Below, piece after piece: positions 1-59,732 of a DNA stretch of 59,732 nt. Numbering within the stretch: position 1 is the stretch's first letter; every line of letters begins with the position of its first letter. This DNA is from Spirochaetes bacterium ADurb.Bin133 (GTDB taxonomy: Bacteria > Spirochaetota > GWE2-31-10 > MWDO01), in NCBI GenBank assembly GCA_002070605.1, contig MWDO01000011.1:1-59732 (forward strand), read 5' to 3'. The notes below the pieces were generated by a model. It saw only the letters and a program-made list of their open reading frames with translations. It had not been told where the DNA came from and made no database searches. Both the position numbers and the translations under genes were made by a program.

Positions 1-97
1 TGAGGCTGTATTTATAGACGATAGATTAAAATGTTAAAAAAAAACAAAGATTATCGTTGACTTTTACCATAGATGTGTCAATTTCCATTTCTACGCT

Positions 98-126
98 AAA
101 AAAAAGACTTCGCAAAAAGCGAAGCC
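98..126 (-). terminator. Rho-independent terminator of groEL
   Basis: Read on the minus strand, the RNA forms a stem GGCUUCGC / GCGAAGUC (plus coordinates 119-126 with 106-113, one G-U pair) around an A/U loop. A run of U follows at 98-105. It lies about 25 bases after the groEL stop codon, so it should end that transcript. Confidence 0.85.
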
Positions 127-150
127 TTTCTCATAAACCAAAACTCTAGA

Positions 151-1806
<1,656 letters not shown>

Positions 1807-1837
1807 TTATTGATTTTTTTAAAATATGAATTATTTT

Positions 1838-1867
1838 AATATAGAGAAATTAATAAAATTTTGTCAA
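1838..1867 (-). promoter_or_regulatory. Probable sigma70-type promoter of groEL
   Basis: On the minus strand TTGACA (1862-1867) is separated by 18 bases from TATATT (1838-1843), about 50 bases before the groEL start codon. It sits in the 121-base gap between tex and groEL, and no CIRCE-like dyad overlaps it. Confidence 0.6.
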
Positions 1868-1906
1868 ATAGGCAAATACTTTTTTAAAATTTTACTATTT
1901 TTCATT

Positions 1907-4069
1907 CTATACTATATAATCCCTATAATTAAATTTCTTTTTCTGTATAGAATTCTCCTTTAACGAGAGAGAAATTCTTTTTCTAACATTATCTATCTCT
2001 ATAATCGAAAATTCCTTTACGTCGCCCACTTTCAAAACCTCCTGAGGATTCTTGATAAATTTTGAACTCATTTGAGATACGTGTATCAACGCGGTCTCTT
2101 TGATCCCGATGTCGATAAACGCCCCAAAATCGACGACATTCTTAACCTTGCCGGTAACTTTCATACCGCTTTTCAGATCCTCAAATTTTACTACCCCTTT
2201 TTGCAATATCGGCGGCGGGAAATCTTCTCTCGGATCTCTGTTCGGCTTCTTTATCTCGTCGACAATATCCCTTACGGTAGATTCTCCGACGTCGTATTTC
2301 CTTTCCAAATCCAAAATAACCCGACTTGTTAACTCCTTACCGGTCTTTAATAAATTGTAAATTTCTGTCGCAATTTCATAGTTTTCGGGGTGCACCCAAG
2401 TATTATCCAGCGGATTATCGCTTTCCGGAATTTTTATGAATCCCGCCGCCTGCTCAAAAACTTTCTCCCCTATGCCGGCTACCTTTTTTAGTTCGTCTCT
2501 GGTTTTGATAATTCCCCTATCGTCTCTGTATTCAATAATATTCTTCGCGACAGACGTCGTTATACCCGAAACATATCTGAGCAACGAATACGACGCCGTA
2601 TTGATATTAACCCCTACGTTGTTTACTACAGACTCCACCACCTCGTCCAAACTGTTTGAAAGCGCCGTCTGATTAACATCGTGTTGATACAAACCGACGC
2701 CGATCGATTTTGGATCTATCTTGACAAGTTCGGATAAAGGATCTTGAAGCCTTCTCCCGATAGATATAGCTCCTCTAATGGTCAAATCAAGATCGGGAAA
2801 TTCGTCGCGGGCGACGTCCGAAGCCGAATATACCGACGCCCCATCCTCGCTTACTATCGTGTACTGAACGGGTAGGGAATAATCGCTAATCGCCTCGGCT
2901 ACAACTTGCTGGACTTCATGCGAACCCGTACCGTTGCCGACGGCTATCAGTTCTACGCTATGTTTCTTAGCGTATTCCGCGATGAGCTTCTTTGATTCGG
3001 CTACCCTATCCTGACGTATCATAAAATACTCTAGAAATTTACCTGTTTCAGATATGCAAACTATTTTTGTACCGGTTCTGACCCCCGGATCTATCCCCAT
3101 AACTCTGGTCTTCTTTATCGGGGGTTGCATAAGAAGATTTCGTAAATTCTCGGCGAATATCGAAATACCGTGTTTATCGGCGCTCTCTGAAAAATCCGTT
3201 CTGATTTCCCGCAAAACCGCCGGGACTAAAAGACGCTTCAATCCGTCCAAAACCGCTCTTTTGTGATAATCGTTCGCCGTTTTGATATTTCTAAGGAGAG
3301 TTTCATTTACGGCGTCCAAATCGTAATCTACGGCTACGTCTAACTCCTCCTCCTTTTCGCCTCTATTTATAGCCAAAACTCTATGCGGCTTTACCGTTTT
3401 AAGCGGCTCTTTATAGTCGTAATACATTTTATACACGCTGGACTCTTCCTCTTTCTTCCCCTTAACGACTAAAAATCCGTTTTCATAAATAAAAAGTTTT
3501 ACCAATTTTCTGTTTTCTACATCGCGGGCTATCTTTTCGGCGATAATATCCATAGCGCCTTGCAGAGCCTCTTCCGCGCTATTAACCTCCTTTTCGGCGG
3601 ATATATAGCCGGCGGCAAATTTTTCAACGTCGCTCTCTTTTTCCATTAGATTTGCCAACTCTTCAAGACCCCGCTCGATAGCGATCATTCCTCTGGTCTT
3701 CCTCTTCTTTTTATATGGCGCGTACAGATCCTCAAGCTCCATATAAGTTTCGCTCTTTTGAATGTTGAAGTAAAGCTCGTCGGTAAGTTTCCCCTGAGTA
3801 AAAAGCGCCTTTATTATCTCTATTCTTCTGGTTTCAATATTTTCAAGACTTATCATCTTGTGAAAAATATCCCTAACCTCAACCTCGTCCAAATTGCCCG
3901 TCGCCTCCTTTCTATATCGCGATATAAACGGAATAGTGCTCCCCTCTTTTGACAACTTAACGGTAGGTCTTACTTTAAAAGCCGGAATATTTAATTCGGT
4001 TGAAATTTTATTGATAATGTCTTCCTGATTTATAGCTAAACTATTTATAAACTCTTCGGTAAACGCCAT
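1907..4069 (-). CDS. tex: Tex-family RNA-binding transcription accessory protein
   Basis: Tex proteins are conserved cytoplasmic nucleic-acid-binding factors linked to transcription. The 720-residue product shows the full order: N-terminal helical Tex domain, YqgF/RuvC-like domain (VMGIDPGVRTGTK near residue 325), tandem helix-hairpin-helix segment (VSGITTSVAKNII and VAGIGEKVFEQ) and a C-terminal S1 domain (GMKVTGKVKNVVDFGAFIDIG). The reading frame is open to 4153, but I chose the ATG at 4069: GAGGT precedes it and a good promoter (TTGACA/AATAAT) lies between 4153 and 4069, which would leave the upstream extension untranslated. It is followed on the same strand by groEL. Confidence 0.96.
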   Translation of the reverse strand: MAFTEEFINSLAINQEDIINKISTELNIPAFKVRPTVKLSKEGSTIPFISRYRKEATGNLDEVEVRDIFHKMISLENIETRRIEIIKALFTQGKLTDELYFNIQKSETYMELEDLYAPYKKKRKTRGMIAIERGLEELANLMEKESDVEKFAAGYISAEKEVNSAEEALQGAMDIIAEKIARDVENRKLVKLFIYENGFLVVKGKKEEESSVYKMYYDYKEPLKTVKPHRVLAINRGEKEEELDVAVDYDLDAVNETLLRNIKTANDYHKRAVLDGLKRLLVPAVLREIRTDFSESADKHGISIFAENLRNLLMQPPIKKTRVMGIDPGVRTGTKIVCISETGKFLEYFMIRQDRVAESKKLIAEYAKKHSVELIAVGNGTGSHEVQQVVAEAISDYSLPVQYTIVSEDGASVYSASDVARDEFPDLDLTIRGAISIGRRLQDPLSELVKIDPKSIGVGLYQHDVNQTALSNSLDEVVESVVNNVGVNINTASYSLLRYVSGITTSVAKNIIEYRDDRGIIKTRDELKKVAGIGEKVFEQAAGFIKIPESDNPLDNTWVHPENYEIATEIYNLLKTGKELTSRVILDLERKYDVGESTVRDIVDEIKKPNRDPREDFPPPILQKGVVKFEDLKSGMKVTGKVKNVVDFGAFIDIGIKETALIHVSQMSSKFIKNPQEVLKVGDVKEFSIIEIDNVRKRISLSLKENSIQKKKFNYRDYIV

Positions 4070-4124
4070 AGAATAACCTCTATAAAAAACATTGTAAACG
4101 CGATCTTTTAGACGCGACAGGCGC

Positions 4125-4153
4125 ATTATTACTCTAAATATATTACTTGTCAA
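4125..4153 (-). promoter_or_regulatory. Probable promoter of tex
   Basis: On the minus strand TTGACA (4148-4153) and AATAAT (4125-4130) are 17 bases apart. Initiation would fall near 4118 and give a leader of about 50 bases to the ATG at 4069. This supports the internal start for tex. Confidence 0.6.
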
Positions 4154-4167
4154 ATAAATTTACCAAA

Positions 4168-4331
4168 TTTGTAACTCGGCGTTTTTGAAAAATGACGCAT
4201 ATGGCGTTAAAAATAAATTGACGCATATGATACATAGAATTCTTGGGAAATAGAAAATGACGCATATGAAACAAATATTTTTAATCGGTAAATTATTTGT
4301 TATTTCCCAAAAAAAACTGACGGGATACAAT
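4168..4331. repeat. MITE-like element 1 (GACRCATATG array with inverted ends)
   Basis: The element lies in the divergent gap between tex and the HAD gene. Its right end, TTTCCCAAAAAAAACTGACGGG (given here as TTTCCC, then A8, then CTGACGGG), is the inverse of the family left end. The left end at 4168-4190 (GTAACTCGGCGTTTTTGAAA) is decayed. Inside are three copies of GACGCATATG starting at 4194, 4220 and 4259. It contains no convincing gene; open frames across it have no ribosome site or protein-like composition. It is the least conserved complete member of the family. Confidence 0.7.
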
Positions 4332-4383
4332 AAAGTAACCGGACGCAATGCGAAGCTATATCTCGGTTTGATAATTAGCATAT

Positions 4384-4405
4384 TCAAAACGGGAATTCCC
4401 GTTTT
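4384..4405. repeat. CGGGAATTCCCG palindrome (family copy a)
   Basis: AAAACGGGAATTCCCGTTTT at 4386-4405 is a perfect 20-base dyad. It is preceded by the family left arm TTAGCATATTC at 4375-4385, but the matching right arm is lost and replaced by a T-run and unrelated sequence. It lies about 50 bases from element 1 and 86 bases upstream of the HAD gene start, in a divergent region where a terminator would not be expected. Confidence 0.85.
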
Positions 4406-4491
4406 TTTTCCTTCATATTTCAATAATCCAAATATTTTATTGAAATCTTCAAATAAATAAAATATACTCTGTTTATTTTTATGGATTTTTT

Positions 4492-5175
4492 ATGAATATA
4501 AACGCTGTAATTTTTGATTTTGACGGCACGCTAGTCGATAGCGAAGAAAACTACTATTTAGCCGATAAGAAACTCCTTTTAAAATACGGTATTAAGTTTA
4601 CCCAGGCTATGAAGAGAGAATTTATTGGAACCGGTAATTATGAAATGATGAAAAAAATAAGATTAAAATACGGCATAGATAAATCCGCCGAAGAACTAAC
4701 GCAAGAAAAAAATGATATTTATTTAAAAATTGCGCTTAACAACACAAAGGTTTACCCAAAAATGTTAGATTTTCTTAAAGGCGTAATCGAACTAAAATAT
4801 AAAGTAGCCGTTGCGTCGGGGTCGTCTCCAAATATTTTAAAAGAATTATTAAGTTCTACCGAATTAGCAAAATATTTTGAAATTGTCGTATCAAGCGAAG
4901 ACGCGCCTAAAGGGAAACCGGCTCCCGACATATTTCTAGAAGCAGCTAAACGATTAAAAGTCGATCCGTCAAAATGCTGCGCTGTCGAAGACTCAAAGTA
5001 CGGCGTTATATCCGCTAAATCGGCGGGTATGCTATGCATTAGCGTCCCTTATTTAACTACTCAGCCTCTCGACCCAAATTTTGAAAAATCCGATCTGCTT
5101 TTTAGAAAGGGTATGAAAGAGTTTGATCCTGAAAAAGCCTTGTTTTGGTTAAAAAACTATCCTATCTCTCCATAG
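4492..5175 (+). CDS. HAD-superfamily hydrolase, beta-phosphoglucomutase-like
   Basis: The 227-residue product is a cytoplasmic HAD phosphatase/phosphomutase. Motif I FDFDGTLVDSEE gives the nucleophile and acid Asp (D9, D11). Motif II is ASGSS, motif III Lys is in KGKPAPDIF, and motif IV is CAVEDSKYGVISAKSAGM. The helical cap between motifs I and II is of the C1 type seen in beta-phosphoglucomutase, 2-deoxyglucose-6-phosphatase and phosphoglycolate phosphatase, so the substrate is probably a small sugar phosphate that I cannot name. The ribosome site is weak. Its last 14 bases overlap the convergent AlkD-type gene. Confidence 0.9.
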   Translation: MNINAVIFDFDGTLVDSEENYYLADKKLLLKYGIKFTQAMKREFIGTGNYEMMKKIRLKYGIDKSAEELTQEKNDIYLKIALNNTKVYPKMLDFLKGVIELKYKVAVASGSSPNILKELLSSTELAKYFEIVVSSEDAPKGKPAPDIFLEAAKRLKVDPSKCCAVEDSKYGVISAKSAGMLCISVPYLTTQPLDPNFEKSDLLFRKGMKEFDPEKALFWLKNYPISP

Positions 5176-5869
5176 CTTTAATTTTTAACTCTTTCGGCAT
5201 CTTTTCTATGGCATATCTTAGGGCTGTTCTCGGCATCCTCGATTTGTTTTTTAAAACATAGTTGAAAACGTCTTGTTCATGAGTCGCAGAAGCTACTTTC
5301 AACATCCAACCGTACCCTTTCTGAACCATATCTTCATTATCCAATAACAATATATCTGATATTTCTAGTATTTCATTCAAAAACATTCCCTTTTTAGCCG
5401 GAACTATTAAAGATACCGCCGAAGCTCTCCTTACCCAACGATTGCTCGAAGTAGCCCATTTTTTTAATTCGCTCAAATATGCAGGATACGACTCGATAAA
5501 AGCCCCAATTGAATGATTGCAAAAAGTATCGCAAGAAGCCCAATTATTAATATAAGCGCCTACCCACCTCTCGAATGTTTTAAAATCCTCAGGTTTATAA
5601 TCCCTCCTCAATCTATAACTCCACTCGCTTGCTATAAACGTTTCTTCTAAAAAGCCCGAACGCCACATCTCCTCGCATAATTTGAATATTTCAATTTTTT
5701 CAAGATTTTTGAGCAGTTTAAAATTTTCAGAACCTATTTTCTTAACTGTCGCGGCCTTTACGCCATAACTTTTAATATTTTCTTTAAAAAACCGCCTACT
5801 ACTCTCCCTGACGCTTTCTAAAGCGCTCTCGGACAACTCCCGTCTAATCTTTATAATAATTTCAATCAT
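5162..5869 (-). CDS. DNA alkylation repair glycosylase, AlkD-like HEAT-repeat family
   Basis: The family (PF08713) excises cationic alkylated bases such as N3- and N7-alkylpurines using a scaffold of HEAT-like helical repeats. The 235-residue product has the family hallmarks NNWASCDTFCNH, NRWVRRASAVSLI, EDMVQKGYGWMLK and MPRTALRYAIEKMP. The Trp/Asp of the first motif and the Trp of the third match residues that contact the lesion in AlkD. I chose the ATG at 5869 because GGGGGAG precedes it; the frame extends to 5917 without a better site. It overlaps the 3' end of the HAD gene by 14 bases tail to tail. Confidence 0.88.
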   Translation of the reverse strand: MIEIIIKIRRELSESALESVRESSRRFFKENIKSYGVKAATVKKIGSENFKLLKNLEKIEIFKLCEEMWRSGFLEETFIASEWSYRLRRDYKPEDFKTFERWVGAYINNWASCDTFCNHSIGAFIESYPAYLSELKKWATSSNRWVRRASAVSLIVPAKKGMFLNEILEISDILLLDNEDMVQKGYGWMLKVASATHEQDVFNYVLKNKSRMPRTALRYAIEKMPKELKIKAMER

Positions 5870-5924
5870 TTCACACTCCCCCGCGCGTATTCTATCATAT
5901 TTATTTAAGGAATTCAATTTATTA

Positions 5925-5946
5925 AAAAACGGGAATTCCCGTTTTT
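5925..5946. repeat. CGGGAATTCCCG palindrome (family copy b)
   Basis: A perfect 22-base dyad (core CGGGAATTCCCG with A5/T5 arms) lies between the divergent AlkD-type gene and the small gene at 6047. It lacks the longer TTAGCATATTC arms seen in other copies. Confidence 0.85.
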
Positions 5947-6046
5947 AGTTCGAGAAAATATTTTAAAAATTATTATTCTTTTGTAAATCAAAATCAAAAA
6001 TAAATTGTTAATTATATATAAAGAAAAAAAAATAACGAGGTAAATT

Positions 6047-6601
6047 ATGAAATACGATTTTTCTATAGTAATTGGAAAAAACATCAAAGAAAAAGCGGAG
6101 TTGTGCCAAAAATACTTTAATTCCAAGAGAACGTCCACAATTATCGCTAGGATTCTAAATCTTATGTATCCATACTTAAAAAATTATTATTCAATGATTA
6201 AAGACGCTATTCCCGTATATGAAAAAATATCATGGGATAAAAAAATACACATTTGTATAGATTATAAGGTTTATCTTTTATTAAAAAAAATATACGACGA
6301 CTCAAACGGTTATAGCATGGCCTATATAATCAGAAGAATTATAGACTATTTTGTTGAAAACATCGATAAATATAAGGATATAACCAGTTTTATTTCATAT
6401 TTAGATACAAAGCGTAAATCTAAAGCGCATAAAACAAAATTAAAACAATGCGACGTATGGAAAATAATGAAAACCAATGGATTGAAAAAAATGGGGCGGT
6501 TGATATTTAATAATGAAAAACGGGAATTCCCTCTAAACCGACCATATATCGCAGTAAAATACAACGAGTTCTTCCGCCCAATCGAATTTTTACGCTATTG
6601 A
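6047..6601 (+). CDS. Small protein with two ribbon-helix-helix-like segments, function unknown
   Basis: I do not recognise this 184-residue gene. A clear GAGGT site precedes the ATG. Two stretches have the pattern strand-helix-helix of ribbon-helix-helix DNA-binding folds: about residues 3-45 (YDFSIVIG, then TSTIIARILNLMYPYL) and about 65-107 (KIHICIDYKVYLLLKK, then SMAYIIRRIIDYFVENI). The C-terminal third is basic. It is noticeably richer in A and T than its neighbours. Its coding sequence carries a GGGAATTCCC palindrome at 6522-6531 (residues KREFP), and another palindrome lies just upstream, so the gene is bracketed by repeat copies. A transferred or lineage-specific regulator is possible. 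Confidence 0.6.
   Translation: MKYDFSIVIGKNIKEKAELCQKYFNSKRTSTIIARILNLMYPYLKNYYSMIKDAIPVYEKISWDKKIHICIDYKVYLLLKKIYDDSNGYSMAYIIRRIIDYFVENIDKYKDITSFISYLDTKRKSKAHKTKLKQCDVWKIMKTNGLKKMGRLIFNNEKREFPLNRPYIAVKYNEFFRPIEFLRY
6516..6532. repeat. GGGAATTCCC palindrome inside a coding region
   Basis: The sequence AAAAACGGGAATTCCCT falls within the gene at 6047-6601 and is read in frame as CGG GAA TTC CCT. The core matches the intergenic palindrome family, but only the left A-rich arm is kept. Confidence 0.7.
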
Positions 6602-6627
6602 GATTGCGCGTTTTTGTTAATAATAAT

Positions 6628-6655
6628 TTGACTTTTTTTATAATTCTATTAGAAT
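6628..6655 (+). promoter_or_regulatory. Probable promoter of the FapA gene
   Basis: TTGACT (6628-6633) and TAGAAT (6650-6655) are 16 bases apart, 33 bases before the ATG at 6688. Confidence 0.5.
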
Positions 6656-6687
6656 AATTGTATTCTTTATATAAACAAAGGCAGTTC

Positions 6688-8496
6688 ATGAATAACAAGA
6701 AGGAAGTAATAATTGTCGCGCCAAGCTTAGACGAAGCTATTATTAAGGGCAGTACTTTCTTAAAAATCGACAAATCTCTTTTGACTTACAAAATTTTAGA
6801 GAGTTCTCAAGACTTTATCAAGGTAAAATTTTTTTTAAAAAAAACTCCAGAGTCTGATAAGTTCTCTTTATTAGAAAATATTGACGGCTATTTCAAGATT
6901 AATTATATAGACGGGGCCGCTTATCTTACCGTTTATCCGCCAAAAGGCTCGGGTAAGCCCGTATACAGCGAGGAAGTTTTAAATAGAATGAAACTTCTTA
7001 ATATTAAGTGGATATCAAATTTATACATTAAAGATATTATCGACAGAGCGACGGGAATTCCCGAAAAATTAACAGATTGGCCTGAAGGCGCCGATTTCCG
7101 CGCGACAATTGTCGTAAAGATCGGCGACGATAAAATGAGCGCGTCTATCTCTATTATTCCGCCTAAAAAGGGGGGATACGAGATCAAGGAGGGGGACGTT
7201 TTTTCTTCGTTAAAAGAGAGAAATATAGTATTCGGTATAGACGAGGAGGCGATAAAAAATATTATTAAAAACAGAGAGTATAACAGCGAGTTTGTCGTCG
7301 TACGCGGAATCGAGCCTATAAATCCTAAGCCTGAAAATTTGATTTATAACTTTGATCCGAATCCCGGCAAGCCGTTTTTACTGGATGAATACGATAGAAT
7401 AAATTTAAAAGAGCTTAATTTTATCCAAAACGTTAAAAAAGGGGACGTTCTTGCGGAGGTTAAAGACTCTCAGGCGGGACGGGACGGTATTAATATTTTC
7501 GGAGAGCCGATTCCGTTCGTTCAGGCGGAAAAATCGAAAATTTTAGTCGGCGAAAATGCGGAATACGACGAGCCTAACAAGACTATAATTTCGTTGATCG
7601 ACGGGCATGTAACGTTAAGATCCGGCATTATAACCGTATCTCCTATCGCTTCTTTTAGAAATGTCGATTATTCGACGGGAAATATTGATTTTGACGGAAG
7701 CGTCGTCATATCGGGAACTATTTCCGACGGTTTTACGGTAAAAGCTCGCGGTTCTATACAGGTTGGAGAGAGGATTGGTAAGATTAAATTAATCTCCGGA
7801 GCCGACGTGATATTAAAAGCGGGAATTAACGGTTCGAACGAAGGGAGTATTGAGTGCGAGGGGGATTTATATTCAAGATTCATCGAAAGTTCCAATATTA
7901 TATCCGGTTCTAATCTTCTCGTAGAGGAGTCTATAATGAATTCTCATTTGCAGGTGAAAAACAATATAATTCTTGTCGGAAAAAGGGCGGAATTAATCGG
8001 CGGCAAGACGGTTTTGGGCGGTAGTTTGCGTCTTAAAAAACTGGGAAGTTCTACGGAGTTAAAAACCGAAGTGATTATCGGCATAGATCCCATAAAATTC
8101 CGTCTTATCGACAAGCTTAAGAGCGAATTAGCTGAAAAAAAGGATACGCTTATAAAGTTAAACGAGACAAAAAATGAAACCGAGAAAGATTTAAAGTCAA
8201 ATTGGAATAGTAAAGAAAATGTTGAAAAACTTAATAAAATTATCATAATTGTTGAAAGATATAAAGACGATATAGAGAATATGGAAAGGGAACTTCAAGA
8301 AGCCAAAAACCTTCTTTATCCGGCAAACAATAGATACGTCATTGTCGAATATACTTTATTTAGCGGAGTAACGATCTTTTATGGAAAAGTCGAATATAAT
8401 ACCGGTTTAATAAACGCTAATAAAATTGTTTTAAAATGTATAAACAATCAAATAATCGAAAGCGGTTTTAATTACAAAGAAATTTATCGCATATAA
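6688..8496 (+). CDS. Jag_N and FapA (DUF342) domain protein
   Basis: The 602-residue cytoplasmic product begins with a Jag_N-like domain (KEVIIVAPSLDEAIIKG, about residues 1-50), as in many FapA proteins. A FapA N-terminal region follows. The centre is a right-handed parallel-beta stretch of short hydrophobic/Gly repeats (about 340-470: FDGSVVISGTISDGFTVKA, ADVILKAGI). The C-terminus has a Lys/Glu-rich coiled coil (about 475-545) and a short final beta region. The family's role is not firmly known; polymer or surface-associated functions are proposed. The ATG at 6688 follows AAAGG; a frame start at 6658 lacks a site. Two palindromes lie in the coding sequence (7052-7063 and 7103-7114), 40 bases apart. 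Confidence 0.85.
   Translation: MNNKKEVIIVAPSLDEAIIKGSTFLKIDKSLLTYKILESSQDFIKVKFFLKKTPESDKFSLLENIDGYFKINYIDGAAYLTVYPPKGSGKPVYSEEVLNRMKLLNIKWISNLYIKDIIDRATGIPEKLTDWPEGADFRATIVVKIGDDKMSASISIIPPKKGGYEIKEGDVFSSLKERNIVFGIDEEAIKNIIKNREYNSEFVVVRGIEPINPKPENLIYNFDPNPGKPFLLDEYDRINLKELNFIQNVKKGDVLAEVKDSQAGRDGINIFGEPIPFVQAEKSKILVGENAEYDEPNKTIISLIDGHVTLRSGIITVSPIASFRNVDYSTGNIDFDGSVVISGTISDGFTVKARGSIQVGERIGKIKLISGADVILKAGINGSNEGSIECEGDLYSRFIESSNIISGSNLLVEESIMNSHLQVKNNIILVGKRAELIGGKTVLGGSLRLKKLGSSTELKTEVIIGIDPIKFRLIDKLKSELAEKKDTLIKLNETKNETEKDLKSNWNSKENVEKLNKIIIIVERYKDDIENMERELQEAKNLLYPANNRYVIVEYTLFSGVTIFYGKVEYNTGLINANKIVLKCINNQIIESGFNYKEIYRI
7052..7063. repeat. CGGGAATTCCCG palindrome inside the FapA gene
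   Basis: A perfect 12-base dyad is read as ACG GGA ATT CCC GAA (TGIPE), a different frame from the copies at 6522 and 22183. Confidence 0.75.
7103..7114. repeat. CGACAATTGTCG palindrome inside the FapA gene
   Basis: A perfect 12-base dyad is read as GCG ACA ATT GTC GTA (ATIVV). The same 12-mer occurs at 42164-42175 between genes and at 42462-42473 inside another gene. Confidence 0.7.
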
Positions 8497-8535
8497 TTAT
8501 TGATTTTAATAGTTTTGCGCGCTTTGGAGGATTAT

Positions 8536-10470
8536 ATGAAAAGAGTTTTAGGCAAGATATATTGGTTTTTAGACCAATTGCCGACGTTAAAAGAAAATAA
8601 TATTATCGACGACGCTACGGAGAATAGAATTACAGAATATTACCGCCGGCAAATAGATATAATTAAAAAGCAAAATGATGAAAAAAACAAAAACAGAGGA
8701 TTTAGAGCGGTTATTGTTATTTTAAGTATAATTTCATCAATTTTTACATCCGGAGGCGTAATCTTATTAGTCGCTTACAATTGGCGCGCAATACCGAGAA
8801 GCGTAAAAACTTTTTTTGCATTTCTGATTTTACTAGCGCTGCAGATTTTATCTTTGTATTTTACCTCTCTACGAAAAGAGCGAATAACTAAGGGCTTATC
8901 TGAAGGGCTTGGGTTGTTATGGGCGGTTATATTTGGCGGAATGGTCGCGTTTATCGGTCAGATTTATAAGTTGCCGTCTAATTTTGGCAATTTTATGCTA
9001 ATTTGGGCGTTATCTACCCTTTTAATCTCATATATATTCAGATCGCTCTCGTCATTTACTCTATTTCTTGTAATGATCGTAGTTCATACTATCTATTCGC
9101 AATCGACGGAAGGGGTCGGAATACTATTTTACCCCCTATTTCTTTCTATTATTCCATTTTACGTAATGGAGGAGATAGAAAAAAACGTTCATCGAGCGCT
9201 TTACATAAAATATCTTCTTACGGCTGCTTTAGTCTCTACTCTCGGCGTAGCGCTGGAGAAAGCCGTACCCGGAATATGGATTCCCGTCTATTTTAACTTA
9301 TTTGTTCTGTTTTTTTTGGTTGGAAGTTTCTTGGAAAACAGGGAAGAAAATATTTTTTATTCTCCGTTTAAGATAGCCGGAACAGTCGGCTTATATGTAA
9401 TGGTCTTTTTACTGATCAATCCTAATTTCTGGAAAAATATCGGCTGGAATTTCTATCGAGCCGGCGGCGGATTTAACGAATACGCCTCGATATTTGATTA
9501 CGGCGCCGCCGTTATTTTAGTAACGCTTAACGTATATGTATTTATTAAGAAATTCTATCGTCCAAAAAAAATTACTCCCAATATATTCTTTTTTTCCGCA
9601 TCGGCGCTTGCCGTTACGTTTCTCTACCTCTTAGGCTCGTTTAATATTCTAGCCGCCGTAACCGTAAGCCGGATAGTATCGCTTATATTATTGATCGTTA
9701 CGGCGGGATATTTTTACGTCGGATGGAGAGAAGGAAGCAAATCTAGCGTTTTACAGAATTCTTTGATATTTTTTTTACTCCTACCCGTCGCGGTAAATTT
9801 TATAAAATCGGGGATGGATTCAGGCGACCGCTCCGGCATAATCTTTTTATCTCAGACGCTTCTATTTTCTTCATTATACTCTTTGGGAAAACTTTATGAA
9901 GACGAAAATCCGCTAAAAAGATTTGGCATTATTAAAAAAACGGGAATTCTCGGAATTTCCATCTTAGCGTATGCCGCTACCTTTTCAGGCGCCGTCGGAA
10001 AATTTGATTTTAAAGGATTCGGTTCAGTTTCTTTACCGGACGTAATACTGGAACAAATTTCTTTGATTCTCTTTATCGCGCTCTCTTTTTCTCCATACGT
10101 ATTTTTTATTAAGCAAAAAAAACTTTTTCATTATATAGCGCCGGCGTTTCCGATTATTATAATAATAATTTACTACTTGAATATAACGGGAGCCGGAAGT
10201 ATAGCGCCTAAAGCGCTCAAATGGATAATGAATCTCTATATCCTTGTATTTTGCTTATTTTCTTTTTACTTATCGTTTAAAGCGAATTCGATTCTTATAG
10301 CAAACAGTTCGGCGATTTTTCTTACAATCGCAATTTTATCAAGATTTTTCGACGAATCTATGGATATTCTCTCCAGAGGATTAGTTTTTACTTTTTGCGG
10401 AATATTTATTTTGATATTAAATATCGTACTTTCAAAAAGAAATAAAAAGAAACAGGAAGAAATAAAATGA
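8536..10470 (+). CDS. DUF2157-type polytopic membrane protein
   Basis: The product is an integral inner-membrane protein of 644 residues. A soluble helical N-terminus (about residues 1-65, with LKENNIIDDATENRI and YYRR) precedes roughly 18 hydrophobic segments, beginning with AVIVILSIISSIFTSGGVI and the conserved VAYNWRAIPRSVKTF, which is typical of DUF2157. The ATG at 8536 follows a perfect GGAGG at 8526-8530; the frame opens earlier without a site. It overlaps the next gene by four bases (ATGA), so the two are translationally coupled, and DUF2157 proteins are commonly paired with GDYXXLXY proteins. The biochemical role is unknown. A degenerate palindrome copy (ACGGGAATTCTCGG) lies at 9940-9953. 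Confidence 0.82.
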   Translation: MKRVLGKIYWFLDQLPTLKENNIIDDATENRITEYYRRQIDIIKKQNDEKNKNRGFRAVIVILSIISSIFTSGGVILLVAYNWRAIPRSVKTFFAFLILLALQILSLYFTSLRKERITKGLSEGLGLLWAVIFGGMVAFIGQIYKLPSNFGNFMLIWALSTLLISYIFRSLSSFTLFLVMIVVHTIYSQSTEGVGILFYPLFLSIIPFYVMEEIEKNVHRALYIKYLLTAALVSTLGVALEKAVPGIWIPVYFNLFVLFFLVGSFLENREENIFYSPFKIAGTVGLYVMVFLLINPNFWKNIGWNFYRAGGGFNEYASIFDYGAAVILVTLNVYVFIKKFYRPKKITPNIFFFSASALAVTFLYLLGSFNILAAVTVSRIVSLILLIVTAGYFYVGWREGSKSSVLQNSLIFFLLLPVAVNFIKSGMDSGDRSGIIFLSQTLLFSSLYSLGKLYEDENPLKRFGIIKKTGILGISILAYAATFSGAVGKFDFKGFGSVSLPDVILEQISLILFIALSFSPYVFFIKQKKLFHYIAPAFPIIIIIIYYLNITGAGSIAPKALKWIMNLYILVFCLFSFYLSFKANSILIANSSAIFLTIAILSRFFDESMDILSRGLVFTFCGIFILILNIVLSKRNKKKQEEIK

Positions 10471-11084
10471 AAAAAAAAGTTGCGCTTATTTTAGTTATAT
10501 TTTTATCTATCGGTCAATTATCCGTACTAATATCGATGATCGCCAACGCTAAAAAGGTCGTTAAGGAAGCCGAGGCGGAAAATAGGATAGTATATCTTGA
10601 GTGCAGACCTTACGATCCTTACGATCCGTTTAAAGGGAGATATATACGGCTAAGTTTTGCTATCGAATCTGTAAAAATATCCGATATGGAGACGTTGAAA
10701 GAGGTATCCTCCGATATTATTAAGAAACATATATTTAAAGAGGCGTATTGTCTTCTTGAAAAAAAAGAGAAATTTCACGTTATCAAAGACGTATTATTAT
10801 CTAAACCCGAAGAGGAGGTTTTGTTCATAAAAGCGCGAATTAATTCTTTTTACTCGCGCGACGAAGATTTGGGATTATCGTTCAGTTCCAACCAATATTA
10901 TCTTCAGGAGGAGCTCGCCTTAGAGGCAGATAAAATGTCAAATATTGAATTTCAGGATTTAACGCCGTACGTAGTTATTGCTCTGGATAAAAACGGAAAC
11001 TCCGTTATCAAATCTATGAAAGTAAAGGACGACGTCGATATAGAAGATTATTTGATTGAAATAATTAATTCAAAAAAACAATAA
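10467..11084 (+). CDS. GDYXXLXY-type membrane-anchored protein
   Basis: This 205-residue protein has one N-terminal membrane segment (about residues 4-26, VALILVIFLSIGQLSVLISM) and an extracytoplasmic domain. The stretch CRPYDPYDPFKGRYIRLSF (residues about 47-65) matches the PRDPFRGDYVxLxY signature that names the family. It overlaps the DUF2157 gene by ATGA and is presumably its partner. Function is unknown. The assignment rests on the motif and the neighbour. Confidence 0.82.
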   Translation: MKKKVALILVIFLSIGQLSVLISMIANAKKVVKEAEAENRIVYLECRPYDPYDPFKGRYIRLSFAIESVKISDMETLKEVSSDIIKKHIFKEAYCLLEKKEKFHVIKDVLLSKPEEEVLFIKARINSFYSRDEDLGLSFSSNQYYLQEELALEADKMSNIEFQDLTPYVVIALDKNGNSVIKSMKVKDDVDIEDYLIEIINSKKQ

Positions 11085-11090
11085 AAACTA

Positions 11091-11119
11091 TTGATGAATT
11101 ATAGATAACGGGATATAAT
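11091..11119 (+). promoter_or_regulatory. Probable promoter of the NlpC/P60-thioesterase-nth operon
   Basis: TTGATG (11091-11096) and TATAAT (11114-11119) are spaced by 17 bases. This gives a leader of about 80 bases to the ATG at 11204. Confidence 0.6.
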
Positions 11120-11203
11120 ATTTTTTGAAAGCGGACTATTATTTTTCCGTTTTTCTTAATTGAAAAACGCGCCTTTTTACGCCGGAAATCTTTGGAGGAA
11201 TTT

Positions 11204-13042
11204 ATGTCTATTAAAAAATTGCTGATAATTATATCTTCTACTATTATTTTATTATTCTCGTCTTATAGTTTCGATATCGATATCGACGGCTTGTCGTTAG
11301 ATTGGGATTTTACGGAATATTTTACAATCGAAGACTCGGTCGGTTTACAGGATAAATCGTTAGATATAAAAAGCGTATTCTGGAAAAAAGACGAAAACTA
11401 CCTCTACTTTATGATAAAATGCGTCGACAAAGCGTCGAAAAGAGAGAATTTATCGTACTATGTGAACATTGATACGGATTTTAACGAAATTGCCGATATT
11501 AATATAAGTATTAATACGAATAATAAACTAATTATTTCGAAAGTAGACGAATTTGGAAATATTGTTTCTGAAATAAAAGCAAAAGGGGCGCGCGCTTCAA
11601 TTGGCGAGGTTGTCGAATTTCGGATTCCCAAATCAATCATAAAAGAGACGTTTAAAATTTCATTTGGAATATGGGACTCAAAAAATTTTGAGATTCTTGA
11701 GAGTTCTATGTGGAGTTTTTTAAACTACAATAAAAATAAAAAGGACGAGAAAAAAAATATCAACGTAGCGATTAAAAATTTTACCGGAAATAACGTAAAA
11801 ACGGCAAATTCGACAATTATTGTAGACGGTTCGATCGAAGACTGGGGAGGCGTCAAATATAAATCTTTAAAAGACGACAGCGCTTATTATTATAAAAAAG
11901 ATAACGTCTTTTATTTTCTTACCAATACTTTGCCGGTTGAAAACAGAGACAACGTTATATATTACGTCCTTTTTGATACAAATAACGATTCTAAAGCCGA
12001 CATGTCAATAAACGCAAGATATTCTAAAAAAGGATATATTTTTGATTATAACTCTAAAAAGTACAAATATTCAAAGGACGTTCCGGAATTTAAAGCTATT
12101 ACAGGTAAATATGTTGAATTTTCGCTACCTACAAGTGTAATAAACGCCCCCGTTTTTAGAATATCTCACGGGTTATACGACTATGTTAACGATATTTATT
12201 ACTACTATACGCCTTGGTATAAAATCGACTACCAAAAAAAAGCCAACGACGGCAAAATAGAAGCGAAAAATGATAAGAAAAATAATAAAAACGTAAAAAA
12301 CGAAAAAAAAGAGAATTTTGCAGAAAATAAGTCTAATAAAGGTAAAAAAAGTAACTGGCAATCAAAATTAGAAGATTATTCTACAAACAATAATGAAAAT
12401 AAAGATTCATTCGATAATAACAAGACGGAAAGCGACTGGCGGGGCGACAAAGATAACTCTATTGTTGAAGATGTTAACGACAAAGAGGAGGGTTATAAAG
12501 AGGACGATTATATTGTAGAAACCGATAATAAGTCAAACGAGACTACCGGTCCTATATCCGGGCTAGACGCTCTAATAAATACGATAAAGGATTCAAAAAC
12601 CCTTGAAAAATTTAACAGATACATTGTAATGGGGATCGAAAAACCGCTTGTTTTGAACGGATACCCGCCTGAAACGATAGCGGACAGTTCGCTAAAATAT
12701 CGGGGAATTCCTTACGTTAGCGGAAGTTGCGGCTGGAATGGAGTGGATTGCTCCGGACTTACTAAACTTGTTATGGAAGAATTCAAAATTGAAATTTCAA
12801 GAAGCGCTAACGAGCAGGGAAGATACGGCGTTATAATCCCAACTATAGACGAATTAAAAAAAGGAGATTTGCTCTTTTTCATAAACACTTATCCCACCAG
12901 CAATTTTATAACTCACGTAGGGATATATCTGGGCGATTATAAATTTATAAATGCAAATTCCTATTACGGAAAAGTCATGATTGACAACGTAGCCGATAAA
13001 TACTGGAAGCCCAAATTCCTCTATGGAACGAGAGGTCGATAA
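11204..13042 (+). CDS. Secreted NlpC/P60-family cell-wall hydrolase with N-terminal beta domains
   Basis: The 612-residue product has a signal peptide (LLIIISSTIILLFSSYS, residues about 5-22). Two similar beta-sandwich domains (about 23-165 and 200-345) each carry a D/N-rich turn (VNIDTDFNEIADI; VLFDTNNDSKADM) that could bind calcium. A long Asn/Lys/Asp-rich linker (about 345-445) follows, then a C-terminal NlpC/P60 domain. The catalytic Cys is in GVDCSGL (C516) and the His in THVGIYLGD (H571), so it probably cleaves peptidoglycan peptides. The ATG at 11204 follows GGAGGA. It is the first gene of a tight run with the thioesterase (1-base gap) and nth. Confidence 0.9.
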   Translation: MSIKKLLIIISSTIILLFSSYSFDIDIDGLSLDWDFTEYFTIEDSVGLQDKSLDIKSVFWKKDENYLYFMIKCVDKASKRENLSYYVNIDTDFNEIADINISINTNNKLIISKVDEFGNIVSEIKAKGARASIGEVVEFRIPKSIIKETFKISFGIWDSKNFEILESSMWSFLNYNKNKKDEKKNINVAIKNFTGNNVKTANSTIIVDGSIEDWGGVKYKSLKDDSAYYYKKDNVFYFLTNTLPVENRDNVIYYVLFDTNNDSKADMSINARYSKKGYIFDYNSKKYKYSKDVPEFKAITGKYVEFSLPTSVINAPVFRISHGLYDYVNDIYYYYTPWYKIDYQKKANDGKIEAKNDKKNNKNVKNEKKENFAENKSNKGKKSNWQSKLEDYSTNNNENKDSFDNNKTESDWRGDKDNSIVEDVNDKEEGYKEDDYIVETDNKSNETTGPISGLDALINTIKDSKTLEKFNRYIVMGIEKPLVLNGYPPETIADSSLKYRGIPYVSGSCGWNGVDCSGLTKLVMEEFKIEISRSANEQGRYGVIIPTIDELKKGDLLFFINTYPTSNFITHVGIYLGDYKFINANSYYGKVMIDNVADKYWKPKFLYGTRGR

Positions 13043-13043
13043 C

Positions 13044-13433
13044 ATGTACGTTTATCCTCTTACGGTTGAATTTGAAGATATAGATAGTTACGGGATAATT
13101 CATCATCCCAAAATTCTCTACTATTTTGAGCGCGCCAGAGTTCATTTTTTTCTTGATAATAATGTCGATATAACAAATTTACCTTTCGGGATAGTTTTAC
13201 GCAACATTAATATTCAGTTCAAACGTCAACTGTTTTTTCTCGATAAGATTAATATCGAACTAACCGCTAAAAATATAGATAAATACAAATTTGATCTGCA
13301 TTATTGTATAAAAAAAGACAATTTAACGGCAAATATAGCGGATATTGAAATGGTATCAATAGATTTGGCTACAAAAAAGCTCGCCCCTATCCCCGAAAAA
13401 TTCAGAAAAATACTTTCGATAATCGAGAATTGA
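13044..13433 (+). CDS. Acyl-CoA thioesterase of the YbgC/4HBT hotdog family
   Basis: The 129-residue protein is a single hotdog domain. The active-site stretch FEDIDSYGIIHHPKILYYFERAR fits the YbgC/4-hydroxybenzoyl-CoA thioesterase pattern (Asp, then G-I-x-H, then Y-F-E-x-A-R). It should hydrolyse acyl-CoA thioesters; the substrate is not evident. The ATG at 13044 is one base after the previous stop, with GAGAGGT in the end of the upstream gene as ribosome site. The stop abuts the nth start. Confidence 0.85.
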   Translation: MYVYPLTVEFEDIDSYGIIHHPKILYYFERARVHFFLDNNVDITNLPFGIVLRNINIQFKRQLFFLDKINIELTAKNIDKYKFDLHYCIKKDNLTANIADIEMVSIDLATKKLAPIPEKFRKILSIIEN

Positions 13434-14096
13434 ATGGCCGAATCCCTATACGACTTTGAAGGAATCATAGACATACTTAAGACTAACTTCGATAGAACTA
13501 CCGCCCCTTCGGTAACGTTAATTTCTAATACGCTGAAAAAACCTTATAATATTTTGATTTCGACAATTATAAGTCTTCGCACAAAGGATCAAGTTACCCT
13601 CAAAGCGTCTCAAAGATTATTTGAAAAAGCGCCGGATATTTTCGCTTTGAATAGTATGAACGTCGACGATATTGAGCAAATTATTTACCCCGCCGGATTT
13701 TATAAGACAAAAGCCCGCAATCTGAAATCTATCGCCAAAATTCTCGTTGAAAACAACGGCGGCATTATCCCGGATACTATGGACGAACTGCTAAAACTCC
13801 CGGGAGTCGGAAGAAAAACTGCAAATTTGACTTTGATACTCGGCTATCAAAAATCCGGCATTTGCGTCGATACTCACGTCCACAAAATCTCAAACAGACT
13901 CGGTTGGGTGAACGCAAAAACGCCGGAAGAAACGGAGTTTGCCCTTATGAAGTTATTGCCGGAGCGTTTTTGGAGAGTAATTAACGACTATTTAGTAAGT
14001 TACGGTCAGACCGTTTGCGTTCCCGTCTCCCCGTTTTGTTCAAAGTGCGGACTTGAGAACATTTGTCAAAAGAATAATATTACAAGAAATCGATAA
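13434..14096 (+). CDS. nth: Endonuclease III (DNA glycosylase/AP lyase)
   Basis: This base-excision-repair enzyme removes oxidised pyrimidines and cuts the abasic site. The 220-residue length is normal. The helix-hairpin-helix LPGVGRKTAN carries the catalytic Lys (K128), and VDTHVHKISNRLG carries the catalytic Asp (D146). Four Cys at 195, 202, 205 and 211 have the C-x6-C-x2-C-x5-C spacing of the 4Fe-4S cluster. Its ATG directly follows the thioesterase TGA, so it relies on coupling to the upstream genes. Confidence 0.97.
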   Translation: MAESLYDFEGIIDILKTNFDRTTAPSVTLISNTLKKPYNILISTIISLRTKDQVTLKASQRLFEKAPDIFALNSMNVDDIEQIIYPAGFYKTKARNLKSIAKILVENNGGIIPDTMDELLKLPGVGRKTANLTLILGYQKSGICVDTHVHKISNRLGWVNAKTPEETEFALMKLLPERFWRVINDYLVSYGQTVCVPVSPFCSKCGLENICQKNNITRNR

Positions 14097-14109
14097 TTTG
14101 ATTTTTTGA

Positions 14110-14137
14110 TAGACAAAATTATTTATTTTGATATAAT
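14110..14137 (+). promoter_or_regulatory. Probable extended -10 promoter of ackA
   Basis: TATAAT at 14132-14137 is preceded by TG with one base between (TGATATAAT), an extended -10. A TAGACA box lies 16 bases further upstream. Transcription would start near 14144 and leave a leader of about 130 bases before ackA. Confidence 0.6.
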
Positions 14138-14159
14138 GACCCTGAATTTCAGATAACGT

Positions 14160-14243
14160 TTTAGATAAATTTAAATATTTTGCTCAAAAATCGGATTTTT
14201 CCTTTTCTCCTCTGCGTAGCGTAGGTATTTAAAATTATCTAAA
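14160..14243 (+). promoter_or_regulatory. Long stem structure in the ackA leader
   Basis: The arms at 14160-14177 and 14226-14243 are complementary over 18 bases with one mismatch. The enclosed 48 bases hold a smaller near-palindrome (AAAAATCGGATTTTT, 14184-14198). The structure lies wholly within the predicted leader between the promoter and the GGAAGG ribosome site. No known riboswitch matches by eye. A decayed insertion with inverted ends is an alternative. Confidence 0.45.
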
Positions 14244-14276
14244 TAAACGATCTTATAATCATAACGGAAGGAAAAT

Positions 14277-15482
14277 ATGACAAACAAAAAAATCTTAGTT
14301 ATTAATTGCGGCTCTTCGTCGTTAAAATACCAGCTTTTTTTAATGCCGGAAGGATTAGACCTCGTTAAAGGAATTATTGAAAAAATAGGAGCTAAAGACT
14401 CGGTTATCAAACAAGAGGTTAAAGACGGAAAAAAGTTTGAGAAAAAAACCGAAATCAAAGACCATAAAGCCGCTTTCAAACATGTAGTTCAAGCTATTCT
14501 CGATAAAGAATACGGACTTTTAAACAGTATTGAAGAGATTAACGCGGTAGGTCACAGAATAGTTCACGGAGGCGAGAAATATAGCGCTTCCGTCGTAATA
14601 GACAAAACAGTTATAAAAGATATTGACGAGTGTTCGGATCTTGCTCCTTTACACAATCCTCCCAATATAGAGGGGATCAAATCCGCTATGGAGACGTTTC
14701 CCAACGCAATACATACCGCTACCTTCGACACCTCTTTTCATCAGACCTTGCCGGAGTACGCGTATATGTACGCTCTTCCATACGAACTATATGAAAAATT
14801 CAAGATACGACGATACGGTTTTCACGGAACCAGCCATAGATACGTTATGTCCAAAGCGCTTGATTTTTGTAAAAGAGCAAAAGAAAACACAAATTTAATA
14901 ACGTGTCATTTGGGAAACGGCTGCTCGATTACTTCCATAGTCGCCGGAAGATCGATCGATACCTCAATGGGGCTTACCCCTCTAGAAGGACTTATAATGG
15001 GAACCAGATCCGGCGACTTAGACCCGGCAATAATCGGATATTTAGTCGACAAAGGTTATGAAATCAAAGATATAATAGACATTCTTAACAAAAAAAGCGG
15101 TATGCTCGGTATTTCCGGCGTATCCAACGACTTAAGAGATATTGAGAAAGGCGCAAAAGAGGGAAACAAACGATGCCAAATAGCGATAGACGCCTTCGCT
15201 TACAGAGTAAAAAAATATATCGGCTCGTATTGCGCCGTAATGGTTAAATGCGACATTCTGGTATTTACCGGGGGTATCGGAGAAAACAGCGTAATCATGA
15301 GAGAGAGGATTTGCAGGAATCTGCAAAGTATCGGCATACACTTAGATCCCGATAGAAATAAACTTGTCGGCAATCATCTCGGAATCGTTTCTGCCGATTT
15401 CTCGCCGGTAACTATATTGGTAGTTCCAACGAACGAGGAAGAGAGAATAGCCAGAGACTCTTACGATTTATCTCTTAAGTAA
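14277..15482 (+). CDS. ackA: Acetate kinase
   Basis: AckA converts acetyl phosphate and ADP to acetate and ATP in fermentative energy metabolism. The 401-residue protein has the ASKHA motifs INCGSSSLKYQLF at the N-terminus, HRIVHGG, RRYGFHGTSHRYV, ITCHLGNGCSIT, LMGTRSGDLDP and VFTGGIGENS. The ATG follows GGAAGGAAAAT. No phosphotransacetylase gene is adjacent. The gene stands alone between an extended -10 promoter and a 32-base palindrome at 15542-15573 that could act as a terminator. Confidence 0.98.
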   Translation: MTNKKILVINCGSSSLKYQLFLMPEGLDLVKGIIEKIGAKDSVIKQEVKDGKKFEKKTEIKDHKAAFKHVVQAILDKEYGLLNSIEEINAVGHRIVHGGEKYSASVVIDKTVIKDIDECSDLAPLHNPPNIEGIKSAMETFPNAIHTATFDTSFHQTLPEYAYMYALPYELYEKFKIRRYGFHGTSHRYVMSKALDFCKRAKENTNLITCHLGNGCSITSIVAGRSIDTSMGLTPLEGLIMGTRSGDLDPAIIGYLVDKGYEIKDIIDILNKKSGMLGISGVSNDLRDIEKGAKEGNKRCQIAIDAFAYRVKKYIGSYCAVMVKCDILVFTGGIGENSVIMRERICRNLQSIGIHLDPDRNKLVGNHLGIVSADFSPVTILVVPTNEEERIARDSYDLSLK

Positions 15483-15541
15483 TATTTTGACCGTATGACT
15501 GCGGGTTGCGAGTTTTTTTGCGCCGCCACAGTTATATTAGT

Positions 15542-15573
15542 ATATTCAAAACGGGAATTCCCGTTTTGAATAT
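15542..15573. repeat. Perfect 32-base CGGGAATTCCCG palindrome (family copy c)
   Basis: The arm ATATTCAAAACGGGAA and its exact complement form a 32-base dyad between convergent genes (ackA and the gene ending at 15602). The left flank TTAGT partly continues the family arm. Here the hairpin (AATT loop, U4 after the GC stem) could terminate transcripts from both sides. Confidence 0.9.
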
Positions 15574-15601
15574 GTAAAGCATATTATTCGACAATAAAAA
15601 A

Positions 15602-17356
15602 TCAGTACACGCTCTCAATACGCCTGTAAATTTTGTAGAACTTATTCATATAATCGTTAATTTTTTCTACGTATTGGATTACGTTTGGGACTCCAAGTTT
15701 TATACTATCTATATTAGTTATCTGTTTTCCGCCTTTGGGATCGGTTATGCTGTAAAAAAAGTTTTTGATATGATTTAGAGAGTTGTTCATATCTTTTACT
15801 ATGTTGTTTGATTGATTAATTATATCGTCTATTAAGATAGAGGCTTGCTTTCTCATATCCGCGTCTTCGTCGCGAGACAATTTAGCGATATAATACATTA
15901 TTTTTTTACCGTATTCATTCTCATAACTAAGTTTTGTATCAAATTCGTTAATTTTTTGGTAATTATTATTAAACGAATGATAAGCTCCGGAAAGATGAAA
16001 TTTCACCTGTTCTTCTATAAAATTCCCTTCTATAATTATTTTATTTAGAGCCGACTCCAAACCGTTTTTATAAAGGTTTGTTAGAAAATAGTTGAATAAA
16101 TTTAGATAATATATCGACGGAGCTTTTTTATTAAAAAATTTTTCAAATTGATTATACAATTTGACGCTAAAATTTTCCAAAGAGTCAAAATTAAAATCGG
16201 GATACGCTTCCGATACTAATTTAGCCAAATTTTGCTTTCTCAACTCCATATAGTAGGTTTCCCACAACTCGTCAAACTCGGCCTTTTTTATCCCCTTATA
16301 TATTTCGAGGAAATTCTTAGTATATATAAAAGATCGCGGCTGATACAATATATCTTTTCTATAATATTGAAATATTTTCTGAAGGGGGACCTTTTTCAAA
16401 AAATCGTTGGCGGCGTCTATGACGTTATAAAATTTATCAACGTCGTCCGCGACGAAATTCTGCTTTAAAATTGCGATCGACTCTGAAATCGGATTTTTTT
16501 TAGAGTATTCGATAAAATCGTTTAGGAAAATAACGCTGTCTTCGGTAAAATTTATATCGTTAACAAGAATGTATAACTGTTCGAGTTTGAAATCGACAGA
16601 TTTAAAAAGCGCCGTATTGTTAGGCGTAACTTTATCTTTTGGATTTGTCATCGAAAAATCGCGTATCAAATCTAAATAATTATAATTTATCAATCTTATA
16701 AGTTTATCAAAAGAATAAACGCCGTTTATAAAATTCTCAAAAACGCTTTTCTCAATATTGGAAAAAAAATTCTTTATGCGTCTCTCTTTTTCTTTTAGGT
16801 AAATATTACGGTCAAATATTGAGTTAGCGTCGATCTTTAGACTCTGAGGTTTAGCCTCCTCGTAAGAACTATTGGTAGCGGCGTTGAACTGAGATTCCAG
16901 AACGTAAGCTAAAAAACTATTATAATACTTTTCATCTTCAAAGTACAATTTCACGATAGGGATAACTTTTTGCGTCGCGTCGACGAGTTCGAGGATTAAG
17001 TTTAAAAATCTGTATGATAAAACGTTGGTCTCTAAATTTATCAGATGGTAATATTTATTTTGAATCTCTCTTTTTATTTTTGATAATTTCTCGTTAATTA
17101 TAACGTCCTCTTTTTTTCTACCTGAAAAAACGGCTCTTAGCATTATCATCAGTTTGTCAATAAAAGATTTATTATCAAATTCTTTCCTAGCGATACTTAA
17201 TTGTTGGGTCTTATTTAGGTTTGCGTTAACTTTTTTAAAAGCCGGGTTCTCCTCAACCTTCTTTTTGCCTGATTTTTCCGAGATCTTTGATAATAGTTCT
17301 TGCCGCTCTTTTTCGTCGAGTTGCTTTGATAATTTGTCAAATTCTGATTTTTCCAT
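15602..17356 (-). CDS. Large cytoplasmic alpha-helical protein, possibly DUF5312-like
   Basis: I do not recognise a function for this 584-residue protein. It has no signal peptide or membrane segment, is rich in Lys, Asn and aromatic residues, and looks almost entirely helical. The N-terminus (FDKLSKQLDEKERQELLSKI) resembles what I remember of a treponemal family annotated DUF5312, but I cannot verify that here. It is the last gene of a three-gene minus-strand group behind a TVP38-type membrane protein. Confidence 0.7.
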   Translation of the reverse strand: MEKSEFDKLSKQLDEKERQELLSKISEKSGKKKVEENPAFKKVNANLNKTQQLSIARKEFDNKSFIDKLMIMLRAVFSGRKKEDVIINEKLSKIKREIQNKYYHLINLETNVLSYRFLNLILELVDATQKVIPIVKLYFEDEKYYNSFLAYVLESQFNAATNSSYEEAKPQSLKIDANSIFDRNIYLKEKERRIKNFFSNIEKSVFENFINGVYSFDKLIRLINYNYLDLIRDFSMTNPKDKVTPNNTALFKSVDFKLEQLYILVNDINFTEDSVIFLNDFIEYSKKNPISESIAILKQNFVADDVDKFYNVIDAANDFLKKVPLQKIFQYYRKDILYQPRSFIYTKNFLEIYKGIKKAEFDELWETYYMELRKQNLAKLVSEAYPDFNFDSLENFSVKLYNQFEKFFNKKAPSIYYLNLFNYFLTNLYKNGLESALNKIIIEGNFIEEQVKFHLSGAYHSFNNNYQKINEFDTKLSYENEYGKKIMYYIAKLSRDEDADMRKQASILIDDIINQSNNIVKDMNNSLNHIKNFFYSITDPKGGKQITNIDSIKLGVPNVIQYVEKINDYMNKFYKIYRRIESVY

Positions 17357-17376
17357 AGTTCACCGTAATAAATTAT

Positions 17377-18096
17377 TTATGAATTATCTTCCCTTAACCT
17401 AATTTTCCTTTTTATAAAGTAACTTGTAAAAAAAATAGCGCCGAATATTCCAATAAATATTCCGATATACATAAAAATATTCTTCAAATCGGTCGTCCCC
17501 AAAGTATTGTTATATATAAGACGTCCTATAGCTACGTGCATAATAGTCGTCGGCAATATGCCGATAACCGAGCCCCAAAAATATCCTTTTGCGCTGATGC
17601 CGGATAATCCGTAAGCAACATTCTGAACATTGTACGGAATAATAAAAAATATGCGAAAAAACAGCGCCGACCATCCTCCATATTTGCTTGCCGCCTTATC
17701 GACCTCCGCTACTATTTTATTATCCTTAAACTTGTTTTGAAAATCCTTCCTAAAAAGGTATCTTACGTTAAAAAATGAAGAGAGCAATCCTAAGCTCATG
17801 CCTATCCAAGCCACAAAAAAGCCCATAATAGGTTCGTAAAGATAACCGGATAAAAAATTAAAAAAAAGCGTCGGAAGACATAGGATATTAAATAAAATAT
17901 AAAGAAAAAATATTGCCAGCGGTCCAAAAAAAGAAAACTTTAAAATAACGTCCCTGACGGCGGCAATATTCTCGTAAGTAAAAAACCTGTTTAGCCTGAA
18001 AATGTAAAAAAGCGCAATCAACGCCGCGGCTATAGCTAGATACAATATTTTGGGCAAATGTTTTTTTATATCAAATTCCTTTTTGCTTAAATTCAT
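17377..18096 (-). CDS. TVP38/TMEM64 (VTT/DedA-like) family membrane protein
   Basis: The 239-residue inner-membrane protein has about six hydrophobic segments. The VTT-domain features are FFGPLAIFFLYILFNILCLPT, a re-entrant FNFLSGYLYEPIMGFFVAWIG stretch and the conserved FRIFFIIPYNVQNVAYGLSGI followed by GSVIGILPTTIMHVAIG. (These are quoted as fragments of the longer domain at residues about 50-190.) Relatives act in lipid scrambling or envelope homeostasis; the specific role is not evident. It starts two bases after the upstream gene's stop and has no clear ribosome site of its own, so coupling is likely. Confidence 0.85.
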   Translation of the reverse strand: MNLSKKEFDIKKHLPKILYLAIAAALIALFYIFRLNRFFTYENIAAVRDVILKFSFFGPLAIFFLYILFNILCLPTLFFNFLSGYLYEPIMGFFVAWIGMSLGLLSSFFNVRYLFRKDFQNKFKDNKIVAEVDKAASKYGGWSALFFRIFFIIPYNVQNVAYGLSGISAKGYFWGSVIGILPTTIMHVAIGRLIYNNTLGTTDLKNIFMYIGIFIGIFGAIFFTSYFIKRKIRLREDNS

Positions 18097-18098
18097 TT

Positions 18099-18743
18099 TT
18101 ATTTTAAATATATAACAAATTTTTCTTTCAATACCACCCCTCTATTTGCGACAAACCTATAACTCAGTTTGCCCGTAGGAAATATCAAACCGCTATTCGC
18201 CCCGCCTAAATCGGCGTTCCTTACGGCGTTTGCCAGCATCTTACTAAATACCATCGACAAATCGTACCCCCCGGCTTCCGCCGAAGATTTGACGGCAAAT
18301 GCAGGATTAGCTACCGCCTCAGATTTGACGGTTACCCGTCCTTTCTCTAATAAAATTTCTTTATCGCCGATTTTCAGCCGTTCCATTTTAACGCCGGATT
18401 TTTTATAGTCTTTGAAAGACAAAGATTCGTCGCTTAAAAACGTAACTTCTCCCCCTTCGATTTTAAATTTTGCTCCGGACTTATATCTTATAAGAAGTTC
18501 GCGAGTCCTCGTATCCAATTTCGTCTTAGTCTCCTCTATAATTTTTGACGACGGAACAAAAGAGATATATTTGAAAGTAATACTCCTTGTTTTAACGCTA
18601 CTCTTTTTAGAGCTTGTTTTTTTATCAATTTTAGAAGAAGCTACAATTTTTAATTTGGCGTCGTTTTTTTTATCGTCTCTCTTTACTCCAAACAACTGCG
18701 TAAATAGCAGAGATACCGCCAAAAGTAAAACAATCTTTTTCAT
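18099..18743 (-). CDS. Secreted protein of unknown function
   Basis: The 214-residue product has a signal peptide (KKIVLLLAVSLLFTQLFG) and a Lys/Ser/Asp-rich stretch (about residues 22-55), followed by what looks like a beta-rich domain. No known motif is visible. GGAGGCGCG precedes the ATG. It heads the minus-strand group with the TVP38-type gene and the long helical protein, and faces the divergent RecB-type gene. Confidence 0.7.
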   Translation of the reverse strand: MKKIVLLLAVSLLFTQLFGVKRDDKKNDAKLKIVASSKIDKKTSSKKSSVKTRSITFKYISFVPSSKIIEETKTKLDTRTRELLIRYKSGAKFKIEGGEVTFLSDESLSFKDYKKSGVKMERLKIGDKEILLEKGRVTVKSEAVANPAFAVKSSAEAGGYDLSMVFSKMLANAVRNADLGGANSGLIFPTGKLSYRFVANRGVVLKEKFVIYLK

Positions 18744-18887
18744 CGCGCCTCCAAAAAATTTAAAACGACTCTTTACTATATTAAATTTTTACTATAAATT
18801 CAAGTAAAAATGATATTATTAAATAATTTATGATCTCTTCTTTGAATTTTTTGGAGGAATAAAAACAGTATAATTGCGGAGGTAAAA

Positions 18888-21800
18888 ATGAATAACAACA
18901 CGGTTAAAATTATCGGAGCCAGCGCGGGAACGGGTAAAACTTACAGGTTGTCTTTAGAAATAATCGGAATAATCGTTAAAAACAGTTTTCTTTTACAAAA
19001 GAACGAATTGATTTACGATAAAATACTCGTAGTTACATTCACAAAAAAAGCTACGGCTGAAATACAAGAGAGGTTATTATCGCATTTAAAGATCCTAAGC
19101 GATTGCGGGGGCTCAAAAGAGTTTTTTGAGTTATCCGAAAATTTGACAAAAAACATTTTAAACGGGCGGAAAATTTCGGAAGACGACGTAAGCTATTTGC
19201 GACTCAACTATCGCGACGCTTTAGTTAATCAACATAAATTGAATATTAGAACAATAGACAGTTTTATTAATGGCGTTTTCGGCAATATTATCTCAAATTT
19301 TTTATATTTAACCGACTACAATATTGTCAACGAACAAGACGATTCGGTATATGAAAAATTACTCTTCCGGATTTTTGAAAAAAAATACGACGAATTCGAA
19401 GATATTTTTAAAAAAGATTACAATATATACAGATTAAAAGATATAAAAAATTTTGAGATAATTCTTAAAAATATTATCAAAAACAGATGGATTGATCTTG
19501 TAGATTTTATCCCCAAAGATTACGGCGCTATAAAAGCCAACTTTAATAATCAATTTTTAACGGAGATCATATCCGAATCGACAAGCCTATTCGGTTTTAT
19601 TCTTGAACAATTTGCAGAATTTATCAGCGCTAACAAACAGGATCAACTTTTAACAAACGGAGTCGCTTTTTTTATAAATTCGGATTTTCAAAAACTGTTT
19701 TCAGATATATTAAATAGTAACGACGTCAAAGAATTTGCAATACTTGCGAAAGATAAAATTAAAGATTTGGATTTTATAGAAAAAAATATGAGTTTGCTAT
19801 CCGACGTTAAGAAAAATTTTTGGAATGGAAATAAAGTATTTAGAGGGAAAGCGTTTGAAGATTTGAAACGCGACGTCGAATCGGCTTCAGAAAAAGTAAA
19901 AATTAATCTTTCGATTTACTACTTCTATAAGGTAATTATCGCCGACGAAGAAAAATATATCAATTTTCTAAATACCATATATAATTTTTACGACGATTTG
20001 ATTTATAAAAGTAAAACTTTTTCATTTAGCGATATTCTCAACTTAACTACGACGGCGCTAAAAAATAAAAAGTTCGGTCTTACGGACGCCGACGGAGAAA
20101 AGGTCTCGGATTTATTTATGGAATACCTGCCGCAGGAAATACGGCATATTCTTATCGACGAGTTTCAAGATACCAACGTCCTTCAATGGAACATTTTAGC
20201 GCTAGTCGTAAAAAAAGTTATCGATATATACGATAACGCCGTCATAGCGGCGGTCGGCGACGAAAAGCAGTCTATTTTTGAATGGCGCGGGGGGGAAAAA
20301 GAACTTTTAGGCGCTCTTAAAAACATTCTTTCGTCGTATAATGTTGAGACCCGTTCGCTCAACGACTCGTATAGGAGCAAGCCGAATATCATATCCTTCG
20401 TCAACGAACTATTTGCTAACGTATCCGACTCTATTAACTCCTCCGGGCTTGCCGATACCGAATGGAATTACTCCCCGGTCAACGCGGCTATAAAAAGCCC
20501 CAACGACCCGGGGTTTATCGATCTATATATAGAAAACTTTTCGGCAAAATCTGAAGAGGACGCAAAAAGCCGATTTGCCGTTTTGGAAAACTTTGTAACC
20601 GATATCGTACTCCCCTGCGTCCTTCCGATAGACGGCAATCCCGCAAAGATGAGACTCGACAAAAGCGCTATTATCGCCAGAAATAACAAGGATTTATCTG
20701 AAATCGCCAAAATACTCTCGCATTTTAACGTCAATTACCTTTACGAGTCTACTATGTCGATATTCAACCACAAAATAGTAAAACCAATCGTCTTTTTACT
20801 TAAATATTTATGTTACGGCTCTACGCTTGAACTTTTAAATTTTTTACGATCGGACTATGTTTTTATAGACGAAACAATTTTGAAAGAGATACTAACGCAT
20901 TATAGAGATAACAAGTTTATCGACCTAAACTATTTTTCAGACAAATACGATTTTTTTTCTAACATAATAGATCTATCGGAAATTTCGCGTAAAGAAAATT
21001 CTATATTTTATCTGACAAAAAAAATCGCGGAGAGATTCAATGTCGCTCAAATTTACGAAAACGACCTTGATCTAAAAAACCTTAACAAATTCTTTGAAAT
21101 AGCTTTAGAGTTTGATAGCGGCGAAGTCGATTGGACCAAATCGCTATCGGGATTTTTAGCGTTTATCGACGACAATATCAAAAACGAAACATACTATCAG
21201 GAAGGAATAGAAAATCTAAACGCCATAATATTAACCACAATTCACAAATCAAAAGGTCTTGAATACGAAAATACGTTTGTTTTCAACGATTTCTCGTCCA
21301 GAAAGCCGCTAACGGATAATATCGTAGAATTTTATACTTCTTACGATAAAAAAAATTACAGTATGATAGAAAAATATACGATAACCGGATTTACCTCCAG
21401 GTCGTTCGCTTCGTCCGCGTCGGTTTTGACGGAGTCAGACGCTCGTATTGCCGAAAACGGCGCTTCCGATAAATATAAAGAGTTTAAAGATTACATATAC
21501 CTTTTTAACCAAAACAAATCAAAGGAGCTCGTTGGAGAGATAAACAATTTTTACGTCGCTCTGACCCGCGCAAAATCAAACTTGATCCTCTATAACGTCA
21601 TTGAAAAAAAAGATCTAACCGGAATAGATAATTTTAATTATAAAGAAGCCGGTTATAAAGGGGTTTTATCGGTAATTTATAATACTTTCAGAGACAAATT
21701 TGCCGCCGAAGAGAAGGCGAGCTACAAACTTAGATATACCGCCGGCAAAATCTCCTCCGCAATAAGCGACGACGAAACAAAAACGACCGACCAATCTCGA

Positions 21801-22337
21801 CTGCCCGACTATAAAAATTATCTGAACTACGATATCTGGACTAAAAATGAAAATAAAATATATCAATCTATGGATAACGATAAAATCAATAGAATGAAAA
21901 ATCTTTACGAAAAAAGATCGCGGTTAAAAGGAATCGCCGCGCATTATTATCTCTCTCAAATCATCTACAACGACGCCGAAGATAAAAAAAACGCCCAAAA
22001 AAGTTTATACTCAAAATATGGAAATATCATAACAAAGCCGGATATCGACGAAATTATCTCAAGAGTTGAAATATTTATAGAACAAAATCTTTGGATATTT
22101 GATAGAAAATGGGACAAAGTATTTACCGAAATTGAACTCCTATTTGAAGGCAAACTGTACCGTATCGACCGGTTAATGATAAACGGGAATTCCCGTCAAA
22201 TAAAAATAATCGATTATAAAACGGGCGACGCCTATTTTGAAGAACAGATAACCGACTACGAAAAAGCGGTAATGTATAACGTCGAAGAGGAACTTAAATC
22301 TTTTGACATATCTTCAGAATTTTGTAAAATATTATAA
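18888..22337 (+). CDS. UvrD-type helicase with C-terminal RecB-family nuclease (RecB/AddA-like)
   Basis: The 1149-residue protein should unwind and degrade double-strand DNA ends in recombinational repair. Superfamily 1A helicase motifs are in order: Walker A GASAGTGKTY (10-19), motif II ILIDEFQDTN (about 423), motif III VGDEKQSIFEWRGG (about 456), motif IV LNDSYRSKPNII, motif V LTTIHKSKGLEYENTFV (about 785) and motif VI FYVALTRAKSN. The nuclease core IDRLMI (about 1090), KIIDYKTG (about 1107) and the QITDYEKAV helix is intact. GGAGGT precedes the ATG. No partner subunit (recC/addB, recD) is in the window. A CGGGAATTCCCG palindrome lies between the two catalytic nuclease strands, encoding NGNSR. 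Confidence 0.93.
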   Translation: MNNNTVKIIGASAGTGKTYRLSLEIIGIIVKNSFLLQKNELIYDKILVVTFTKKATAEIQERLLSHLKILSDCGGSKEFFELSENLTKNILNGRKISEDDVSYLRLNYRDALVNQHKLNIRTIDSFINGVFGNIISNFLYLTDYNIVNEQDDSVYEKLLFRIFEKKYDEFEDIFKKDYNIYRLKDIKNFEIILKNIIKNRWIDLVDFIPKDYGAIKANFNNQFLTEIISESTSLFGFILEQFAEFISANKQDQLLTNGVAFFINSDFQKLFSDILNSNDVKEFAILAKDKIKDLDFIEKNMSLLSDVKKNFWNGNKVFRGKAFEDLKRDVESASEKVKINLSIYYFYKVIIADEEKYINFLNTIYNFYDDLIYKSKTFSFSDILNLTTTALKNKKFGLTDADGEKVSDLFMEYLPQEIRHILIDEFQDTNVLQWNILALVVKKVIDIYDNAVIAAVGDEKQSIFEWRGGEKELLGALKNILSSYNVETRSLNDSYRSKPNIISFVNELFANVSDSINSSGLADTEWNYSPVNAAIKSPNDPGFIDLYIENFSAKSEEDAKSRFAVLENFVTDIVLPCVLPIDGNPAKMRLDKSAIIARNNKDLSEIAKILSHFNVNYLYESTMSIFNHKIVKPIVFLLKYLCYGSTLELLNFLRSDYVFIDETILKEILTHYRDNKFIDLNYFSDKYDFFSNIIDLSEISRKENSIFYLTKKIAERFNVAQIYENDLDLKNLNKFFEIALEFDSGEVDWTKSLSGFLAFIDDNIKNETYYQEGIENLNAIILTTIHKSKGLEYENTFVFNDFSSRKPLTDNIVEFYTSYDKKNYSMIEKYTITGFTSRSFASSASVLTESDARIAENGASDKYKEFKDYIYLFNQNKSKELVGEINNFYVALTRAKSNLILYNVIEKKDLTGIDNFNYKEAGYKGVLSVIYNTFRDKFAAEEKASYKLRYTAGKISSAISDDETKTTDQSRLPDYKNYLNYDIWTKNENKIYQSMDNDKINRMKNLYEKRSRLKGIAAHYYLSQIIYNDAEDKKNAQKSLYSKYGNIITKPDIDEIISRVEIFIEQNLWIFDRKWDKVFTEIELLFEGKLYRIDRLMINGNSRQIKIIDYKTGDAYFEEQITDYEKAVMYNVEEELKSFDISSEFCKIL
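22183..22196. repeat. CGGGAATTCCCG palindrome inside the RecB-type nuclease domain
   Basis: The perfect 14-base dyad ACGGGAATTCCCGT is read as AAC GGG AAT TCC CGT (NGNSR), in the turn between the catalytic IDRL strand and the IIDYKTG strand. This is the third reading frame used by the family. Confidence 0.8.
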
Positions 22338-22352
22338 AAGAAAAAGAGCTTA

Positions 22353-22396
22353 ATTAGCATATTCAAAACGGGAATTCCCGTTTTGAATATGCTAAT
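22353..22396. repeat. Perfect 44-base CGGGAATTCCCG palindrome (family master copy)
   Basis: Every base of the left arm (ATTAGCATATTCAAAACG, then GGAA) pairs with the right arm over 44 bases, centred between 22374 and 22375. It lies 16 bases after the RecB-type stop and before the kinase promoter. It is the longest and most intact copy and defines the family consensus. It could also form a terminator hairpin for the upstream gene. Confidence 0.95.
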
Positions 22397-22464
22397 ACAT
22401 ATTATTGTCTTAAAATAATAATCTTTTAGTTAATAATTATTTTTCGAAAAAAAAGAAAATAGAC

Positions 22465-22493
22465 TTTACAAAAACGTTCATTAGTTGTATTCT
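22465..22493 (+). promoter_or_regulatory. Probable promoter giving a leaderless kinase mRNA
   Basis: TTTACA (22465-22470) and TATTCT (22488-22493) are 17 bases apart. Initiation 6-7 bases downstream would fall on or next to the ATG at 22500, and no ribosome site precedes that ATG. Confidence 0.45.
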
Positions 22494-22499
22494 ATATAC

Positions 22500-23648
22500 A
22501 TGGACAGACCGGCTAAAATATTAATTATTGACGACGATAGAATAGAACAGGAAGCGCTTAAAGGATATCTTGAAGACGACGGTTACGATATCGATTCGGA
22601 ATTAGAGGGAAAAAAAGGAGTCGAACTTATCAGGAATAATAAATACGATCTGATAATACTGGACGTAATGATTCCCGATATGAACGGCTTTGATATTTGT
22701 TCGTTGATTAAAAATGATCCCGCCACCTCCGATATTCCGGTAATATTCCTAACGGGAAGAGACGACTCCGATAGCGTTATTAAAGGATTTGAGATTGGAG
22801 CTCAGGATTATATTACCAAGCCGTTTAAAGGGGTGGAACTTATAGCCAGAATAAAAACCCAGCTGGATCTGTCCGCCAAGAAAAAACTGCTTATGTCTAT
22901 GAACGACGTTCTTCAAGTTCGAGTAGAAGAGAAAACTTTAGAGCTCAACGCCGCTAATAAAAAATTGTCCACTCTTGAGAAAGCAAAAAACGACTTTTTA
23001 TCATTAATCAGCCACGAAATCAGGACTCCTTTAAACGGCATTATCGGATTTACGGCGTTGTTTGAGACGACCGAGCTGAACGAAGAGCAGAGAGAATATC
23101 TTGAGCATCTTAAAAACTTAACTAACAAATTGCTAAAAATGTCGGAGCTTTCGCTTTTTATAACGACGTTAAACGTCGACGAATACGACATAAGGCTAAC
23201 TTATAATTCTGTTTTAGACCTTATTACAGATACGCTTGAAAAATATAATTCGCAATTAAGAAAAAAGAGAGTTACTATAAGAAATAACATTACTTCGCGC
23301 GATTTAAAAATAAAAGTCGATCGGGAGTTGTTTTATAAATCTTTAGAAATAATTATCGATAACGCCGTCGATTTTTCAGACGAGCGCGGTACTATAGATA
23401 TAGACCTTGCCGAAAGCGGCGATTATTACGTTATCATAGTCAAAAACAAGGGCGTTGGATTCCCCGAAGAGGCGTTGGAAAACCCCTACGAATTGTTCAA
23501 TTTTAACAATCCAAAATACGACGGATATAACATAAGCGTAGGACTATCCGCCGTTAATATTATCATGAACGCTCATAACGGAAAAATAGAGATTGAGAAT
23601 CTTAAAAATTATGGAGCGGCTGTAAAACTATATTTTAATAAAGAATAA
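22500..23648 (+). CDS. Receiver-histidine kinase hybrid signalling protein
   Basis: The 382-residue cytoplasmic protein has a complete receiver domain at the N-terminus (acidic D11-D13, phosphoacceptor D55 in LDVMIP, K107 in TKPFK). A coiled linker (about 122-165), a HisKA domain with H172 in [10 protein letters not shown] and a HATPase domain (N-box [12 protein letters not shown]1 [11 protein letters not shown]2 SVGLSAV) follow. The order is reversed from ordinary hybrid kinases and there is no sensor domain, so it probably takes phosphate or signal through the receiver. The G1 box is slightly degenerate (N-K-G-x-G rather than D-x-G-x-G). The frame opens at a TTG (22485), but the ATG is preferred. 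Confidence 0.9.
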
Positions 23649-23654
23649 CAAATT

Positions 23655-24473
23655 TTAATAAAATTCTACAAAACTATCGCTTTTTAACGACAATATTTTT
23701 TTACTTCCGGCTTCTTCGCCGAGGAAATACCAATAATTTTTAACCCATACCGGCGCTAAAGGAACCACTCTCAAATCGATAAAAGAACCGTCCCTTTTCT
23801 TATATTTACCGAATATCTCGCTCTTATCAATCATCGCTTCTCTGATATTTGCCCGAATAAACCTGTAAATTGCGTTTCCGGTATAACCGTATTTCCTTAT
23901 TAAATATTCCAGATTTTTCCCGTCAAGACTCTCTTCGTCGACAAGACTAAAATATATTTTCATAAGACACTCGGTATCGTATAGCGCCCTGTGATATTCG
24001 CCGTCTGAAGACAAATCGTAATATTTTACAATATTATCAAGTTTGTATTTGGGGAGCCGGAGCAACTCTTTAGACATCTTTAACGTATCTATCGCAGACC
24101 ACCCTTCGTAAGTAACGCCGACTCTTGCCATTTCGCTTGACAAAAACGATAGATCAAAAGGGGCGTTGTGCGCGACAAGAATTGATTTATCGATAAATTC
24201 GATTATCCGTTCCCCTATCTCTCTCGAAAATAACGGAGAATCCTTAACCATATCGTTTGTAATCTTATTAATTGAGCTCGTCTCGACGGGAATCGGCATA
24301 CCGGGATTAAACAAAAACTCAAGCTTATCTATAACCTCTCCTTTTTTAGTTTTGATCATCGCCAACTCGACGACTCTGTCTCCGTCGAGAGGAAACAAAC
24401 CGGTCGTTTCGAGATCAAAAAATACATAATCCTCTTTTATTAAAGATTGCGAAAAAAGCGAAAATATACTCAT
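23655..24473 (-). CDS. DnaQ-like 3'-5' exonuclease with C-terminal WYL-like domain
   Basis: Residues 14-175 form a DEDDh exonuclease. Motif I FFDLETTG has D20 and E22, motif II AHNAPFDLSFL has D107, and motif III YHRALYDTECL has H161 and D166. Residues about 195-268 (IREAMIDKSEIFGKYK, LRVVPLAPVWVKNYWYFLGE, KKILSLKSDSF) look like a WYL domain: a basic strand, 'VxPLAxVxxxxxWYxLG' and a final 'xFxLxRI'-type strand. WYL domains bind nucleic acid or ligands and often regulate nucleases. The ATG at 24473 follows GGAGGAG. It ends six bases from the convergent kinase gene. It could be a repair nuclease rather than the polymerase proofreader. Confidence 0.85.
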   Translation of the reverse strand: MSIFSLFSQSLIKEDYVFFDLETTGLFPLDGDRVVELAMIKTKKGEVIDKLEFLFNPGMPIPVETSSINKITNDMVKDSPLFSREIGERIIEFIDKSILVAHNAPFDLSFLSSEMARVGVTYEGWSAIDTLKMSKELLRLPKYKLDNIVKYYDLSSDGEYHRALYDTECLMKIYFSLVDEESLDGKNLEYLIRKYGYTGNAIYRFIRANIREAMIDKSEIFGKYKKRDGSFIDLRVVPLAPVWVKNYWYFLGEEAGSKKILSLKSDSFVEFY

Positions 24474-24583
24474 TACTCCTCCATAATAAACAGTAATAAA
24501 TTTTTTTTGCGCATTTGTCAATCTGTATGACGTAAAATGTGCCGTTTCTTAACAACAATCGAAGATAGAACTCGTTTTAGCCT

Positions 24584-24615
24584 ATTAGTATATTCAAAAC
24601 GGGAATTCCCGTTTT
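24584..24615. repeat. CGGGAATTCCCG palindrome (family copy d)
   Basis: The left arm TTAGTATATTCAAAACGG is complete, but the right side diverges after GTTTT, leaving a perfect 20-base dyad at 24596-24615. It lies in the divergent gap upstream of valS, 40 bases from element 2. Confidence 0.85.
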
Positions 24616-24654
24616 TATTATTTTATACCAAATTTGCTTATTAAACAGAGGCCG

Positions 24655-24881
24655 CCCCGTCGGTTTTTTGGAGCGAGGAAACAAATTGACGCATATGCGA
24701 CGCAGCGCTCCTCGATAAAAAAACGACACATATGTGTCAAAACAAATTGACGCATATGCAACGCAGCGCTCCTCGATAAAAAAAATAACGCATATGTGTC
24801 AAAAAAATATTGACACATATGACGTTAAGAATAAAATTGACACATATGTTTTTCTATATCTCCCCAAAAAACCGACGGGTT
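24655..24881. repeat. MITE-like element 2, largest member with internal duplication
   Basis: The left end CCCCGTCGGTTTTTTGGAG and right end TCCCCAAAAAACCGACGGGT are good inverted repeats. Inside are six GACRCATATG-type motifs starting at 24688, 24725, 24749, 24787, 24812 and 24839, spaced alternately by about 25 and 38 bases. Two of them extend to the dyad CATATGTGTC. A block of about 60 bases (CATATG, GCGACGCAGCGCTCCTCG, A-run) is present twice. The 495-base gap between the exonuclease and valS holds this element, a palindrome and the valS promoter, but no gene. Confidence 0.85.
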
Positions 24882-24901
24882 AAACGGAGGTCTTAAATAA
24901 A

Positions 24902-24930
24902 TTGACAAAATTTGATATTTTTTGTATTTT
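24902..24930 (+). promoter_or_regulatory. Probable promoter of valS
   Basis: TTGACA (24902-24907) and TATTTT (24925-24930) are 17 bases apart, about 38 bases before the ATG. It begins 21 bases after the end of MITE-like element 2. No T-box leader is visible. Confidence 0.6.
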
Positions 24931-24968
24931 AGATTTATTTTAAATCGTCTAGATCTAAGGAAAGTCGT

Positions 24969-27638
24969 ATGTCAAACGAATTAAGCAAATCTTACAATCC
25001 AAAAGAATTTGAAGATAAATGGTATCAATATTGGTTGGATAACAAAGTTTTTTCGCCCCGCAAAGGCGACAAGGGTCATTTTAGCATAGTCATTCCGCCG
25101 CCGAACGTTACGAGTATTCTCCACATGGGGCACGGACTCAACAACTCCATTCAGGATATACTTATCCGCTATAAGAGAATGTCCGGCTACGATACTTTGT
25201 GGGTTCCCGGCACAGACCATGCGGGTATAGCGACGCAAAACGTCGTCGAGAAAGAGCTTGCCAAGGAAGGAAAAAAACGAACGGATTTTACGCGGGAGGA
25301 GTTCGTTGAAAGAGTTTGGGTAACGGCGCTTCGTCATCAGAAATCCATCATCGAGCAGCTCAAAAAAATGGGGTGCAGTTGCGACTGGGATAGGTTAGCG
25401 TTTACTTTTGACGAAAAACGAAGCGACGCCGTTAAAAAAGTATTTATAACTCTGTTCAACGACGACATGATTTACAAATCAAAATATATTGTCAATTGGT
25501 GTCCTCGTTGCGGTACGGCGCTTGCCGACGACGAAGTAGATCATACCGATAAAATGGGCAAACTATGGCATATCAAATATCCGATAAAGGATACAAATGA
25601 TTTCATAGTCGTCGCTACAACCCGTCCGGAAACTATGCTCGGAGATACGGCGGTCGCATTCAACGACAAAGACAAAAGGTATTTTCATTTAAGAGATAAA
25701 AGTTTTATTCTCCCTTTGGCTAACCGCGAAATAAAAGCGATATTCGACGGCTACGTTGATCCCGAATTTGGAACGGGAGCGGTCAAGGTAACCCCCGCGC
25801 ACGATCCCAACGATTTTGATATGGGTAAAAGACATAATCTTCAATTCATAAATATATTAACGGAAGACGCAAAGATGAACGAAAACGTCCCCGAAAAATA
25901 CAGAGGTATGGACAGATACGAATGCCGCAAAGCCGTCGTTGAAGATCTTGAAAGTCTGGGGCTTCTTGTAAAAACCGACAACCGCAAACACAACGTCGGC
26001 GAGTGTTATCGATGTAAAACCGTCGTGGAGCCAAGATTTTCCGACCAGTGGTTTGTAAGAATGAAAAAACTCGCCGAACCGGCGCTCGACGCTGTGAAGT
26101 CCGGTAAGATCGACTTTATTCCGAAACGCTGGATCAAGGTTTACTATAACTGGCTTAACAACATCAAAGATTGGTGCATATCGCGTCAGCTTTGGTGGGG
26201 GCACCGCATTCCGGTATATTACTGTAAAAGTTGCGGTTGGACTGCCGCCGCCTACGATACGCCGGATAGATGTCCCGATTGCGGAGGTATTGAGTTTAGT
26301 CAAGATTCCGACGTTCTCGACACATGGTTTTCGTCGTGGCTCTGGCCCTTTTCGACGCTCGGCTGGCCGAACGACGCCGAGGATTTGAAAAGATTTTATC
26401 CGACCTCGACGCTCGTTACCGGACCGGATATTATATTTTTCTGGGTAGCCCGTATGATAATGGCGGGGCTCTATTTTATGAAAGATATTCCTTTTGACAG
26501 GGTGTTTTTTACCGGAATGGTTATGGATATTCAGGGCAGAAAAATGTCAAAGTCCCTCGGCAACGGTATAGATCCGTTTGAGGTTATCGAACGTCATGGA
26601 GCCGACGCCCTAAGATACACGATGGTCGCCGTCGTTAGTCCAAATCAAAATCTCAAACTTGGTTTCCCAAAAGAGGGGGATAAAAACGCCGTAGATTCTT
26701 TTGAAATAGGCGGTAAGTTTGCAAATAAAATATGGAACGCGTCGAGGTTTATTTTGTCGAGTATATCGGAAGGTTTTAAAGAGATTCCGGTTGAGAATAT
26801 AAAAAACCGCGACGTTTTTGATAATTGGATACTTAACGAGTTAAATCAGCTATGTAGAAACGTCGGCTCTTCTCTTGACAAAGCGAGGTTTAACGACGCC
26901 GCCAGAGAGTTGCATCAGTTTTTTTGGGACAAATTTTGCGATTGGTATATTGAGATTAGCAAGGGTAAAATATTCGGGGATAACCAAACGGTTAAAAACG
27001 AAACTCTTTCTATATTGATCTATATTTTGAGAGAATTTCTCAAACTTCTTCATCCGATTATGCCTTTTATTACCGAAGAGATATATCAAAAACTGCCAAA
27101 TCCCGAACTTTCTATCTCTATCGTTAGTTATCCGCAATATACCGGGAAATCTTCTTCTAAGGATAAGAAAAAAGCGGTTAAATTTTTTGACTTATTAAGG
27201 TTAATCAGAAGAATTAGAGCCGAAAACTCTATTCCTCCAGAGAAAAAAGTTAAAATATTTGTCAAATCCGCCGATCGCGATATAAAATATTTTTGCGATA
27301 ATTATAACAAACAAATTTTATCTTTGATAAAAGGGGAAGAGATTAATATTTCAGAAAATATGGACAAACCTACGGGCTCGTCCGCCGGATCTAACGAATT
27401 TTGCGAAATCTATATACCTCTCGAAGGTCTTATAGACAAACAAAAGGAACTGGAAAAATTCGATAAAGAGTATAAAAAAATAAAAGTCGATTTTGATAAA
27501 ACTTTTGCGAAACTTAATAACGACAACTTTATAAAAAACGCTCCGGCGGAAGTTATCGAGAAAGAAAAAGCCAAACTGGAAGAGTTCAAAAGCAAAATGG
27601 TAAAAATTGAAGATAATATCAAATTACTAAGATCTTAA
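24969..27638 (+). CDS. valS: Valyl-tRNA synthetase
   Basis: ValRS charges tRNA-Val with valine and edits mischarged threonine. The 889 residues contain the class I signatures HMGH (52-55, in PPPNVTSILHMGHG) and KMSKS (about 525, in GRKMSKSLGNGIDP), the editing-domain stretch FGTGAVKVTPAHDPNDFD, two Cys pairs (WCPRCG and YCKSCG / CPDCGG) that may bind zinc, the anticodon-binding helical domain and the C-terminal coiled coil (about 815-889). AAGGAAAG precedes the ATG. It has its own promoter and a bidirectional terminator downstream. Confidence 0.98.
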   Translation: MSNELSKSYNPKEFEDKWYQYWLDNKVFSPRKGDKGHFSIVIPPPNVTSILHMGHGLNNSIQDILIRYKRMSGYDTLWVPGTDHAGIATQNVVEKELAKEGKKRTDFTREEFVERVWVTALRHQKSIIEQLKKMGCSCDWDRLAFTFDEKRSDAVKKVFITLFNDDMIYKSKYIVNWCPRCGTALADDEVDHTDKMGKLWHIKYPIKDTNDFIVVATTRPETMLGDTAVAFNDKDKRYFHLRDKSFILPLANREIKAIFDGYVDPEFGTGAVKVTPAHDPNDFDMGKRHNLQFINILTEDAKMNENVPEKYRGMDRYECRKAVVEDLESLGLLVKTDNRKHNVGECYRCKTVVEPRFSDQWFVRMKKLAEPALDAVKSGKIDFIPKRWIKVYYNWLNNIKDWCISRQLWWGHRIPVYYCKSCGWTAAAYDTPDRCPDCGGIEFSQDSDVLDTWFSSWLWPFSTLGWPNDAEDLKRFYPTSTLVTGPDIIFFWVARMIMAGLYFMKDIPFDRVFFTGMVMDIQGRKMSKSLGNGIDPFEVIERHGADALRYTMVAVVSPNQNLKLGFPKEGDKNAVDSFEIGGKFANKIWNASRFILSSISEGFKEIPVENIKNRDVFDNWILNELNQLCRNVGSSLDKARFNDAARELHQFFWDKFCDWYIEISKGKIFGDNQTVKNETLSILIYILREFLKLLHPIMPFITEEIYQKLPNPELSISIVSYPQYTGKSSSKDKKKAVKFFDLLRLIRRIRAENSIPPEKKVKIFVKSADRDIKYFCDNYNKQILSLIKGEEINISENMDKPTGSSAGSNEFCEIYIPLEGLIDKQKELEKFDKEYKKIKVDFDKTFAKLNNDNFIKNAPAEVIEKEKAKLEEFKSKMVKIEDNIKLLRS

Positions 27639-27650
27639 AGCTCTATGATA

Positions 27651-27687
27651 TAAAAAAAACGACCGATTCTTTTAGAACGGTCGTTTT
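27651..27687. terminator. Bidirectional terminator between valS and a convergent lipoprotein gene
   Basis: The stem ACGACCG / CGGTCGT is flanked by an A-run on the left and a T-run on the right. It can therefore end valS on the plus strand and the gene at 27703 on the minus strand. Confidence 0.85.
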
Positions 27688-27702
27688 TTTAGTTCTGAAA
27701 TA

Positions 27703-28254
27703 TCAGTTATTCGTTTGTAGATTTATACCTACGTCTCCGTAAACGCTGTCAAGCGTCGTATCGGCGGTTAACGCAGTCGTTTCAGAGTTTATCGTAAAAT
27801 TATCCGGGTATTTTTGTTCGCTTAGCGTTATATCTTTATCCGTAGTAGAAGCCGTCTCCTCGTAAGCTTCAAAATATACCCACCTGGCTCCTAACGGTAT
27901 ACCCGACGCCGTAACGGTTGCAGTAGCGACTCCGTCTGATTCGGTATAAGAAAAATTCGACGGCTTATAAAACTTATTAGTAAAATCTGGAACGTTGTTT
28001 GCCGAATTTACTTTGTCGAAAGTCCCCGGCCCGCTTGTTACCGATACGTAATCAATATCCGCAAAAGTTTTTCCCTTTACCTGATCGATCGACTGATCTA
28101 AAATAATTTTTACGTTAAACGTTATTGTCGCGGTTTGTACAGTATCCCCCCCTCCCCCTCCGTCGTCGTAAGTCGCTTCGCCCGAACAGTTTAACGCTAT
28201 AATTACAAATAGGGATACAAATACAACAATTAGCGATAATATTCTCTTAGTCAT
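27703..28254 (-). CDS. Small lipoprotein of unknown function
   Basis: The 183-residue product has a lipoprotein signal (IVVFVSLFVIIALNCSG, lipidated C23), then a Gly/Asp-rich spacer and one beta-sandwich-like domain of about 140 residues. The closing half (GVATATVTASGIPLGARWVYFEAYEE) resembles the Ig-like N-terminal domains of the starch lipoproteins upstream. AAGGAG precedes the ATG. It is the last gene of the minus-strand lipoprotein block, separated from the isoamylase gene by a strong hairpin, and might be an accessory surface protein of that locus. Confidence 0.7.
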   Translation of the reverse strand: MTKRILSLIVVFVSLFVIIALNCSGEATYDDGGGGGDTVQTATITFNVKIILDQSIDQVKGKTFADIDYVSVTSGPGTFDKVNSANNVPDFTNKFYKPSNFSYTESDGVATATVTASGIPLGARWVYFEAYEETASTTDKDITLSEQKYPDNFTINSETTALTADTTLDSVYGDVGINLQTNN

Positions 28255-28280
28255 TTATTTCTCCTTTTACGCAGTATATC

Positions 28281-28320
28281 AAAATTAACGGCGGGCGGGT
28301 TACGCCCCGCCGTTAATTTT
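28281..28320 (-). terminator. Strong hairpin terminator after the isoamylase gene
   Basis: A perfect 15-base stem (AAAATTAACGGCGGG at 28281-28295 with its complement at 28306-28320) with a 10-base loop follows the isoamylase stop codon. The A/T-rich stem ends supply the U tract in either direction. Confidence 0.8.
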
Positions 28321-28330
28321 TAATTTTTTA

Positions 28331-31300
28331 CTATTGAGCGACCTCTTGCAATACCACAATCGAATACGGATTAACTCCATAAGAGCCGGTTATCGTCGCT
28401 CCGGACGCGGCGGACCAATAGTTGTCGTTGGTTTCCGCCCAACTTGCCGTATCGATAATTCTTACCCATTTTTTACCAGCGTCTGCCGTCGGAACGGTAT
28501 AGTTAACCAGATTTGTATAAGTATTTATCAATAGCAAATAGTCGCTTCCGCCGGCGACGGAGCTTCCGTCTATTCTTATCCATACGCATCGGTTGTCGTC
28601 TTGAAGATCGCTTACTCCGTCTTCCTTCTTATAAGTATAAGTCATATCGTAACTGCTATGTTTCAAAGCCGAACTATTCTTTCGTAATTGAATTACGTTT
28701 CTCGCAAACTTAAATATAGTATTTGCGTTATCGGCGTTAGTATCGGTTCCAAAATTATTATGGTACGCCGCCGCATATCCTGTGGAAACGGTATTCGGAC
28801 TATCGCTTGCGATCATATTATAGTTATTGTACGTACATATACTATCGACGTTATACGGATTGTTGTTGCCGTTCTGAGTTCTGGCAAATTCGTCTCCCCA
28901 CACCGTCATCGGCACTCCTCTTGAGAACATCAATATCGTCCAGAGGTTTCTCAGTTGCTGTCTTCTCAAAACAGGATCGTTATTTGTATTCCAAGAGTCG
29001 TTGTCGTTCGAACCGCCGTCCGAAGGTCCAAACGGCCAACTCAACGCCGTATTTTGCTTTGAATCGTAACTTACTAAGTCCATCATCGTAAATCCGTCGT
29101 GAGCGACTACAAAGTTAACCGATTTTTGCGGTCCGCCCTGATCGTTAAATCCGGTATGAGTATTGCCCGAACTTCTATCCAAAGGTCCGTACGAGCCGTT
29201 GAACGCGTCCGTAAAGGAGGGATATCCGCTCGTTTTATTGCCGCCGCCTTTAATAAATTTTCTAACGGAGTCTCTATAAAAACCGTTCCACTCTCCCCAT
29301 CCCGCGGGGAAATTAGAGACTTGATAACCGCCCGGCCATTGGCAATCCCACGCCTCTGCGATCATCTCTACGTTATAAGTAGCGCCCATCGCGGCAATTT
29401 CCGTCAACAACTGACCGTTAGGATTGAAATGGTAATTCGGCGCGGCGTCTCTACCCAGAACGGGAGCAAGGTCGAATCTAAATCCGTCGACTCCCATCTC
29501 GGTTATCCAGTATTTTAAAGAGTCCTTAATAAGATCTCTCACTACGGCTTTGGAAACGTCCATATTGTTTCCGCAACCGGTCGTCTCCCAATATCTTCCC
29601 TTATCGGTCGATACAAGCGCGTAGTAATTGGCGTTATCCAATCCTGCAAAGCTCGTTATCTCCTTACATTTCGTAGTAAAATCCGGATTTTCTATCCAGT
29701 TTCCGCTTCCGACGGGGGACTCTATATGAGAAGGATCCCAGTTGCCGCCTTCGCCGGTATGATTGTAAACCACGTCGAGATATACTTCAAGCCCTTCCGC
29801 GTGGAAAGCGGCGCACATCTCTTTAAACTCTTTCGTAGGTCCGCCGAAAGTTTTGTCGTACGAGTATCTTCTGTCCGGCGCAAAATAACCGTAAGTCATA
29901 TAGCCCCAGTAATTGCCTCCGGGACTATCTGCAGGATTAATATCGTTAGCCGTCTCGTGAACGGGCAACAACTCTATCGTAGTATAGCCCAAAGCTTTTA
30001 AGTATTTCGCCATCTTACCGGCGGCTTTGTAAGTCCCTCTCTCCGCGTCGGTAAACCAGGTCCCCCATGAGGAAGTATTGATACCTACTCCGCTAAGTAT
30101 AGAAGGCAACGATATAGACGAACTATGTTGCGTCAAGCCCCTAACGTGCGCTTCGTATATGATGCCGTCTTTCTCGGCTATATTCGGTTTTGTACCAAAA
30201 CTTGTAGTATTATATACGGCGACCGATTTTGGAGCCCATTTGCCCGTATCGACGTTTCTTATGTCTATATTTACATTGTTCGTACAAGGTCCTCTATAGC
30301 CGTGCGGCGTCAAGTCTGTTAGCCCGCCGGTACCGTACATACCGCCGTTTTCGCCCGCCGCGGCCATCTCGGGAGTCTCTTTATCGTGCGATATCTCTTT
30401 TGCATACGGATCGTACAATACTTTATTGGGATTATACCTGTTGCCGGCGGCGTCTACGTCGCTCGTAAATCCCGACGCGCTATTGCCTCTCGTCCAATTG
30501 GAATCAAAACTCCAATTTGGTCCCCAAGCTCTAAACGCGTATAACGCGTAGTTTGGAACGCTATTTAACTCCGCTCTCCATACGCCGTCGCTTCCCTTAG
30601 CCATCCAATAATCGTATTGAGCGGTCTGTCCCGTTTTTTGAGAATAAATTTCTAACAACACCTTAGTAGCGTTTGCCGCAAATACTCCGATTCGAAGATT
30701 GCTCGGCGGTCCTGAAACATAGTTTGCGCCAAGTTCCCAAGTCGCAGTTCCCCAGTCTGCCATATTAACGGGGGAGTAACTTCCGGACGAAGGGTAATTC
30801 GAACCAAGAGCGCCTCCTCCCCCGGACGCTCCCAAATAAACTCGTACGGAGAAATTTGCCATCTCGTAAGTGGAATTAAAATTTATAAAATATCGCTCTC
30901 CGCTAACCAAGCTAACGGTTCTTGAGGGGCCCGTTCCGGTAAGCGACAATGGAGTAGTTAAATCGTTTTCATACATAGTTACCGAGCCGGAATATGTCTC
31001 CGACCACTCTAATTTAAATGTTCCCGTATCAAAAATATCTACGCCAAACAAATTTATTCCTGCGGCTAACGAAGAGGGATTCCACTCTTCGCCCGAAATA
31101 ATAGTTTCAGCGGTCGCAAATATTATTGAATTATCCTGTTGAGGTTGGGTAACGTTAAATTCTCCGGAAGTAACGGTAGAATCGGCATATCCCGACGCAG
31201 TCGAATAGGCTTTAACGGTATAAGTCCCAACCGCCAAGCTAAATGGCGAAGTATAAGGCGTTCGAGTTCCCGAAATCTTTGGATCTGATCCGTCCGTGGT

Positions 31301-32638
31301 ATAATAGATAGAAGCTCCGGACGTACCGCACTCAATAGTTATATTATCGTTTGTAGTAAGATTTCCCGACGCCGGCGTGAACGTCGGCGCGGAAGAGGCC
31401 AAATAAGATATCGTATAAGATTGACTCGCTGCGCCCGAAACGTTTTTTGCGCCGGCTTTTGCGATCGCTCTGATAACCTTAGTAGTTCCGTTGCCCGATA
31501 CGGCGATCGGAGCCGAATATTGCGTCGAACTTGTAGTAGGATTAGATCCGTCGGTAGTATAGTAGATTATCGCGCCCGCGTCCGCGCAACTGAGAACGAC
31601 GTTCTGATCCGAGTTATACGTTCCCCCAGTAGGATTCATCTGAGGCGTAGAGGTAACGCCGGCGTCGATAGTATAAAGGCGAGATCCAACTATGCTGCTT
31701 GTCAGCCCAGACTTAACCGCCGCTACTTTTAAGGTAGTCGTAGCGGATATAGCTACCGAAGTAGAATATGTTTTTTTTGTACCGGAAGTCGTAGGATTGC
31801 TCCCGTCGGTCGTATAATAAATAGTCGCTCCGGCCGTATCGCAAGACAAAGAGACATTAATAGTCCCCGAATAGGTCCCCGCTAAATGACTAAACTTAAC
31901 GGGAGTTGCCTTTTTTTGAGTATTAAGATTTTGCGTAGAAGAGGTTATTTTCGACGCTACGACATTCAAAGTATAGCTGTCTTCCAAAAACAAAACTTCA
32001 GTTCCGGTCGGCTGATAGTCGCTATCCAGACCCGCCGCGTATCCTCTGGCGGTAAAAGTCCAATTCCCCTGAGCAAGTCCCGAAAATATAAACGAGTTTG
32101 AAAAGGCGTTTGATTCCGCTACGACGTCCGCGAATCCCTGACCGCGCGACGCCGTTACTACTATTTTTTCTATATACCCGGGTTGACCGGATACTACCGG
32201 ATAGGTAGAATTTAAAGTCAATTTATAATTTCCGGCTTTTTTAAGAAGACCTATCGTAACGCTATTGCCGGATTCGGTAACGTTCGCCGACGCTACTCCC
32301 TGATATATCGTATTTGCATACGAGTCTTTACCGACGACGCTTATCGTCCACGTTCCGATTTTAAGACGCAACGAGACGCTGGTAGAAGCGGTAGACGCCG
32401 TAACAGAAGTCTCCCCCGGTTTCGTCGCTACAACGTCGTATTGCGCGACAGTCCACCCCCTGACGGTTGGAATATTTACCTCCAATAAACCGTATCCCTT
32501 CTCATAAGCGAAGTCTTGATCTTCGTTATCGTATTTTAACGAACTATGATTCGAACATCCAAAACTTACAACCAACGCTACGATTATAATCGCAAACGTA
32601 AACGTCTTTGAATATTCCTTGATTTTTTTCAGAATCAC
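28331..32638 (-). CDS. Surface lipoprotein isoamylase/pullulanase-type GH13 with chitobiase-C repeats
   Basis: The roughly 1435-residue exported lipoprotein (lipobox VSFGC) should debranch or cleave alpha-glucans such as starch or glycogen. Domains in order: two related N-terminal beta domains (about 45-240), three CHB_HEX_C-type repeats (about 245-500, each with IYYTTDGSxP), a PPC-like beta domain (about 505-600), a CBM48-like module (about 630-740) and an isoamylase-type GH13 barrel (about 825-1340). The barrel has VYNHTGEGG, nucleophile Asp in GFRFDLAP (about 1056), acid/base Glu in MIAEAWDC (about 1095) and Asp in VVAHDGF (about 1181). I place the start at GTG 32638 because GGAGG lies inside the longer frame that begins at 32653. 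Confidence 0.92.
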   Translation of the reverse strand: MILKKIKEYSKTFTFAIIIVALVVSFGCSNHSSLKYDNEDQDFAYEKGYGLLEVNIPTVRGWTVAQYDVVATKPGETSVTASTASTSVSLRLKIGTWTISVVGKDSYANTIYQGVASANVTESGNSVTIGLLKKAGNYKLTLNSTYPVVSGQPGYIEKIVVTASRGQGFADVVAESNAFSNSFIFSGLAQGNWTFTARGYAAGLDSDYQPTGTEVLFLEDSYTLNVVASKITSSTQNLNTQKKATPVKFSHLAGTYSGTINVSLSCDTAGATIYYTTDGSNPTTSGTKKTYSTSVAISATTTLKVAAVKSGLTSSIVGSRLYTIDAGVTSTPQMNPTGGTYNSDQNVVLSCADAGAIIYYTTDGSNPTTSSTQYSAPIAVSGNGTTKVIRAIAKAGAKNVSGAASQSYTISYLASSAPTFTPASGNLTTNDNITIECGTSGASIYYTTDGSDPKISGTRTPYTSPFSLAVGTYTVKAYSTASGYADSTVTSGEFNVTQPQQDNSIIFATAETIISGEEWNPSSLAAGINLFGVDIFDTGTFKLEWSETYSGSVTMYENDLTTPLSLTGTGPSRTVSLVSGERYFINFNSTYEMANFSVRVYLGASGGGGALGSNYPSSGSYSPVNMADWGTATWELGANYVSGPPSNLRIGVFAANATKVLLEIYSQKTGQTAQYDYWMAKGSDGVWRAELNSVPNYALYAFRAWGPNWSFDSNWTRGNSASGFTSDVDAAGNRYNPNKVLYDPYAKEISHDKETPEMAAAGENGGMYGTGGLTDLTPHGYRGPCTNNVNIDIRNVDTGKWAPKSVAVYNTTSFGTKPNIAEKDGIIYEAHVRGLTQHSSSISLPSILSGVGINTSSWGTWFTDAERGTYKAAGKMAKYLKALGYTTIELLPVHETANDINPADSPGGNYWGYMTYGYFAPDRRYSYDKTFGGPTKEFKEMCAAFHAEGLEVYLDVVYNHTGEGGNWDPSHIESPVGSGNWIENPDFTTKCKEITSFAGLDNANYYALVSTDKGRYWETTGCGNNMDVSKAVVRDLIKDSLKYWITEMGVDGFRFDLAPVLGRDAAPNYHFNPNGQLLTEIAAMGATYNVEMIAEAWDCQWPGGYQVSNFPAGWGEWNGFYRDSVRKFIKGGGNKTSGYPSFTDAFNGSYGPLDRSSGNTHTGFNDQGGPQKSVNFVVAHDGFTMMDLVSYDSKQNTALSWPFGPSDGGSNDNDSWNTNNDPVLRRQQLRNLWTILMFSRGVPMTVWGDEFARTQNGNNNPYNVDSICTYNNYNMIASDSPNTVSTGYAAAYHNNFGTDTNADNANTIFKFARNVIQLRKNSSALKHSSYDMTYTYKKEDGVSDLQDDNRCVWIRIDGSSVAGGSDYLLLINTYTNLVNYTVPTADAGKKWVRIIDTASWAETNDNYWSAASGATITGSYGVNPYSIVVLQEVAQ

Positions 32639-32749
32639 AATATACCTCCTCAAAATATAAATCCATTTATTAATAAAATGTTCTTAATAAAAACATTTTT
32701 TTTCTCTATCAATAACAAGGGAGCGCCGCCCCCTCGCATAAAAACATCG

Positions 32750-35700
32750 CTATTGTTCAACCCAAACCGAATAGCCTTTAGCTCCTACGCTAAATTCGCC
32801 CCATTTATCAGCTTGAGTAGTCGTAGTAGCTCCTACGTTATCTCCGGCTATCTGAACAAAAGTCCCGTTCGCTTGGTAAGTATCAATCCACTGAGACCCC
32901 GTTACGCCCGGTTTGGCAATAACAAAAACCATACTCTTTCCCGCGTAATCTCCGGTTGTAGCGCCCTCTCTAGCGTAAGTTAGAATATTTGCATTATTGG
33001 GCTGGGCGCTTGTCGGAGTATGCCCCGCTCCGTGTCCGTATTTATGCCTAATATCTATCAACTGTTTGATTCCGGTATTCAGCTCGGTAAAATGATTGTT
33101 CGTATATTCCGTAACGTAGTTGCCTTTGTATATATCTCTGTAATAAACGCAAGGCGTTCCGCTCATGTGTAATAATATAAACGTATACGCTTGAAGTTTA
33201 AAATTGAACGGTATATAAGAAGCGAGCGCTTGACTCGGAACTGTGTCGTGATTATCGACGAATGTTATAGCGTATTCCGGTTTACAACCTAACAAAGCGT
33301 TATCCGCCAGATTAGCATCGAGAAGCATAGTCATATCGCCGGGGTCTGAATTTTCGCCGGCTATTTTTTGGAAAGTATAATGCAGCGGAACGTCGAACAA
33401 CTGCATAGAATTCTCTATACCGTTATATTGGCTTCCGCTCGTATATGTTTGACTTCCGCCGGTCGGAGCTGAATAAGCGTAAGCGTTCAATCTGGCGGAC
33501 CAGCCGTCCCAGTTCTCGCCGAATATTAACGGAGCTCTTCCGCTTTTAGCTGTAACGTAATTTTTCATCTCAACAGCCCAGTCGCGAACAAAAGTATTGT
33601 CCATGTGCCTAATAGCGTCAACTCTATAACCGTCAAGATTGAGAACGTCGGTAAGCCATTTTGACCAGGTTATCATTTCAGCTTTAACTTCCGCATTTTG
33701 AAGGTCTAAGTCCGCTCCAAGTATTATGTCCGATTGAAAATGATTTTCTCCCGCAAAAATATTTACGTTATCAAGCGTATGCCCGCTAAACAGATAGTAT
33801 TTCCCGTAACTTTCCATTCCGTCGAAATGTTGAGGTCCCCAGACAAAACTTGAGTAGGTCGTTCCTCTCGGATTGGCGTCGCCCGGTCTCATAAAATTAA
33901 AATTAACATACGCTTCAACCGACGTAATCCCTGGTGGAATCGACTGGCTAACGCTTACCGTCGTCGAACTCGCCGCGCCGAGCATGTGGTTCATAACAAT
34001 ATCCGCAATCGCTTTTATCCCGTTGGCATGAAAAGCGTCTATCGCTTCGATCAACTCCCCTCTCGTCCCGTACTTAGTCCTTACGCCCCCCTCTTGATCA
34101 AACTCGCCGAGATCGTAATGATCGTAAACTGCGTAGCCGACGTTAAAATCGGCGCCCGGACTAAAAGCTTTTCCGGATGGAGGCATCCATATCGCCGTAA
34201 ATCCGTCGTTGCGATATTGAGCGGCGTTAGTCTTATAAAGCTGATACAAGTTTGATTCGGGTTCTTGATGCGCGCTCCCCGGATCGCCTATATACCAATA
34301 GAATCCCTGTAATATTACTTCGTTAGTATAAGGATAATTTGTTCTGTTAAGATTTTGAGGTATAGCCCAACCGGTTCCGCCGTTTGTCGTAGTAGTAGTC
34401 GACGTCGGTATTGTCGTCGTGGTGGTAGTCGGAGCCGCGCCGCCTTGATAAACTCTTATTTTAAATCCCGTATGAATATAACTTGAATTTACTTTTATAA
34501 AGTAATTTACCGGCAGATCCGCGTTGCCCGTTAAAGTCGCCGTTTTATAATTTCCGCTTCCCGGCGCAGATATAGCCGTTTTCATATCATTCTCATACAA
34601 TTCGACGGTCCCGACAAAACCTGAAGAGCGCTCTATTGTAAATACGTTATCGCCCGCGATACCGTTTGCAAAACCAAACCAGCTAATGCCTGCTTCAAGG
34701 TCTTTAGTAGTCCAAATATCGTCGGATTGTTCGGTTATGATTATAAGCTCGGTCGTCCTAAACGCTATTGAATTGTCGGCGTCTATCGGATTAATAGTAA
34801 AAGTAGCCGTAGTTACTAAGGAATTTCTATATCCGACTGCGGTCGCGAGCGCTTTAACCGTTTTAGCCCCCTCCGTTAACGAGAAAGGTCCCGTATAAAG
34901 AGTAGAGGAGGTCGTAGGCGTCGAACCGTCGATCGTGTAGTAGATTGAAGCTCCCGACGTCCCCGATTCAAGCGAAAACAGCGCGTCGGTATCGTATGTA
35001 CCGGACGTCGGAGTAATAACCGGAGCCGCCGCTTGAGGATACGTTATCGTATAAACTTGAGTAACAATATCCGACGCGCTTTTACCGTCGGCTTTCGCCA
35101 TGGCTTTGATAGTTTTGACCGTACCGTCGCCGTTAACGGCTATCGGAGCCGAATATACAGACGAAGACGTAGTCGGAGTCGAGCCGTTAGTCGTATAGTA
35201 TATAACGGCGCCGGAGTCCGCGCATGTTATCGTTACGCCAAAGCCGGATGAAAACGATCCGCCGGTAGGCGAGAATTGCGGCGTAGACGTTGCGGAAGCG
35301 TTTATAGTATAAGTTCTCGCCCCGACGACGCTGTTAGCCATACCGGTTTTAATTGCAACGGCTTTAACGGTTTTTCCGGCGTCTATAGTAATCGGCTCGG
35401 AATAAACCGTTCCGGTCGTAGCCGTAGGGTCTACGCCGTTTGTAGTGTATCTTATCGTTGCCGCCGAAGTATCGCAACTTAACGATAGCGAAAAGGAAGA
35501 AGAATACGAGCCGGTCGAATGACTAAATTTTACCGGAGTAGCTTTCGCCTGACTTGAAATAGTATAAGCCGAAGTAACGTATCTGCTGGCTAAAACTTCT
35601 CCGACAAAGTTTCCCGAAACGTAAGTATCGTATTGCCCCGAAATAGTCGTATAATCGCTATTTAGCTTCGAGCTTTTTCCCTCGACTAAGAAGTTCCAAT

Positions 35701-36262
35701 TGCCTTGAGCGAGCCCCGTAAATACGACTGCGCTTGCAAAATTATCGACTTCCTGTATGACGGAAGGAAATCCGTCGTTTCTTGAGGCTGTAACGGTAAT
35801 TTTCTCAATATAACCGGGGCTTCCGCTTAAAACGTTATATCCGGTAAAATTCGAAATGTTGATCTTATAATTACCGGCTCTTTTTAAAAGTCCGACGGTC
35901 ATACTAGTCGTCGTTTCGGTAACGGTTGCCGTAGAAGCGCCTTGATAAATAACGTTGTCGTAGCTGTCCGTTCCTTCAACATTAATATTCCATGTTCCGA
36001 TTTTCAGACGAATATTTACTTCGGTACTGGAAGTTTCAACTACTACCGGAGTCTCTCCGGACTTTGTAGCTGTTATGGTATAATTTTCAATATTCCAACC
36101 TCTATAAGTCGGTATTGATACGATTAAAGTTCCGTATCCGTCGTTATCCGTTCTCAATTCTTCTTCGGAAGAACCGGAAAAAAAGCCGCTTATCCCCGAA
36201 CATGCGCATAGCGTTAAAAGCGCAAGCGCGATCAAAAACGACCTTCTTATCAAATTAGCCAT
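32750..36262 (-). CDS. Surface lipoprotein alpha-amylase (GH13) with chitobiase-C repeats
   Basis: The 1170-residue lipoprotein (lipobox LCAC, C21) repeats the isoamylase architecture: paired N-terminal beta domains (about 40-235), three CHB_HEX_C repeats (about 240-495) and a PPC-like domain (about 498-608). A Thr-rich linker (TTTTTTIPTSTTTTT) leads to a GH13 amylase barrel. Barrel motifs are IADIVMNHML, nucleophile Asp in GYRVDAIRH (about 882), acid/base Glu in IFGENWDG (about 916) and Asp in FVDNHDT (about 1006). QGFYWYIGDP at the barrel start is typical of secreted alpha-amylases. The ATG at 36262 follows GAGGAGAATG. It should hydrolyse internal alpha-1,4 bonds of starch at the cell surface. 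Confidence 0.93.
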   Translation of the reverse strand: MANLIRRSFLIALALLTLCACSGISGFFSGSSEEELRTDNDGYGTLIVSIPTYRGWNIENYTITATKSGETPVVVETSSTEVNIRLKIGTWNINVEGTDSYDNVIYQGASTATVTETTTSMTVGLLKRAGNYKINISNFTGYNVLSGSPGYIEKITVTASRNDGFPSVIQEVDNFASAVVFTGLAQGNWNFLVEGKSSKLNSDYTTISGQYDTYVSGNFVGEVLASRYVTSAYTISSQAKATPVKFSHSTGSYSSSFSLSLSCDTSAATIRYTTNGVDPTATTGTVYSEPITIDAGKTVKAVAIKTGMANSVVGARTYTINASATSTPQFSPTGGSFSSGFGVTITCADSGAVIYYTTNGSTPTTSSSVYSAPIAVNGDGTVKTIKAMAKADGKSASDIVTQVYTITYPQAAAPVITPTSGTYDTDALFSLESGTSGASIYYTIDGSTPTTSSTLYTGPFSLTEGAKTVKALATAVGYRNSLVTTATFTINPIDADNSIAFRTTELIIITEQSDDIWTTKDLEAGISWFGFANGIAGDNVFTIERSSGFVGTVELYENDMKTAISAPGSGNYKTATLTGNADLPVNYFIKVNSSYIHTGFKIRVYQGGAAPTTTTTTIPTSTTTTTNGGTGWAIPQNLNRTNYPYTNEVILQGFYWYIGDPGSAHQEPESNLYQLYKTNAAQYRNDGFTAIWMPPSGKAFSPGADFNVGYAVYDHYDLGEFDQEGGVRTKYGTRGELIEAIDAFHANGIKAIADIVMNHMLGAASSTTVSVSQSIPPGITSVEAYVNFNFMRPGDANPRGTTYSSFVWGPQHFDGMESYGKYYLFSGHTLDNVNIFAGENHFQSDIILGADLDLQNAEVKAEMITWSKWLTDVLNLDGYRVDAIRHMDNTFVRDWAVEMKNYVTAKSGRAPLIFGENWDGWSARLNAYAYSAPTGGSQTYTSGSQYNGIENSMQLFDVPLHYTFQKIAGENSDPGDMTMLLDANLADNALLGCKPEYAITFVDNHDTVPSQALASYIPFNFKLQAYTFILLHMSGTPCVYYRDIYKGNYVTEYTNNHFTELNTGIKQLIDIRHKYGHGAGHTPTSAQPNNANILTYAREGATTGDYAGKSMVFVIAKPGVTGSQWIDTYQANGTFVQIAGDNVGATTTTQADKWGEFSVGAKGYSVWVEQ

Positions 36263-36343
36263 TACATTCTCCTCAAAAAAAATCATTACGCCTAATAACG
36301 ACGGGTTTCAACTCGCCGTTCGGTAATTGTCGTAATACTCAAC

Positions 36344-36463
36344 AACAAGGGGGCAAAACCCCTTGTTCAATAATAACTCATAAACAACAAAAACAAGGGG
36401 GCAAAACCCCTTGTTCAGTAATTAACATAAACAACAGAAACAAGGGGTTGAAGCCCCCTTGTT
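36344..36463. repeat. Three tandem ACAAGGGG hairpins between starch lipoprotein genes
   Basis: Three units with a period of about 48 bases each contain a 9-base stem AACAAGGGG / CCCCTTGTT: 36344-36367, 36392-36415 and 36438-36463. The first two have the loop GCAAAA; the third is in the opposite orientation (loop TTGAAG). The spacers share ATAAACAACAAAAA. They occupy the 218-base gap between the CBM20-like gene and the amylase gene. A single weaker related hairpin (AACAAGGGAGCG then CCGCCCCCT) lies at 32714-32734. Confidence 0.85.
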
Positions 36464-36480
36464 TCATTATAAAATTTCTT

Positions 36481-38559
36481 TTACTGCCATACAACAGGAT
36501 TCTGTACCCATTCATAACCCGGCGTATGAGAATGATTGTCTGCGCCGCTTTCCCATATATTTCCGTTAGTTTGATTTGCCGGTCCCTTTGTCGCTTTAAA
36601 CTCAAAACTCTGATCAAGATCGTAGATTTCACATACCCAGACGTTTCCATCCGTCCAAGAAGCTTCATGTCCAACGTCCCATCTTAATGGAAGAGTATCT
36701 CCCACTATGTATACTGAATTTCCAGATCCAACGTTTGTATGATATTTGAACACAGTCTTATACCCTACTCTGAGCAGACAATTACCCGTTATAGCTGATC
36801 CTGTCGAGCTTGTTACTTTTATAAAGTATCTTGCGTTACCCAAAGTAAGCGCTTTTCTATCTGTACCGTAACCGACGTCGACAGCGTTAATAGAATTTGA
36901 CACCGTCGTCGTATCGTTCTCGTATAGAGTTACTTTTACGTTTGCGGTAGTCCCAAGAGTTCCGTTATCAGCCCATTCGAGGTATATCATCTTGCCCTCT
37001 TCGCCCTGGAATGCGAGCCACTTTTCGGATTCGTTCGAGAAACTAACGGTCTGGAACCCCGCCGATATTACGACGTTCTTAGCTAGTTTAGCAAAATTTA
37101 CCCCAACCGTTTTGGCTATGGCTATGACATATTGCGAACTTGTCGCTATCGACGAATCGTCGTAGCCCGCCTTAACCGCGAACGCCTTGATGGTATAATT
37201 GCCGTCGGTCGAAAGCGATATAGTACCGCCGCTTGTTATAGACAACGAACTCGTAGTCGGAGTATCTCCGTTAGTCGTATAGTATATAGTCGAACCGGCG
37301 GTTGAAGATATAGTTACAGTTTGAGCGCTATTGTAAGTTCCTCCGTTCGGACTGAAAGTAGGAGTAGCGCAATCCGGATAATTTATGACGTACGTCCTCG
37401 AAACAATGGAAGTATCGTTAAAACCGCCCTTTCTGGCAAAAGCCTTAACGGTCGTAGTTCCCTTTGTAACGGTAAACGGCGCGGTATATACCGAAGAAGA
37501 GCCCGTAGGATCGTCTCCGTTAGTCGTATAGTAAATGGTCGCCCCGCCTTCGCTGCATGTTATCGTTACCGTTTTATCGACGTTGTAAGTACCGGCTGCC
37601 GGAGTTATATTGACGGTCATGCTTCCGTAGGTAATGTTATAAACCGAAGTAGTTACTCTACTGTTAGAAAGCCCGGATTTATACGCATAAGCTTTTATCG
37701 TATGAGTTCCGTTGCCGGATACGCTAAAAGGAGCCGAATAAACGGTTCCACTGGCAATAGGATCGGATCCGTTAGTCGTATACTTGATACTTGCGCCGAC
37801 CGTCTGAGTACTAAGAGTTACCGTTTGATCGGAGCTGTAATTGCCGCCCGCCGGCGAGAAAGCAACGTCTAATACTTTTTTTTCGTCTAAAGAGGTCGAA
37901 GCTACGCTCAATAGTTGCGAATTAACGATCGTTTGAGCCGAAAGAGTCTTCGAATAATATACGTCATTCGAACTATCCAGACCTTGCAACGTTACGTTCC
38001 AATTTCCTTCCAATAAATCAAAGAGATATACCGTCCCGGAGGTTTCGGTAGAAGCGATCTCTACCGTAACGGTTCTATTTGTAAAACCGGTTCTCGCAGC
38101 GGTAGCTCTCATTTTTGTTACAAAGCCGGCGACCCCCCAACTCATCGGCAGTTTCGCGGCTCTCGTCTTGGCCGATAGACCGATCGTAGCCGAATTTGCG
38201 CCTTCTACTACCGTTACGCTTTTATATCCGTAATATACTTCCAGACCGCTCGTGTTTTTAGCGGTAACTTCAATGAGCCAAGTCCCGATTTGAAGCGTTA
38301 AATTTGCCGAGGTTGTATCGACGGTTTGATCGACGGTCGCATACCCGTCTCTAGTCGCTTTTACATAATACGAATTCGGCGTCATACCGGTTCTTGAAAT
38401 ATTAGCGATCAAGTCGAGACTTAACGAACCGAATTTTTCCTCAACCGCCAAAACGTCGGTTTCGGCGCCTTTATCGATTACTACGAGATTACCATTAGAA
38501 CAACCCAACGTAACTAACGCCGTAATAATCATAACTAAAATACCAATTTTCCTAAACAT
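36481..38559 (-). CDS. Surface lipoprotein with chitobiase-C repeats and a C-terminal CBM20-like starch-binding module
   Basis: The 692-residue lipoprotein (lipobox VTLGC, C20) has the same paired N-terminal beta domains (about 35-225), three CHB_HEX_C repeats (about 228-480) and a PPC-like domain (about 490-600). The C-terminal 90 residues (VYIVGDTLPLRWDVGHEA, SWTDGNVWVCEIYDL, FEFKATKG, WESGADNHSHT) resemble CBM20-type starch-binding domains, with the conserved Trp residues present. No catalytic module is visible, so it is probably a glucan-binding partner of the two amylases. AGGAGG precedes the ATG. Confidence 0.85.
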   Translation of the reverse strand: MFRKIGILVMIITALVTLGCSNGNLVVIDKGAETDVLAVEEKFGSLSLDLIANISRTGMTPNSYYVKATRDGYATVDQTVDTTSANLTLQIGTWLIEVTAKNTSGLEVYYGYKSVTVVEGANSATIGLSAKTRAAKLPMSWGVAGFVTKMRATAARTGFTNRTVTVEIASTETSGTVYLFDLLEGNWNVTLQGLDSSNDVYYSKTLSAQTIVNSQLLSVASTSLDEKKVLDVAFSPAGGNYSSDQTVTLSTQTVGASIKYTTNGSDPIASGTVYSAPFSVSGNGTHTIKAYAYKSGLSNSRVTTSVYNITYGSMTVNITPAAGTYNVDKTVTITCSEGGATIYYTTNGDDPTGSSSVYTAPFTVTKGTTTVKAFARKGGFNDTSIVSRTYVINYPDCATPTFSPNGGTYNSAQTVTISSTAGSTIYYTTNGDTPTTSSLSITSGGTISLSTDGNYTIKAFAVKAGYDDSSIATSSQYVIAIAKTVGVNFAKLAKNVVISAGFQTVSFSNESEKWLAFQGEEGKMIYLEWADNGTLGTTANVKVTLYENDTTTVSNSINAVDVGYGTDRKALTLGNARYFIKVTSSTGSAITGNCLLRVGYKTVFKYHTNVGSGNSVYIVGDTLPLRWDVGHEASWTDGNVWVCEIYDLDQSFEFKATKGPANQTNGNIWESGADNHSHTPGYEWVQNPVVWQ

Positions 38560-38630
38560 TCATACCTCCTAAAAAAAATAAAAATATCTATAAAAATCTC
38601 TTATTTTCCACAAATAGTTATTGCCGTATT

Positions 38631-40625
38631 TTACCAAGGCCAACCATCCCAAGGATCTCCGTTACCCTGATTGTTTGTCGTCCCTACCGTCCCCGTCCTA
38701 TTATTTGCCATCCATCTTTTATCTGGAGACCATCCTTCTCTGTAATGATAGCATTTAAACGCAAATGTTCCCGAGGCGAATGTATCGTCCCATGTTATCC
38801 ATGTCCAGTTGTTTTCATAGCTCCATTTCATCATAAAATTATTAGCCCAGTTTCCAAATGGACCCCCGGAACCTGCAACCCATAAATCGCCTGTTCCGGT
38901 ATTGTAACCTTCTACAATAATAACAGTCTTTTTAAATTCCTTAACGGAAATAGAGCTATCAGGATAACCTGATTTTACTGCAATAGCTTTAACAGTTTTA
39001 GTTGAACTTATTGAAAATGTTGAAGAATATAATGTAGAAGATGTACTCGGCGTTGATCCGTCAAGCGTATAATAAATCGACGATCCGCTTGTAGAACAAG
39101 TAATTTCAATAGTAATACTATCAGGTTGATTACTATGCCCATTACCTGTCAATGGCGATGTTGTAGTAGAAATAACGGGAGTAGCAACTGCCGTTGTATT
39201 TATTGTATAGGTATTAGAAGCAACACTGCTGTTATTATAACCGCTTTTTACAGCAATAGCCTTGACTGTTGCCGAAGAGCTTAGCGTAAAAGTCCCAGAA
39301 TATAGAGTAGAACCTGTGTCCGGGGTATTCCCATTAGTCGTATAATATATCGAAGCGCCCGATGTTCCGCAAGATATCGATATAGTCTGAGCTGAAGTAT
39401 ATGTTCCGCTAGATGGAGTAATTACAGGAGTAGCGCAGTCGGGATAATTTATCGTTATCGAGCCGCTCGAACCGACCGCGCTGTTATCGTAGCCGGACTT
39501 GACCGCTATCGCTTTTACCGTATACGTTCCGCTTGCAGACAGCGTTATACTAGAACCGTTCGATATAGAGGGAGAACCGGTCGTCGGAGTAAAGCCGTTC
39601 GTCGTATAATGGATCGTCGCGCCGGCCGTAGCGGACGTTATAGTTACGTTAGTCGCGCTGGTAAAACTGCCCGAGTTCGGAGAGAACGTCGGCGCGGCGC
39701 AGTCGGGGTAGTTTATCGTATAGGCGTTTGTAACGATCGAACTACTAGTTAGCCCAGATTTGATAGTTATCGCCTTGATCGTCATGCTCGTCCCGGAGCC
39801 CGCGACGCTTATCGGCGCCGTATATAGAGTAGAGCCCGACGTCGGATTGTTTCCGTTAGTAGTGTAATATATAGACGCGCCCGACGTCGTCGTACTAAGC
39901 GAGATCGACTGATCGGAAGTATAAGTTCCGCCCGCTACCGAAAATACCGGCGCGGTCGCTATCTTTTGATCTAAAGCCGAACTGTTCGTAAAAAGACCGG
40001 ACTCGGCTACCGTAGCGGTAAAACTTTTTGAGTAGTATACCGCGTTTGAAGCGTTCATAGCTTCTACCAAAACGTTCCACGAACCGGGCAGAGCGTCGAA
40101 AAGATATACCGCGCCGCTCAAACTCGAGGTATCAACCGAGATTTGATTGGAGATAGTAGTATATCCGCTACGGGTCGCGGTTATTTTTATTTTAGAGACT
40201 ATACCCGCGATGTCGTAACTGTAATTACATTTGATCCCGCCCGTCTTATACGCGACCCCGATAACCACGGAGCTTGTCCCGGAGTTTACCGTTACGCTCT
40301 TATTGCCGTCGCAGACGACGACCGAACTTGAGTTCTTGCCGACGACGGATATATTCCACTCGCCGTAAGTCAAAGTCAACGAAGTCGTCGTATTCGACGT
40401 ATTTACGACAACGTCGTCCTCTCCGGACTTTGTCGCGGTAATAGTATATGAAGAAACTGCCGTATTACGATAAGCCGATTCGATTTTAACGCTTATAGAT
40501 CTTTTAGGTAGTTCGGCGGAAACGTCGTCGGAATTCAAAAAGGAACACCCGCCGCAGATAATAGACGCGGAAAGCAATAGAGACGCTAATAGAGATGTAA
40601 GACAAAAACTTATCAACCGCCTCAC
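38631..40625 (-). CDS. Surface lipoprotein with four chitobiase-C repeats and a Trp-rich C-terminal module
   Basis: The 664-residue lipoprotein (signal ending in CGGC, C27) carries the shared paired N-terminal beta domains (about 38-225) and four CHB_HEX_C repeats (about 228-560). It then has a short C-terminal module of about 90 residues unusually rich in Trp and Gly (DLWVAGSGGPFGNW, NNWTWITWDDTF, YREGWSPDKRWM, GDPWDGWPW). The module looks like a carbohydrate-binding domain, but I cannot name its family. The frame starts at GTG 40625 with AAAGG upstream. It is the first gene of the four-gene starch lipoprotein run and lies downstream of a promoter at 40676-40703. Confidence 0.82.
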   Translation of the reverse strand: MRRLISFCLTSLLASLLLSASIICGGCSFLNSDDVSAELPKRSISVKIESAYRNTAVSSYTITATKSGEDDVVVNTSNTTTSLTLTYGEWNISVVGKNSSSVVVCDGNKSVTVNSGTSSVVIGVAYKTGGIKCNYSYDIAGIVSKIKITATRSGYTTISNQISVDTSSLSGAVYLFDALPGSWNVLVEAMNASNAVYYSKSFTATVAESGLFTNSSALDQKIATAPVFSVAGGTYTSDQSISLSTTTSGASIYYTTNGNNPTSGSTLYTAPISVAGSGTSMTIKAITIKSGLTSSSIVTNAYTINYPDCAAPTFSPNSGSFTSATNVTITSATAGATIHYTTNGFTPTTGSPSISNGSSITLSASGTYTVKAIAVKSGYDNSAVGSSGSITINYPDCATPVITPSSGTYTSAQTISISCGTSGASIYYTTNGNTPDTGSTLYSGTFTLSSSATVKAIAVKSGYNNSSVASNTYTINTTAVATPVISTTTSPLTGNGHSNQPDSITIEITCSTSGSSIYYTLDGSTPSTSSTLYSSTFSISSTKTVKAIAVKSGYPDSSISVKEFKKTVIIVEGYNTGTGDLWVAGSGGPFGNWANNFMMKWSYENNWTWITWDDTFASGTFAFKCYHYREGWSPDKRWMANNRTGTVGTTNNQGNGDPWDGWPW

Positions 40626-40675
40626 TTACAAAACCTTTTGAGGTAGCCTCAATAAATAATAACCCCTATACTATA

Positions 40676-40703
40676 TATATAACTCTAAATTTTAAAAAGT
40701 CAA
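40676..40703 (-). promoter_or_regulatory. Probable promoter of the starch lipoprotein run
   Basis: On the minus strand TTGACT (40698-40703) is 16 bases from TATATA (40676-40681), about 50 bases before the GTG at 40625. The rest of the 265-base gap (40626-40890) holds only A/T-rich sequence and a small CGCAAAG / CTTTGCG hairpin. Confidence 0.5.
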
Positions 40704-40890
40704 CCGAAAAGAGCTTTTTTTTTATCAAAATATAAAAAAAACAAAAAACTCCATTATTTGTATAAATTTCACAACATTCTGTCGGATCAAGCCGAAAAAT
40801 TAGTATCTATGTTAGTTCCGCAAAACAAATTATGGAGCGCAAAGCTCTTTGCGACCAAGATTTTACATTGGGCGATAAAATTTGAATTTT

Positions 40891-42042
40891 TCAGCCGTCG
40901 AGAATTGTAATCTCTACTCTTCTGTTTTTGCGCATATTCTCTTCGGTATCGTTTGGAGCTATCGGCTCGTCCGCTCCCCTTCCTCGATATAACACCCTTT
41001 TTGAATCAAGCCCTTTGCTTATCAGGTAGTATGCGATAGTTTTGGCTCTTTCAAGCGACAACTCATACCGCTCTCTCTCCGTTCCGGCAAACGCCGTATG
41101 CCCCTCCACTAAGAAGGTCTTGTCTTTTATTTTAGCAAGCGAATTGTATATCTTGTCAAGTTTATCGTACTCGATATCCAGCAAATCGGTAGTATTCGGC
41201 TTGAATTTGAGATCTTCCAGCCGCAAAACCACCCCTTCCTCCCCTTTTTCCACAACAACGCCGTCGTCCTCCCCAAAATCGAGATCGTCGCTAAGGTCGC
41301 GGACAACCTCTTCTTTATTCATCGCGTCGGTAATATTATAAAAGTATAGCGTGAAACCTTCCATTCTATAAACGTCGCCGGAATGGTGAATTTCTTCCTT
41401 AAAATGATCTTCGATATAACTCGGCAGTTTCGCTTCGTTGTCGTAATACAACTTAACGTTATGCATAGCGAGCGTCTTGGTTATCTCTTTTACGCCGTGA
41501 TTTCTCGTATAAGAATATCTTATTTCAAAATAGTCCCTCTCCGAGCCGAATAACATCTTCTTACCCAAATATACCGTTTGAGTCGCGATCGGTAAAACGT
41601 ATTTCCGTTCTATATCTAACACCGCTTCTCCGTATCCGAAATAGGAATCTCCGATTGATAAAGTTTTCTCCGGAAAATTCGGCGCTCCCCTCAAAAACGG
41701 ATACTCCGTCTCTTTTACGCTTTTCACTTCGCCGCTTCTGTTCATAAAATACGACACGCTGCAATCTTCGTCTACCAAATAGCCGGATAAAACTTGATTG
41801 CGGAGAGTTTTCTCCATTTTGTATATCCTTCCGTCTATTTTATAGCTGTTTTCTAAATTATTCGCATGAAATATAACTTTATACTCTTTAGAGGTCAGAC
41901 CGGCGTATTTTTTATTCTTATACCTCCTATAATCAGACCGTATAGCGATAGAGTAAGACTTGCCTTCGGAAAAATTGTAATAGAAATCTTGAGAATTAAG
42001 CGAGCCGACGACGAAAAATAGTAGAATTAACGCTCTTCTCAT
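40891..42042 (-). CDS. OmpA-family outer-membrane protein
   Basis: The 383-residue exported protein has a signal peptide (RRALILLFFVVGSLNSQ), a beta-rich region of about 230 residues containing Tyr-rich strands, a short acidic linker (DDLDFGEDDGVVVEKGEEG) and a C-terminal OmpA/MotB domain (about 270-383). The domain shows FKPNTTDLLDIEYDKLDKI, LVEGHTAFAG, ERAKTIAYYLISKG, RVLYRGRGADEPIAPND and KNRRVEI, the usual peptidoglycan-binding pattern. The ATG at 42042 follows AAAGGGG. It probably links the outer membrane to the cell wall. It is upstream of the starch lipoproteins but separated by 265 bases. Confidence 0.88.
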   Translation of the reverse strand: MRRALILLFFVVGSLNSQDFYYNFSEGKSYSIAIRSDYRRYKNKKYAGLTSKEYKVIFHANNLENSYKIDGRIYKMEKTLRNQVLSGYLVDEDCSVSYFMNRSGEVKSVKETEYPFLRGAPNFPEKTLSIGDSYFGYGEAVLDIERKYVLPIATQTVYLGKKMLFGSERDYFEIRYSYTRNHGVKEITKTLAMHNVKLYYDNEAKLPSYIEDHFKEEIHHSGDVYRMEGFTLYFYNITDAMNKEEVVRDLSDDLDFGEDDGVVVEKGEEGVVLRLEDLKFKPNTTDLLDIEYDKLDKIYNSLAKIKDKTFLVEGHTAFAGTERERYELSLERAKTIAYYLISKGLDSKRVLYRGRGADEPIAPNDTEENMRKNRRVEITILDG

Positions 42043-42106
42043 ATACGCCCCTTTTAGCAAGCGCGGCGCTTGTATATTTTTATTACCATTGCATAACGCT
42101 ACCGGT

Positions 42107-42242
42107 ATCCCGTCGGTTTTTCGGGATGGGGAAACGACGCATATGCGCCGCGTAGATAACGCGCGACAATTGTCGCGTAAAAATTCGACGCAATTGACAC
42201 ATATGGAACAAATATTTTTTATTCCCCAAAAAACCGGCCGGA
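42107..42242. repeat. MITE-like element 3
   Basis: The left end ATCCCGTCGGTTTTTCGGGA and right end TTCCCCAAAAAACCGGCCGG are inverted repeats. GACGCATATG starts at 42136 and GACACATATG at 42196, with a degenerate copy (GACGCAATTG) at 42187. The sequence GGAACAAATATTTTTTATTC before the right end is shared with elements 1 and 4. The 16-base palindrome CGCGACAATTGTCGCG (42162-42177) is embedded. The element ends seven bases from the stop codon of the gene at 42249. Confidence 0.85.
42162..42177. repeat. CGCGACAATTGTCGCG palindrome
   Basis: A perfect 16-base dyad lies within MITE-like element 3. Its 12-base core recurs inside two genes (7103-7114 and 42462-42473). Confidence 0.85.
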
Positions 42243-42248
42243 CGCGCG

Positions 42249-43136
42249 CTACTGCTGTATCGCGATCCAGAATAACATAAACGGAGCTATAGGAACAACG
42301 TCCGCGCTATCCCAATAACCTTTAGCGTCGTCGCCGTTAGACATATACGGCATATATATTGTAATCTTTTCCTGCTCTACCTTTACGCATTTAAACCAAT
42401 CCGAAGCGTAATCGGCGCTGTTGTCCGGATAGATCATCGTCCCACCGTCGTAAGTAAAATACGACAATTGTCGCGTTTCATATCTGTCGTCCGTAGTATC
42501 CTGTTTTTTCGCCGCGTCGAAGGTCGCCAAACAATTTCCCTTCGGCAAACTATCCACTATCGAGTAATCGTTCGTCGCGCCCCACTGCTTCGGTCTTTGC
42601 GTGGCGAATATCGCTATTCTCGCGCCGGGCTTTAATACCAAGTAGTTAGAATTAACGGTATTTAATTGGACTACTACCGCTTTATTAATTCCGTCCCAGG
42701 TAACGTCGAACTTATTCGGTTCTATCGTCGTATCCTCGACCCTTTTATATATTTTTTGTTCAAACGCCAGAGGCATAATAATGTTATTGTCCACCGTCGC
42801 GTCTTCGGTAGGCTGTATATTATTACTGTAAAAATCTGAATCGTAGTAAACAATCTGAGAATACTCAAACATACTCCAAGTATCCGGATTTATATCGGAC
42901 GTCCCATCCCAAACTCTTCCTGTCAAATTCCCGTTATCCGTCGAAGCTTTTATCTGAATATCCGGTCTCCAATTGACGAATCTTATACCGGGCAATCCCC
43001 AGAATTCGGCGACCGTGGAACTGTCGCTATCTACTTCTATATAATTTATCAGATAATTTATCCGTTCTACTTGACACGACAAAAAAACAACCGCATATAC
43101 CGCCGCTACTATTGCAGATACAATAATTTTTCTCAT
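42249..43136 (-). CDS. Lipoprotein of unknown function
   Basis: The 295-residue product has a lipoprotein signal (VSAIVAAVYAVVFLSC, C21) and a long beta-rich domain with Trp and Asp residues but no motif I recognise. GAGGG precedes the ATG at 43136. A CGACAATTGTCG palindrome lies in its coding sequence (42462-42473, read CGA CAA TTG TCG), and element 3 begins seven bases beyond its stop codon. It is divergent from the seven-repeat lipoprotein gene and may belong to the same surface programme. Confidence 0.75.
   Translation of the reverse strand: MRKIIVSAIVAAVYAVVFLSCQVERINYLINYIEVDSDSSTVAEFWGLPGIRFVNWRPDIQIKASTDNGNLTGRVWDGTSDINPDTWSMFEYSQIVYYDSDFYSNNIQPTEDATVDNNIIMPLAFEQKIYKRVEDTTIEPNKFDVTWDGINKAVVVQLNTVNSNYLVLKPGARIAIFATQRPKQWGATNDYSIVDSLPKGNCLATFDAAKKQDTTDDRYETRQLSYFTYDGGTMIYPDNSADYASDWFKCVKVEQEKITIYMPYMSNGDDAKGYWDSADVVPIAPFMLFWIAIQQ
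42462..42473. repeat. CGACAATTGTCG palindrome inside a lipoprotein gene
   Basis: A perfect 12-base dyad is read on the coding (minus) strand as ACG CGA CAA TTG TCG TAT (TRQLSY), a different frame from the copy at 7103. Confidence 0.7.
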
Positions 43137-43244
43137 AACATCACCCTCTACGCTTGTTAATATTTTAACATTATACGCCATTTATACATCATTTCTATTT
43201 TTTTTTCAAATAAATTTAAAAAATATAAAAAAATAAAAAAATAT

Positions 43245-43272
43245 TTGTTTATTTTTTTATAGAGTGTATAAT
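43245..43272 (+). promoter_or_regulatory. Probable promoter of the seven-repeat lipoprotein gene
   Basis: TTGTTT (43245-43250) and a perfect TATAAT (43267-43272) are 16 bases apart. This gives a leader of about 115 bases to the ATG at 43394. The 257-base divergent gap (43137-43393) contains no gene. Confidence 0.55.
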
Positions 43273-43393
43273 ACAAACAATACAGTTTAGATTCTCTTTA
43301 TAGAACGGCTTGCATGCTTTTTTAAAAAGGGATGAAGATTGTCGACCGTTTGTGGATGTTTATTTTTAAAAATAATTATGACGAGGAATTCAA

Positions 43394-45325
43394 ATGTCTA
43401 GAAAAAACTTAATTTGCTTGGTATCAGTTTTATTGTTGGTTTTTCAATTGTCCGTTGTTTTAACTACTTCCGGTTGCATATACGTAGATAGGGACGAATA
43501 TAAGGACGAATACGTATACGTTCAAAGAGAAAAAGCCGACGCTCCGACGTTTTCCCCCTTAAGCGGCGAGTTTACCGAAGATCAAAAAGTAGAAATGTAT
43601 TATACTCCAAAAGATTCGTCGTCAAGTTCGTCCTACAAAATCGCATATACAAAAGACGGAACTAATCCCGTCGTAGAAAACGGCGTTATCAAAAACGGTT
43701 ACCTTTATACCGGATCCTTCATGGTTTCTTCATTTACCGTACTAAAAGCCGTCGCGTTTAACGAAACTTTTACGTCGGATATCGGAAGAGCGGCGTTCTC
43801 TTTTAAAGTCTCCTCGCCTCTGTTTACGCCCGCGACCGGCAAATACGGTCTCGATCAAATAGTTTCTATAACAAACAGTACGAATTTTTCCAAAATCTAT
43901 TATACGACGGACGGAAGTTCGCCGTCGTCGTCTTCGAGTCTATACGTTACGCCGCTGACCATATCAAAACCGGTAACAATCAAGGCGATAGCGTACCATT
44001 ACGGCTGGTCTTATTCCGAAGAAATCACGGCTAATTTTTCATTCCAACCCGATTCGCCGCATTTCTACCCAACCGGCGGCGTATACGATTCTACGTTCGA
44101 CATAATTATATCCCCAAAAATAGTAGGGAGCGGGGTTTATTTTACAAACGACGACTCGACGCCCGACGCGACGAAGACTAAATTTACCGCGCCCGTTCCG
44201 ATAACCTCGTCAAAAACGATCAAAACCGTAGCCATCAGGGAAGGTATGGAAACTTCCAATGTTAATATAGCGAATTATGTATTGAAAACGGCCGCTCCCG
44301 TAATCGAACCCGCCGGCGGGACTTACGGCGCTTCTCAAACAATAACGATATTCTGCAAGACTGGCGACGCGGAGATAAGATATACGACAGACGGAACCGA
44401 TCCGACGGCAGATTCCGCTCTATATACCGGAGCGATAACCGTAGATACGACGGATACGCAGATAAAAGCTATCGCTTTAAAAAGCGGTTTTGAAAATTCG
44501 AATATCGTTTCGCAAAAATACTTTATAGTAGACGGAACTATCGCGCCGCCGGCTCCGGAGTTTTCCAAGCCGTCCGGAACATACGAAAATTCTATAGAGA
44601 TAGAGTTTCTTAACGATTACGCGAACGAAGGGTATTATATACGATACTCTATCGACGGAACGGCGCCGACTAGCGAAACGGGCAAAATTTACGAAAGCGA
44701 TTCGATATACGTAGACAAAACTACTACAATCAAAGCTATATCGTACCGCGGCGGTATGATTCAATCCGAAGTAAAAACGGCGACGTTTACTATTACCGGA
44801 ACGGTCGCCGAGCCTACGCTGTTTATACAACCGGAGGAGTCGGAATTTGACGAATACCAATCCGCAATTACAATCGATATAGCCTGCGATACAACCTACT
44901 CCGTAATCAGATATACGACCGACGGAACCGAACCGGACGCCTCCTCTTACATCGTTGACGGACTTATTTCCATATCCGGCTCGTCCGGCGCGGTAGACCT
45001 GAGAGTAAAAGCCTTCCGAAAGGGCTGGACCCCGTCGGAGACCATAGAGAGAAATATAACGTTTAAACTTCCAGATCCGGTATTCAATCCCGAAGGGGGA
45101 AGCGAGATTTCTAAATCGGTATTGCTGACCATATCTCAACCCGTGTTGGGAGCGAAAACTTACTATACTATAAACGGCGACGATCCTAAAATATCCGGCG
45201 CATTATACGAGTCGCCTATATTGATCAATTCGACAACGACGGTAAAAGCCTATTCAAAACTCGCCGGTTGGACTGATTCGGAAACGGTCGTAAACGTATA
45301 TACCTTTACCGCCCCCTTACCGTGA
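43394..45325 (+). CDS. Lipoprotein made of seven chitobiase-C-type repeats
   Basis: The 643-residue lipoprotein (lipobox TTSGC, C28) consists after a short charged spacer entirely of about seven CHB_HEX_C-type repeats of 75-90 residues. Each begins like APVIEPAGGTYGASQTI and contains a strand like IRYTTDGTDP followed by IKAIAxKxGxxxS. There is no catalytic or recognised binding module at the end. It uses the same repeat as the four starch lipoproteins but lacks their N-terminal domains, and it is transcribed in the opposite direction. A spacer, scaffold or adhesion role is plausible. CGAGGA precedes the ATG. Confidence 0.85.
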   Translation: MSRKNLICLVSVLLLVFQLSVVLTTSGCIYVDRDEYKDEYVYVQREKADAPTFSPLSGEFTEDQKVEMYYTPKDSSSSSSYKIAYTKDGTNPVVENGVIKNGYLYTGSFMVSSFTVLKAVAFNETFTSDIGRAAFSFKVSSPLFTPATGKYGLDQIVSITNSTNFSKIYYTTDGSSPSSSSSLYVTPLTISKPVTIKAIAYHYGWSYSEEITANFSFQPDSPHFYPTGGVYDSTFDIIISPKIVGSGVYFTNDDSTPDATKTKFTAPVPITSSKTIKTVAIREGMETSNVNIANYVLKTAAPVIEPAGGTYGASQTITIFCKTGDAEIRYTTDGTDPTADSALYTGAITVDTTDTQIKAIALKSGFENSNIVSQKYFIVDGTIAPPAPEFSKPSGTYENSIEIEFLNDYANEGYYIRYSIDGTAPTSETGKIYESDSIYVDKTTTIKAISYRGGMIQSEVKTATFTITGTVAEPTLFIQPEESEFDEYQSAITIDIACDTTYSVIRYTTDGTEPDASSYIVDGLISISGSSGAVDLRVKAFRKGWTPSETIERNITFKLPDPVFNPEGGSEISKSVLLTISQPVLGAKTYYTINGDDPKISGALYESPILINSTTTVKAYSKLAGWTDSETVVNVYTFTAPLP

Positions 45326-45361
45326 GGCGTTGATATTTAGTCGAGAGGCGCGAATTTCCTT

Positions 45362-45404
45362 TTATCTGTCTAATAATTGAATTAGTCAATTGTTAGACAG
45401 ATAA
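45362..45404. terminator. 19-bp hairpin between convergent genes
   Basis: Arms 45362-45380 and 45386-45404 pair over 19 bases with one G-T pair around a five-base loop (ATTAG). It lies 37 bases after the seven-repeat gene and contains the TGA stop of the convergent CPBP gene. It probably ends the plus-strand transcript. The U tract is weak. Confidence 0.6.
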
Positions 45405-46144
45405 TTTACTAAAATGCCGTAGAATAAGCCGGTAAAATTTATCATAACGTGAACCCAGACGGAGACGTTGATATAACCGGATTTTTTTCTTTCAAGCGAT
45501 AAAAATATACCGATTATAAACGAATACAGCGCGTTTGAAAGCGAATTTATGTGAAACAACGAAAATATTAGGGAGGTTATAATAACGTCGGCGTTAAATT
45601 TGTTTAAAAATTTCCCCAGCGAATCCTGTAAAAAACCTCGAAAAATTATCTCTTCCGCTACGGGCGCTACGACTATTATATAGCAAAACCATATCATTAT
45701 TTTCAAAGCGTTTTTGTCGTTTATTCCGTCAAATAGTTCAAGATAGCCTTGATTGGGGATCTTCATCCAGCTTTTGACGCTTTCAGGCAACGGGAGAATC
45801 TCAAATATTTGTATTATCGCTATTAATGACACAAAACCGACGAAAAAAGAGATTAGCGCGGGTCTAAACGCTTTTCCCATCGTAACAAACCAATTTTCGG
45901 CGCTAAACAAACAGATTTGTATGGTAAATATCTTCTTTAGAATAAAATATACGCCAAATATCAAAAGGTAGTTTAAAGTTATTAAAAACAGAGGCTCTCT
46001 GATAAAGACGTTTAGCCGCCCGGTAGCGCAACGATCGGAAACGACTTTGGTAATAAACAAAAACAGAGCGGGTATAACCAAAACGGCTAAGAAAAATAGA
46101 AGTCCTCTAATATTATACCATATTCGATATATTCCGGTTTTCAT
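45386..46144 (-). CDS. CPBP-family intramembrane glutamic endopeptidase
   Basis: The 252-residue inner-membrane protein has about seven hydrophobic segments and the Abi/CPBP motifs: EEIIFRG (E164, E165, R169), FSLFHIN (H198) and VHVMINF (H232, N236). Family members are intramembrane proteases related to CAAX prenyl proteases, often with protein-export or envelope roles; the substrate is unknown. Its ATG directly abuts the stop of the HtrA-like gene (TAAATG), so the two are coupled. It is the last gene of the long minus-strand run. Confidence 0.9.
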   Translation of the reverse strand: MKTGIYRIWYNIRGLLFFLAVLVIPALFLFITKVVSDRCATGRLNVFIREPLFLITLNYLLIFGVYFILKKIFTIQICLFSAENWFVTMGKAFRPALISFFVGFVSLIAIIQIFEILPLPESVKSWMKIPNQGYLELFDGINDKNALKIMIWFCYIIVVAPVAEEIIFRGFLQDSLGKFLNKFNADVIITSLIFSLFHINSLSNALYSFIIGIFLSLERKKSGYINVSVWVHVMINFTGLFYGILVNYLSNN

Positions 46145-47953
46145 TTACAATATGTTGTTTATTTCGACGTAGGCCGGAATAGTTACAACTCTCTCTATCA
46201 AGGAGGAGTCTTTACTTTTATAACTAGCCGTTAAGGCGATATATTTCTGTTTTTCAACATATTTTAGATCGTAAATTACTATCGGCGTATCTTCAAGGAT
46301 GCCGGCTTGAGCTCCTATCGAGCCTTTGTAGACTTTTTGAACTTTGTATTTCCTTGAAAAGATATTTTTATCGTAATATTCAAGTTCCACTCCGTAAATC
46401 AGAGTTATCAATTTTCTTTGAACGTCGTTTTCAAAGGCGGTTATAACGGGCAAATACGGCCGCTCTTCGAGTCTCGCAATCCTGTTATTAACGACGCCGT
46501 TTAGCTCGGTTTCAATGTTGATTAACATCGGATACCGTTTCCACGCCAACTGCTCCTGCGCGTCTTCGACCGTAGAGACTTTTACGCCGTCGATCGATCT
46601 TATAACTTCGCCCGGAGCAAAGCCCGCTTTTTCGGCGGATCCGTTGGGCATCACGTAGTAAACTTTTACTCTGTTATTTTCATTTAATATCCCCGCGCCT
46701 ATCCAGCATCGCTTTACCTCGCCGCCGTTGAAAAGGCGCGGGATCGCTTTGGATACCCACTGAAAAGGTATAGCAAAACTTATCCCCGCGTATTGAGGAA
46801 CGCCGGCGAATACTATCCCGATTACCTGTCCGGCGCTATCGATTAGCGGTCCGCCGGAATTTCCCGGATTGACCGCGGCGTCGATCTGAAAAGCCCGCCC
46901 AAGTTGAAAGAAAGATATCTCTTTGTTGCTGATTATGCCGGAGGTAACGGTGTTTTTTATCCCGATAGGATTGCCGATGGCGTAAATTTTATCGCCGAGA
47001 TTTACGTCGAGAGATCTGCCGAGAGTTAAGGTCGGCGCGTTATTTCTTGAGATTTTTAAAAGCGCAATATCAAAAACTTTATCGTAGCCGACGACCGTCG
47101 CCGGAATCTCCAAATCCGGATCCTCTTTGGTTACGACGTAAACGGCGCTGTATCCTTCGTATTTGGGATCGACGTGATCCGCTATAACGTGATGATTAGT
47201 CAATATATAGCCGTCGGCGCTGATAAAAAACCCCGTCCCGATAGATTTATCGATAAATCCCATCCCGTCTTTGACGTTCATCCCTTTATCGAGCAACACT
47301 TCTACGACCGATCCCAATATCTTTTCAAAATTCAGCTCGTTTAGAGATAACAACTCGGATTTATAACTTAAAAGTTCGGGGTATTTGGTAAGAAGTTCCG
47401 GATATAGCGTCGAATATTTTTCAAAGTCTGCGGCAAAAAAACCTTTGCTTTTTTTCTCATAACTGTATTTTAAGATTTCGTAAACTTTTTCTACCGGCAA
47501 CAATTTTTTGTCGGCCATCTCGTATTTAAGATTCATTTGGTTGAAAAAATCCGCCGAAAGATCGTATCTATTCATCAATTCGCGGTAAATATCCCCGATT
47601 TCAATCTCCGGCTCGGTATTAAGCGTATTAAGACTCAAAGCGTATCGAAGAGCGTCGTCGTATTTTTTTTCGTCGTAATTTCTCTTTATTTCCGCTTGTA
47701 TTATACCTTTCAAATCCTCGACGTATTTGCCAACCTCGTCCGCCGAATCTTTAGCCCCATTTTTCGACAAAATTTTATTCGATAAAACGTAAGCTTCAAA
47801 AATATCGATCTTTTTTTTATCGAGATTGTGTTTGATATTTTCAATACCGTAAGCAAAATGCGGCTCGTTCCCTTCGCCTTTCGACGACGATTTACAACTG
47901 AAAAGCAAAAATATCGTAACAATCAAAATGCAAGCGCTAACCGCCCTATTCAT
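46145..47953 (-). CDS. HtrA/DegP-like serine protease, lipoprotein form
   Basis: The 602-residue lipoprotein (lipobox LLFSC, C20) has an N-terminal helical region of about 190 residues, which is not typical of DegP. A trypsin-like domain follows with the triad His (LTNHHV, H255), Asp (FDIALL, D295) and Ser (NPGNSGGP, S366), then a PDZ domain (about 415-495, VMPNGSAEKAGFAPGEVI) and a C-terminal beta region. It should degrade or refold misfolded envelope proteins while tethered to a membrane. GGAGAG precedes the ATG. Confidence 0.92.
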   Translation of the reverse strand: MNRAVSACILIVTIFLLFSCKSSSKGEGNEPHFAYGIENIKHNLDKKKIDIFEAYVLSNKILSKNGAKDSADEVGKYVEDLKGIIQAEIKRNYDEKKYDDALRYALSLNTLNTEPEIEIGDIYRELMNRYDLSADFFNQMNLKYEMADKKLLPVEKVYEILKYSYEKKSKGFFAADFEKYSTLYPELLTKYPELLSYKSELLSLNELNFEKILGSVVEVLLDKGMNVKDGMGFIDKSIGTGFFISADGYILTNHHVIADHVDPKYEGYSAVYVVTKEDPDLEIPATVVGYDKVFDIALLKISRNNAPTLTLGRSLDVNLGDKIYAIGNPIGIKNTVTSGIISNKEISFFQLGRAFQIDAAVNPGNSGGPLIDSAGQVIGIVFAGVPQYAGISFAIPFQWVSKAIPRLFNGGEVKRCWIGAGILNENNRVKVYYVMPNGSAEKAGFAPGEVIRSIDGVKVSTVEDAQEQLAWKRYPMLINIETELNGVVNNRIARLEERPYLPVITAFENDVQRKLITLIYGVELEYYDKNIFSRKYKVQKVYKGSIGAQAGILEDTPIVIYDLKYVEKQKYIALTASYKSKDSSLIERVVTIPAYVEINNIL

Positions 47954-47983
47954 AATCTCTCCATTTTCATCGCGAACATTTAT

Positions 47984-49939
47984 TTATTCACGGTTATCAA
48001 TAAGATATATTTCGCTATCGATAACAAACAGTTTAAAATTTAAATTATCGTTTATTATATCAGAATTTTCAAAATAATATTTCTCGTTTTTGTCTAAAAA
48101 ATAACCCGACGTTTTTTTACCGTCGGTAAAAACAATTTTATCCGGTACGTCAACTTTTTTAATATCCCTGTAAGAAACAATATACCAATTATTCTTTTTA
48201 ATCTCCTCTTTACTCGAGAATGTTTTGATATTAATCAACTTCCCGGACTCGATTTTCGACAATCTTACCGGCTCTCCATTTTTCAGTTCGACTTGATAAT
48301 CGTAAACGCCGTCGTAATCAATATCTAATTTATTGTAAGACGTTCCGTTCGGATATTCCGTTACCGAAGACTCGTATATCCCGTCCAAATTTGTATCCCA
48401 GTTTTTGACGGAATAGTTCGGTTCTATATCTTCTCTATAATAGTAGTAGTCGGAAAAATCGCTCTCTTTACAAAAAACGGTTTTCAATTTACCGTTAGCA
48501 TATCTCTCGATAATCTCAAAACTCCCGTCCTTATCGGCATCTTTCAATTTTTCATAGATTACGCCGTTTTTATAAAATTCTTTCTCTTCTATCGCGCCGT
48601 CGTAATCCAAATCTATATCTCTCCGGTTAATTTGACCGTCGGTATATCTCGATATCGAATAAAAATCGCCAAAAGTCTCCTTTTTATCTATATAGTTGCG
48701 ATAAATTTTTTCGTCGATATTTTTGAGAATATCGACGTTCAGATAGAGAGCAGACTTGACCGCGGTAATTTTCTCGGTTAATTTGCCCGAATTGTATATA
48801 TCGATCGTTACGACCGACGAATCGTAAGGATTAAAACGCGCTTCTTTATAATCGGAGTTTCTTCCTTCGTAAACGGTAAACGTCTCAATTTTTCCGTCCT
48901 CAAAATAGGTATATTTGTACTCGTACGCTCCGTCCTGATTTTTATCGACAACGCGGGATCTTACGTCGCCCGACGTTATAACGTATAACTCCTCCCAATT
49001 TCCGTCGTTATCGGCGTCTTCTATCCTTTCTCCGCTATATTTTAAGATATTTTCGCTTAAAGCGGCGTTTTTGGATATTATCGAATATAAATTTCTGTTT
49101 TTGAGAATATCAAAAGTTTCGGCATAACGTTGCCCGTTTATCTCGCTCCATTCCTGAAGGGCGGACAAAACGTCGGGCGTTTTCAAACTCGAAGATTTCA
49201 TTATTAGGTTATATAGTATCTCTCTTTGATAATATCCGTCTAACGACTTAGAGGCTTTCAAGGAAAAGTAGTCGTCCAAACATTTTTTTATACCGTTTGC
49301 CGGAGAGCGCAAAACCGATAACAGAAGAATTTTGCTTTTTGAATACCCGTTAGCGTTTAGGACCGAAATTTTTCTCTGAAATTCGTTAGAATCGATTTTA
49401 TTCAAAATAATTTTTGATTTTAGGTCAAAATATTCAAATTCTATCGAATTATATCGATTACGGGCTTCTTTTAGAATATTCTCTATATCCGAAAGATCTT
49501 TTGATAAAAAAACGGTCTCAATATAGCCGATATAGTCGTTTAGCAGATCAATATTAGGAATAGAGAGTATTTCTTTATAAACTTTTTTTGCATAGTCGTA
49601 ATCTCGAGTTTTCAAAGAGATATCTTTGACGTGATTTAGAATTTCGTATGCCGATAGGAAATAGTTATTTTTTATATTTTTAATAATATTTCGCGAATTC
49701 TCCATTTTTATGTAGAGAACGTCTCTTGAGTCGCCTAAAAGCTCGTTTTTCAGATAAAAATATTCGGGGATATTTAGCGCAAATTCATTCGCGCCCTTCA
49801 AAACATCTTCAGCCAAAGCGTTTTTGCCGGCTCTATAACTGTCGTAAGCTCTACGTATCTTCAGTTTGGCTATATCTATTTCCGAGGAGAATAAATTAAC
49901 GGCAAATAAAAATAAAATTAATCCTAACGCTCTCTTCAT
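47984..49939 (-). CDS. Secreted protein with helical N-half and six DxDxDG-type repeats
   Basis: The 651-residue product has a signal peptide (KRALGLILFLFAVNLFSS), about 270 residues of helical, TPR-like sequence, and a C-terminal half with repeated motifs resembling calcium-binding loops: DADNDGNWEE, DKNQDGAYEYK, DLDYDGAIEEK, DADKDGSFEI, DTNLDGIYES and DIDYDGVYDY. Each loop is followed by a beta strand and a short F/Y-x-x-G-K turn, giving units of about 40-50 residues. It overlaps the mutase gene by ATGA, so it is co-translated with a cell-wall enzyme. Function unknown; an envelope calcium-dependent scaffold is one possibility. Confidence 0.75.
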   Translation of the reverse strand: MKRALGLILFLFAVNLFSSEIDIAKLKIRRAYDSYRAGKNALAEDVLKGANEFALNIPEYFYLKNELLGDSRDVLYIKMENSRNIIKNIKNNYFLSAYEILNHVKDISLKTRDYDYAKKVYKEILSIPNIDLLNDYIGYIETVFLSKDLSDIENILKEARNRYNSIEFEYFDLKSKIILNKIDSNEFQRKISVLNANGYSKSKILLLSVLRSPANGIKKCLDDYFSLKASKSLDGYYQREILYNLIMKSSSLKTPDVLSALQEWSEINGQRYAETFDILKNRNLYSIISKNAALSENILKYSGERIEDADNDGNWEELYVITSGDVRSRVVDKNQDGAYEYKYTYFEDGKIETFTVYEGRNSDYKEARFNPYDSSVVTIDIYNSGKLTEKITAVKSALYLNVDILKNIDEKIYRNYIDKKETFGDFYSISRYTDGQINRRDIDLDYDGAIEEKEFYKNGVIYEKLKDADKDGSFEIIERYANGKLKTVFCKESDFSDYYYYREDIEPNYSVKNWDTNLDGIYESSVTEYPNGTSYNKLDIDYDGVYDYQVELKNGEPVRLSKIESGKLINIKTFSSKEEIKKNNWYIVSYRDIKKVDVPDKIVFTDGKKTSGYFLDKNEKYYFENSDIINDNLNFKLFVIDSEIYLIDNRE

Positions 49940-51279
49940 TTAAAACCGCATAAAACGCTAATTTCCCTTATCAACTCTTCGGCGGAATTCCCGTCTTCCG
50001 CCTCGACAAATACCCTTGCGATCAGCTCCGTGTTGCTAAGTCTGATCAACGCCCAACTACTCTTAAAATCAATCCTGATACCGTCCTGCGTATCAAAAAT
50101 TCCTTCTTTGTATCTGGCTCGAAGTTTCTCTTCAAGGGCTTTGATATCCACGCCGCTCGCCGAATATTTTTCCTTTACAAAAGTATATTTCGGTATTTCC
50201 GACGCTAAATCTTTAATTCCCTTATTCTCCATGGACAACGCTTCGAGAATCAGCGCGATACCTACCGAGGCGTCCCGGCATTTATTGACTTCCGGGAATA
50301 TTACTCCGCCGTTGCCCTCGCCGCCTATCTTCGAGCCGATCTCCTCCATCTTCTCCGTTACGTTTATCTCGCCGGTCGGGACTCTAAACGTCCGTCCTCC
50401 GTATTTTTTAACGACCTCCTCGACCATTCTTGATGTGCTGGTATTTATAACTACGTCGGTTTTTCCCCCGCGTTTAAAATATTGAGATACCGCTAACGCC
50501 AGCGTGTACTCTTCGGAAAGTATCGTCCCGTCGGAATCGGCTAAAACCAGCCTGTCGCCGTCGGGATCGAGCGCGAACCCTATATCGACGCTCTTCGTCT
50601 TAATAAAATCGGTAAAGGCGACAAGATTTGCCGGCGTCGGTTCGGGCGGATGCGAAAAGTATCCGGTCGGCTCGATATTAATCGCCTCTATTTGACATCC
50701 AAATTCCTTAAGAAGTTTTATCGTATGCTCGCCGCCGGCTCCGTTTACCGTATCCAGAGCGACTCTCAACCTCTTCTTTTTTACCTTTTCTTTGTCTATC
50801 ATATTGGAAACTTTTTTTATATGAATATTAGGAATATCGGCGCCCGCCCGACGCTTTCCAATTTTATCGTAACCGGCGTATTTAAACTCTTTTTTATTAT
50901 ATAGCTCGGATAATTTGGCAAACTCCGCCGGCGATATAAACTTACCTTTACTATTTACGAGTTTTAGAGCGTTCCACTCTAAAGGATTGTGGCTTGCCGT
51001 AACTACTATGCCGCCGGCGTAATTATTATCGGCTACGCCAAAAAGAACTACCGGAGTAGGAACTATCCCGATATCGACGACGTCTCTGCCGCAAAAATTC
51101 ATAACGCCGCAAACTATATCGGTAATCATATCGCCCGTTACTCTCGAATCCCGTCCGATCAGTATCGCCCCTTCCGGCAATATCATAGAAAAAGCCGATA
51201 GATAGTCGGTCAGTATTTGCGGAGTCAACGAATCCCCTACAATCCCTCTTATACCGGATATTGACGCTTTTAACGACAT
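49936..51279 (-). CDS. Phosphohexomutase, phosphoglucosamine mutase/phosphomannomutase type
   Basis: The alpha-D-phosphohexomutase family moves phosphate between C6 and C1 of hexose phosphates. The 447 residues match the length of GlmM. The phosphoserine loop is VVTASHNPLEWNALK (S96), the metal loop ALDPDGDRLVL (about 238), the sugar-binding loop GEGNGGVIFPE and the C-terminal phosphate loop near LIRLSNTELIARVFVEA. Position beside ftsH and envelope genes favours glucosamine-6-phosphate (peptidoglycan precursor supply), but phosphomannomutase activity cannot be excluded. GGAG precedes the ATG. It overlaps the next gene by four bases. Confidence 0.9.
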   Translation of the reverse strand: MSLKASISGIRGIVGDSLTPQILTDYLSAFSMILPEGAILIGRDSRVTGDMITDIVCGVMNFCGRDVVDIGIVPTPVVLFGVADNNYAGGIVVTASHNPLEWNALKLVNSKGKFISPAEFAKLSELYNKKEFKYAGYDKIGKRRAGADIPNIHIKKVSNMIDKEKVKKKRLRVALDTVNGAGGEHTIKLLKEFGCQIEAINIEPTGYFSHPPEPTPANLVAFTDFIKTKSVDIGFALDPDGDRLVLADSDGTILSEEYTLALAVSQYFKRGGKTDVVINTSTSRMVEEVVKKYGGRTFRVPTGEINVTEKMEEIGSKIGGEGNGGVIFPEVNKCRDASVGIALILEALSMENKGIKDLASEIPKYTFVKEKYSASGVDIKALEEKLRARYKEGIFDTQDGIRIDFKSSWALIRLSNTELIARVFVEAEDGNSAEELIREISVLCGFK

Positions 51280-51323
51280 AGGCGAGCTCCATTATATTTA
51301 GACTTAACTCAAATTATATGCAA

Positions 51324-53339
51324 CTAATCTTCTTTACCGTTTTCTACGTTTTCTTTTAACTCATCGGCTTTTTCGTTATCATCTTCTTCATCTTTGGAAG
51401 ATTTAGCGCCGTCAGAGCCGTTTTTATCCAAAATCGTGGTAGAATTTATATTATGCTTGGGAGTTATACCCAAAAAGCTGTAAATCTCTTCGGCGTCGAG
51501 CGTCTCTTTTTCAAACAACTTCTCGGCAAGTTTGATAAGATTATCTTTATTTTGATTAAGAATATCTTTAGCCCTGTTATACTGTTCGGTAATAATAAGT
51601 TTTATCTCGGAGTCGATAATCTCGGCGGTCTTTTCGGAATAATCTTTATGCGTCGCTATCTCCTTGCCGATAAATATCGGCTCGTCTTTCTGTCCGTAAG
51701 ATATAGGTCCCAACTTATCGTTCATACCCCATTGAGTTACCATCTTTCTGGCTAATTCCGACGCCCGGCTAATATCGTTCATCGCTCCGGTGCAGATATC
51801 TCCGATAATTATCTCTTCGGCTACTCTCCCCCCCATTAATATACAGATGTTATCCAATATTTTGAGTTTGGAAAGATGAAACTCGTCGCTATCTGGAAGC
51901 ATCGACGTAACCCCCAACGCCATACCTCTGGGTATAATAGAAACTTTATGTATAGGATCCGCGTTGTCGACAAACATTCCTACAATAGTATGCCCCGCTT
52001 CGTGATAACTTGTTATCCTTTTATCTTTCGGCGGGATAAGTTTGGACTTTCTGGCTACCCCCATCAACGCTTTATCTCTGGATTCTTCAAACTCCTCCAT
52101 GGACACTTTGCTTTTTCCCAACCTCGCGGCGAGTAGAGCCGCCTCGTTTACCATGTTAGCTATGTCCGCTCCGGAAAATCCGGGAGTAGACCGCGCTAAT
52201 CTCTTCAAATCGACTTTCTTTGACAACGCGACCTTTTTGGTGTGAATCTTAAATATCTCCTCGCGCCCTTTGACGTCAGGATTGTCGACGACTACCTGTC
52301 TGTCAAACCTCCCCGGTCTCAGCAACGCCGGGTCTAAAACGTCAGGTCTATTGGTCGCCGCTACAAGTATGACCCCAATCGTCGGATCAAATCCGTCCAT
52401 CTCGACGAGAAGTTGATTGAGAGTTTGTTCCCTTTCGTCGTGCCCGCCGCCGTATCCGGCTCCTCTGGTTCTTCCGACGGCGTCAAGCTCGTCGATAAAC
52501 AGTATGCACGGCGCGTTCTTTCGCCCTTGATCAAACAGATCGCGGACTCTCGAAGCTCCGACGCCGACAAACATCTCAAGGAAGTCCGAACCGCTCATAT
52601 AAAAAAACGGAACTCCCGCTTCTCCGGCGACGGCTCGAGCCAACAAAGTTTTTCCCGTCCCGGGAGGACCTACGAGCAAAACTCCTTTTGGTATCTTTGC
52701 GCCGATTCTGGTAAATCTATGCGGATCTTTCAAAAACTCTATTACTTCGGCCAGCTCCATTTTCGCCTCGTCCACTCCGGTGACGTCGTTAAACGTATAT
52801 TTCTCTTTAGAATCGTACTTCTTAGCTTTGGATTTGCCGAAAGAAAAAGCCCTATTGCCCTGCCCCTGAAATTGACGAAACATCATCCATATAACAAACA
52901 CTAAAACAATTATAGGAAGGATATTGAACAAAAACATAGTAAAAAAAGGATTCTGGTCGGATTCGGTCTTAAATATAATATTATTTTCATTAAGAAGCCT
53001 GTAAAGTTCGCCGTTATCCCAAATAGGCGGTATCATAGTGGTGAATTCTATATCCGCCGAAGCCCCTTTTCTATATACTCCTGATATTTTACCGTTTTCC
53101 ATGATAAGCAGAGGCTTTCCTATATCCGAAATAATCCTGCCGTCTTCCTCTTTTATTAAAGATATAAATTCGTTATATGTTATGGTATTTGTAGTTTGAT
53201 ACTGAGTGTAAAAAAAATACATTAAAATAATAGCCGCCAAAGCGATGCCGACCAAAGCCATTCTGCCCGGTCCCCCCTGAGGTTGCCGATCTTGCGGTAA
53301 TTTTGGATCTATCTTTTTCTTATCGTTGCCGTCGCTCAA
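51324..53339 (-). CDS. ftsH: ATP-dependent zinc metalloprotease FtsH
   Basis: FtsH is a membrane-anchored AAA+ protease that degrades misfolded and regulatory proteins. The 671-residue product has two membrane segments (about 28-46 and 136-154) around a periplasmic domain. The AAA domain contains Walker A GPPGTGKT (224-231), Walker [14 protein letters not shown] and the pore loop region [11 protein letters not shown], and the second region of homology is present. The zinc motif is HEAGH (446-450). The C-terminus is very acidic ([18 protein letters not shown]). The start codon is TTG at 53339, supported by AGGAGA seven bases upstream. It lies 45 bases before the mutase gene. Confidence 0.97.
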
Positions 53340-53423
53340 TTTGTTCTCCTGATATATACCGATTATCTATTAATCGTTTTTTATAGATTATATGAAATTA
53401 ACCTTTTTTGATAAAAAAGACAA

Positions 53424-54206
53424 CTAATTTACAAAATAATTAGTATCCCGCTCAAATATCTTTTTGATAATCGTCATATCTTTTCTGAAGTCGTTCAGCT
53501 CTTTTGTAGAATTCTTTCTCGCTTCGTTTGTAATCTTGCTGTTTTTGGGGATTATCGACGCGATTTTATCGAGCGGATAACTTCCCTCTCCGTAATGAAG
53601 ATGACTATCGTAATAACTTTTAAAGTCTCCGTCGGTAAGATGATACATAGTCGGCGACAACGCTATAAATTCTTTGAGGTATTCCAGATAGTCTCTCTTT
53701 TGATAATTTGCCGAACATATAGCGTGCCCTATATCGAGACAAAAGCCGACGCCGCAGTTTTTCATTATCATATCTATCTCCTCTACGGTTTTACCGACGC
53801 AAACCATATCGTTTAAAAGCCCTAAATACGGCTTGTTTTCTATTATCATTCTGCTATCGTAATTCTCCTTGATTTGACGAATGGTTTCGTTAACGTCCCC
53901 CTCTACGCCGGGGTGTATTATGATAAAGTCCGCGTCTAAGGCGTCGGCGCACCTTTTGGACTCGTCCAATATTTTTCTATTTGAAACGCTCGACTCCTTT
54001 TTTGACAGATTAAGCCCGTTCCCGAAATGCGGGGCGTGAATAGTAAAAGGAATATCGAGTCTCTTCCAATGATTAACAATAGTCTCATATGTGTCATTTA
54101 GAGCGTACAACTCTATATAATCGCAATACTTCTCGCGATGCAACTCTACAGCTTCCTTTATCAATCCTTTATTTGTAGACCAAAGTTTCAATCCGTAACT
54201 ATTCAC
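53424..54206 (-). CDS. Sugar phosphate isomerase/epimerase-like TIM-barrel protein
   Basis: The 260-residue product fits the xylose-isomerase/AP-endonuclease-2-like barrel. Likely metal ligands are in IIENKPYLG (Glu), FCLDIGHAIC (Asp, His), YHLTDGD (His, Asp) and HLHYGEG (His, Glu), with IIHPGVEGD on an earlier strand. It could be a sugar isomerase/epimerase or an endonuclease IV relative; the length and loop pattern fit the former better. The start is GTG at 54206 because GGAGGAATC precedes it; the longer frame overlapping guaA lacks a site. It lies 26 bases downstream of guaA. Confidence 0.78.
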   Translation of the reverse strand: MNSYGLKLWSTNKGLIKEAVELHREKYCDYIELYALNDTYETIVNHWKRLDIPFTIHAPHFGNGLNLSKKESSVSNRKILDESKRCADALDADFIIIHPGVEGDVNETIRQIKENYDSRMIIENKPYLGLLNDMVCVGKTVEEIDMIMKNCGVGFCLDIGHAICSANYQKRDYLEYLKEFIALSPTMYHLTDGDFKSYYDSHLHYGEGSYPLDKIASIIPKNSKITNEARKNSTKELNDFRKDMTIIKKIFERDTNYFVN

Positions 54207-54232
54207 GATTCCTCCGGTATGTTTGGTTTGAA

Positions 54233-56062
54233 TTATTCCCACCCAAAAGTAGCCGGCGGTTTGTTAGTCGCGTCGTAATAAACCGCGTCGATAAAATCAA
54301 TTTTTCTAAGTTCGTCGACAATCGCGCTCAAAAGTTTTTGGTCTAACCGAGCGAACTTCGCCGTCATAACGTCCTCGGATACTACGGGTCTCAATACGAC
54401 GCTACAATTGTCGCGCTTTGTCGCATAGGGAAGATTGATCGTTAGATGTTGAAATATTTTATTATACCACCCGTATTTCTTAAGAGCGCTTAATACTATC
54501 TCGTCGGCGATTCTCGTCATATCAAGCCGCTTTTTATCGCAATAACCCTCTATCAACGACAACCCCTGTTTTTCATATATTTTTAAGATAGTTCTATTAA
54601 CTTCTTTTACTTTATTTGTAATAAAAAAAGAAATTTTTTCGATTTCGTCCCAATCTATCGCTTTTTTATAAAACTCCCCCATATCTAGCGCGGCGGGATA
54701 GGCGTACGTCCTAATATCTCCATGAACTCCTACGGATTTGATAGGAATAGCGTATATATCTTTAATTTCTTTAGATATAGAAGCAATATTGAGTTCTTTT
54801 AGAAATTTATTTGTTTTTTCATAAAGTTCGACCTCTTTTATGACGCCGTCGGAACAGAGGACGTTTATAGACAGTCCCGGTCCCGGAAAAGGGTGTCGGC
54901 CGACAAGTTCCTCGGATAACCCCAAAGCCCTTCCGACCGCTCTGACTTCGTCTTTATACAGATCTTTCAACGGTTCGATAACGAGTCCGGCGTCGATCAG
55001 TTTCTGGATACCGTCGACTCTATTGTGATGAGTCTTTATAGTTTTGGAATGTTTTGTTCCTCCGGACTCAATGATGTCGGGATAGAGCGTCCCTTGCGCC
55101 AATAACCAATCGTCAAACGGCAGTTTTAGTCTATCGACGACTCTGTTTCTGACGTTAATATAAGTTTCCCCGACCCTTTTCCGTTTTTCTTGAGGATCGG
55201 TAATATTTTTAACCGCCTTCAAAAATTCTTCGCTAGCGTCCTCTATGATATAATTAGTAAATCCGAATTTCTTATACCTTTCGTCGATAGCCGCGCTTTC
55301 ATTCATTCGCATAAACCCGTTGTCGATATGAAGCCCCAATACTCTGTCCTTACCAAGCGCGGCGTTTAGCAGAGCAAAAGCGACTGTAGAATCGACTCCG
55401 CCGGATAAAAACAGCAACGCCTTTTTGTCGCCGGCGTCTCTCTTTATATCTTCGAGAATAATCTCCTTAATTTTAGCGGTATCCCAATTTTTTTTCATTC
55501 CGCAAAATTTTATAAAATTACCGAGAATTTTATCTCCTTCAAGAGTATCCCTTACTTCCGCGTGAAATTGTATCCCAAATCTCTTTTTCTCTAAGTTCTG
55601 TATCGCGGCGATACGGCAATTCTTTGTCGAGCCGATTATCTCAAATCCCGGCGGAAGTTCCGTTACTTCGTCGTTGTTGCTCGTCCATACCTGCGTCGGA
55701 AACGTTACCCCATCGAACAACGGCGACTCAGCGACATTTGTCAACTCGACGACGCCAAATTCTCCAACGGCCGCCCTCCGGACAACTCCGCGGTATTCTT
55801 TGGACAAAAGCTGATGCCCGTAACAAAGCCCCAATATCGGAACGTCGAGATTCAATATATCGGAGTTAAATTCGGGAATATCCTTATCGTAAACCGACGA
55901 AGGACCTCCCGATAAAACGACCCCCGCGACGTCCTTCATCTTCGGGTCGTTTTTTGATATTGAAGGCAAAGCTATCTCAGAATAATACCCCAAATAGCGA
56001 GCTCTTTTTGCTATAAGATGCGAATATTGACCGCCAAAATCTAACACGACAATTTTTTCCAT
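54233..56062 (-). CDS. guaA: GMP synthase (glutamine-hydrolysing), long form
   Basis: GuaA aminates XMP to GMP. Residues 1-190 are the class I glutamine amidotransferase with Cys80 (LGLCYGHQ), His167 and Glu169 (IQFHAEV). The ATP pyrophosphatase follows with the P-loop LSGGVDST (219-226). The C-terminal dimerisation domain ends normally (KPPATFGWE). At 609 residues it is about 90 longer than the common bacterial enzyme. The extra sequence lies between HPFPGPGL and the end (SISKEIKDIYAIPIKSVGV, then a 100-residue helical stretch including KKYGWYNKIFQHLTIN), as in the long, eukaryote-like type. The ATG at 56062 follows AGGAT. A CGACAATTGT partial palindrome lies in the gene near 54411-54424. 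Confidence 0.95.
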   Translation of the reverse strand: MEKIVVLDFGGQYSHLIAKRARYLGYYSEIALPSISKNDPKMKDVAGVVLSGGPSSVYDKDIPEFNSDILNLDVPILGLCYGHQLLSKEYRGVVRRAAVGEFGVVELTNVAESPLFDGVTFPTQVWTSNNDEVTELPPGFEIIGSTKNCRIAAIQNLEKKRFGIQFHAEVRDTLEGDKILGNFIKFCGMKKNWDTAKIKEIILEDIKRDAGDKKALLFLSGGVDSTVAFALLNAALGKDRVLGLHIDNGFMRMNESAAIDERYKKFGFTNYIIEDASEEFLKAVKNITDPQEKRKRVGETYINVRNRVVDRLKLPFDDWLLAQGTLYPDIIESGGTKHSKTIKTHHNRVDGIQKLIDAGLVIEPLKDLYKDEVRAVGRALGLSEELVGRHPFPGPGLSINVLCSDGVIKEVELYEKTNKFLKELNIASISKEIKDIYAIPIKSVGVHGDIRTYAYPAALDMGEFYKKAIDWDEIEKISFFITNKVKEVNRTILKIYEKQGLSLIEGYCDKKRLDMTRIADEIVLSALKKYGWYNKIFQHLTINLPYATKRDNCSVVLRPVVSEDVMTAKFARLDQKLLSAIVDELRKIDFIDAVYYDATNKPPATFGWE

Positions 56063-56093
56063 ACCATATCCTGTTGAAAAACTAGAATACCGC

Positions 56094-56120
56094 ATTATAT
56101 CAAATATTTTATTATTACAA
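56094..56120 (-). promoter_or_regulatory. Probable extended -10 promoter of guaA
   Basis: On the minus strand TGATATAAT (TATAAT at 56094-56099 with an upstream TG) has a TTGTAA box (56115-56120) 15 bases upstream. It lies about 32 bases before the guaA ATG and 25 bases from MITE-like element 4. Confidence 0.55.
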
Positions 56121-56144
56121 AAATATATTTACAAATTTAAGGTA

Positions 56145-56248
56145 ACCCGTCAGTTTTTTTGGGAGAGAAAATGACACATATGACGTTAAGAATAAAATTG
56201 ACACATATGAAACAGATATTTTTTATTCCCCAAAAAACTGACAGGGTA
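56145..56248. repeat. MITE-like element 4 (compact member)
   Basis: The left end ACCCGTCAGTTTTTTTGGGA and right end TCCCCAAAAAACTGACAGGG are near-perfect inverted repeats around only about 65 bases. Two GACACATATG motifs start at 56173 and 56200, 27 bases apart. The intervening ACGTTAAGAATAAAATT is identical to that in element 2. It lies between guaA and the AT-rich gene ending at 56324, and the rest of that 261-base gap holds no gene. Confidence 0.9.
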
Positions 56249-56323
56249 TCGATAATATTGATAATAATGTAAAAATATTAATTTTGTTCATAAAAATCCC
56301 CTTTTGAATTTTATCAATACTAT

Positions 56324-57130
56324 TTATTTTATAGGACTAAATTTAAATAATGATGAATCTGACAAAAAATTACAATTATTACGACTTTTTAATTCATTTT
56401 TAATCTTAAAAAAGTTATTATATCTATCTACATCCTCCTTAGAATCGATTTTGTAAATACGATATCTTCTATTTTTATTTAAATAATTTATTGGGACAGT
56501 ATTATTTAATAAATTAATATTTTTACTTTTAGATCCAAAACATAAAGGATTAATTAAGAAAACATCTTTTAGATTTCTATTATCAGATTTATTATTTACT
56601 AAAATTGACCAAAACCAATCTTTATAGCAATCATCGCTTGGTTTCAGAGGCATATAAAAAGCTTTTATTTCTACAATAAAATTATTCGATAGATCAACAT
56701 TATCTTTTAAACACTGAATTGCCTCATCTTTTGATAAATACCATATTATATCATTTTCAAGAAAATTGGTTTCTTTTCTAACATTTCCAGTATAAGCATC
56801 ATACTCCCCGGATGCAACTATTGAATTAGATTTTAGCGATTTAATAAACAGAATATAGATATAATCCGGCGAAATAGTTGACATAGAGATATATTCTAAA
56901 AGTATTATACTATCAAAGGAATAATCGCCTTCGCAAGCTAATCTTTTAAAATATTCTATTTGCTTATTATTTCTTGCAATTTTAATCCATTTTGAAACAA
57001 TCTCCCATTCGCTTAAAACGCCGCTAACGATAGGAATATTATTTACTTTTCTTTTTATACTTTCTAAATCTTCTGAGAACAACAAATTACTTATAATCAG
57101 AAATAAAAAAATTAACATTATCTTATTCAT
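56324..57130 (-). CDS. AT-rich secreted protein of unknown function
   Basis: The 268-residue product has a signal peptide (NKIMLIFLFLIISNLLFS) and no motif I recognise; it looks like a mixed alpha/beta extracytoplasmic protein. The frame is open upstream to 57328, but the upstream extension is basic and overlaps the next gene, so the ATG at 57130 directly before the signal peptide is preferred, although no ribosome site is evident. It is clearly richer in A/T and poorer in the GTCG/CGAC-type codons that mark its neighbours, which suggests recent acquisition. A CGCTCGC / GCGAGCG hairpin lies at 57141-57160 just before the start. Confidence 0.65.
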   Translation of the reverse strand: MNKIMLIFLFLIISNLLFSEDLESIKRKVNNIPIVSGVLSEWEIVSKWIKIARNNKQIEYFKRLACEGDYSFDSIILLEYISMSTISPDYIYILFIKSLKSNSIVASGEYDAYTGNVRKETNFLENDIIWYLSKDEAIQCLKDNVDLSNNFIVEIKAFYMPLKPSDDCYKDWFWSILVNNKSDNRNLKDVFLINPLCFGSKSKNINLLNNTVPINYLNKNRRYRIYKIDSKEDVDRYNNFFKIKNELKSRNNCNFLSDSSLFKFSPIK

Positions 57131-57140
57131 TATAATTAAT

Positions 57141-57160
57141 CGCTCGCGCGGATGCGAGCG
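57141..57160. terminator. GC-rich hairpin between the CHASE2 gene and the AT-rich orphan
   Basis: CGCTCGC (57141-57147) pairs with GCGAGCG (57154-57160) across a six-base loop. It could end the CHASE2 transcript or shield the start of the orphan gene. There is no U tract, so the role is uncertain. Confidence 0.4.
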
Positions 57161-57264
57161 AAACAATTTGTTAAAAGTTTTACGGGCAATTTCAACTAAC
57201 CGATCGGAGACGTAAGAATATTTTATAAAATAGACGAAGATAAAGTTATTACCTTTATATCGGT

Positions 57265-59490
57265 TTAATCTACGTCGTAAACAAAGTCCCATTCTTCGTC
57301 GGGAGGAGTTGCGATAAAATTCTTGCATCTTTCAAAATATATTTTACTCGGAACGTCCGTCGATTTAATCTTTAAACATTGTCTGAAATAGGCGGAAGCC
57401 GCCTCAAACTTGCCGGATTCAAATAATTTTAGTCCGGCGTGAAAATAATCGTATAAATCGCCGCTATTATCGACTTGATTCTGATCGAGCAGTTCGAAAA
57501 TCCTAATAGTCGATTCGACGTTATTAATTCTGATTCTGTCCAACATTCTGACGGGTATCTCAAAATTAGCCAGTTTAAAGCTGTTTTCCGAAATAACTAT
57601 AGCCGCGTCAAACTTTTTAGCTATTTTATCCATAGCTCTCAAAATTTTAAAAGAATTGCCAATATGAACCCACGACTTCTTGCCGCCATTTTTGATAAAT
57701 TTGAACCATTCGTATTTTGTTAAAACGGCGGTAGTAACCTTATTTTCTTTTGAATTATCCTTATCCGCAGGTATCTCTGAGATTTTATAAGCAGAGTTTA
57801 TGAAGTTTTTATACGAATAACTTTTAGTTTCCGGCGCGCCGAAATATCCGACTATAAGCGAATTATTCGAACAACTAACGACTCCGTAGTTAGACTTTAT
57901 TATATTCTCTATTTGCAAAATTTTATCTTCAATCTCGTCGATCTGTTCGTCGTCGGAATCTTTAGCAATAAACGGAGCGACGTCGACGGACAAGAAAGTA
58001 GCCAAATACGGTTTTGATTCAAACGTCCAATTTTTATTCCTTTCCATACCGGCGATTTGTTTCAACAATTTACCGGAAGCGGCTCCTCTATAGATAGACT
58101 CGAGCTCTCTATTTTTCAAAACTCCTTTCAAAGTAAATAGTCCGCCCGAATACGCCAAGCAAAATAACAATAACGCCAATATCGACTCTACGGGAAAATC
58201 ATACGCTAAATATTTTCTTAATATGTAAAAAACCGCTAATGAAAAGATAAATAACGGGATAAAAACTAAAATAACCGGTATAAAATTCCTCACTTTTAAC
58301 GATATAAGCGTAAATAACGCTAAAACAGCAAGATTTATCAACAAAATAAACTCAAGCGGGATTCTTTTTAAATTTTTTCCCCGATCTATTACTCTCAGTT
58401 GATAATCCAAATTTATAGCGGTATTCAGATTTTTTTTATCGACTACTATCAATCCTTTCGCCTCGCTGATAGAACGAGCCGACGCTTTGTAACTTTTCCA
58501 TTTCATAGCGACCTCTTTTACAACCGCTATCTTTGCGTTTAATTCGGCGTTTTTCTGATCGGGCGCTTGATATACAAAATCTATAATCTTCTCTTCTTCT
58601 CCGTAATCTCCGCCGGTCTGCGTCTCAGCGTCGGAAAATTTAAGCTCTTCTAATTCAAGGTCTTTTATCAGATTAAGACACTCCTTTCTCGCCAAGAAAG
58701 CGTCGTCGACGTTTGAAAAGTTTTCGATAAAAATATTCTTATTCGGCTTCATTTTATGCGCAAAAGTCGCTCTTCCTTTCTGATCGTAACCGACTATAAC
58801 TTTGCCGTCGTAAGTAGCGGCGGTAAAACCAAATTCTATCCTGTCCATAGGAATATTTGCGGATTGATTCCGTAATAAAAATGGAGCCGACAATAGATAT
58901 TTGTTTTCGAGCCGAACTAACGCATCAAAATTTTCAAGATTATAACCGCTAAAATTATTGTTTGACGCAAAACCGATTCTATCGGCAATTATATCTAATT
59001 TGTTGCTAAAAACGGCAAACTCGCTCGCTCCGGCAAAAAGAAAATCGGCGTCCGTCTTTATGTATCTAAAAAACTTAAGCGCTTCGTTATTGACGCCGCT
59101 CCTATTTAACAAACTTTTTTTCGCCTCGATATTTAAGACGCCGTATATCTTATTATCTTTTCGGATAAACTCTTTAAGTTTATCTATTTCGGTAATATCC
59201 GAGAAATTATCGATATCCATATCCAGAGCGATAAAATCGGCGGAACAGTCCGAGAGAAATTTCAAAAATTGCAAAAAAGTATCCGCCGAAATCGACGCGT
59301 CCAGACTTACTATAACGTTAAATCTATGAACGTCGTCCTTCTCCGATATAACCGTATCGCCGCCGGGCGCTTTTAAAAAAAACGAAAAATCGTATATCTC
59401 AAAGAAAAATAAAGATATAAAAATACTCGCCAAAATAAAAACGACAAAAGCGCTTAAATAAAATTTAACTCTGGACGCCAATTGTCTCAT
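57265..59490 (-). CDS. CHASE2-type sensor with degenerate nucleotide cyclase domain and TPR tail
   Basis: The roughly 741-residue protein has an N-terminal membrane segment (about 10-30), a large extracytoplasmic domain like CHASE2 (about 35-380), three membrane segments (about 385-465) and a cytoplasmic class III cyclase-like domain (about 495-670). The tail ends in the TPR and 'PP-x-x-x-WD' pattern common in such cyclases (YFRQCLKIKSTDVPSKIYFERC, PPDEEWDFVYD). In the cyclase fold FLSVDVAPFI keeps one metal Asp, but the second site reads SNNSLIVGYFGAP (no GD) and the later G-D-x-V-N motif reads GNSFKI, so it is probably inactive. The ATG at 59490 is uncertain; a TTG at 59505 is possible, and neither has a good ribosome site. 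Confidence 0.82.
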   Translation of the reverse strand: MRQLASRVKFYLSAFVVFILASIFISLFFFEIYDFSFFLKAPGGDTVISEKDDVHRFNVIVSLDASISADTFLQFLKFLSDCSADFIALDMDIDNFSDITEIDKLKEFIRKDNKIYGVLNIEAKKSLLNRSGVNNEALKFFRYIKTDADFLFAGASEFAVFSNKLDIIADRIGFASNNNFSGYNLENFDALVRLENKYLLSAPFLLRNQSANIPMDRIEFGFTAATYDGKVIVGYDQKGRATFAHKMKPNKNIFIENFSNVDDAFLARKECLNLIKDLELEELKFSDAETQTGGDYGEEEKIIDFVYQAPDQKNAELNAKIAVVKEVAMKWKSYKASARSISEAKGLIVVDKKNLNTAINLDYQLRVIDRGKNLKRIPLEFILLINLAVLALFTLISLKVRNFIPVILVFIPLFIFSLAVFYILRKYLAYDFPVESILALLLFCLAYSGGLFTLKGVLKNRELESIYRGAASGKLLKQIAGMERNKNWTFESKPYLATFLSVDVAPFIAKDSDDEQIDEIEDKILQIENIIKSNYGVVSCSNNSLIVGYFGAPETKSYSYKNFINSAYKISEIPADKDNSKENKVTTAVLTKYEWFKFIKNGGKKSWVHIGNSFKILRAMDKIAKKFDAAIVISENSFKLANFEIPVRMLDRIRINNVESTIRIFELLDQNQVDNSGDLYDYFHAGLKLFESGKFEAASAYFRQCLKIKSTDVPSKIYFERCKNFIATPPDEEWDFVYDVD

Positions 59491-59604
59491 CTCCGAAATA
59501 AACAACGTTATAAATATTCTCGATATTTTATCTCTTAAACTATAATAGTATATTATTTTTTAAATTCCAATAAATAATTATTTTATTTAGAAAAAAGGAG
59601 TTTG

Positions 59605-59630
59605 TAACCCGTCGATTTTTTGTGGAATGG
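59605..59630. repeat. Partial MITE-like element 5 (left end)
   Basis: TAACCCGTCGATTTTTTGTGGAA matches the family left end (TAACCCGTCGGTTTTTTGGGGA) with a few differences. No CATATG motif or right end follows before the window ends at 59732. It is either a solo end or an element continuing beyond the window. The remaining sequence 59506-59732 shows no gene. Confidence 0.5.
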
Positions 59631-59732
59631 TAATAATCTTACGTAGAGCAGACGTACTTGGGATAATTTTCGATTACGAGCGCGTATAATAGCCGTTTTC
59701 GAGCGGTTATATTTAACAGTTGTGTCATTTTA

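Follow-up and report, generated by a model that had tools for sequence, protein, structure and literature searches.

A putative spirochaetal starch-foraging locus of modular lipoproteins built on a shared chassis

To our knowledge, starch capture at diderm surfaces is understood almost solely through SusCD systems. In the Sus-like PULs of Bacteroidota, a lipid-anchored N-terminal Ig-like spacer is combined with interchangeable CAZymes and binding modules, the DUF1735, BACON and SusE/F N-termini acting as lipoprotein spacers with variable C-termini; SusE/F-like non-catalytic binders and SusG-like surface enzymes share one cluster (PMC11216935). Both features resemble what is proposed here, where GH13 and CBM20-type putative lipoproteins are likewise adjacent, and the initial annotation's remark that no equivalent had been described was too strong. 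The amylosome of Ruminococcus bromii (Sas6, Sas20 and the Amy proteins) brings together GH13 enzymes and starch binders, as does the spirochaetal set. It relies on scaffold anchoring, whereas a diderm spirochaete would anchor by a lipoprotein stalk. CBM74 is the raw-starch module of R. bromii Sas6. According to a published report, it occurs almost only in degraders of resistant starch (PMC10826348).

The locus considered here occupies positions 28331-40625 of the window (the whole 59,732-nucleotide stretch analysed). It comprises four consecutive ORFs, all on the minus strand, and the ORF list confirms the putative lipoprotein genes at the coordinates first given for them:

38631..40625, minus strand: LP4, putative lipoprotein: chassis (domains D1 and D2), CHB_HEX_C repeats (four), Trp-rich module of 100 aa at the C-terminus
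36481..38559, minus strand: LP3, putative lipoprotein: chassis, CHB_HEX_C repeats (three), PPC-position domain, CBM20 at the C-terminus
32750..36286, minus strand: LP2, putative lipoprotein: chassis, CHB_HEX_C repeats (three), PPC-position domain, alpha-amylase of GH13
28331..32653, minus strand: LP1, putative lipoprotein: chassis, CHB_HEX_C repeats (three), PPC-position domain, CBM48-isoamylase

The 2.99 Mb host genome belongs to Spirochaetota, a placement that fits the distribution of FlaA (21/21 genomes, counting this one and 20 relatives, and 0/14 controls).

We consider it likely that the locus is part of a spirochaetal starch-foraging system of lipid-anchored modular proteins, in which one stalk was duplicated and its end-modules were swapped to produce the LP1-LP4 set. 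The shared stalk (lipid anchor, two beta-sandwich domains and three or four CHB_HEX_C spacers) would project each end-module from the cell; CBM20-type modules of LP4 and LP3 would hold starch, the LP2 alpha-amylase would cleave alpha-1,4 bonds and the LP1 isoamylase alpha-1,6 branches. Freed maltodextrins would pass the outer membrane by some route other than SusC and then enter the cell through an ABC importer of the MalE/MalF/MalG type, whose genes lie elsewhere. We infer that LP1-LP4 are lipidated, lie at the outer-membrane surface, are co-transcribed and have starch as their substrate. The set appears to be an independent counterpart of the Bacteroides and Ruminococcus starch machines. More broadly, it is conceivable, though we stop a little short of favoring the idea, that within Spirochaetota one family arrived, independently of Sus and the amylosome, at its own scaffold-free way of handling particulate (granular) starch at the cell surface, with non-SusCD uptake and with one dedicated two-domain chassis serving most of its starch enzymes and binders, Sas6-like CBM26-CBM74 proteins included. 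If the locus works as proposed, it would offer a SusCD-independent starch solution in another phylum, make the chassis a sequence-defined marker predicting starch proteins, and place CBM74 in spirochaetes. It would also provide a clear natural case of a single stalk given different tips, catalytic or binding, that are unrelated to one another.

The chassis and its spacers

All four proteins begin with the same two-domain chassis:

39954..40505, minus strand: LP4 chassis, two related beta-sandwich domains (profile E 6.6e-60)
37864..38433, minus strand: LP3 chassis (profile E 2.5e-60)
35531..36139, minus strand: LP2 chassis (profile E 7.2e-87; AF2 pLDDT 82.6)
31898..32497, minus strand: LP1 chassis (profile E 3.5e-82)

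Every pair of N-termini matches by blastp (E 1e-12 to 1e-69). In per-domain tests, D1 yields shuffle Z values of 13-41 among the four, and D2 reaches 34 (LP1-LP2) and 29 (LP3-LP4) but only 2-9 between the two pairs. These comparisons lie far above chance and establish the homology of the shared two-domain N-terminus that had been claimed, and the further claim that its two Ig-like domains are related to each other is borne out by hhalign (92.6%, E 4e-7). AF2 modeling and Foldseek indicate a tandem beta-sandwich fold.

The CHB_HEX_C repeats number 3, 3, 3 and 4 in LP1, LP2, LP3 and LP4, as first counted, and each exceeds the Pfam cut-off. A lipobox had been assigned to all four proteins; its canonical form is present in 0/4, and LP4 has the weakest version. 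The PPC-like domain ascribed to three of them is a mixed case:

34421..34789, minus strand: LP2 PPC-position domain, common to LP1 and less surely LP3

Sharing holds for LP1 and LP2 (Z 25) and is less sure for LP3 (Z 6.5-7.4). Identity with PPC is rejected because Pfam PPC (PF04151) gives zero matches to the three segments even at E 10. LP4 also stands apart in having no PPC-position domain and a fourth repeat. The C-termini do vary as described.

C-terminal enzymes and binding modules

The end-modules lie at the following positions:

28334..30736, minus strand: LP1 isoamylase, a GlgX/isoamylase type debranching enzyme (motifs GFRFD, MIAEA, VVAHD)
32753..34330, minus strand: LP2 alpha-amylase catalytic part, Bacillus liquefying type (motifs GYRVD, IFGEN, FVDNHD)
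36520..36756, minus strand: LP3 CBM20 (Pfam CBM_20 E 3.3e-4; 21.9 bits, just under the cut-off of 23.3 bits)
38634..38933, minus strand: LP4 C-terminal module, CBM20-like by hhalign to the phylum CBM20 profile

LP1 likely starts at a GTG at 32638, eight bases past AGGAGG, and LP2 at an ATG at 36262. As read from their translations, both enzymes retain intact GH13 catalytic motifs. The closest solved structure to the LP1 module is the Pseudomonas isoamylase 1bf2 (E 4.5e-114); of the annotated pair, the isoamylase stands, and the CBM48 match falls below the Pfam threshold. For LP2, the alpha-amylase assignment is secured by its motifs and by 4uzu (E 2.3e-68), with 1hvx also near (E ~2e-68), both of them Bacillus liquefying alpha-amylases. 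Likeness to these enzymes extends over most of the catalytic length and includes the conserved motifs, but in LP1 and LP2 the catalytic parts sit behind a chassis and stalk and are apparently lipid-anchored.

LP3 and LP4 are probably starch-binding, non-catalytic proteins, binding being read from their predicted modules. The CBM20-like end proposed for LP3 is upheld by the weak Pfam match and by hhalign to the phylum CBM20 profile (94.9%; 0/100 shuffles equal it). The Trp-rich end of LP4, previously left unassigned, is tentatively a second CBM20-like module, with moderate evidence: hhalign to the same profile gives 61% and E 8e-5, with 0/100 shuffles as good, and a weak phmmer match lands on a CBM20 found independently (G021:C34). 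A Pfam search up to E 10 gives nothing for this module, its AF2 model (pLDDT 41) was left out of the evidence, and a sequence search of the PDB returned nothing meaningful for either the LP3 or the LP4 end-module.

Relatives, transport and competing explanations

The same chassis recurs in three further amylolytic lipoproteins, clustered on contig C46 of this genome, and in nine proteins of relatives. When the full chassis is defined as D1+D2 with E below 1e-18, it is confined among 296 Spirochaetota genomes to the family of the host. The search in relatives that had been suggested also supports the proposed starch role: 15/15 readable full-chassis proteins, from four genomes, bear GH13, CBM20 or CBM20-like, CBM26, CBM48 or CBM74 modules. 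Two related genera have chassis proteins that bear CBM74, a module matching the solved Sas6 CBM74 at E 1.5e-58 over 360 columns; one such protein (L051, genome G001), non-catalytic like Sas6, unites CBM26 and CBM74 as Sas6 does. Pfam matches to cohesin or dockerin were absent from the chassis proteins scanned. A literature search found neither a spirochaetal starch lipoprotein system nor a spirochaetal CBM74, which does not prove their absence. When LP2 was used to search contigs of other genomes, matches in other phyla were ordinary amylases only.

The LP1 and LP2 chassis are reciprocal best matches, and yet the LP1 isoamylase is closest to isoamylase-amylase proteins elsewhere and the LP2 amylase belongs to a different subfamily. 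The chassis tree set against the catalytic nearest neighbors supports the duplication and module exchange first suggested, since the nearest relatives of the chassis are not those of the catalytic modules. Orthologues of LP2, LP3 and LP4 were not seen in a sister species (genome 86% complete, 490 contigs), and the LP1-LP4 locus may therefore be accessory.

The proteins might instead face the periplasm or sit on the inner membrane, processing imported maltodextrins or released glycogen, with the repeats as periplasmic spacers. A lipid anchor alone leaves the leaflet undefined, the LP1 enzyme is of GlgX/isoamylase type, and a surface-export signal is not known for the lineage; yet the same chassis bears CBM20, CBM26 and CBM74, families whose ligand is starch in polymeric or granular form, a material that one would not expect to reach the periplasm, and 200 chassis residues plus three or four repeats would be long for that space. 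We regard this arrangement as unlikely. It is rather improbable, too, that the chassis serves spirochaetes as an all-purpose lipoprotein stalk for which starch modules are one payload of many, clustered by chance. Weak D1-like domains do turn up on lipoproteins that carry LamG, FGE-sulfatase and clostripain modules, and the genome holds CHB_HEX_C repeats in many places (59 matches), but the restriction of full D1+D2 to one family and to starch-module proteins, the run of four consecutive chassis genes here and the cluster on C46 all argue for dedication to starch.

Horizontal transfer of a divergent Bacteroidota Sus/DUF1735 system would explain the common logic of lipoprotein signal, Ig-like spacer and variable CAZyme or CBM C-terminus (PMC11216935), but we rate it as very improbable. 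The shared-spacer principle is already known in Bacteroidota, and kinship to the spirochaetal chassis was not found at the sequence level: the DUF1735, BACON and SusE/F models in Pfam match neither the LP2 and LP4 chassis, searched up to E 10, nor any of the four proteins, searched up to E 1; a sequence search of the PDB revealed no relationship to DUF1735, BACON or SusE/F, and the fold search yields generic tandem beta-sandwich matches only. The spirochaete also differs in its phylum, its extra CHB_HEX_C stalk repeats and, relative to SusE/F-type modules, the CBM20/26/74 on its chassis. A SusC-like transporter was not found in the assembly (95.6% complete), where the single TonB plug belongs to a BtuB-like protein of 670 aa encoded on a different contig; the annotated lack of SusC is upheld. 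Pfam detected no SusD-type lipoprotein among the window proteins scanned. The absence of a sugar transporter from the window, also pointed out at the outset, is correct but says little, because MalE and two permeases of a MalE/MalF/MalG-type importer are encoded elsewhere (contig C64).

Hairpins, gene order and neighbors

Features between and around the four genes are as follows:

36340..36465, minus strand: three tandem strong RNA hairpins with a 48-bp period in the LP3/LP2 gap (fold z -7.9)
27703..28254, minus strand: small putative lipoprotein, 76 bp downstream of LP1, membership uncertain
42249..43181, minus strand: "partner" putative lipoprotein, possible associate
43394..45325, plus strand: putative lipoprotein, almost wholly seven CHB_HEX_C repeats, possible associate

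The triple hairpin stands between the genes for binding proteins (LP4, LP3) and those for enzymes (LP2, LP1) and is a candidate mRNA processing, stabilizing or attenuating element; we infer that it could yield more binding protein than enzyme. Given the 194-bp LP3-LP2 gap and the strong hairpins it contains, LP1-LP4 may not form a single simple operon. Among terminator-like matches, only the triple hairpin was taken as a real feature; sigma-70-like matches were barely above chance and were set aside, and Rfam identified no known RNA in the window.

No regulator or transporter adjoins LP1-LP4; the flanking genes are valS-like and OmpA-like. The small putative lipoprotein has no family match and apparently closes the gene run, ahead of a terminator-like hairpin at ~27650-27690. 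Chassis kinship was tested and not found for this protein, the "partner" or LP5, and the protein at 43394..45325 has neither chassis nor end-module. The "partner" family adjoins CHB_HEX_C-repeat proteins at five loci, with GH13 at 2/5.

Shared chassis and differing end-modules

The four-lipoprotein locus described in the initial annotation is borne out. Four ORFs follow one another in the same orientation on the minus strand at 28331-40625, separated by intergenic gaps of 71, 194, and 96 bp, with homologous N-termini, three or four CHB_HEX_C repeats (three each in LP1, LP2, and LP3; four in LP4), and differing end-modules. The predicted transcription order would be LP4, LP3, LP2, LP1; the likely starts of LP1 (behind AGGAGG) and LP2 (behind GAGGAG) lie slightly inside the listed ORFs.

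38631-40625, minus: LP4, putative lipoprotein with Trp-rich end-module
36481-38559, minus: LP3, putative lipoprotein with CBM20
32750-36286, minus: LP2, putative lipoprotein with alpha-amylase
28331-32653, minus: LP1, putative lipoprotein with isoamylase
27703-28254, minus: 183-aa putative lipoprotein, 76 bp downstream of LP1

All four share a homologous N-terminal region of 200 residues (blastp E 1e-12 to 1e-69). Within this two-domain chassis, D1 identity among window members is 29-60% (shuffle Z 13 to 41), while D2 similarity is clear between LP1 and LP2 and between LP3 and LP4 but weak from one pair to the other (shuffle Z 2-9). D1 is also related to D2 (hhalign 92.6%, E 4.4e-7). AlphaFold models the chassis as two beta-sandwich domains (mean pLDDT 82.6). 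A profile search of the PDB with the chassis sequence gave nothing significant (best E 0.055), and Foldseek matched the model to many tandem Ig/FN3/pilin-like PDB proteins, all at low TM-score, so the modeled fold class is clear without any specific structural relative. An extra domain of about 110 aa occurs in both LP1 and LP2 (Z 25) and, probably, in LP3 (Z 6.5-7.4); labeled PPC-like earlier, it is not recognizable as PPC. Nor do canonical lipoboxes hold up: LP1-LP3 have a relaxed type, and that of LP4 is doubtful.

The LP1 end-module is an isoamylase of the debranching kind, closest among solved structures to 1bf2 (E 4.5e-114), with three GH13 motifs present and a sub-threshold CBM48 match. 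That of LP2 is a Bacillus liquefying-type alpha-amylase (nearest 4uzu, E 2.3e-68), its GH13 motifs intact. LP3 ends in a CBM20, slightly under the Pfam cut-off and at 94.9% against a CBM20 profile made from phylum members. The Trp-rich 100 aa of LP4 reach 61% against that profile (E 8e-5, beating 100/100 shuffles), and a weak phmmer match in another genome (G021:C34) is the same domain that the Pfam CBM20 model independently selects; the LP4 module, whose AlphaFold model was unusable, is thus probably CBM20-like.

Starch payloads and module exchange in the family

The assembly holding the window (contig C11) comprises 2.99 Mb in 103 contigs and is 95.6% complete. We infer that its source belongs to Spirochaetota, because the spirochaete-type FlaA family occurs in 21/21 genomes (own plus 20 relatives) and 0/14 controls. 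With 28 GH13 matches genome-wide, its amylolytic load is high. Contig C46 encodes three more chassis proteins, 1152, 1371, and 1295 aa long, that bear CBM26 and GH13; one is pullulanase-like and has CBM48. They adjoin a 1940-aa CHB_HEX_C/CBM26/GH13 protein without the chassis.

Among relatives, chassis proteins occur in G001 (same genus) and in G002 and G003 (same family). Two, in G001 and G002, end in a 330-aa module matching the CBM74 structure solved for R. bromii Sas6 (E 1.5e-58). These modules (L051:1406-4105, L052:74-1765) were revealed only via solved structures, with no Pfam match at E 10. The G001 protein additionally carries CBM26, and CBM26 with CBM74 is the module combination of Sas6. 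CBM74 is reported to be almost exclusive to resistant-starch degraders (PMC10826348).

Across four genomes the full-chassis set numbers 16 proteins, seven in the source genome and nine in relatives. End-modules are readable in 15, and every one of these has starch modules; G001_C172, the sixteenth, is truncated at a contig end, but its chassis is orthologous to that of a GH13 protein. Among 296 genomes of the phylum, full matches (E below 1e-18) are confined to the source's own family, and weaker ones (E 1e-9 to 1e-6), mostly D1-only, spread more widely. In the order and phylum, the D1-type domain is also found at the front of non-amylolytic lipoproteins bearing LamG, FGE-sulfatase, or clostripain domains (carriers examined: L064, L056, L061, L063), so on its own it resembles a general-purpose stalk domain of spirochaetal lipoproteins.

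The chassis tree unites LP3 with LP4 in a 99/99 clade and clusters C46-type proteins with their orthologues; it places LP1 close to LP2 without resolution, and these two are reciprocal best chassis matches at 50%. The catalytic parts group differently: the LP1 isoamylase is 48-50% identical to that of long isoamylase-amylase proteins (own C16, G001_C33, G002_C101), among which the LP2 amylase is without a close relative. The isoamylase-amylase pair sits on the chassis in G002_C101 and behind other N-termini in the G001 and own-genome homologues; these sequences show directly that end-modules switch stalks. The differing closest relatives of chassis and catalytic parts support duplication with module exchange. 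In this assembly an in-frame TGA breaks the C16 fusion gene (L012:9322-15999), whose sister-species homologue (L058:439-7959) is intact; the break may reflect recent pseudogenization, variation between strains, or an error of assembly.

Relation to known starch systems

By analogy, LP1-LP4 would functionally resemble SusE/F plus SusG, and the chassis can be likened to DUF1735/BACON, the N-terminal lipid-anchored Ig-like spacers that carry many different C-termini in Bacteroidota (PMC11216935). In Pfam, however, the chassis matched none of these families, and no SusC was found, since the assembly has a single TonB plug, carried by a BtuB-like receptor. Contig C64 encodes MalE (E 5e-78) and two ABC permeases. 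CBM content is like that of the R. bromii amylosome; unlike it, the chassis proteins scanned gave no cohesin or dockerin matches. The proposed starch system is partly supported: it is strengthened by exclusive starch payloads, CBM74 included, but its claimed novelty is weakened by a described conceptual equivalent in DUF1735/BACON. The literature searched yielded no account of a counterpart in spirochaetes.

Intergenic hairpins and neighboring lipoproteins

Three tandem hairpins occupy the LP3-LP2 gap (36340-36465; fold z -7.9, 0/200 shuffles equally stable), and similar single hairpins occur at few further genome sites. One near-identical GGGG/CCCC hairpin (C35:13961-13985) lies where a sugar-binding-protein gene meets the gene for a MalF/UgpA-like permease. 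The array could equally be a terminator; the GGGG/CCCC hairpins at both places suggest a stabilizing or attenuating 3' element. In the E. coli malE-malF gap, a hairpin element raises MalE over MalF, and the LP3-LP2 array might, by analogy, favor output of the binding proteins (LP4, LP3) over that of the enzymes (LP2, LP1).

Elsewhere in the window, a 61-bp tandem repeat (24679-24849; 2.3 copies, no Rfam match) with ACACATATGTGT palindromes lies immediately upstream of a valyl-tRNA-synthetase-like gene.

A putative lipoprotein family without a Pfam match, ending FxLFWIxIQQ, adjoins a CHB_HEX_C-repeat protein at five loci:

Window 42249-43181, minus: family member; 43394-45325, plus: putative lipoprotein of seven CHB_HEX_C repeats
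L009:10001-17014: family locus
L011:8135-11626: family locus
L138:346-8823: family locus
L139:7523-10439: family locus

Because the CHB_HEX_C-repeat neighbor carries GH13 enzymes at two of the five, this family is a possible partner for the amylolytic stalks.
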